DNA of 31,100 nucleotides from a virus: IMG/VR virus record IMGVR_UViG_3300027162_000166, positions 1 to 31,100 of that record. One strand, given 5' to 3'. Position numbers and translations under genes: made by a program. Under the pieces are notes generated by a model, which saw nothing but the letters and a program-made list of their open reading frames with translations, did not search any database and was not told the DNA's origin. The first letter of the stretch is position 1. Each line of letters opens with the position of its first letter. Below, in pieces: positions 1 to 31,100 of this stretch.

Positions 1-1
1 G

Positions 2-157
2 CTTAGTATTGAGCAGAAGAAAAAGCTATATGAAGAATGGAAGCCAATTATAATTCATAATTATGTTCAGTACTTAAACATAGATATTCAATATCACTAT
101 GTCAAAGCACTGAACAACGCAATACAATTAAATATAGCCAGCTTTCAAACTAATTAA
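2..157 (+). CDS. C-terminal end of an unidentified protein, cut by the window edge
   Basis: An open frame enters from the left edge and ends at TAA (155-157). The visible 51 residues begin LSIEQKKKLYEEWKPI and end IASFQTN. They are charged at first and then rich in Asn, Tyr and Ile, with no motif I recognise. The frame has no start codon inside the window, so the gene begins further left. It converges on the lipoprotein gene, with only two bases between the stop codons, which fits tightly packed phage coding. I cannot assign a function. Confidence 0.6.
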   Translation, partial: LSIEQKKKLYEEWKPIIIHNYVQYLNIDIQYHYVKALNNAIQLNIASFQTN

Positions 158-159
158 TA

Positions 160-1593
160 TTAAATCTTAGTGGCTTGTATGACAGTTTGTCCTGCACCTG
201 TTGACAACATATACTTCACACCACCGAGATTGACGATGGTAAATCTATTATTTCCCACATGCTGCTTAACCGTATCAGTAGTACCGGGCGCAAATTGCCC
301 TTTGCCATTAGACAACAAAATCTGCTTGTTAAACACTGTAGATAACGTATTACAAATAATGTCATCAATACCATCCCCATTCAAATCTGCGAATTGCATA
401 CGGTAACACCAAGCATATGGGTCTTTAAAACTACCCAACTGTCCAGGGATAATGGTTTCTGTAACATCAGTCCAAGTTCCGCTTATATTCTTCAGTATTT
501 GATATCCCAGACCTGACCATGTGCCATTAATAGAATAAGCTATTGCGGCAACTATTTCCTTTTTACCATCTCCATCTAAGTCTTTTGCAGCAACAAAGCT
601 ATAGGGAGTATCACAATTATTAAACCATAAGAAACACTCTTGAGCATTGAGAGCATTTCTCATAAAACTGGGGATCAAAACCTGCTTAGATTTATTGTAG
701 GATAGAACTGCGTTTGATTCCAGAATGTTTAAGTTGTAGGTGCTACCAGTTATCACATCTGGGATTCCATCACCGTTTATGTCATCAGCAGTGCCAATGC
801 CCATGGGCTTAACAAATTTTTCTGTGAAATTGATTCCTGGTTCGGTCGTTGATTCATCAAGAGCCAATTTAAAAGACAGTTTTGCCATGTTGGGCCCAGC
901 TAATAAAACACTGCTGTTTGTAAACCCTTGCCCGGAATACCCTCCGCAATTAACCATTCTATTCTGTGAGAGATATGGTTGATTTAAAATCAATAAATCA
1001 TTAATACCATCTTTGTTGAAATCAGCAGACATTAAACCGTGACTATAATCCCAAACCTGGGGCAGTAGGCTAGTTGCATTAATATATGCACCGTTATTAA
1101 CTACCAAGCTATTTTGAAAACCGCAATCGTTGCCGGTACCGTCTACCCCTGTATCACCGATAAAAATATCTTTTTTTCCATCGCCAGTTAAATCAGCAAT
1201 CAGTCCTTGTCGAGGCCATATATGCCTATTTGCGACCGACTTGAATGCTGTGTCAACCTTATAGGATTTCGAGATCGTGTCGTAAACCAGTAAAATAGGT
1301 TTTGAAGATCTTGCAACACTTCCACCTTGGTTGTATCGCATAACTCCCAACAAAAGATCGTCATAGCCATCGCTGTTTACATCACCCACTGCGATAATAT
1401 CGAAACCAAGTCCATCTCCGAATTTGGCAGCATCTTCTGAATCGCTGGCCACAGTTAGGTCAAAACTTCCGATGGTAAAAATTGGATTTAAACTTGAACT
1501 AGGCGGTGTTACTACACTACCTCCGCCTCCACCCCCTCCGCCACACGATGCCAGAGTGGATCCGATTAATAGTGCTAAGAATGTTTTTTTCAT
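160..1593 (-). CDS. FG-GAP/VCBS-repeat outer-membrane lipoprotein
   Basis: This 477-residue protein starts with a lipoprotein signal peptide: two Lys, a hydrophobic core, and the lipobox LASC with the acylated Cys at residue 17. Eight Gly follow the Cys. The +2 residue is Gly, not Asp, so outer-membrane sorting is expected. Six FG-GAP calcium-loop motifs follow, at about residues 71 (DVNSDGYDD), 134 (DLTGDGKKD), 191 (DFNKDGIND), 271 (DINGDGIPD), 338 (DLDGDGKKE) and 403 (DLNGDGIDD). Such repeats build an integrin-alpha-like beta-propeller, usually used for adhesion or binding. The start codon lies in an ATGA overlap with the upstream gene's stop, with AAAGG just upstream, so translation is probably coupled. 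The style is bacterial (Burkholderiales-like) and unusual for a T4-like phage. Family and location are fairly sure; binding partner and role in infection (for example superinfection exclusion) are inference. Confidence 0.85.
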   Translation of the reverse strand: MKKTFLALLIGSTLASCGGGGGGGGSVVTPPSSSLNPIFTIGSFDLTVASDSEDAAKFGDGLGFDIIAVGDVNSDGYDDLLLGVMRYNQGGSVARSSKPILLVYDTISKSYKVDTAFKSVANRHIWPRQGLIADLTGDGKKDIFIGDTGVDGTGNDCGFQNSLVVNNGAYINATSLLPQVWDYSHGLMSADFNKDGINDLLILNQPYLSQNRMVNCGGYSGQGFTNSSVLLAGPNMAKLSFKLALDESTTEPGINFTEKFVKPMGIGTADDINGDGIPDVITGSTYNLNILESNAVLSYNKSKQVLIPSFMRNALNAQECFLWFNNCDTPYSFVAAKDLDGDGKKEIVAAIAYSINGTWSGLGYQILKNISGTWTDVTETIIPGQLGSFKDPYAWCYRMQFADLNGDGIDDIICNTLSTVFNKQILLSNGKGQFAPGTTDTVKQHVGNNRFTIVNLGGVKYMLSTGAGQTVIQATKI

Positions 1594-2786
1594 TTGTATA
1601 CCTTTAGTAGGATTGTATCCTGACTGATGCGACCGTTAAGTTTAATCTCGGTACTCTTGATGCCCTTGAACCATTTCTTAGCGGCAGGCTTGCCATTGTC
1701 GTTAAACTCTTTGATCTGCTTGTCGGGCTTGCGTAGCGTTTTCTGCACACTTAGGGCGGAATCAAATCCAAATATCTTAGATCCCTTTACACCCAGCTTG
1801 CCAATATGGCTGTCAGCAATGTAAATACCCAGCTTACGAGTTTTAGTATTGTAAACCCAAAGTTCTTCAGCACTAAGGATGTTGACGGGGTCCACACTCT
1901 TAACTTTGAGCTCAGTGCTTTCACGCATGTAAATCAGTTTGGCAACCACTTTTTCTGGCGGCACTGCCTTTTTCTTGCGTGGAGCCTTATTGGCACGTTT
2001 GATGATGCCATAGCTGTTAGTGTCTGCCAGAGCCTGTTGCCACCAAGCGAGCACAGCCTTGATTTGACGTTTATTCCAGTGCTTGTATGCTTCAAGTAGT
2101 TGACTGTCCTTGCCTTCGGCAACTTGTTCAAACTCTGCGATGTTGCGTTCAATTACAGCGACAACATGTTTGACATGTGCAGGTTGAATGTTGTTCTTAG
2201 TTAGTAAATCTACTAAGCGTGGCTCACCTTTAAAACCATTTTTAACGAAGTCATCAAAAGCACCTTCTAAGTCACCAGCAGACTCCTGAGCCTTTTCGCG
2301 CAAACGGTCCTGTATGTTGGGCTTGGCTACTTCAACTTTGACTTCTTTGACTTCTTTGGGACTAAGCTCACTGGTCCAACCCTGAGTCTTAAGTGCTTTG
2401 ACAATTGTACGCATGGTGCTAAATCTTAGTTTTAAACCCATACGTGCTGCTCGCAGCACGAAGCCAATACTAGATCCCGGTGTAAGATCGCCCCGTTTAA
2501 TGGCTTCAACCTGTTTGGCTCGGCGTGGATTCTTACTTAAAAAGTTGACTAGCCATTCTTGGCTGGTCTTGTTGTCCTGAGTAAAATTATACCAGTTAAG
2601 TGTTTTGTGAATTGTTGTTCTGTAAGTGACGTGACTCCAAGTATCCTGTTCATCCAGCGAGGGATACTGCGGTTCATTGCCTACATATTTGGCATCTGCT
2701 TCCTTGTAAGGAACGGGTTTAGCTGGCTGTTCAAAACGCCAAGCGATTTTACCTGTTTCTACCTTTACTTGCTTTCTGGTTGCCAT
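1590..2786 (-). CDS. Hypothetical phage protein, 398 aa, basic
   Basis: The start at 2786 is supported by a strong Shine-Dalgarno (AGGAG, 5 nt before ATG). The protein is Lys-rich and has no signal peptide or membrane segment. An aromatic N-terminal part (WSHVTYRTTIHKTLNWYNF, about residues 50-68) precedes a helical middle. A Lys/Pro-rich linker (KAPRKKKAVPPEKVV, about 266-280) leads to a C-terminal part of likely beta structure ending in LLKVYK. It resembles in style the conserved hypotheticals of marine and freshwater T4-like phages, but I cannot name a family. It overlaps the metallopeptidase-like gene upstream by 38 nt and the lipoprotein downstream by 4 nt, so the three probably form one transcript. 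Function unknown. Confidence 0.8.
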   Translation of the reverse strand: MATRKQVKVETGKIAWRFEQPAKPVPYKEADAKYVGNEPQYPSLDEQDTWSHVTYRTTIHKTLNWYNFTQDNKTSQEWLVNFLSKNPRRAKQVEAIKRGDLTPGSSIGFVLRAARMGLKLRFSTMRTIVKALKTQGWTSELSPKEVKEVKVEVAKPNIQDRLREKAQESAGDLEGAFDDFVKNGFKGEPRLVDLLTKNNIQPAHVKHVVAVIERNIAEFEQVAEGKDSQLLEAYKHWNKRQIKAVLAWWQQALADTNSYGIIKRANKAPRKKKAVPPEKVVAKLIYMRESTELKVKSVDPVNILSAEELWVYNTKTRKLGIYIADSHIGKLGVKGSKIFGFDSALSVQKTLRKPDKQIKEFNDNGKPAAKKWFKGIKSTEIKLNGRISQDTILLKVYK

Positions 2787-3213
2787 ACTTTCTCCTAATT
2801 AACTCAAATGCCCTATGCATTAATAATGATTCCTTACTATAAGCCTCAATTTCCCAAGGCCTATCTAAGTAACGATTTTTTACTACCTTTCCCAACCAAA
2901 CATGCTCATATCGTTTCTTACTTAAAACAATCTTTAAATGTCCGCGAACAAACTGTTTGACATGCACCATTTCATGTGCCAGTATCCTAGCCAGTCTATC
3001 CGCAGACAACGTGCTTTGTAAGAATATGTAATATTCTCCGCCGTATTCTGAAGCAAAGCCATCTGCGTTAAACTCACTATTAACATCTTTACGTGTCGTG
3101 ATTATAACACTTTTTGGATTTTTGTCCAATTTTAGAAGATGAACATAGGCTTGAGCTAGTTCCTCAAGTATATCTCGTTTTAATTGGCTACGACAACTTA
3201 TCTGAATGTCCAT
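2749..3213 (-). CDS. Putative zinc metallopeptidase (HEXXH, SprT/gluzincin-like)
   Basis: With the ATG at 3213 the protein is 154 residues. The frame is open further upstream, but the extra residues run through the promoter and terminator region, so this internal ATG (MDIQISCRSQ) is preferred. The zincin motif HEMVH lies at residues 80-84 (H80, E81, H84), within a helix preceded by RLARILA. About 38 residues later PWEIEAY (120-126) could give the third zinc ligand as Glu, the gluzincin pattern. The C-terminus is basic (RKYGNQKASKGRNR). Small HEXXH proteins of this kind occur in many T4-like phages; substrates are generally unknown. The gene sits just behind a consensus sigma70 promoter whose predicted transcription start falls on the ATG, so the mRNA may be leaderless. 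Peptidase activity is inference from the motif. Confidence 0.7.
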   Translation of the reverse strand: MDIQISCRSQLKRDILEELAQAYVHLLKLDKNPKSVIITTRKDVNSEFNADGFASEYGGEYYIFLQSTLSADRLARILAHEMVHVKQFVRGHLKIVLSKKRYEHVWLGKVVKNRYLDRPWEIEAYSKESLLMHRAFELIRRKYGNQKASKGRNR

Positions 3214-3248
3214 TTCCACAGTATAGCAGGTTAGCCATTTTGTGTCAA
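3213..3248 (-). promoter_or_regulatory. Consensus sigma70-type promoter for the metallopeptidase/lipoprotein operon
   Basis: On the minus strand, TTGACA (3243-3248) and TATACT (3220-3225) are separated by exactly 17 nt. The -35 is perfect and the -10 matches five of six positions. Six bases (GTGGAA) separate the -10 from the ATG at 3213, so the expected +1 coincides with the start codon. It lies directly downstream of the porin terminator and would start a new unit running 3213 to 160. T4-like phages use host-like promoters for early genes, so early expression is plausible. Confidence 0.75.
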
Positions 3249-3249
3249 T

Positions 3250-3274
3250 AAAAAACCCGCCGACGGCGGGTTTT
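3250..3274 (-). terminator. Rho-independent terminator of the porin gene
   Basis: Two 10-nt arms, AAAACCCGCC (3252-3261) and GGCGGGTTTT (3265-3274), pair perfectly around a 3-nt loop. On the minus strand the GC-rich stem is followed by six T (the last five at 3255-3251, before ATT). It sits 18 nt after the porin stop and insulates the porin from the next unit. The A-tract on the other side makes it potentially bidirectional. Confidence 0.9.
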
Positions 3275-3292
3275 GGGAAAGTTTCTAATATA

Positions 3293-4312
3293 TTAGAAAC
3301 GATGACGAATACCAACGCCCATTACACGAGCATCTGCCCATGCAGCATTAGTACGGTTGACACCGTCGTTTGTGTAGTTAGTGTCTTTGACAGCCGCATA
3401 CAAGTCAGTACGCTTGCTCATTGCATGGCTAATACCTACTGCCCAGCTGGCTGTTTCTGCACTACGGTTTCCAACAAAACTATGGTCAAAATGACTGTAG
3501 CTGGCCATTAGTGTGTTACCTTTGCCCATTGGCATTGTAGCACCAATGCTGTAGCCTTTATCTTCTTTGGTTACTGCATCGCTGTTTTCTACACGATTCC
3601 ATTGTGCAAACATCTTGGCTCTTTTTAGATCCACACTTATACCTGTGATTACAGATGTCATATTATGACGTCCTGGGCCCATATCAACTTCTTGCCAAGT
3701 TGCTGTAAAACCAACTGGACCTTGGAACATCATACCGCCAAGACTTTTACCGCTTTGCTTAGTTCCAAAAGCATCATCTTGCACGCCAGCTGAATAAACC
3801 CCAGTTAAAGCAACAGGACCAGCATTAGTTTTTACTAGTACTGCATTGTTCCAGCCAGTATCTGATCCACCGCCGCCTAGGTTATAATTACTGGCACCAA
3901 AACGCTGTGTAACCATTGGACTAAACACAAAACTATCACTTAGTGCGTTAAACGCAATAGTTGAAATAAAGTATGGTGTGGTTACACGACCAGCTTGTAC
4001 TTCGCCTGATTTATTGCTCAAACCAACATAAGCGTTACGAGCAAACATATTGTCTCCGTTGAAACGACCTTGTTGAGCAGTATCTGGGCGTAGAAATTGC
4101 TCAAGCACGACATTGGCTTTAACGCCATGACCTAGGTCTTCTGAACTACGAATTCCTATATAACTAGTAGTCATTCCACCGCTGCTAATTTGAGTTGGTG
4201 CTTTATTATTAGTATGACCAACATATCCATCTACCAAGCCATATAGACTAGTTTGGGCCTGTGCTGCGGTAGCAGCTCCAGCAATCAATGCTGCTAATAA
4301 AAGTTTTTTCAT
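3293..4312 (-). CDS. Outer-membrane porin, Burkholderiales Porin_4 type (phage moron)
   Basis: This 339-residue protein begins with a Sec signal peptide (MKKLLLAALIAGAATAAQA, cleavage after residue 19). The mature protein starts QTSLYGLVDGYV, the typical first strand of betaproteobacterial trimeric porins. Further hallmarks are TTSYIGIRSSEDLGHGVKA, FARNAYVGLSNKSGEVQAGR, a repeated strand style such as YSIGATMPMGKGNTLMASYS, MSKRTDLYAAVKD, and the C-terminal VGIRHRF with terminal Phe, the signal read by the BAM assembly machinery. The length is close to the family norm of about 340-400. It would form a 16-stranded general diffusion pore in the host outer membrane. The start has AAGGA 8 nt upstream. 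The gene has its own promoter (4367-4395) and terminator (3250-3274), the moron layout. Phage-borne porins are known from lambdoid phages (Lc of PA-2); one in a T4-like genome is unusual. Family assignment is near certain; its role in infection is inference. Confidence 0.93.
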   Translation of the reverse strand: MKKLLLAALIAGAATAAQAQTSLYGLVDGYVGHTNNKAPTQISSGGMTTSYIGIRSSEDLGHGVKANVVLEQFLRPDTAQQGRFNGDNMFARNAYVGLSNKSGEVQAGRVTTPYFISTIAFNALSDSFVFSPMVTQRFGASNYNLGGGGSDTGWNNAVLVKTNAGPVALTGVYSAGVQDDAFGTKQSGKSLGGMMFQGPVGFTATWQEVDMGPGRHNMTSVITGISVDLKRAKMFAQWNRVENSDAVTKEDKGYSIGATMPMGKGNTLMASYSHFDHSFVGNRSAETASWAVGISHAMSKRTDLYAAVKDTNYTNDGVNRTNAAWADARVMGVGIRHRF

Positions 4313-4366
4313 CCTTTTTTCCTTTTTAAAATCATATACAAACTTATATAGTTGTAGTTATCTGTT

Positions 4367-4395
4367 ATTGTACATGTAGATAGTATTTAAATCAA
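4367..4395 (-). promoter_or_regulatory. Sigma70-type promoter of the porin
   Basis: On the minus strand TTGATT (4390-4395) and TACAAT (4367-4372) are spaced by 17 nt. Expected transcription start is near 4360, leaving a leader of about 48 nt before the porin ATG, with an AAGGA ribosome site. The match to host consensus is good in both boxes, so the porin can be transcribed independently of phage late factors. Confidence 0.6.
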
Positions 4396-4430
4396 GTATA
4401 ACGGTAAGATATACTACACTATAACTCATT

Positions 4431-4450
4431 TTGTTGCTAAAAAGCAACAA
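4431..4450. other. Inverted repeat in the divergent porin/neck intergenic region
   Basis: TTGTTGCT (4431-4438) and AGCAACAA (4443-4450) are perfect inverted arms around AAAA. Neither side carries a T-tract, so it is not a standard terminator. It lies between the divergent porin and neck-gene starts, upstream of both, and could be a regulator-binding palindrome. The rest of the 4313-4495 gap is AT-rich and holds the porin promoter and a possible late promoter for the rightward genes. Confidence 0.4.
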
Positions 4451-4453
4451 TGT

Positions 4454-4461
4454 TATAAAAA
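4454..4461 (+). promoter_or_regulatory. Possible late promoter for the neck/tail-completion operon
   Basis: TATAAAAA matches the T4 late octamer TATAAATA at seven of eight positions and lies 34 nt before the ATG at 4496. A second, poorer match (GGTAAATA, 4481-4488) is too close to the ATG to give a leader. AAGG at 4479-4482 is 13 nt from the ATG, long for a ribosome site. Weak evidence only. Confidence 0.3.
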
Positions 4462-4495
4462 ATATTTTGAATTGACATAAGGTAAATAGTATACT

Positions 4496-5542
4496 ATGCC
4501 AAGATTAAGCCTTTGGAAGAACGAAAAGACCAATGATTATCATTTCATGGACAAGGTTATCCGTGAACAATTTCTTGTTGGTGGCACTGCCGTTCTAATC
4601 CACAAATATTTGCAGCCAGCGGATCAGGGTGCCAGCAATGATCCAACTAAACCTAATCATAGAGTAGAAAGCAAATTAGACGAAACTAAAATACAAGACT
4701 TGCTTCTACTTGAAAACAGAGATCGTATATATGACCCCGATGTCTATGAACTACGTGGCGTTTATAATGTGGGAGATCAAGATTTTGATCTAACACAGTT
4801 TGGTTTATTTTTAAGTGCTGATACTATATTTGTAACGTTTCATACCAATGACATGGTGGAACGCATGGGACGCAAGCTCATGGCGGGAGATGTAATCGAG
4901 TTACCCCATGTTAGAGATGATTTACTGTTAGATCAAACTAAGCCTGCTATCAATAAATTTTATGTTATACAAGATGCTGCTCGTGCTGCGGAAGGATTTA
5001 GTCAAACTTGGTATCCACATATATGGCGCATCAAAGCCAGTCCAATGACAGATGCTCAAGAATATAGAGACATATTGCAGCAAAAAGCAGACAATGGTAT
5101 AGACACGCTTAAAGATGCCTTAAGCACATATCAGCGTGAGCTGGAAATAAGTAATGCTATTGTAGAGCGTGGTGAGCAACTTGCTCCTACAATATTAGAC
5201 GACGGTGATAATATCATACAGGATGTTAGTAAGAAATATCAAACAAATGCTGACACTACATATAACCATGGTGAAGCGTTGAACGAAGGTTTAAGTTTTC
5301 CATTGCTACCAACTCAGGGAGAATTTTTCCTGCGTACAGACTACAGCCCTCCCACATTGTTTGTATATAGAGGAACACGTTGGCAACGTATGGAAACACC
5401 AAATGGTCCCGTTAATTTACGTGATCGCGTGCTTAATGCTGCACCATTTATCAACAACACCGCAACCACTGTAATCGGCAGTGAAGAAATGCCCGAGCGT
5501 CAAGCCCTAAGCCAAGTTATTAAACCTAAAACGGACTTTTAA
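4496..5542 (+). CDS. T4-like virion structural protein, possibly a neck protein
   Basis: This 348-residue protein has no signal peptide. Recognisable blocks are EQFLVGGTAVLIHKYL (about 24-39), IQDLLLLENRDRIYDPDVYE (66-85), DLTQFGLFLSADTIFVTFH (98-116), RMGRKLMAGDVIELPHVRDD (123-142) and DAARAAEGFSQTWYPHIWRI (160-179). A C-terminal module near EFFLRTDYSPPTLFVYRGTR carries a Y-x-G-x-x-W pattern. I recall this layout from structural proteins of marine T4-like phages. The GDVIELPH segment and its place just before a gp15-like gene suggest a gp14-like neck component of the head-tail junction, but I cannot confirm that equivalence. The stop is 2 nt from the next start, so the two are co-translated. 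Virion role is fairly sure; the exact position is inference. Confidence 0.65.
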   Translation: MPRLSLWKNEKTNDYHFMDKVIREQFLVGGTAVLIHKYLQPADQGASNDPTKPNHRVESKLDETKIQDLLLLENRDRIYDPDVYELRGVYNVGDQDFDLTQFGLFLSADTIFVTFHTNDMVERMGRKLMAGDVIELPHVRDDLLLDQTKPAINKFYVIQDAARAAEGFSQTWYPHIWRIKASPMTDAQEYRDILQQKADNGIDTLKDALSTYQRELEISNAIVERGEQLAPTILDDGDNIIQDVSKKYQTNADTTYNHGEALNEGLSFPLLPTQGEFFLRTDYSPPTLFVYRGTRWQRMETPNGPVNLRDRVLNAAPFINNTATTVIGSEEMPERQALSQVIKPKTDF

Positions 5543-5544
5543 TC

Positions 5545-6897
5545 ATGCAATTTTTCTACGACGAACAATTAAGAAGATACCTAGCACAGTTTATGCGTAT
5601 ACTTGGTGGATTCAGTGTAAAAACTGGTAAAGACCGCAACGGACAAGAAACTTATATCCAAGTGCCTGTTCGTTATGGTGATATTAATCGCATGGCTGCT
5701 CACATAATGAAAAATCAAAGTGAGAACATGATTAACACTGTGCCGTTTATCAGTTGCTATATCACTGATATGACCATGAGTGCTGAGCGTAGGTCAAACC
5801 CCACACATATTAGCTCTCTTCAAGTGTATGAAAAGAAATTTAATTACCAAACAGGTACATACGAAAGTGACACCATTGGGAATTCTTATACTGTTGAAAG
5901 ATACATGCCTGTTCCCTATGATTTAACAGTTCAGGTTGATATATGGACTAGTAATACTGAACAGAAATTTCAGTTAATGGAACAATTATTAGTTTTGTTT
6001 AATCCTAGTATTAATTTAAAGACCAATGATAATCCTTTTGATTGGAGTAATTTAACTTACACAGAATTAGTTAACATTGTTTGGAGTGTTAGACAAGTTC
6101 CCATGGGAACAGATGACATCATTGACGTTGCTGCCTTAAATTTCACACTTCCAATATTAATAAATCCCCCTGCTAAAGTTAAACGCCAAACTCTTATACA
6201 TTCTATACTCAATGAGATACGTCGCCTTAAAGAGAATGAGAAATTCGATTGGTTGCCTAGTGATCCTATACCCAACAAAGAGTGGGTCATAGTAACTTTT
6301 GAAAATCAAAAACTACAAGTAAGAATAGATGGTCCACAAGCAATCATACTAAATCAAGCAGGTGGACAGACAACCCCCAGTGGTGATTTGTTAACTTGGG
6401 AAGAAGCCTTGCGCCCCTATGGTGAATTAAGATTAGGTATAAGCAATTTACGATTACGCCGTGGGCAAGATCCTGAAGATTACAGTAAAGATATTATAGC
6501 AACAATAGATAATGTAGATCACGCTGCGCCCAACATTGCTTATATTACCATAGATGAAGGCAGTTTGCCCAGTGCCACAGAGGGAGCGATTGATGGAATC
6601 ATTAATCCTGTAAGAACTGCCCCAGGACGTGGCTTACCCGCAGCAGCGACTAACCAACGCTACCTTGTGTTAGAAGATGTACCCAATGTAACAGAATGGG
6701 GAGTAACAAATGCAGTTGCAAATGACATTATTCAATATAACGGAAGTGCATGGACGGTTAGTTTTTCAAGTATAAGTAACAATAGTGGCATTGTGCTAAA
6801 CGCAACAACAGGTGTTCTATATGAATGGCGTCGAGGGCAATGGATTAGTGCAGTGGCTGGTACATATCAAAATGGTTGGTGGAGATTATATTTGTGA
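5545..6897 (+). CDS. Tail sheath stabiliser/completion protein, T4 gp15-like
   Basis: The N-terminal half looks like T4 gp15, which caps the tail tube and sheath. It shows FYDEQLRRYLAQFMRILGGF (residues 3-22), a VPVRYGD strand, PFISCYITDMTMSAERRSNP (about 68-87), a YEKKFNYQTGTY strand, VPYDLTVQVDIWTSNTEQKF, and a block ending LNFTLPILINPPAKV. At 450 residues it is much longer than T4 gp15 (about 270). The extra C-terminal part is probably accessory; its end (IIQYNGSAWTV, then LYEWRRGQWI) resembles the Y-x-G-x-x-W module at the end of the preceding protein. It follows that gene by 2 nt, and its stop overlaps the NUDIX start (GTGA). The family call rests on pattern memory, not a profile search. 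Confidence 0.6.
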   Translation: MQFFYDEQLRRYLAQFMRILGGFSVKTGKDRNGQETYIQVPVRYGDINRMAAHIMKNQSENMINTVPFISCYITDMTMSAERRSNPTHISSLQVYEKKFNYQTGTYESDTIGNSYTVERYMPVPYDLTVQVDIWTSNTEQKFQLMEQLLVLFNPSINLKTNDNPFDWSNLTYTELVNIVWSVRQVPMGTDDIIDVAALNFTLPILINPPAKVKRQTLIHSILNEIRRLKENEKFDWLPSDPIPNKEWVIVTFENQKLQVRIDGPQAIILNQAGGQTTPSGDLLTWEEALRPYGELRLGISNLRLRRGQDPEDYSKDIIATIDNVDHAAPNIAYITIDEGSLPSATEGAIDGIINPVRTAPGRGLPAAATNQRYLVLEDVPNVTEWGVTNAVANDIIQYNGSAWTVSFSSISNNSGIVLNATTGVLYEWRRGQWISAVAGTYQNGWWRLYL

Positions 6898-7367
6898 AAC
6901 AATTTAGAGGAGTTGGTGCTATCATTGTAAGTGAACATTCAGGTAAAGTATTAACGGTACTGAGATCGCCCAAAGAAAGCCATCCTAACACATGGACGTT
7001 TGCAGGAGGTCGAGCCGAGCACAATGAGTCAACATCCGATACACTAGTTAGAGAACTAAAAGAAGAATTGCAATTAACAAAATTTAAAAAAATATTACCT
7101 TTACATAGATATCAAAGTAGAAGTAAAGATTTTATATACGATACATTTATTGTATTGGTTAATAAAGAATTTGTTCCCGTCCTTAATTGGGAAAACAGCG
7201 GCTACGCATGGTCTGATATTGAACATTTACCAAGTCCATTACATCCCAAGACAAGACAAATGATGAATTCATCGCGATTGATTGATAAATTTAAGAATTT
7301 TTGCATTTGGGTAGATAAGAAAAATGGCAGCAGAGATAATTCAATTTCCAAGGAAACAACCTCTTAA
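6894..7367 (+). CDS. NUDIX hydrolase
   Basis: I chose the GTG at 6894 because GGAG lies 9 nt upstream and the GTG overlaps the preceding stop (GTGA). A TTG at 6876 is in frame but has no better ribosome site. The 157-residue protein begins VKQFRGVGAIIVSEHSGKVL, the first NUDIX strands. It carries the NUDIX box at residues 39-61: G39, E45, then RELKEEL with E54, E57 and E58 as metal ligands. The canonical Gly after EE-x is Gln here. NUDIX enzymes hydrolyse nucleoside diphosphates linked to other moieties (dNTPs, ADP-ribose, NAD, capped RNA); T4 also encodes one (NudE). The substrate cannot be read from sequence. Its place inside a structural operon is odd. The 3' end overlaps the next gene by 44 nt. 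Confidence 0.88.
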   Translation: MKQFRGVGAIIVSEHSGKVLTVLRSPKESHPNTWTFAGGRAEHNESTSDTLVRELKEELQLTKFKKILPLHRYQSRSKDFIYDTFIVLVNKEFVPVLNWENSGYAWSDIEHLPSPLHPKTRQMMNSSRLIDKFKNFCIWVDKKNGSRDNSISKETTS

Positions 7368-7710
7368 AACAGCAAAGTCAGTTGACTTGTACTACTGCTG
7401 GGATTGCAGGCTTAACAATCCTTTACTCAATAGTATCTTTAAACCCGAAACATGTTATGTAGAGCGTTGGTATTTACAAGTTCAACATTTACTTAACAAC
7501 GAAGAAAATAATCACCCACTGATCAGATTACTGATGTCCATGGAAGATAATACATTAAACTTATTATTATCAGTTACGGAGAAAGACTTAACTGTGCAGC
7601 ATTACTTTTCAGACAGGGAATATAAGTTAGCGGCGGAAGCAAATATTATTAAACTTAATCGATGGTTGGCAAAGTGGCAATGCTTACTACAATATCGTCA
7701 ACGTTTCTAA
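7324..7710 (+). CDS. Small hypothetical protein, 128 aa
   Basis: The start MAAEIIQFPRKQPLK is a typical bacterial/phage N-terminus, with a weak purine-rich AAGAAAA just upstream. The protein has a YYCWDC segment near residue 23-28, then mostly helical sequence ending LAKWQCLLQYRQRF. No known motif is seen; two Cys spaced by two residues could bind metal but no second pair is present. It overlaps the NUDIX gene by 44 nt and runs 56 nt into the 3' end of the convergent glycosyltransferase gene. The coherent start and composition argue for a real gene, but function is unknown. Confidence 0.6.
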   Translation: MAAEIIQFPRKQPLKTAKSVDLYYCWDCRLNNPLLNSIFKPETCYVERWYLQVQHLLNNEENNHPLIRLLMSMEDNTLNLLLSVTEKDLTVQHYFSDREYKLAAEANIIKLNRWLAKWQCLLQYRQRF

Positions 7711-8302
7711 ACTCTTTAATACCCAAATGTCCGATTTCTAAACTAGTTTTAACATCAAGCCAAATTGGAATGTTTACTGCACCACACCGTCTAAAAAATT
7801 CAATATCTTCACCAGTGTAGCTTCCATTAATATAACCCAGTATAAACCAGGGAAGCGGAACTTCTTTGAATACTTCAGTTCTAATCAAACAAAACCCCAA
7901 AGCCATACAGGCAACTTTAATATGGCTGTCAGTTTGCTCATCAAGCCTAATCCAGCTATTCCAGTCATCGATCCGTTCCCATGCAGTGGGTATAATGGGT
8001 TCAATACGCTTACTGTACGCTGCACCTACAATGGGTTCATCAAAATTTAATAAATCTAAGACATGCTGCGGATCAAAAACAATATCACTGTCAATAAACA
8101 TAACATGTGTGGCATGCCATTCCATGGCAGACAGCACCAGTTCATGTCTTTGGTTTGCTATCAGAGTGCCTGGACTTAAAAAAATTCTATGTGCTATATT
8201 TTTTTCTGTCAGCACCCTTGCAAGTTCATACAAACAAAATGCACACCTGCTATGCATTTGCTCTCTGGTAGGTATACAAACTGCTATTCTAACGTTGCTC
8301 AT
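7655..8302 (-). CDS. Glycosyltransferase, GT-A fold (family 2-like)
   Basis: This 215-residue protein opens with VRIAVCIPTREQ, the nucleotide-binding strand of GT-A enzymes. HVMFIDSDIVF (66-76) carries the DxD-type metal site D71-S-D73. TGEDIEFFRRCG (163-174) supplies the likely catalytic acid pair, and EIGHLG (189-194) is the usual closing His motif. It would transfer a sugar from a nucleotide donor; T4-like phages use such enzymes on DNA, on host envelope or on virion proteins, and the acceptor here is unknown. Its ATG overlaps the upstream stop (ATGA at 8299-8302). Its 3' end overlaps the convergent gene by 56 nt. Enzyme class is fairly sure. Confidence 0.8.
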   Translation of the reverse strand: MSNVRIAVCIPTREQMHSRCAFCLYELARVLTEKNIAHRIFLSPGTLIANQRHELVLSAMEWHATHVMFIDSDIVFDPQHVLDLLNFDEPIVGAAYSKRIEPIIPTAWERIDDWNSWIRLDEQTDSHIKVACMALGFCLIRTEVFKEVPLPWFILGYINGSYTGEDIEFFRRCGAVNIPIWLDVKTSLEIGHLGIKEFRNVDDIVVSIATLPTID

Positions 8303-8904
8303 TCTTTAATTTTTTTCAGTAATAGTTTTTTTGGTTCAGGTGGAGCGGGCGGCTCTGGGTGATCCATTTTGGCTAACTGTGAACTCAGCGTTTCATCATT
8401 GAAGTTTTGAGAAATTCCTATCATTTCTTCTGCTTCAAAAGTTGCCCTCTTAATTGTATTTGCTAGTTTAACACAGATTTGTGTAGATTTCGCGTAAAGA
8501 TCCTCTGGCAGTTTAGCCATCTTTGTCATAGTTTCATATCGAGGCTTACCAAATGTTAAAATTTCAAGAGCTGCAATCTTACCTAAGTGATCTGCCCAAT
8601 AATCTCTTTCCGTCATTTCCCAGCTATGCAGCGCCGCGGTCATTTCCTGTTCATCTTGGGCTTCAAGGTAATTTTCTAATTTCTGTTTTTCTTCCAGTAA
8701 GCAATTACGCTCAAATTTTCTAGTTTCCGATTCCAAGTCGCTGTCAATCTTTCGAATTCTATTGATGACGGTCATAATATGCCTTGAATATCCCGGACCG
8801 GGTTGTAAGTCAAAATGCGCTCGTTCAAAATTGCTCAATGACGTATAAGGACATATTTCAAATAATTTTTCTAACTTGCTGGGATTTGTGTTTTCATCAG
8901 CCAT
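8299..8904 (-). CDS. Coiled-coil hypothetical phage protein, 201 aa
   Basis: The N-terminus (MADENTNPSKLEKLFEICPY) is followed by a long charged helix (about residues 43-85, IRKIDSDLESETRKFERN and onward) likely to form a coiled coil. A helical middle follows, and the tail is Pro-rich then Lys-rich (PEPPAPPEPKKLLLKKIKE). No enzyme motif was found. The start codon lies immediately after a 12-bp hairpin whose 3' arm contains the Shine-Dalgarno, so expression probably depends on how that hairpin folds. It is coupled to the glycosyltransferase by an ATGA overlap. A structural or assembly role is possible but unproven. Confidence 0.7.
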   Translation of the reverse strand: MADENTNPSKLEKLFEICPYTSLSNFERAHFDLQPGPGYSRHIMTVINRIRKIDSDLESETRKFERNCLLEEKQKLENYLEAQDEQEMTAALHSWEMTERDYWADHLGKIAALEILTFGKPRYETMTKMAKLPEDLYAKSTQICVKLANTIKRATFEAEEMIGISQNFNDETLSSQLAKMDHPEPPAPPEPKKLLLKKIKE

Positions 8905-8933
8905 AAAAATACCTCAAATAATTTGAGGTATTT
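8905..8933 (-). promoter_or_regulatory. Hairpin burying a Shine-Dalgarno, terminator-like
   Basis: AAATACCTCAAA (8907-8918) and TTTGAGGTATTT (8922-8933) pair perfectly over 12 bp around a 3-nt loop. Read on the minus strand, the 3' arm contains GAGG, 7 nt from the ATG at 8904, and ends in five T directly before the ATG. The same element can thus act as an attenuating terminator and as a lid on the ribosome site of the 201-aa gene. T4 controls several late genes with RBS-sequestering hairpins. Confidence 0.7.
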
Positions 8934-8961
8934 AGTGAATTGTTTCTTATAATATAAGTGT

Positions 8962-9156
8962 TTAATATGCGTATGGAGTAAACTGACCGCCAAGGATAAT
9001 ACTGAGTTTAGTTTCTATTCCTGCTAGCCTACCACGATAAGCACCAAGGGTACCACTTAGTGAAATATTCTGACCCGGCGCAGGTGCCACTCCAGTATAG
9101 GCCTGTTTAATACGGCCCATTGACATCTCAGAGCCAGTTGCTGGTAAAACTGCCAT
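8962..9156 (-). CDS. Small phage virion-type protein, 64 aa
   Basis: This 64-residue protein (MAVLPATGSEMSMGRIKQAY, a middle QNISLSGTLGAYRG, end IILGGQFTPYAY) is in the style of small structural proteins found beside tail-fibre genes in T4-like marine phages. There AYRG-like and terminal PYAY motifs recur, as I remember them. It has its own late promoter (GATAAATA at 9181-9188) and a good ribosome site (AGGAG, 9 nt before ATG). No signal peptide or membrane helix. A virion role fits the promoter class but is inference. Confidence 0.7.
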   Translation of the reverse strand: MAVLPATGSEMSMGRIKQAYTGVAPAPGQNISLSGTLGAYRGRLAGIETKLSIILGGQFTPYAY

Positions 9157-9180
9157 TTTATAATTCTCCTGATTTAGTAT

Positions 9181-9188
9181 TATTTATC
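9181..9188 (-). promoter_or_regulatory. T4-type late promoter
   Basis: GATAAATA on the minus strand, 24 nt before the ATG at 9156, with AGGAG between. It matches the late octamer read by gp55-type sigma factors in T4-like phages, at seven of eight positions of TATAAATA and fully to the (N)ATAAATA form. Confidence 0.7.
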
Positions 9189-9236
9189 ATTTTTATTAAA
9201 ATAGTTTATTGAACAAATTCAATGTCAACGTAAGAA

Positions 9237-9629
9237 TTACCAGGGAGGAGGAGACCCGTTACTTACATCTTTCCAATTTACTATAGATTCGTCCCAGATG
9301 TATATTTTTGTTACCATATGATCTTCGGGAATAGGGATAGGCGCATCCCAAGTGCAAGTTGCTTCATTTAACATCCAGCTTGGAAACGGTTTGGGCGGTA
9401 TGAAAGCATCTCTACCAGGATCGTATGTATACCCGCATCCTGCATAGTTTTTTCTAAAAGTCTCATTATAGCTTGTCTGTTTCCAATTACTATAACCAAA
9501 AGTGTTAATTAAAAAAGTTATACCCAATTCTTCTCGTTCAATGCCGTTGCCATCTAATAATTCATTGTTATGAACTACAACAACATCTATTACCAAATTA
9601 TTTTCATCTAATTTTGCAAAATGAGCCAT
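9237..9629 (-). CDS. Conserved phage protein, MAHFAKLDENN family, copy A
   Basis: The ATG at 9629 is chosen because it gives MAHFAKLDENN, the same start as the paralogue at 13116-13535; an upstream GTG at 9641 is less likely. The 130-residue protein has the blocks ELLDGNGIEREELGI, WKQTSYNETFRKNYAG, YDPGRDAFIPPKPFPSW and YIWDESIVNWKDV. This family is common beside tail and oxygenase genes in T4-like marine phages, usually annotated as hypothetical; the alternating Trp/Tyr strands suggest a small beta-rich virion or accessory domain. The two copies flank the oxygenase/halogenase cluster. Function unknown. Confidence 0.75.
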   Translation of the reverse strand: MAHFAKLDENNLVIDVVVVHNNELLDGNGIEREELGITFLINTFGYSNWKQTSYNETFRKNYAGCGYTYDPGRDAFIPPKPFPSWMLNEATCTWDAPIPIPEDHMVTKIYIWDESIVNWKDVSNGSPPPW

Positions 9630-9647
9630 GGTTAAATCCACATATCG

Positions 9648-10214
9648 TTAAATATAAGTTGCTACTAAAACGATACGACGCTTTGTTTTTGAAGGTTTCA
9701 TTGCGTGGAATCCTGAAAAAGTAACTATAGAATCCTCAGTGGGTTCAAATGTATCAATGATGCTTAGGTCATTTTCATCTAAGATTACTGTTGATCCGCC
9801 GGCGTCATTGAAGTATACGATTAGATTATTATGATTAAATTTATGATCATGATGTGGTTCAGATATTACATTTTCCACATAGGGGTCAGCGCAGTTGATA
9901 TTTGCTCGTGCAAACATTTCTACTTTTAAATCATTTGCTGCAATGATGTCTTTTAACACAGGAAGAAACAATGTTTCCCAATAGCTGGAAGAAATTTTTG
10001 TTACATAGTTATCTTTTGGTCTTACCAACAAAGCATGGCTATAGTAAGAAACGTCAACTATTTTACTATCACCGATTAATGGCTGTTGGTTTTGATTGAA
10101 AAAGTCATTGTAAGTAGAGCCAGTCTGGTAATACCAAGACAACTCTGAACCGAGGACTAATCTTTTTGCTTCAGCATACCGAGCTGTCAGTGGATTGATT
10201 AGTTTTTTAATCAA
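9648..10214 (-). CDS. 2-oxoglutarate/Fe(II) dioxygenase (1)
   Basis: The start is set at TTG 10214 (MIKKLINPLT, 188 residues). A perfect TATAAATA late promoter lies at 10233-10240, whose mRNA would begin near 10227, and GGAG sits 7 nt before this TTG; the in-frame TTG at 10232 would be upstream of the transcript. The double-stranded beta-helix core shows HHDH at residues 121-124, giving the HxD iron ligands (H121, D123). The distal His is in SGFHAMKP (H170), and Arg for 2-oxoglutarate in KTKRRIVLVATYI (R179 or R180). It would hydroxylate or otherwise oxidise an unknown substrate. It is the last of four such enzymes in the cluster and the only one with its own exact late promoter. Confidence 0.75.
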   Translation of the reverse strand: MIKKLINPLTARYAEAKRLVLGSELSWYYQTGSTYNDFFNQNQQPLIGDSKIVDVSYYSHALLVRPKDNYVTKISSSYWETLFLPVLKDIIAANDLKVEMFARANINCADPYVENVISEPHHDHKFNHNNLIVYFNDAGGSTVILDENDLSIIDTFEPTEDSIVTFSGFHAMKPSKTKRRIVLVATYI

Positions 10215-10232
10215 TGATATTCTCCGATTCAA

Positions 10233-10240
10233 TATTTATA
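10233..10240 (-). promoter_or_regulatory. T4 late promoter, exact TATAAATA
   Basis: The minus strand reads TATAAATA, identical to the T4 late consensus. The expected transcript start is about six bases downstream, near 10227, between the two candidate TTG starts of the dioxygenase gene. This settles the start at 10214. Confidence 0.8.
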
Positions 10241-10274
10241 ATATGACAGAGTTGTATGTGCATAGGTATAGTCT

Positions 10275-10895
10275 TTATTGAAGTGTAAGTCCAGTTAATC
10301 GATCAATTTCTCCTAAATTGCCAACTGGAAATGTGTTAAAACTTATACTGATTCTAGTATAATCGCAAGCTGCTCTGTTTTCTACCATATGTGTCAAACT
10401 GCTTGGGAATAATAAAAGCTGCCCTGTAATGCTTTCATACCACCAACTGCTACTGTTGTATATGTTGAAATCACTGGCTGGTATATCAAATTGTCTGTAA
10501 TCATCTTTGTAAAAGAAAATTTTATCAGTTAAATTATTGGTCTGTATATAAAATACTCCGCTAATAAAACTATTAGGATGTTGATGTTTGTGATGAAATT
10601 CATTGCTTTCTGTATAATTACACCAACTCTGCGTAATTCTAAGCATGACATTGTTTTTAGGACTATAAACAGTTTTAAAAAAATCGTTCATACATAAAGT
10701 TAAAAAATCTTTTACATCGCACAAAATAGGTATATCTAAGATATGTTCGTTGGCGCTTTTTAAATTACCCATATTCTTAGACTTTTCTAGACTGATAATA
10801 CAGTTCAATTCTTCGGCTGTAAAATTTCGGCCTAAATCATACATACCAATTGGTATAGGAAATAATCCTTGTATTCTTCCTGTGGGAGGTTTCAT
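10275..10895 (-). CDS. 2-oxoglutarate/Fe(II) oxygenase (2), 2OG-FeII_Oxy_5 type
   Basis: This 206-residue protein begins GLFPIPIGMYDLG, typical of the phage 2OG-FeII_Oxy_5 group. The iron-binding strand is HHKHQHPNSFISGVFYI (H104 and H106 as HxH-P), followed by KIFFYKDDYRQFDIP. The second half is QLLLFPSSLTHMVENR, with distal His H169, and RISISFN with the 2-oxoglutarate Arg R181. WCNYTES before the first His is the usual Trp/Asn strand. It would couple 2-oxoglutarate decarboxylation to oxidation of an unknown substrate. It follows the next upstream gene by 14 nt. The ribosome site is weak. Composition is strongly AT-rich compared with the fibre genes. Confidence 0.82.
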   Translation of the reverse strand: MKPPTGRIQGLFPIPIGMYDLGRNFTAEELNCIISLEKSKNMGNLKSANEHILDIPILCDVKDFLTLCMNDFFKTVYSPKNNVMLRITQSWCNYTESNEFHHKHQHPNSFISGVFYIQTNNLTDKIFFYKDDYRQFDIPASDFNIYNSSSWWYESITGQLLLFPSSLTHMVENRAACDYTRISISFNTFPVGNLGEIDRLTGLTLQ

Positions 10896-10909
10896 ATATC
10901 AGACTTTGT

Positions 10910-11470
10910 TTAATATGACCAAGAAACAAAACTATAACGTGTTCCCTTAGTCACCAATGAAACTTGATGTGGGTACAAAAAATTACTGGGAAATATTATA
11001 ATATCACCTTTTTGAAACTCTATAACTTCGTCGTCAAATAATTTTAATTGCCCACCTTCATAATTATCATTTAGACTTCCTAAAATTGTCAGTATAGGAA
11101 CGCCTCTTATTTTCCCATCAAACACGCTTCTAATATGGTCACAGTGTTTTTTCATTTCTGTACCTTCGTCATATTTGTTAAAGCGTATTTCCGTATATCC
11201 TGTCCAATGATCATACCAGTCAAAATTAATTAATTTATGATAGTTTCTTAGTGCTTCATAACAAATTTGCATTAAAGAAAAATAAGTTGATAATGATGAA
11301 TCATATCTAACACTTAAATCATTGGCAAACGAAAATTCATCACCGACCCCTGTAGAATACGTATGTTTTGTAAATGTTTTTTCTTTTAATTCATTTACAG
11401 TACTATCACATGTTTGATATGGCACAAAGTTTGATAGCCTAATAATATAATCGTTTAAGTTCTTGTTCAT
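10910..11470 (-). CDS. 2-oxoglutarate/Fe(II) oxygenase (3), prolyl-4-hydroxylase-like
   Basis: This 186-residue protein has the P4H-type core: YTEIRFNKYDEGTEMKKHCD with HxD at H109-C-D111. Next come GGQLKLFDDEVIEF, then KGDIIIFPSNFLYPHQV with distal His H168, and KGTRYSFVSWSY with Arg R178 for 2-oxoglutarate. This differs from the HxHP layout of its two neighbours and resembles the hydroxylases that oxidise Pro or similar residues. Its start overlaps the upstream stop by one base (TAATG at 11470), so translation is coupled. Substrate unknown; class is fairly sure. Confidence 0.84.
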   Translation of the reverse strand: MNKNLNDYIIRLSNFVPYQTCDSTVNELKEKTFTKHTYSTGVGDEFSFANDLSVRYDSSLSTYFSLMQICYEALRNYHKLINFDWYDHWTGYTEIRFNKYDEGTEMKKHCDHIRSVFDGKIRGVPILTILGSLNDNYEGGQLKLFDDEVIEFQKGDIIIFPSNFLYPHQVSLVTKGTRYSFVSWSY

Positions 11471-11979
11471 TATTTACAGTCTATATTAAAAGAAATAATT
11501 AATCTTTGATCGTCAGCGTTGTTTGCTTCTGTATAATGTAATAGTGCAGATGGGAAGAATATAATAGTACCTTCTTGTACACTGGGAGAGAAAACAATAT
11601 CGTTACCGTTTATCCAATTCTTAAATGGTGCAATAAATTTTGTAGGGGTATGGCTTTTATGATAATTTATATAGCAAACCGCACTGTATCCAACTGCACC
11701 GTGTGTATGTGGGCCATGATAATCATGTTTTTCTGCCAATTCAAACCAAGCCTTTTTAATACTAGCTTGTTTTATACCTAAAATATTTTGAAATTGATAT
11801 ATTTCATCAGTAAAAATATCTGACACCTTATGTGTATAATCTTGATTATTAAAATAATCAGTTTGAATAAAAATTGATTTAGTTAAATCTTTGGGTATTC
11901 CTAATAATTTTTCTTTTTTCATATTCCAATTATTGCATTCTAGTTGCAAAAAAGGAATTTGAAACATATTTTGAATCAT
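11470..11979 (-). CDS. 2-oxoglutarate/Fe(II) oxygenase (4), 2OG-FeII_Oxy_5 type
   Basis: This 169-residue protein has the HGPHTHGAVGYSAVCYINY strand (H91 and H93). The GTIIFFPSALLHYTEANN strand carries the distal His H148, and QRLIISFNI holds the 2-oxoglutarate Arg R159. The fold is the same as the 10275-10895 enzyme but the two are well diverged. It begins one base into the halogenase-like stop (TAATG) and ends in a TAATG with the next gene, so three consecutive genes are translationally coupled. This suggests the products act together. Substrate unknown. Confidence 0.82.
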   Translation of the reverse strand: MIQNMFQIPFLQLECNNWNMKKEKLLGIPKDLTKSIFIQTDYFNNQDYTHKVSDIFTDEIYQFQNILGIKQASIKKAWFELAEKHDYHGPHTHGAVGYSAVCYINYHKSHTPTKFIAPFKNWINGNDIVFSPSVQEGTIIFFPSALLHYTEANNADDQRLIISFNIDCK

Positions 11980-13091
11980 TACATTAAACCCAAGTTGCTT
12001 AGATTTTGCTTAAAGCTATTACGATTCCAAGTACCATAACTAGCGTTGTCTGCTTCTTCACCCGCTAAAATTGATTTAAATCTAGAATTATTCATTAAGC
12101 TAGGTAAGTTTTTTTGCCCCTTTGATTTTGCGAAATCCCAAAATTTTGTATCATAAACAGAGCCGGCAGCGTAATGTAACATAATAACGTTTTGGATTTC
12201 TAAAATATCAGTTGCGTATTCTTGATTAATTTGGCTTAAAAACTTATTATTGAACCATAAGTCATAAGCTCTTCTATGGTTTTTATTCATCAAATTAATA
12301 CTTGTTGCTTCCAATGGTTCTAAAAAGAAACTTGCGTTACCATTGTATGCTACCCTACCTTCATAGTTGGTCTTTCTATAATAGTTCTTAAAACTAAAGG
12401 CATTTGTTTGATCGCTAGGTGTCAATTTATAATCTGTAAATATTTGCTTGACATCTTCTTTAACTTCTTCTAGTGTATTAATCGTATTATTATACATATA
12501 TCCAATACTACAGCGATTGAGTAAAGGAATACCAAACACCCATCCATATGGCCTTGCTAAAGTTAACGTATATTGAAATGTTACACCTTCCCAAAAACAC
12601 TGTGTAACATAAACGCTATTAACTGGAATATATTCACTTAAATGAAAGTCATCAAAATTTTCAGGTTTACCTGAGCAATCCATAATATAATCGCTGTCAA
12701 TCATATCATGTGTTACATTTTTTTCAATAATGTTAACTCGTCTTTTGTCTTTATAGTGATTGATAACCCATTCTTGAAGCATGACTGCATTAAAATGGTA
12801 CCCAACGTTACCTCCTGGGAAGGTATGCACATATTCTTTACCTGGTCCCCAACCTGTTTTTTTAATTCCAGCTTTTAATGTCCCATATATAGACTCTAAT
12901 TCTTCAATATTAAAATCCATATTAAGATACAAATCTCTAGGAAAATCCAGTGTAGATCCTTCTCCTACTGCTTGGGGTTTAATTTTGTTGTCAAAATACC
13001 AATCAATTTCCCAATCACTCCAACGATAAAAGTGACTTGCAGCATAACACCCCGCGGTGCCTCGGCCAATAATAGCAATTTTTTTAGACAT
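11979..13091 (-). CDS. FAD-dependent tryptophan halogenase-like oxidoreductase
   Basis: The N-terminus KKIAIIGRGTAGCYAASHF holds the FAD-binding GxGxxG motif (G9, G11, G14). AVGEGSTLDFPRDLY (41-55) matches the VGEAT region of flavin halogenases, YHFNAVMLQEWV (98-109) the next conserved strand, and DYIMDCSG (134-141) the second FAD motif. PYGWVFGIP (181-189) replaces the hallmark WxWxIP: the second Trp is Phe. The catalytic Lys expected shortly after VGEAT is not evident; an Arg (R52) is there. At 370 residues it is shorter than cellular halogenases (about 500 and more). Family assignment is sound; halogenation itself is uncertain and hydroxylation or another flavin oxidation is possible. No convincing ribosome site is visible upstream. 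It is coupled to the oxygenase downstream by TAATG. Confidence 0.82.
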   Translation of the reverse strand: MSKKIAIIGRGTAGCYAASHFYRWSDWEIDWYFDNKIKPQAVGEGSTLDFPRDLYLNMDFNIEELESIYGTLKAGIKKTGWGPGKEYVHTFPGGNVGYHFNAVMLQEWVINHYKDKRRVNIIEKNVTHDMIDSDYIMDCSGKPENFDDFHLSEYIPVNSVYVTQCFWEGVTFQYTLTLARPYGWVFGIPLLNRCSIGYMYNNTINTLEEVKEDVKQIFTDYKLTPSDQTNAFSFKNYYRKTNYEGRVAYNGNASFFLEPLEATSINLMNKNHRRAYDLWFNNKFLSQINQEYATDILEIQNVIMLHYAAGSVYDTKFWDFAKSKGQKNLPSLMNNSRFKSILAGEEADNASYGTWNRNSFKQNLSNLGLM

Positions 13092-13115
13092 ATGAATACT
13101 TATGTGAAGCTACCG

Positions 13116-13535
13116 CTATGGATTAGTGGGTTTTATAAAATATCCATCGGTTTTGTATGAGCAGTCTTGCCAACTTAATGTACTTTCATCCCAAGTATAT
13201 CCAGGATTAGAATAATGATCTGCTGGTTGTATTGGTCTTGGTACCGGTGGTTCATATTTACCTGTTTCAGTATTTAATGTCCAACTAGGGTATGGTTGCT
13301 TATCTAAAAACATATCTTTAACTGGGTCATATATTGATCCTATTTTGGCAAAGTTTTTTCTTATTGTACCATTGTAGCTTGTTTGCTTCCAATATACGTG
13401 TCTGGTCAATGTTATACAAAATGCTAGCCCTAGTTCTTCTCTTTCAATATTATTGTCATCCAACAACTCACTGTTATCTACAATGATAACATCGATAACG
13501 TTATTATTTTCATCTAATTTAGCAAAGTGAGCCAT
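13116..13535 (-). CDS. Conserved phage protein, MAHFAKLDENN family, copy B
   Basis: This 139-residue paralogue of the 9237-9629 protein has MAHFAKLDENNNVIDV, ELLDDNNIEREELGLAF, WKQTSYNGTIRKNF, YDPVKDMFLDKQPYPSW and YTWDESTLSWQDC. It ends with a longer tail, YKTDGYFIKPTNP, than copy A. AAGGTGG at the end of the upstream adhesin gene serves as its ribosome site, 1 nt after which that gene stops. It opens the run towards the halogenase-like gene and closes the fibre module. Function unknown; a small tail-associated or chaperone role would fit the context but is a guess. Confidence 0.75.
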   Translation of the reverse strand: MAHFAKLDENNNVIDVIIVDNSELLDDNNIEREELGLAFCITLTRHVYWKQTSYNGTIRKNFAKIGSIYDPVKDMFLDKQPYPSWTLNTETGKYEPPVPRPIQPADHYSNPGYTWDESTLSWQDCSYKTDGYFIKPTNP

Positions 13536-13536
13536 A

Positions 13537-15912
13537 TTACCACCTTATAGAACCTGAACTAGTCCAGGTATATGTTTTATATCCACCTGAATTACTGTAA
13601 GTAGGGCTTCCTGTTGTAGCAACTGCATCCGCTGCTGCGTTTCCATATCTTATAATGACTATTCCACTGCCACCTGATTTTGTTGCACCACCACCTCCAC
13701 CGGTGTTTGTTGTTCCTGGATACCCTGGAGAAGGAGTACAACCACCATCGCCACCTCCACCGCCGCCAGCACCACCTGGACCGGCTGTTCCATCACCTGA
13801 TCTACAATTGGCACTGCCTCCACCACCGCCTGAATAATATGTACCGGTTACGGTCCATTGTGCGCCACTGCCACCATAACCGCCATTACGAACTCCTTGG
13901 CCGTTTTGTCCTGCTTGGCCAGCACCACCGCCGCCTCCACCGCCGCCACCCCAAGCAGTTCCACTTCCTACACCACTGCCTCCGTTATAACCTTGCCCGG
14001 GAGTTCCTGCACCGCCTGAACCCGTTGCCCAACTATTATTATCAGCACCGCAACCACCGCCTCCTGAACCTCCTGCTTGGCCATTTTGCACAGCAGGACT
14101 GGCAGGATCATAGGGACTAGCTGATCCACCTCGTCCGCCACCGGTTGCTGTCACTGAACTAAAAACACTAGAACCACCGTTTGCATTAACAGCACCGCCA
14201 CCTCCCACTGTTACTGTGTAAGTAACACCATTTGTAACTGATAAACTGCTACCTTGTAATAATCCGCCGCCACCGCCGCCTCCCCCTTGCGATAATCCAC
14301 CGCCTCCTCCTCCTGCTACAACTAAATAAGAAACAGATGTTGGAGCGTCGCTCCATGTTGTTATCGAGCCGCTTGCTGAACTACTCGACCCATTACCTAC
14401 ACCATTTGTTGCATAAACTGTAAAGGTATAGGCTGTGCTTTTTGTTAATCCTGATACTGTAATTGTTCCGCTGCCTGCCTGACTTAATGTTCCTGTTATA
14501 CCACCGGGGCTACTAACTGCTGTATAACTAGTAATTGCTAGTCCACCGTTACTAGCAGGGGCTGTAAATGAAACTGTTGCTGTTGTTGCCCCCGTAGCTG
14601 TTGCTGTGCCAATAGTGGGTGCGCCTGGCACGACAGCAGGAGTTATTGCACTACTAGAAGAACTATTGGAGCTATTTCCAATACCATTAGTTGCATATAC
14701 TACAAAGGTATAACTTGTACCTTGTGTTAATCCAGATACTCGTATAGTACCGCTACCTGCTTGACTTAATGTACCTGTTATGCTACCCGGTGTGCTTACT
14801 GCTGTATAACTTGTTATAGCAGATCCATTGTTAGCAGGTGCTGTAAATGGAACATCAATTTGTGTTCCACTACCACTAACTCTACTTGGTGTACCAATAG
14901 TTGGAGCTGAGGGAGCTGAGGCTGGAAATATGCTTGAACTTGCTGCACTACTTGCACTATTTCCAATACCATTCGTTGCATATACTGTAAATGTATATGA
15001 AGTTCCTGCGGTAAGTCCACTAACTGTAATTGTTCCTGATCCTGCTTGGCTTAATGTACCTGTAATACCACCAGGGCTACTTACCGCTGTATAACTTGTT
15101 ATGGCAGATCCATTATCAGCAGGTGCAGTATAAGGTACATATATTTGTGTTGATGATCCACTTACTCGTGTTGGTGTTCCTATGGTTGGGGCTGATGGTA
15201 CTGTTGCAGGGAATATGCTTGAACTTGCTGCACTACTTGCTCCATTACCTAGAGTGTTGGTAGCGTAAACTGTAAATGTATAACTTGTCCCTGTGGTCAA
15301 TCCAGAAACCCTTATAGTTCCACTGCCTGCTTGGCTTAATGTACCTGTAATACCACCAGGACTACTTACTGCTGTATAACTAGTAATTGCAAAACCACCA
15401 TTACTAGCAGGGGCACTAAAGGGCACATCTATTTGTGTTGAACTTCCACTAACTCTTAATGGTGTACCTATTGTCGGTGCTCCTGGAGTAGTACCTGCTG
15501 TGATTGCACTACTAGCTGTACTATTCGCACTATTTCCTACTATATTTGTAGCATATACCACAAATGTATAACTTGTTCCTTGTGTTAATCCTGTTACTCT
15601 TACAGTACCACCACCTGCTTGACTTACTGTAGCAGTAATACTACCGGGTGTACTTACCGCTGTATAACTTGTAATTGTTTGATTTCCATTATAAGCAGGT
15701 GCGGTAAAAGTTACATCTATACTTGTTCCACTGCCACTTACTCTGCTAACTCCAGTAACACTAGGAGCACCTGGTACCACACCCCAGCTAGGCCAAGCAT
15801 TATCTAACTGTGCAGAAAAATGATCGTCCATATTAAAAACACCGCTGGCACTGGCATTATATCCAGTATTAGTTGTTACATTTTTTCCTCTAACATTGCC
15901 ACGTCTTGCCAT
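13537..15912 (-). CDS. Tail adhesin with five FN3 repeats and a glycine-rich domain
   Basis: This 791-residue protein has a short N-terminal segment (1-46). Five tandem fibronectin type III repeats of about 94 residues follow (about 47-516), each with VPGAPTIG, AITSYTAVSSPG, TLSQAGSGTI and SYTFTVYATN. From about 517 comes a Gly-rich domain (YLVVAGGGGGGLSQ, then many GGGGG runs) to about residue 745, then SGIVIIRYGN and a closing YKTYTWTSSGSIRW. Gly-rich domains of this kind act as receptor-binding tips in phages; the gp38 adhesins of T-even phages are one example, where the Gly-rich loops determine host range. FN3 repeats act as spacers and may bind surface glycans. Repeats 2-4 are nearly identical, so unequal recombination could change their number. 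It sits at the distal end of the fibre operon. Receptor binding is inference. Confidence 0.85.
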   Translation of the reverse strand: MARRGNVRGKNVTTNTGYNASASGVFNMDDHFSAQLDNAWPSWGVVPGAPSVTGVSRVSGSGTSIDVTFTAPAYNGNQTITSYTAVSTPGSITATVSQAGGGTVRVTGLTQGTSYTFVVYATNIVGNSANSTASSAITAGTTPGAPTIGTPLRVSGSSTQIDVPFSAPASNGGFAITSYTAVSSPGGITGTLSQAGSGTIRVSGLTTGTSYTFTVYATNTLGNGASSAASSSIFPATVPSAPTIGTPTRVSGSSTQIYVPYTAPADNGSAITSYTAVSSPGGITGTLSQAGSGTITVSGLTAGTSYTFTVYATNGIGNSASSAASSSIFPASAPSAPTIGTPSRVSGSGTQIDVPFTAPANNGSAITSYTAVSTPGSITGTLSQAGSGTIRVSGLTQGTSYTFVVYATNGIGNSSNSSSSSAITPAVVPGAPTIGTATATGATTATVSFTAPASNGGLAITSYTAVSSPGGITGTLSQAGSGTITVSGLTKSTAYTFTVYATNGVGNGSSSSASGSITTWSDAPTSVSYLVVAGGGGGGLSQGGGGGGGGLLQGSSLSVTNGVTYTVTVGGGGAVNANGGSSVFSSVTATGGGRGGSASPYDPASPAVQNGQAGGSGGGGCGADNNSWATGSGGAGTPGQGYNGGSGVGSGTAWGGGGGGGGGAGQAGQNGQGVRNGGYGGSGAQWTVTGTYYSGGGGGSANCRSGDGTAGPGGAGGGGGGDGGCTPSPGYPGTTNTGGGGGATKSGGSGIVIIRYGNAAADAVATTGSPTYSNSGGYKTYTWTSSGSIRW

Positions 15913-15913
15913 A

Positions 15914-16270
15914 TTAACTTATGATCTCATAGGATGCGTATATACTAGCAGCAGAATTCGCGCTACTGCTGGCTTGTAGTGTATCGCCTTCTTCTAAATA
16001 AACAAAATTATCCTTGCCTACAATAATCAGTGTTGAATTTGCAGGAACACTGACAGTCCCAGCTAGATAATAACTTGTAGAACTTCTTAAAATTGTAACG
16101 GTAACGCTAACCGCAGTGCCGCTATAATTTGCCACTGTTACTGTATTAACTTTAACAACCGTTCCGCTGGCTGCTGAATTAGATAATATGGACGCAGTAG
16201 AAGTTGTCAGTGCTGCTAGTGCAGTTTTTCCTGTAATTGTTGAAACGGCTACTATATTAGGTGCGGCCAT
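15914..16270 (-). CDS. Small virion structural protein, 118 aa
   Basis: The start has a perfect GGAGGA ribosome site, which also encodes the last two Gly codons of the upstream fibre gene; a single base separates that stop from this ATG. The protein begins MAAPNIVAVSTITGKTALAA and holds the beta strands VVKVNTVTVANYSGTAVSV, YYLAGTVSVPANSTL and YLEEGDTLQASSSA. I recognise this style from small conserved virion proteins of T4-like marine phages, probably a decoration or tail accessory protein. No catalytic motif. It is transcribed with its neighbours, most likely from the late promoter at 17993. Confidence 0.7.
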   Translation of the reverse strand: MAAPNIVAVSTITGKTALAALTTSTASILSNSAASGTVVKVNTVTVANYSGTAVSVTVTILRSSTSYYLAGTVSVPANSTLIIVGKDNFVYLEEGDTLQASSSANSAASIYASYEIIS

Positions 16271-16271
16271 T

Positions 16272-17972
16272 TTATCCTCCGAAAATCATTGCCATCGCTA
16301 TGGCTTTACCCATTGTTGGTCCAGTATTAGTTATCGTAACTCCTCCTGTTGATGCGCTAACGCTAATACCTGTTCCAGCTGTTACAGATGTAACACCTGA
16401 ATTCGTAATCGTAACTGCTCCTGTGGCACCGCTTACACTGATACCTGTACCAGCTACAGCACTGGTAACGCCAGCATTAGTTAATGTGACACTGTCGCCT
16501 AAACTTACAGTGCCACCGCCACTCATGCCAGTTCCTGCTGTTACTGTAACGCTGCTGTTGGTTAAACTAGCATTGGCAATATTACTTAACGTATTTGAAC
16601 TGCCACTAATCGTTTTGTTTGTCAGTGTTTGTGTGGCAGTAGTTCCTACAACGGGAACATACGCTGTTCCATCTGTGGTATATTCCCAAACATCGTCTGT
16701 TTCATTCCAACGCAAAGTTACATTGTTACTATCTCCACGCATTACACGTATCCCAGCATTTTCTGTAGGGCTACCAGTAGTAAAATTGCTGTTTAAATCA
16801 ATAATATTATCAGCAAGGCTAATTGTTTCTGTGTTAACAGTAGTTGTAGTTCCGCTGATTGTTAAATTACCTGTTACGACAAGGTCGTCACTGACAGTTA
16901 CTACACCTGTGCCATTGGCACTTAATGTTAAGTTTGTGTTTGTTGAACGACTTGTAATGCCATCTACAGTAATGTTATTTCCAAAACCTATTGCGTTACC
17001 ATCGCTGCTGGTAATGTTGCTACCGGCTTCCACCTGTAACGTGCTTTGAATTTTGATAGCGCCTGTTCCAGCTGCATCTATTTCTATATCGCCTGTTCCA
17101 GTGGTTTCAAATCGCAAATCCTGATTAATGCTGGTACTAACCGTAATAGTATCGCTATCATCTGTAATGACCTGTTTACCATTTACATACAATGACCCTG
17201 GACCAATATAAACGTGGCGCCAAGTTTTGCTGGCGCTACCTAAATCTCTAGTATTATTGGTATCTGGAATAATATTTTCATTAAATGCTGTAAAGTCTGG
17301 TTTATTAGTTAAATCGCTATAACTGCCACTGAATCCTGGATTACTTTGTATTTGAGTAGCAACTGTGGTAAAGTTAACTTCACCGCCTGTTGTTGCTACG
17401 CTTGTGGTTTTACCTTCACTGGTAATAACTAGTGCAGTTGGGTTGGGATTGGTTTCTGTTGGCTTACCTACAAGAGCAATAGTGCCTGTGCTGGCATCTG
17501 TGGTCATTGTTGCACCGCCCAAGTCAATGGTGCTACCACTCAAATACAAGTCTCTAAATCTATAACTTGCACTACCCAAATCGTATGTAATATTTGTGCC
17601 GGGGATTAGGTGCCCAGTGATAGTAGCACCGGCAATAGTTTTATTAGTTAGTGTTTCTGTAGCACTACTAGTGCTTACTGTATCTGGAACCCAAAGTCCG
17701 GATGTTCCATTCCAAACTAGAGCCTGTCCGTTGGTGGGCACTGCGGTGGCGGTGTCAACATCAGCCAAATCATTGATATTATGTACATCAGTAATAGTAG
17801 TAACACCAGACCCTGCACTAGGTCCATCTAGGTTTCCGCCATCAATAATGGTGTCATCGCTGATAACTTGATCAGGTATGCGTTTCCAGCTATTGGTGCT
17901 AGTGGAATATTGATATAGTATACCACCTACCGTTGCTTGTTGATTATTACTCGGACTTGAAGGGAACGCCAT
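16272..17972 (-). CDS. Tail-fibre protein, 566 aa
   Basis: The N-terminus MAFPSSPSNNQQATVGGILY is a common phage fibre start. Residues 84-440 form a cassette shared almost residue for residue with the 1211-aa fibre. It holds [54 protein letters not shown] and [11 protein letters not shown]. Repeats of the form VTAGTGISVS follow (about 475-550) and the protein ends KAIAMAMIFGG. Such Thr/Ser/Gly-rich beta repeats form trimeric fibre shafts. It has its own late promoter (17993-18000) and an AGGA ribosome site. It is co-transcribed with the 118-aa and FN3 genes downstream. Fibre identity is firm; its place in the tail is not known. Confidence 0.85.
   Translation of the reverse strand: MAFPSSPSNNQQATVGGILYQYSTSTNSWKRIPDQVISDDTIIDGGNLDGPSAGSGVTTITDVHNINDLADVDTATAVPTNGQALVWNGTSGLWVPDTVSTSSATETLTNKTIAGATITGHLIPGTNITYDLGSASYRFRDLYLSGSTIDLGGATMTTDASTGTIALVGKPTETNPNPTALVITSEGKTTSVATTGGEVNFTTVATQIQSNPGFSGSYSDLTNKPDFTAFNENIIPDTNNTRDLGSASKTWRHVYIGPGSLYVNGKQVITDDSDTITVSTSINQDLRFETTGTGDIEIDAAGTGAIKIQSTLQVEAGSNITSSDGNAIGFGNNITVDGITSRSTNTNLTLSANGTGVVTVSDDLVVTGNLTISGTTTTVNTETISLADNIIDLNSNFTTGSPTENAGIRVMRGDSNNVTLRWNETDDVWEYTTDGTAYVPVVGTTATQTLTNKTISGSSNTLSNIANASLTNSSVTVTAGTGMSGGGTVSLGDSVTLTNAGVTSAVAGTGISVSGATGAVTITNSGVTSVTAGTGISVSASTGGVTITNTGPTMGKAIAMAMIFGG
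16653..17723 (-). repeat. Fibre cassette, copy 1 (in the 566-aa protein)
   Basis: Residues 84-440 of the 566-aa fibre align without gaps to residues 602-958 of the 1211-aa fibre. A run of 65 residues (249-313, [20 protein letters not shown] onward) is identical in both, although the DNA differs at many synonymous sites. Confidence 0.85.
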
Positions 17973-17992
17973 TAATTTTTCCTATATTCCAA

Positions 17993-18000
17993 TATTTATC
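17993..18000 (-). promoter_or_regulatory. T4-type late promoter
   Basis: GATAAATA on the minus strand, 20 nt before the ATG at 17972. It overlaps the last codons and the TAA stop (17996-17998) of the preceding fibre gene. It probably drives the run from 17972 to at least 13116. Confidence 0.7.
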
Positions 18001-19603
18001 TTACCCAAATTTCCACTTTACTAGAATTATTAATTGAACCACTGGGACTGCTTCCACCAGCATTTGTTCTAGAGTTAACATAGCCAAATCCTGCACTGGC
18101 CGCATAACCACCACCACCTAGTGTAGATTTAATACCCAGACCTCTACCATTATTGCTATAGAAATAACTTTGATAGTTTTCTGTAGCTATAGCCTGTCCA
18201 AATCTAGCATATGAATATCCGTTGCTGTAGTTTTGTGATTGATTGTATCTCCATTGATTTCCTGGAGTACCCCATTGTGGGTATCCAGATGTTGCAGCTC
18301 CGCCGTCGGCGCTGTAGCTATAATCACGAACTGACTCTGCATCTGAACCCGCACCAGTTTTAGACATAGTCAACCCGACACTGGTGTATGCAGTTAGAAG
18401 TTGACTACTACTATTTGTAGAAGATCCTATTAGGTATGTTGATAAATTAGAATCTCTACCATAAAAACTACAGGCCAAATATCTAAAAGCAAATGATGCT
18501 ACAATATCAGTAGCCACATCTGTACTGGTATTACTGGTATAGTTTAAATTGCCCGAAGTAACATTTATAGGAGTTCTTGTTGTCCAATAGCTAGCATCAT
18601 AAGCGAATGCAGATGAAGCACTAGCATCTCTTACAAGGAACATTAACATCCAATGAAATCCACCGAAACTATTCATTAAGCAATAAGTTTGGAAAGCAGT
18701 TGCATATCCACTTGGTTTAATCCAGTATATACCGCTAGCAGCAGATCCACCTGTTAAACTGTATATATCAGCAGCACTGGTAGATGCTTGGGCCGATGAA
18801 GATCCGTCTAACCATCTTCTAACAATGCTGAATGCACGATCACTGGTATTACCTGCTATATCTGTAGCTCTCAGTGTAAAGTTTGTAGTCACTGTGCTTG
18901 CCCCAGGTTGAGCTAAGGTGCCTGATATTAGACCAGAACTAGCATTAATTGTAAGTGCAGAAGGTAAAGACCCTGATGCTATGCTGTAGCTTATACTATC
19001 ACTTGCGTCTGGGTCTGTTGCTGCCACTGTTATATTAACGCTTTGCCCTGTAGTGTTTGCATAGTCATATGTTCCTAGGGTACCTGCGGCTGTAGACCAA
19101 CTAGGTAAACCGCCGCAGTCTATGCAGTCAAGTTTTGTTGACGATCCTGCCTGTTGGGTCAGTTTAACATCTAAAGGTTCTTGTGCTACTGTGAAATCCT
19201 GAGGAGTCGTGGCTTTAACTGTGGTGGAATCAATGAATGTAACAGTCTGCGCTGTATATTCTGTTCCGTCATTGGTTATAAATTTTATAATAGCGTCATT
19301 GGAAAAATTTGCGCCTGTAATCGTAAATTGTGTTCCTGCATTACCATTATATGTAGCAGGTGTTACGCCTGTTACAGTTGGAGGACTATCCCCTAGTGTT
19401 GCCCAGCCTGTTGATGTATATATTTCTCCCAGGCCTGTGGTAGAATTATACCTGATTGTTCCCCCTGTGGGACTAGCATCACGCTGAACTGTCGTTCCCG
19501 TAGGTAATTTTAATCCGGATGTGTTAGATGATAGTGCATCATTGATCGACGATGCAGTGACTCCCGTTAGTCCAGATTTAAGTGTTTTATAATTTTGAGG
19601 CAT
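17996..19603 (-). CDS. Tail protein with IPT/TIG, Ig-like and fibrinogen-like C-terminal domains
   Basis: The start is ATG 19603 (MPQNYKTLKSG): GGAG lies 5 nt upstream and the ATG shares one base with the preceding stop (TAATG). An in-frame TTG at 19624 is rejected. The 535 residues contain a linker (1-72) and an IPT/TIG-like Ig domain (about 75-150, PPTVTGVTPATYNGNAGTQF). A cadherin/He_PIG-like domain follows (about 168-262, ATDPDASDSISYSIASGSLP). The C-terminal globular part (about 272-535) resembles fibrinogen-related lectin domains: SGIYWIKPSGYATAFQTYCL, then MNSFGGFHWMLMF, corresponding to the YCDM-GGGWT signature. This is a likely receptor- or glycan-binding head. The end is rich in Asn, Tyr, Ser and Gly. 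The domain call is by pattern only. Confidence 0.75.
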   Translation of the reverse strand: MPQNYKTLKSGLTGVTASSINDALSSNTSGLKLPTGTTVQRDASPTGGTIRYNSTTGLGEIYTSTGWATLGDSPPTVTGVTPATYNGNAGTQFTITGANFSNDAIIKFITNDGTEYTAQTVTFIDSTTVKATTPQDFTVAQEPLDVKLTQQAGSSTKLDCIDCGGLPSWSTAAGTLGTYDYANTTGQSVNITVAATDPDASDSISYSIASGSLPSALTINASSGLISGTLAQPGASTVTTNFTLRATDIAGNTSDRAFSIVRRWLDGSSSAQASTSAADIYSLTGGSAASGIYWIKPSGYATAFQTYCLMNSFGGFHWMLMFLVRDASASSAFAYDASYWTTRTPINVTSGNLNYTSNTSTDVATDIVASFAFRYLACSFYGRDSNLSTYLIGSSTNSSSQLLTAYTSVGLTMSKTGAGSDAESVRDYSYSADGGAATSGYPQWGTPGNQWRYNQSQNYSNGYSYARFGQAIATENYQSYFYSNNGRGLGIKSTLGGGGYAASAGFGYVNSRTNAGGSSPSGSINNSSKVEIWVR

Positions 19604-22600
19604 TATAACTCCATTATTTTCCAACCATATGTTGAATTGCTATACACTAAACCAAAACTGGATTGATTGTCTGCAACCAGCAAGTCGTCTGCGACTCCCT
19701 GTATTTTATGGCCATTTCTAGCAACTGTTAGGTTATTTGTTCCAAACGTTCCTGCTAAATCATTAAATCTAATAGTGTCACCTAAAGTCGCACTAGCAGG
19801 CAATGTCATCGTTATCGCACCAGAAGTTGTATTTACAAAATATCCTTTACCAGCTACGCAGGTTGTATTTGTTGCAACGATCTCCCAAGTTATATAAGGG
19901 GTTGCAGAAATTTGACCGCTGCTAATACTAATTCCAGTTCCAGCACTGAAGTGAGCGCGAACTTCACTGGCACTAGGACCTGTATATGTGAATACACCCG
20001 TAGTATTATTATAACTTAAACTGCCATCTCCTCCGCTATCAGTTACACTTACTGCTGATCTAGCCGCAGAATCTGTGTACTGTGTTATTGACGAACTGAT
20101 AACACCTGTTGTACTATTATAACTTATTCCTGTGCCTGCACTAATAGCCGCTCTAGCCAGTGCATCTGTATACTGAGTAATTGTTGTAGCTATTGTACCA
20201 CTGGTGATTGTAATACCTGTGCCTGCTGCAAAGTGTGCTCTGACTTCTGAACTGCTGGGACCGGTATAGGTAAACACGCCTGTTAAATTATTATAACTTA
20301 AACTGCCATCTCCGCCGGCATCGGTAACACTAAAGCTAGTTAATGCAACTGTGCCTGCTCCTAATTCATTGTAAGTTGTTCCGTCATTAGTAAATTCCCA
20401 CTTATCCGATGTTTCATTCCAGCGAATGCTTACGTTGGCACTATCTCCACGCATAATGCGAATACCAGCGTTTTCTGTTGGACTACCTGTGGTAAAATTG
20501 CTGTTTAGATCTATAATATTATCTGCTAAACTTATTGTTTCTGTATTAATAGTGGTAGTAGTGCCACTTATAGTTAAATTACCACTTACAACTAAGTCAT
20601 CATTAACGTTGACGTAACCTGTCCCATTAGCTGCTAAAACTAAATTTCCATTAGTTGTTTTGCTAGATATATTATCTACATTTATTGCATTTCCAAAACC
20701 TATTGCATTGCCATCACTGCTGGTAATATTACTACCTGCTTCTATCTGTAGTGTGCTTTGAATTTTGATAGCACCAGTTCCTGCTGCATCTATTTCGATA
20801 TCGCCCGTACCAGTAGTTTCAAAGCGTAAATCTTGATTGATACTAGTGCTAACAGTTATTGTGTCACTGTCATCGGTAATGACTTGTTTACCATTTACAT
20901 ATAATGATCCTGGTCCAATATAAACGTGCCGCCAGGTTTTATTTGAGCTACCAAGGTCCCTTGTGTTATCTGTGTCAGGAACTATACTGTTGTTAAATGC
21001 TGAGAAATCTGGCTTGTTAGTTAAATCACTGTAGCTACCACTAAAGCCGGGGTTACTTTCTATTTGCGTTGCCACAGTGGTAAAGTTAACTTCACCTGCT
21101 GTTGTTGCTACACTGGTTGTTTTACCTTCACTGGTAATAACTAGTGCAGTTGGATTGGGATTAGTTTCTGTTGGCTTACCTACAAGAGCAATAGTTCCCG
21201 TAGTAGCGTCTGTGGTCATTGTTGCACCGCCCAGGTCAATCGTGCTACCACTTAGATATAAATCTCTAAATCTATAACTACTGCTACCTAAATCGTATGT
21301 GACGTTAGCACTGGGAATAAGGTGGCCGCTAATTGTAGCCCCAGCAATAGTTTTATTAGTCAATGTTTCTGTTACGCTAGATGTAGATATCGTGCCTGGG
21401 ATCCATTTACTTGATCCGCTATTCCAAACTAGTGCTTGACCATTGGTAGGTGCTGTGGTTGTTGTATCAACATCCAACAATCCATCAATGTAAGTATTTG
21501 TCCAAGTGCTTGTAACATTGGCTGTAGAAATATCAACCCAATAACTATTTGTACCATCATCCTGGTATTCATATAATATATTATTAGCACTGTCATACCA
21601 CTTGTCGCCTGCTATAGGACTGGCATGTGGTGTTGTGTCTGCTGTCCAAGTATTTCCGGTTTGTATGTCTACCCAACTGGCTGTAGTACCATTAGTGGTT
21701 AAATATTTTCCACTTTCACCTGACTGGCTTGGTAGTGCATCAATTGTGGTACTACCGCCCAAACTTACATTGCTGCCGTTAATTGTAATGCTACTATTAG
21801 TTAGGCTAGCGTTGGGAATACTAGATAAACTAAATTCGCCTGTTGCACTGTTATAAGTAATGCCTGTTGCTGAACTTGCACTTACTGCTGCTCTAGCTCT
21901 AGTATTTGTATAATACTGATTTGTGCTGCCTTCGTTGATGTTGTCCGTGTTTAGTGTTACTGCACCAGTTTGACTGTTAACACTGGTTACACCACCTGTA
22001 ATTGTAATAACACCTGTTCCGCTGTTATAGCTACCTGCACCAGTTACGCTGATTGCTCCCCGAGCCCGAGCATCTGTGTAGTAAAGATTTGTGCCTTCTG
22101 CTAGGTTAGTTGTGGATTTGGTTCCTAACCAAGTATCGGCTGTGGATGTAAAATCTGCTGTATTAAGTTTATTTCCTAAACTTGTGGCAATTGTTGTGGC
22201 ATAATTAGGATCATCTCCCAGTGCTGCTGCCAATTCATTTAGTGTATTCAACGTGCTAGGTGCGCTGTCAACTAAATTGCTTACTGCGGTGTCTACATAT
22301 GACTGGGTAGCGTAACTATTTGAACTTAAGTAAGTGGCTACCCTAGTATTTGTGTAATATAAATTAGTCGTTCCTTCACCGATATCATCAGTGTCCAATG
22401 TGAGTGAACTGCCAAGTGCTACACTTGATCCATTTATTGTTACAGCATTATTTGTTAGAGCTATAGAAGGATTACCGCTTGCACCATCACCATTGGTCAC
22501 GGTAATGCCTGCGCCTGCTGATATTGTTCTTGATGCAAATGTTCCAGCACCTGTTCTAGCAATAACTCCATTTGCAGATAATGCACTCAATCCATCTAAA

Positions 22601-23238
22601 TCTGCATCATAGGCTTGAACATTTACGCCAATTTCTAAACCAAGGTTCTGTCTAGCCGAGCCAGCAGTAGATCCACCTGTGCCACCATATGTTATTCCAA
22701 CAATGTCAGCATTCCAAATTCCCGTAGTTACTGTGCCTAAAGTTGTTAGATTGGGACTTAGTTTTGTAGAGTCCAGTGTGCTGTTGGTTGTTAATATAGT
22801 ATAGTAATTAGTACCATCTACAGTTAATTCCCAGACATCATCAGTTTCATTCCAGTGTATACCCACCGTTGGGCTTGCACCTCGATCAATCTCCATGCCG
22901 GCGTCAACCAAAGGCGCACCCCCTCCGCTGGCATTTAACGTAAGTGTAACAATATTATCTTCAATCAATAAATTTTGTGTAGTCACTGTAATGGTATCAC
23001 CAGTAACAATGATATCACCGCCTACAGTTAAATTCCCACTTGTGGTTAATGTTCCAACTGAAAGATTTGTGATTGTGTTTTGGGAAGCAGCAGTAATACG
23101 ACCGTCGGTGTCAACTGTGAATTGCGGTATAGCAGATTCACTACCATATGTTCCAGGTGTTACGCCGGTTGCCGCAAGTTCGTCGGCATCAACTGCATTA
23201 GTACCAATAGAATTTGCAGAAAGTCTAGTTAAGGCCAT
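19603..23238 (-). CDS. Large tail-fibre protein, 1211 aa
   Basis: The N-terminus MALTRLSANSIGTNAVDADE is typical of phage fibre proteins. Residues 60-150 carry a first SGNLTVGGDI and HWNETDDVWELTVDG block. Residues 200-470 have repeats of the EGTTNLYYTNTRV type, a fibre motif. Residues 600-958 are the cassette shared with the 566-aa fibre, and 960-1110 hold a [18 protein letters not shown] duplication. The C-terminus (about 1116-1211, TLPASATLGDTIRF, NLTVARNGHKIQG, SNSTYGWKIMEL) is a small domain common at the ends of marine phage fibres. A late promoter (23261-23268) lies 22 nt upstream and GGA 9 nt before ATG. The stop overlaps the next start by one base. Confidence 0.87.
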   Translation of the reverse strand: MALTRLSANSIGTNAVDADELAATGVTPGTYGSESAIPQFTVDTDGRITAASQNTITNLSVGTLTTSGNLTVGGDIIVTGDTITVTTQNLLIEDNIVTLTLNASGGGAPLVDAGMEIDRGASPTVGIHWNETDDVWELTVDGTNYYTILTTNSTLDSTKLSPNLTTLGTVTTGIWNADIVGITYGGTGGSTAGSARQNLGLEIGVNVQAYDADLDGLSALSANGVIARTGAGTFASRTISAGAGITVTNGDGASGNPSIALTNNAVTINGSSVALGSSLTLDTDDIGEGTTNLYYTNTRVATYLSSNSYATQSYVDTAVSNLVDSAPSTLNTLNELAAALGDDPNYATTIATSLGNKLNTADFTSTADTWLGTKSTTNLAEGTNLYYTDARARGAISVTGAGSYNSGTGVITITGGVTSVNSQTGAVTLNTDNINEGSTNQYYTNTRARAAVSASSATGITYNSATGEFSLSSIPNASLTNSSITINGSNVSLGGSTTIDALPSQSGESGKYLTTNGTTASWVDIQTGNTWTADTTPHASPIAGDKWYDSANNILYEYQDDGTNSYWVDISTANVTSTWTNTYIDGLLDVDTTTTAPTNGQALVWNSGSSKWIPGTISTSSVTETLTNKTIAGATISGHLIPSANVTYDLGSSSYRFRDLYLSGSTIDLGGATMTTDATTGTIALVGKPTETNPNPTALVITSEGKTTSVATTAGEVNFTTVATQIESNPGFSGSYSDLTNKPDFSAFNNSIVPDTDNTRDLGSSNKTWRHVYIGPGSLYVNGKQVITDDSDTITVSTSINQDLRFETTGTGDIEIDAAGTGAIKIQSTLQIEAGSNITSSDGNAIGFGNAINVDNISSKTTNGNLVLAANGTGYVNVNDDLVVSGNLTISGTTTTINTETISLADNIIDLNSNFTTGSPTENAGIRIMRGDSANVSIRWNETSDKWEFTNDGTTYNELGAGTVALTSFSVTDAGGDGSLSYNNLTGVFTYTGPSSSEVRAHFAAGTGITITSGTIATTITQYTDALARAAISAGTGISYNSTTGVISSSITQYTDSAARSAVSVTDSGGDGSLSYNNTTGVFTYTGPSASEVRAHFSAGTGISISSGQISATPYITWEIVATNTTCVAGKGYFVNTTSGAITMTLPASATLGDTIRFNDLAGTFGTNNLTVARNGHKIQGVADDLLVADNQSSFGLVYSNSTYGWKIMEL
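20365..21438 (-). repeat. Fibre cassette, copy 2 (in the 1211-aa protein)
   Basis: Homologue of the 16653-17723 cassette, gapless over 357 residues and mostly identical. A third, more diverged copy is at about 27027-27671 in the 1514-aa fibre ([40 protein letters not shown]). Confidence 0.85.
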
Positions 23239-23260
23239 TAGTTATATTCCAGTGTTTAAG

Positions 23261-23268
23261 TATTTATC
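23261..23268 (-). promoter_or_regulatory. T4-type late promoter
   Basis: GATAAATA on the minus strand, 22 nt before the ATG at 23238 and immediately downstream of the terminator at 23274-23302. It begins a new late unit for the 1211-aa and 535-aa fibre genes. Confidence 0.72.
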
Positions 23269-23302
23269 AAAAAAATAAGGATCCGGTTTAGGGATCCTTA
23301 TT
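23269..23302 (-). terminator. Rho-independent terminator of the 1514-aa fibre gene
   Basis: AATAAGGATCC (23274-23284) and GGATCCTTATT (23292-23302) form a perfect 11-bp stem with a 7-nt loop. On the minus strand the stem runs into a string of T (23275-23269). It begins 20 nt after the stop at 23322 and directly precedes the next late promoter. Confidence 0.9.
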
Positions 23303-23321
23303 AAAATGATTTGCTACTTTA

Positions 23322-23645
23322 TTATTTTGCTGCCTTGGCTTCTAACTGCTCTACTTTGCTACCTAGTTCTTTAACTGCTTCAATTAACAAAGCAACTAAT
23401 TTTTCGTAGCGAACAGCTTTTGTTCCATTGTCACGAGTAGCAACAATTTCTGGTAATATTGTTTCAATTTCTTGAGCAATAACACCAACGTCGTGCTTGC
23501 GAACAAAGTAACCATCTTCTCCGCCTTTGGCTTCGATGATTTCATCTTTCCAGTCAAATGTTACACCACGAACAGCATTGATCTTGCCCATAGCGTTAGA
23601 AATAACTGAAATATTTTCCTTCATACGCTCGTCTGAACTTGCGTA
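23322..23645 (-). other. S74 auto-processing chaperone domain within the 1514-aa fibre
   Basis: This stretch encodes the last 107 residues. The S-D-E-R-M-K spacing reproduces the Ser/Lys dyad spacing known from endosialidase-type chaperones (Ser and Lys five residues apart). The predicted released piece, from S1411, is about 104 residues. Confidence 0.8.
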
Positions 23646-26600
23646 TGCAGTTACTTCACCACCTGCATTAATAGCGCCACCTACGCCTAACCCACCAGTA
23701 ACCACCAGGGCACCTGTTGTTTTTGTTGTAGATGCCGTTGCGTCTGTAAAGCTAACTGCGCCTGACACTGTTAGACCGGTTAGTGTACCAACGCTGGTCA
23801 AGCTACTTGCTGTTACACCGCTGGCCAATGTGGCACCACTTAGTGTTCCAGCTGCGGCTGTTACTGTGATGTTGCCTGAGCCATCAAAACTTACACCGTT
23901 AATTGTACGAGCGTTTTGTAATGTCGTAGCTGTTGAGGCATTACCACTTAATGCAGCAGTAATTGTACCAGCACTAAAGTTACCACTGGCATCGCGAGCA
24001 ACGATTGCTGAAGCAGTGTTAGCATTTGTAGCTGTTGTGGCTGAATTACTTACTTTACCTGCGGTACTAATTGTTGATAGTTTAGTATCAGCAATTGATC
24101 CAGCCAACATTGTATTAGTAACAGTACCGGTATCTGTTGTATAAACGCCGTTGGTTACTGTTCCTGCATTGCCACTAACTGTACCTGTAACATTGCCTGT
24201 AACGTTGCCTGTCAGATTGCCTAAGAATGTACCAGCAACAAAAGTTTCGCTACCAACTGTCCAGCGATCGTTTGTTTCATCCCACACCAAACTAACATTT
24301 GTACTTGTTCCACGCTCGATTTCAATACCACCATCTTGGCTTGGGGCACCTGTTTCATCACTGTTTAAAGTGATTAAACTGTCACCAATGCTAACAGTAT
24401 TGCTGTTAACTGTGGTTGTTGTACCTTGAACTGTTAAGTTGCCAGTTATTGTGGCGTTACCTGAAATACTAATGCTAGCACTTGTGATATCATCACTGGT
24501 TAATGTACCACTAACTGTTACGTTATTAAATGTAACATTATCGCTTGTACCAACTGCCTGACCAATGCTGATCTGGCCACCACTGTATGTTACACCTGTG
24601 CCTGCACTTAAATGAGCACGAACTTCCGTAGCACTTGGGCCCGTGTAAGTGATTACACCTGTTCCGCTGTTGTAGCTTAGACTTCCGTCACCACCACTAT
24701 CTGTTACGCTGACTGCTGCACGAGCACGAGCGTCAGTATACCACAGATTAACTGGGCTGCCATCTTCGGCAATATCATCTGTTACCAATGTGCGTGTGCC
24801 GCCCAAGCTGACTGAACTACCATTGATTGTAATACTGCTGTTTTCCAAATTAGCATTAGTGATACCAGCACTACCACTTAGGTTGCTGTTGGTTAGACCG
24901 CTAATTGTATTGGATGCGGCAGCAATTGTTTTATTTGTTAATGTTTGTGTTCCAGTTAGTGTAGCGACTGTGCTATCAATAGCAATAGTTACTGCACCTG
25001 AACCATTGAAACTTGTACCACTTAATCCAGTACCAATCGTAAGTGCATTGGTTGTATTAGCTGTTACTGTTGTGCTGCCACCAAGACTTACTGAATTACC
25101 GTTAACTGTAATACTGCTATTAGTTAATTTGGCATTGGCAATACTACCTGCCAACATTGTGTTAGTAACTGAGCCAGTGTCGCCTGTAGTTACAACTGTA
25201 CCAGTTACATCTGGTAAAGTGATAGTTCTATCTGCTGTTGGATCTGTAACTGTCAATGTTGTTTCAAATGCATCAGCAGTAGCACCTTCAAATACAATGC
25301 TTGCGTCACTCAGTGTTAAACCACTAACTGTGGGACTTGTCAGTGTCTTGTTGGTCAATGTTTCTGTGCCAGCAAGTGTAGCGAAATCACCATCAGTTAA
25401 CGCTGCATTAAATTGAGCCTTTGTACCAGTAATGGTATTACTACCTAAAGATATTGTTTTATTGCTTAGTGTATCAGTAGAACTTGTAGTTGTAGCTGTT
25501 CCTGACGTACCTGCAATTGTTGAATTAGCTGGTAGAACAATTGTAGCACCGCTAGATGTAATTGTAGCACTGCCTAGTTTAATACTAGCGCCACTTAGAT
25601 ATAAATCACGGAATCTATATGTTTCACTACCTAAGTCATATATAACATCTGTATCTGGTATTAAATGGCCAGCGATCGTAGTTGCACCTAATGTTTTATT
25701 AGTTAAACTCTGAGCAGTATCTGTGCCAACTAGCGTGGTTGTTGCATCTGGTAAAGTGATAGTTCTGTCTGCTGTTGGATCTGTAACTGTCAATGTTGTT
25801 TCAAATGCGTCAGCAGTGGCACCCTCGAAGATAATACTTGCATCACCTAAAATCATACCTGTGATTGTTGGTGTATTGATTGTAGGAGCTGTTAGTGTCT
25901 TATTAGTTAAAGTCTGGCTACCAGTTAGTGTAGCAACTGTGCTGTCTATTGCAATTGTAACCGCACTGCTACCGTTATAACTAGTTCCACTTAGACCAGT
26001 GCTAATTGTTAGTGAGTCTAAATTAGTACCCAATGCTTTGCCAGAAATTGTGCTATTAGACAATTTATTATTTGCAATACTACCAGCTAACATTGTATTT
26101 GTAACAGTACCTGTGTCGCCTGTTGTAACTACTGTACCAGTTAGATCTGGAAAGGTAATTGTGCGATCTGCCGTAGGATCAGTAAATGCCAATGTTGTCT
26201 CAAATGCATCAGAAGTAGCACCCTCAACTGTAATACTACCATCAGTAATGACTAGAGCACTGATGTTTGGTGCGGTCAGCGTTTTGTTGGTTAAAGTTTC
26301 ACTTCCTGCTAGTGTAGCAAAGTCACCGTCAGTTAATGCTGTATTAAATTGTGCTACTGTACCGCTTACTGTGTTACTTCCCAAAGCGATTGTTTTATTT
26401 GTTAGTGTTTGACTACCAGTCAACGTGGCAACTGTGCTGTCAATGGCCACTGCTGCTGAAGAACCCTCACCAGGTGTATGTGTTACTGTAATACCTGTTC
26501 CAGCAGTAACATCACTCATATAGTTACCAGTTGTATCTGTGCCTAGTGCTACACTATTCGCTGCGATTGTAGCTGTCAATGTTGCATTGGCACTGCCGTC

Positions 26601-27866
26601 GATACTTACACTACCTGATAAATCGCCTGCCAATGTGATAGTGCGACTATTGGCCCATGCACTGGCTGTGGTAGCATTACCAGTTAATGCACCAGTAAAG
26701 CCTGTAGATGTCACACTGGTTAGGCCTGCTATTGTTGTAGCTGTTGCGCCCAAACTGACCGATGTAGAACCAATTGTAACACTACTATTTGCTAAATTAG
26801 CATTGGTGATACCAGCACTACCACTTAAATTAGTATTTGTTAATCCACTGATCGTGTTACTACCTGCTGCAATTGTTTTATTTGTTAGAGTTTCTGTGCC
26901 AGCCAATGTAGCAAAATCACCATCACTTAGTGCTGTGTTAAACTGTGCCACGGTCCCTGTTAGTGTATTACTTGTTAAGTTAATTGTTTTGTTGGTCAAA
27001 GTCTGTGTAGCTGATGTCCCTGTCATTGGAATATATGTTGAACCATCGTTAGTAAATTCCCAAACATCACTGCTTTCATTCCAACGAATTTGCACTGCTG
27101 CTTCGTCACCACGCATTACACGAATGCCGGCGTTTTCTGTTGGGCTGCCTGATGTAAAATTACTGTTTAAATCAATAATGTTATCAGCCAAACTGATTGT
27201 TTCACTATTAACAGTTGTGGTTGTTCCGCTTACTGTTAAGTTACCACCAATGACTAGGTTACCACTTACTTCTGCTGCATCGTTAATATAAACTTTACCT
27301 GATCCATTTGCTGTTAATGTTAAATCTGTATTAGTTGTTTTGCTAGTGATTGAGTCTATTTTTATTTGATTACCAAAAGCAATGGCATTTCCATCGCTAC
27401 TTGTTACGTTTGATCCTGCTTCGATAACCAATGTACCTTTGATTGTTACAGTGCCAGAACCTGTAGGATCTAATTCAATATCACCGCTACCACTTGTTTG
27501 AATAACTAAGTTTTGGTTAACATCAGCACTAACAATAATATTACCTGAACTTTCTTCCAAAACCTTTTGACCGTTAACGTATAATGATCCTGGACCAACG
27601 TAAATGTCCTTCCACATCTTACTAGAACTACCTAAACTATATGTATTATCTGTTGCTGGAATAATGTCGGACGCCAATGTTCCGCCACCTAAGAAACTTT
27701 CCACTCTTGCATCACGGTAGCTAACCTCAACTACGCTACCTGCACCATTTTTCATAAACACTTTGCCGTCTGTTGTATTAAGTGCCAATTCACCTAATGT
27801 CAGCTGGCCACCGGTAGGCACTGAACTTGCAGTGCTACTACGCTTGTGTAAAATTGTATTTGCCAT
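23322..27866 (-). CDS. Giant tail fibre with C-terminal S74 intramolecular chaperone
   Basis: This 1514-residue protein starts [20 protein letters not shown], with [17 protein letters not shown], a fibre N-terminus resembling the Mtd_N domain. Residues about 66-280 are a third, more diverged copy of the fibre cassette. The long shaft repeats TLTNKTI, ITNANL and [12 protein letters not shown] units and has a second [20 protein letters not shown] block near the end. From about residue 1408 comes the S74 intramolecular chaperone: [13 protein letters not shown] with the Ser-Lys dyad S1411/K1416, [36 protein letters not shown], and a final coiled coil. Such domains trimerise fibres and then cut themselves off just before the Ser, here near 1410/1411. 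RBS AAAGGA is 7 nt from ATG. A strong terminator follows. Confidence 0.92.
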
Positions 27867-27884
27867 TTATTTGTCCTTTCGGAT

Positions 27885-27977
27885 GGGTCAGGACCACCAT
27901 TGGTCGCCCTGCGGGTCAGGCTGGCTTAGTGCCAGCGCCCTGCGAGTCAGGTTGGGGAGTGGTGCTCCCCAACGCTC
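27885..27977. repeat. Array of three tandem hairpin units between two fibre genes
   Basis: Plus-strand units have the form G(G/A)GTCAGG, then a palindrome, then CGCCCTGC. Unit 1 is 27885-27912 (palindrome GACCA-CCAT-TGGTC). Unit 2 is 27913-27943 (GCTGGC-TTAGT-GCCAGC). Unit 3 is 27944-27977, with a 9-bp stem 27951-27959 / 27965-27973 and a right flank shortened to CGCTC. The flanks are conserved while each palindrome differs in sequence but stays paired. The junctions can also fold, as CCTG-CGGGT-CAGG and CCTG-CGAGT-CAGG. No stem is followed by a T-tract on the minus strand. The array is GC-rich, begins 2 nt beyond the stop of the upstream fibre gene, and ends just before the next gene's ribosome site. 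It resembles a double-hairpin or REP-like element; function unknown. Confidence 0.8.
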
Positions 27978-27979
27978 AA

Positions 27980-30900
27980 TTAAAAACTACCACCGTCGAT
28001 TTGAACATCACTATCAAGTGTTACACCTAAGTCAACAGGATAGGGGTCACCGTTACTGTCAACAAACTTAATTGCACCGCCCTGATCCTTGATCCTCACA
28101 CTGCCTAAGTGAATTGTGTTACCGCTTAGATACAAGTCTCTCCAACGCTTGCTAGCACTACCTAGATCGTATGTGATATCAGTTGCTGGGATGATATTTG
28201 TATTTAATGTTCCATTTCCTAGGAATGTAGAAACCAATGTGTTACTGTAGTACTTATTAGTGCTACCTTCACTGATGTCATCTGTACTATTTGGTGCTGG
28301 ACTGAACACACCCAAGCTAAAGTCTAATACTTCAACAACTTCACCAGCTTGTGGGGTACCACCCAATGTTAATGTTGTTCCAGCTACGCTGTAAGTATCA
28401 CCTTGTTGTGGAACACCAGAAACTGTAACAATCAAATAGTCTCTGCTTTCTGGAGCAACGTTTAGTGTAAAGCTACCACTGCTACCGTTAGCTGTAAAGC
28501 GTTGACGACGCATTGTAAAGCCTGACAATGGACTAGCTTCAAATGTGCTAGCTGATGCGTTCCAACGAATAACGTCGTTGTCAGCGATACCAGTGATATC
28601 AACATCATTTAGTTCAGCAATGCTATGGTTACCGATGTCACTAACTTGACCAGTCACATTACCAGTTAAATCACCAGTTACATCAACATGGATATTATCT
28701 GGTAAACTCACTGTTACTGTTTGGCCACTAACAACGGTGTCAATCTCGTTAGCTGTTCCAGCAATTGTTAGTGTCTCTGTTTCTAAATCTACTGATCCAG
28801 TTCCTGTGTCACCTGCGATTGCTAATGCGTCAATGGCATTTGTTGAATCATCAACATATTGCTTTGTTGCTGCATCTGTACCAGCTGTTGGGGTTGCCAA
28901 GTTAGAAATTGTATTGCTGCTAACATCAATAATGCCACTAAATGCGTCTAATTGAATGTCGCCACTTGTTGTGCTAATTGTGTCTCCAGCAAAGTTAATA
29001 CTGCCTAAACTAGCTGTTATTGCCTCGACATCGCTGGCATCAACATTTGTTATAGCCAATGTACCTGAGCCAGAATCAAATGTCATTGCTGCATTGCCAG
29101 TTACTTCACCTGCTGTACCTGCAAACATAACATGAGTAGCATCGATGTCGCTAATCGCAGCACTGGCCAATGTTGCCTGTGCGCCAACATTAATATTTGG
29201 AACACTGATTTCATTGTTGCTTGCATCATATGTCAACTCTGCATCATCGTCTAGCAGGCCACTTGCGCCAGCAAATGTAATACGTCCAGATGTCAATGCA
29301 CTGTTTGTGATATTTGTAGCACTGATTGCATATGTACTAAAGTCGCCACTAAAGCTAATGCTACCACGATCTGCACCACCAGAGCTAGCTGTGCTTGTGA
29401 TTGTTTGTGTACCTAACTCAATACTGCTACCACTTAGGTATAAATCACGCCACTTGTAACTAGCACTACCCAAATCTTGTGCTTCATTAGCAGCAGGAAC
29501 TAGGTCGCCTGTTACACTACCAGTAATGTTCATATTCACTAAGTTTAGTGTATTTGAACCAGCAGTAAATGTTAGATCTGCATCATCAACTAGCTCATCG
29601 CTGGCACCAACAAATACCACACGAGTTGGTGTTAGGCTTGTAACAGTTAAGTTAGCTACACTTAAGTCGCCTGTCATTGAAACATTTGGAACACTTAGTG
29701 TATCAGTTGTTGAGTTATATGTGAATACATCATCATCAACTAACGCACCGCTTGTGCCAGCAAATACTACACGAGTGGCTGTTAAATCGCTAACGATAGC
29801 ACTTGCTAAAGTAGCTTCTGTAACTACGCTAATATTCTTAGCAGTTAGTGTATCTGTGCCTGCATTCCAAGTTAGGTCAGCATCACCAGTTACTTCGCCG
29901 CCTGCACCAGCAAACATAACGTGTGTAGCTGTGATATCTTGAATCGCAGCACTTGCTAAGTTAGCTTGTGTGCCCACTGTGGCATTTGTTACTGTTAGTG
30001 TGTTTGTGCCACTGTTAAATGTTAAGTTAGCACTGTCAACTAATGCACCGCTTGTTCCAGCAAATGTTACACGACCGTTTGTTAAGTCGCTAACTATTGC
30101 GCTTGCAAGCGTAGCTTCTGTTGCTACACTTAGGTTAGCCATATCTACTGTGTCGGTAGCTGTGTCAAATGTAAAGCTGCTGTCATCACTTAGCAAACCA
30201 CCTGTTCCAGCAAATGTGATTCTAGTTGCTGTCAAGTCGCTAAATGTAGCTGATTTACCAGTTACAGCACCACCCACGCCACCAACATGTACTGCGCTAA
30301 AGTTTGTAGCACTTACTGTGTCAGAACCTGTGTTATATGTAAACTGTGCATCATCAACTAGAGCACCACCTGCACCAGCAAATACAACACGGGTAGCTGT
30401 TAGGTCTTCAACAATGGCACTTGCTAATGTTGCTTCACCATCAACATCTAAAGTTCCGCCAACTGTTGTATTACCAGTCACCGCCAGTGTGCTACCAAGT
30501 GTAGCAGCACCATCTGCATTAAATGTGCTGTCAAAGTCAACTGCACCTGTTGCATGTAGTGTGTTATTGATATTTGTAGCGCCAGTTACATCCAATGTGC
30601 TGCTTAATGTTGTCGCTCCAGTTACACCTAAAGTTCCACCAACTGTGGCATTTGCGCTCATTGTTGTGTTACCTGTAACACCCAATGTACCACCAACTGT
30701 TGTATTACCAGTTACAGCCAATGTGCTACCAAGTGTAGCAGCACCATCTGCATTTAGTGTACTGTCGAAATCAACTGCACCAGTTGTGTGTAGCGTGTTA
30801 TTAACTGTTGTAGCGCCAGTAACAGTCAATGTACCGCCCAATGTAGTATTTCCATCTACATTCATTGTGCTATCGAAGTCAGCTGCTCCAACTGTGTGCA

Positions 30901-31100
30901 ATGTGTCGCTTAGTGTTGTAGCACCTGTAACATCCAATGTACCAGCAACTGTGGCATTCGCGCTCATTGTTGTGTTACCTGTAACATCCAGTGTGCTACC
31001 AACTGATGTTGCACCTGTTAGTGTTGATGTACCAGCTACGCTTAAGTTATCACTTAACGTTGCTGCACCAGTAACATCCAGTGTGCTACCAACTGATGTT
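27980..31100 (-). CDS. Giant repetitive tail-fibre protein, N-terminus outside the window
   Basis: The frame is open to the right edge; 1039 residues are visible and the true start lies beyond 31100 (internal Met codons such as the one at 30967 sit inside repeats). The rightmost part is built of VTGATTLSDTLHTVG-type shaft repeats with FDSTLNADGAATLGSTLAV blocks. Then come eight units of the form TATRVVFAGTSGALVDD, five of them spaced exactly 50 residues apart (29042-30406). A fibre block DLGSASYKWRDLYLSG occurs twice. A domain near MRRQRFTANGSSGSFTLNV precedes a final RWRDLYLSGNTIHLG and ends in VQIDGGSF. The hairpin array starts right after the stop. This is probably a shaft of a long or short tail fibre; the exact type is not determinable. 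Confidence 0.85.
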   Translation of the reverse strand, partial: TSVGSTLDVTGAATLSDNLSVAGTSTLTGATSVGSTLDVTGNTTMSANATVAGTLDVTGATTLSDTLHTVGAADFDSTMNVDGNTTLGGTLTVTGATTVNNTLHTTGAVDFDSTLNADGAATLGSTLAVTGNTTVGGTLGVTGNTTMSANATVGGTLGVTGATTLSSTLDVTGATNINNTLHATGAVDFDSTFNADGAATLGSTLAVTGNTTVGGTLDVDGEATLASAIVEDLTATRVVFAGAGGALVDDAQFTYNTGSDTVSATNFSAVHVGGVGGAVTGKSATFSDLTATRITFAGTGGLLSDDSSFTFDTATDTVDMANLSVATEATLASAIVSDLTNGRVTFAGTSGALVDSANLTFNSGTNTLTVTNATVGTQANLASAAIQDITATHVMFAGAGGEVTGDADLTWNAGTDTLTAKNISVVTEATLASAIVSDLTATRVVFAGTSGALVDDDVFTYNSTTDTLSVPNVSMTGDLSVANLTVTSLTPTRVVFVGASDELVDDADLTFTAGSNTLNLVNMNITGSVTGDLVPAANEAQDLGSASYKWRDLYLSGSSIELGTQTITSTASSGGADRGSISFSGDFSTYAISATNITNSALTSGRITFAGASGLLDDDAELTYDASNNEISVPNINVGAQATLASAAISDIDATHVMFAGTAGEVTGNAAMTFDSGSGTLAITNVDASDVEAITASLGSINFAGDTISTTSGDIQLDAFSGIIDVSSNTISNLATPTAGTDAATKQYVDDSTNAIDALAIAGDTGTGSVDLETETLTIAGTANEIDTVVSGQTVTVSLPDNIHVDVTGDLTGNVTGQVSDIGNHSIAELNDVDITGIADNDVIRWNASASTFEASPLSGFTMRRQRFTANGSSGSFTLNVAPESRDYLIVTVSGVPQQGDTYSVAGTTLTLGGTPQAGEVVEVLDFSLGVFSPAPNSTDDISEGSTNKYYSNTLVSTFLGNGTLNTNIIPATDITYDLGSASKRWRDLYLSGNTIHLGSVRIKDQGGAIKFVDSNGDPYPVDLGVTLDSDVQIDGGSF
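29042..30406 (-). repeat. Eight-fold TRVxFAGxxGxLVDD repeat in the partial fibre gene
   Basis: Eight protein repeats carry (T)RVVFAG or THVMFAG, then a G-x-L-V-D-D or E-V-T-G-D turn, then TYN-x-x-T-D-T-L. Counted from the Met at 30967, the repeat starts fall at residues 190, 246, 296, 346, 396, 446, 559 and 609. Repeats 2-6 and 7-8 are spaced exactly 50 residues (150 nt). The exact period suggests one shaft layer per unit. Confidence 0.75.

Follow-up and report, generated by a model that had tools for sequence, protein, structure and literature searches.

Why would a phage that looks virulent carry the gene of a bacterial outer membrane porin? Phage porins have been described mostly in prophages, in which they act on the lysogen, and the lambdoid examples, Lc of phage PA-2 and NmpC, belong to the enterobacterial OmpC/OmpF group and likewise act in lysogens. 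The gene considered here lies in a viral DNA stretch of 31,100 nt (IMGVR_UViG_3300027162_000166), called the window throughout, to whose full length all coordinates refer (Table 1). Is the gene complete, and does it belong to the phage? Do related phages carry it, and from where was it acquired? What could a pore of its own offer to a phage during infection?

Table 1. Annotated features of the porin locus and its borders, in window coordinates
Feature	Position	Strand	Evidence and remarks
phrog_11903 gene, left slot border	1590..2786	-	PHROGs match
Metallopeptidase-like gene downstream of the porin	2749..3213	-	phrog_10499; DUF6782 matched weakly, below cut-off; ATG 3213 chosen as start by inspection
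Probable next-gene promoter TTGACA-17-TATACT	3220..3248	-	11/12 matches, TG ahead of the second hexamer
Intrinsic terminator	3250..3274	-	stem of 10 bp, loop GTC, T-tract; L002, L003 and L026 keep this form
Porin gene, 339 aa	3293..4312	-	Sec signal cleaved after AQA, 16 predicted strands, terminal Phe
Sigma-70-like promoter TTGATT-17-TACAAT	4367..4395	-	weakly supported; overlaps the TTTAAATA element
Structural ('neck') gene, phrog_11591, right slot border	4496..5542	+	divergent from the porin
T4 gp15-type tail sheath stabiliser	5545..6897	+	profile matches

A complete porin of the Porin_4 type

The window gene is a complete general porin of the Gram-negative Porin_4 type. Its translation opens with the signal MKKLLLAALIAGAATAAQAQ and closes with GVGIRHRF, and a Porin_4 search (Pfam), suggested in an earlier sequence-only reading of this DNA, matches residues 7-315 with an E-value of 2.9e-38 and a score of 132.9 bits, the cut-off being 27. 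The terminal Phe is present in all 69 phage porins compared and a signal pattern in 64 of them. A sequence search of the PDB led to Omp32 (1e54). The AlphaFold2 model, for which phage relatives served as input, is moderately confident (mean pLDDT 65) and has 16 strands, with a poorly modelled loop L3, the one that turns inward after strand 5 (pLDDT about 30-44), and Foldseek places BpsOmp38 and Omp32 at the top of its ranking. The porin of a relative with the gene in the same slot (L088) gave a confident model (pLDDT 90) of the same architecture, with 16 strands and a well modelled L3; its best structural match is again Omp32.

Is the protein functional? None of the full-length window-type relatives that were read has an interrupted frame, and dN/dS is 0.07-0.09, with no sign of diversifying selection at synonymous divergence of up to 1.3. 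Because this amounts to strong purifying selection, the porin is very probably functional. The sequence-only reading had described a complete porin that should be functional; the first claim stands and the second is borne out as very probable.

The porin locus and its phage

That reading had also seen a danger in a chimeric contig, with junctions that are not spanned. Two IMG/VR contigs independent of the window's record cross both junctions, one over window positions 3188-7366 at 99.95% identity (L001) and the other over 614-6534 at 97.8% (L002). The gene order porin, metallopeptidase, phrog_11903 is kept in L003 (93% protein identity), whose contig stops short of the neck gene, and in L026 (85%), a 231,776-base contig with gp23 in which the neck gene, too, is in place at the opposite flank. 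We found no evidence in favour of an assembly chimera joining phage and host DNA; at the contig level, with the porin and both flanks present in independent records, this explanation is rejected, and its probability is negligible.

To which phage does the locus belong? The window is probably a fragment of the genome of a phage of the T4 superfamily, since the record is linear and has only 31,100 bases. The best cultured relatives of the flanking structural genes are the jumbo phages Atu_ph07, Phosso and PA5oct (36-43% identity), and from relatives of more than 230 kb we infer that the window phage is itself a jumbo phage. Nine porin-bearing relatives (155-364 kb), their records possibly incomplete, yielded no tyrosine integrase. 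This is in line with virulent phages and agrees with the earlier expectation that the phage would not be temperate.

How did the gene travel? Identity to L003 is 87-95% over about window positions 3000-4320 and mostly 60-80% on either side, and because it peaks over this stretch, an exchange of the porin cassette between phages is suggested. L003, which matches the window over 1588-4438, differs past phrog_11903: a tail gene resembling window 17998-19498 comes next, and the FG-GAP gene of window 160-1593 was not found in the 9 kb of L003. Elsewhere in the window, a low-GC stretch at 9237-13535 (29-35%) holds three 2OG-Fe(II) oxygenases and a tryptophan-halogenase-like gene; it is flanked by copies of phrog_7759 at 9237-9641 and 13116-13535, with an EndoV-like gene just inside.

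One slot, two types of porin

Is this gene a single accident? Among 56 informative relatives, a porin faces the neck gene in 20 and is absent from the slot in 36, a count of neck-gene relatives that were not dereplicated and that may, where genomes are incomplete, hold a porin elsewhere. Presence is variable at one site among related phages, as is characteristic of a moron. The earlier description of a moron in a T4-like genome is right about the T4 superfamily but says too little: the related phages are jumbo phages, and the gene is no one-off, as it turns up repeatedly in one slot. Since 36 of the 56 do without a slot porin, the gene is dispensable at least in some hosts; since relatives hold either type of pore or none at the same spot, supplying the infected cell with a phage-encoded pore seems to be of use to these phages. 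The 18 large contigs selected for carrying a porin have one copy each, and 10 of them carry gp23 above the cut-off.

Two further arrangements were seen around these genes. A metallopeptidase-like gene also lies directly downstream of the porin in lineages that have no neck gene nearby (L113, L134, L141, L146, L157 and L161). In a more distant relative, whose neck gene is 56% identical (L074), the place beside the neck gene is taken by an SbmA/BacA-type inner-membrane transporter (3347-4375, minus strand), so that the slot holds another envelope transport protein.

Most of the 20 slot porins are not of the window type. They have about 295 residues and 25-29% identity to the window porin, and are still recognised as Porin_4 or Porin_1 by Pfam. 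A scan with this type found at least 119 encoding stretches in IMG/VR, and 80 of the 119 were kept. What distinguishes these proteins? The main clade is about 50 barrel-region residues shorter than bacterial porins (median 274 versus 326), with the losses spread across hairpins 1 and 3 to 7. L2, the latching loop, and L3, the pore loop, are relatively conserved, and the short remnants of L4 and L6 vary most. The window type has 319 barrel residues versus 322 in its bacterial relatives; being no shorter than these, it falls outside any argument from trimming. Apart from one weak hit, PHROGs has no match for the phage-only clade, and the GenBank phages gave a weak match only, which makes the clade easy for annotation pipelines to miss. 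In other lineages (L095, L097 and others) porins of this clade lie near a gene for an AAA ATPase, labelled MoxR-like from reading the sequence, and near its neighbour (16 and 14 loci, respectively).

Two probable captures from bacteria

Do both types descend from one phage ancestor? In a tree of 111 rows the porins of about 295 residues group in a single clade of phage sequences only (62 rows, 100/100), and bacterial porins surround the 4 rows of the window type (100/100); the tree does not recover a common descent of the two that excludes bacterial porins. A constraint that unites all phage porins lowers the log-likelihood by 40 units, with an AU p of 0.068; on 60 cleaner rows, a subset chosen after the first tree had been seen, the AU p is 0.014. 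A single phage origin is disfavoured, though not cleanly rejected, and two separate captures from bacteria are favoured by the tree. The window porin looks like an independent capture into a slot that is often occupied by the phage-only clade.

Who was the donor? No close bacterial relative came out of two scans across contigs of bacterial genomes. The best bacterial identity is about 40-44% (44% at best among 398 same-phylum and 399 same-order genomes), and the best named bacterial relatives, on Cupriavidus and Burkholderia replicons, reach 35-39%. The sequence-only reading had proposed a tree to name the donor host; to judge by sequence the donor is Burkholderiales-like, but at such identities no genus is assignable.

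Signals for expression

Can the porin be expressed on its own, as the sequence-only reading held? The terminator that it described is clearly there: it reads AAAACCCGCC-GTC-GGCGGGTTTT followed by the T-tract, with a folding energy of -15.3 kcal/mol (z -2.6). Terminator-like sites lie within 90 bases after 65 of the 69 phage porins, versus 3.2 expected from shuffles, although not all of these loci are independent. The probable promoter of the next gene starts where the T-tract of the porin terminator ends.

The promoter fares less well. TTGATT-17-TACAAT is present upstream of the porin as claimed, but with 9 of 12 matches it scores 9.5 against a shuffle mean of 9.08 in this AT-rich stretch, which is near chance, and its -35 hexamer is not kept in relatives (TAGATT in L003, ATGATT in L026). 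We do not take it to prove that the porin is expressed independently. At five loci where the slot holds the other porin type, TTGATT-17-TATAAT is present. The TTTAAATA element that overlaps the quoted promoter is kept in all four window-type loci and could be a T4-type late promoter instead of a sigma-70 type. The TAAATA core found in T4-type late promoters is over-represented upstream of the porins (32 of 57 loci versus 13.4). At the start of the neck gene, AGGTAAATAGTATACTATG (4479-4498) hardly varies across all the slot relatives that were aligned and is possibly a late promoter or a ribosome-binding element.

What does the phage gain?

How could a porin serve a phage that kills its host? 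We consider the likeliest benefit, with about even confidence, to be an outer membrane that stays permeable for solutes during a long virulent infection. The choice rests on the purifying selection, the one copy per genome and, for the main clade, the trimmed hairpins with conserved L2 and L3. The exported 16-strand protein would be placed in the outer membrane of the infected host by the host's own Sec and BAM machinery. While a large virulent phage goes through its long infection, the host may cease to supply its own porins, or that supply may turn into a liability, and phage-made porin would keep small solutes flowing into the cell. In the main clade, the hairpins cut back around conserved L3 and L2 loops would retain a transport channel that is a poor target for other phages.

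Might the porin instead act against those other phages? By diluting, displacing or down-regulating the host porins that rivals or sister virions use, it would remodel the receptors of the cell and exclude superinfection. This is the main rival explanation, though an unlikely one: porins often serve as phage receptors, lambdoid Lc changes the receptors of its lysogen, and the shortened hairpins of the main clade would take away phage-binding surface. The patchy presence of the gene and the identity profile of its block, suggestive of exchange between phages, would fit as well. Factors of this kind usually diversify, yet dN/dS is low and L3 is conserved, and exclusion would not require a functional channel.

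A more specific metabolic programme, in which the porin takes up particular anions or sugars for the phage's own enzymes and general permeability is not the point, appears improbable. Anion selectivity is on record for porins of the Omp32 type (title of 1e54), and mature phage porins have a small positive net charge of +3 to +5, but the charge of the bacterial relatives is similar (+2 to +4) and no transporter or pathway gene stands consistently beside the porin, whose recurrent neighbours are the metallopeptidase, the AAA ATPase and structural genes. That the gene is a passenger, a recently acquired host porin that brings the phage nothing, would suit its patchy distribution but is very improbable and largely refuted by selection that stays strongly purifying across the synonymous divergence observed, by the persistence of the phage-only clade over many contigs and by two apparent captures in one slot.

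Returning to permeability, a broader picture can be drawn, if tentatively: general porins may have been domesticated at least twice by virulent jumbo phages in one slot, and one lineage may have become widespread and phage-specific, its hairpins pared so that it feeds the cell and leaves little for rivals to bind. In jumbo phages that look virulent, a porin kept in single copy under purifying selection, and seemingly captured twice at one site, suggests that how permeable the outer membrane of an infected cell is belongs to the traits of the phage. The possible gain to a virulent phage from adding to the outer membrane of its host becomes a question that can be tested.

Comparison with known systems

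Porins in phages are already known from lambdoid prophages, marine viral contigs and annotated proteins of uncultured phages; a jumbo-phage porin lineage was not found reported. A literature search outside subscription journals and preprints gave no report of porins in jumbo phages, and in a 2026 jumbo-phage review a porin appears only as a receptor. The window porin has no PHROGs hit and no match among GenBank phages at E-values up to 1e-5; one faecal-phage fragment matches at 2e-5. Atu_ph07, Phosso and PA5oct, the closest cultured relatives in structural genes, are likewise without a porin match (E up to 1e-5).

How does the window porin compare with the phage porins that are known? With Lc and NmpC it shares the phage-carried gene, but it is Burkholderiales-like and belongs to a virulent-looking jumbo phage, and the GenBank phage search gave no sequence relationship to their group. 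Viral OmpL, whose neighbours in contigs of marine viruses are glnK and amtB (PMC8115048), is also a porin carried by uncultured viral contigs, with the barrel predicted to be kept, but it is nitrogen-gene-linked and Bacteroidetes-type, and the window porin has no such neighbours. Two BFVD entries from uncultured Caudovirales phages, A0A6J5L4P1 and A0A6J5LP82 ('OmpC porin'), have a similar predicted barrel at 14-20% identity to the L088 model. In structure, both types of phage porin come closest to the Burkholderiales porins Omp32 (1e54, 2fgq) and BpsOmp38 (8jto, 8wv0), with which the window porin shares the Porin_4 family, the 16-strand fold, the signal and the terminal Phe, and from which it differs in being phage-borne and in an identity of only 22-23% in the structural alignment.
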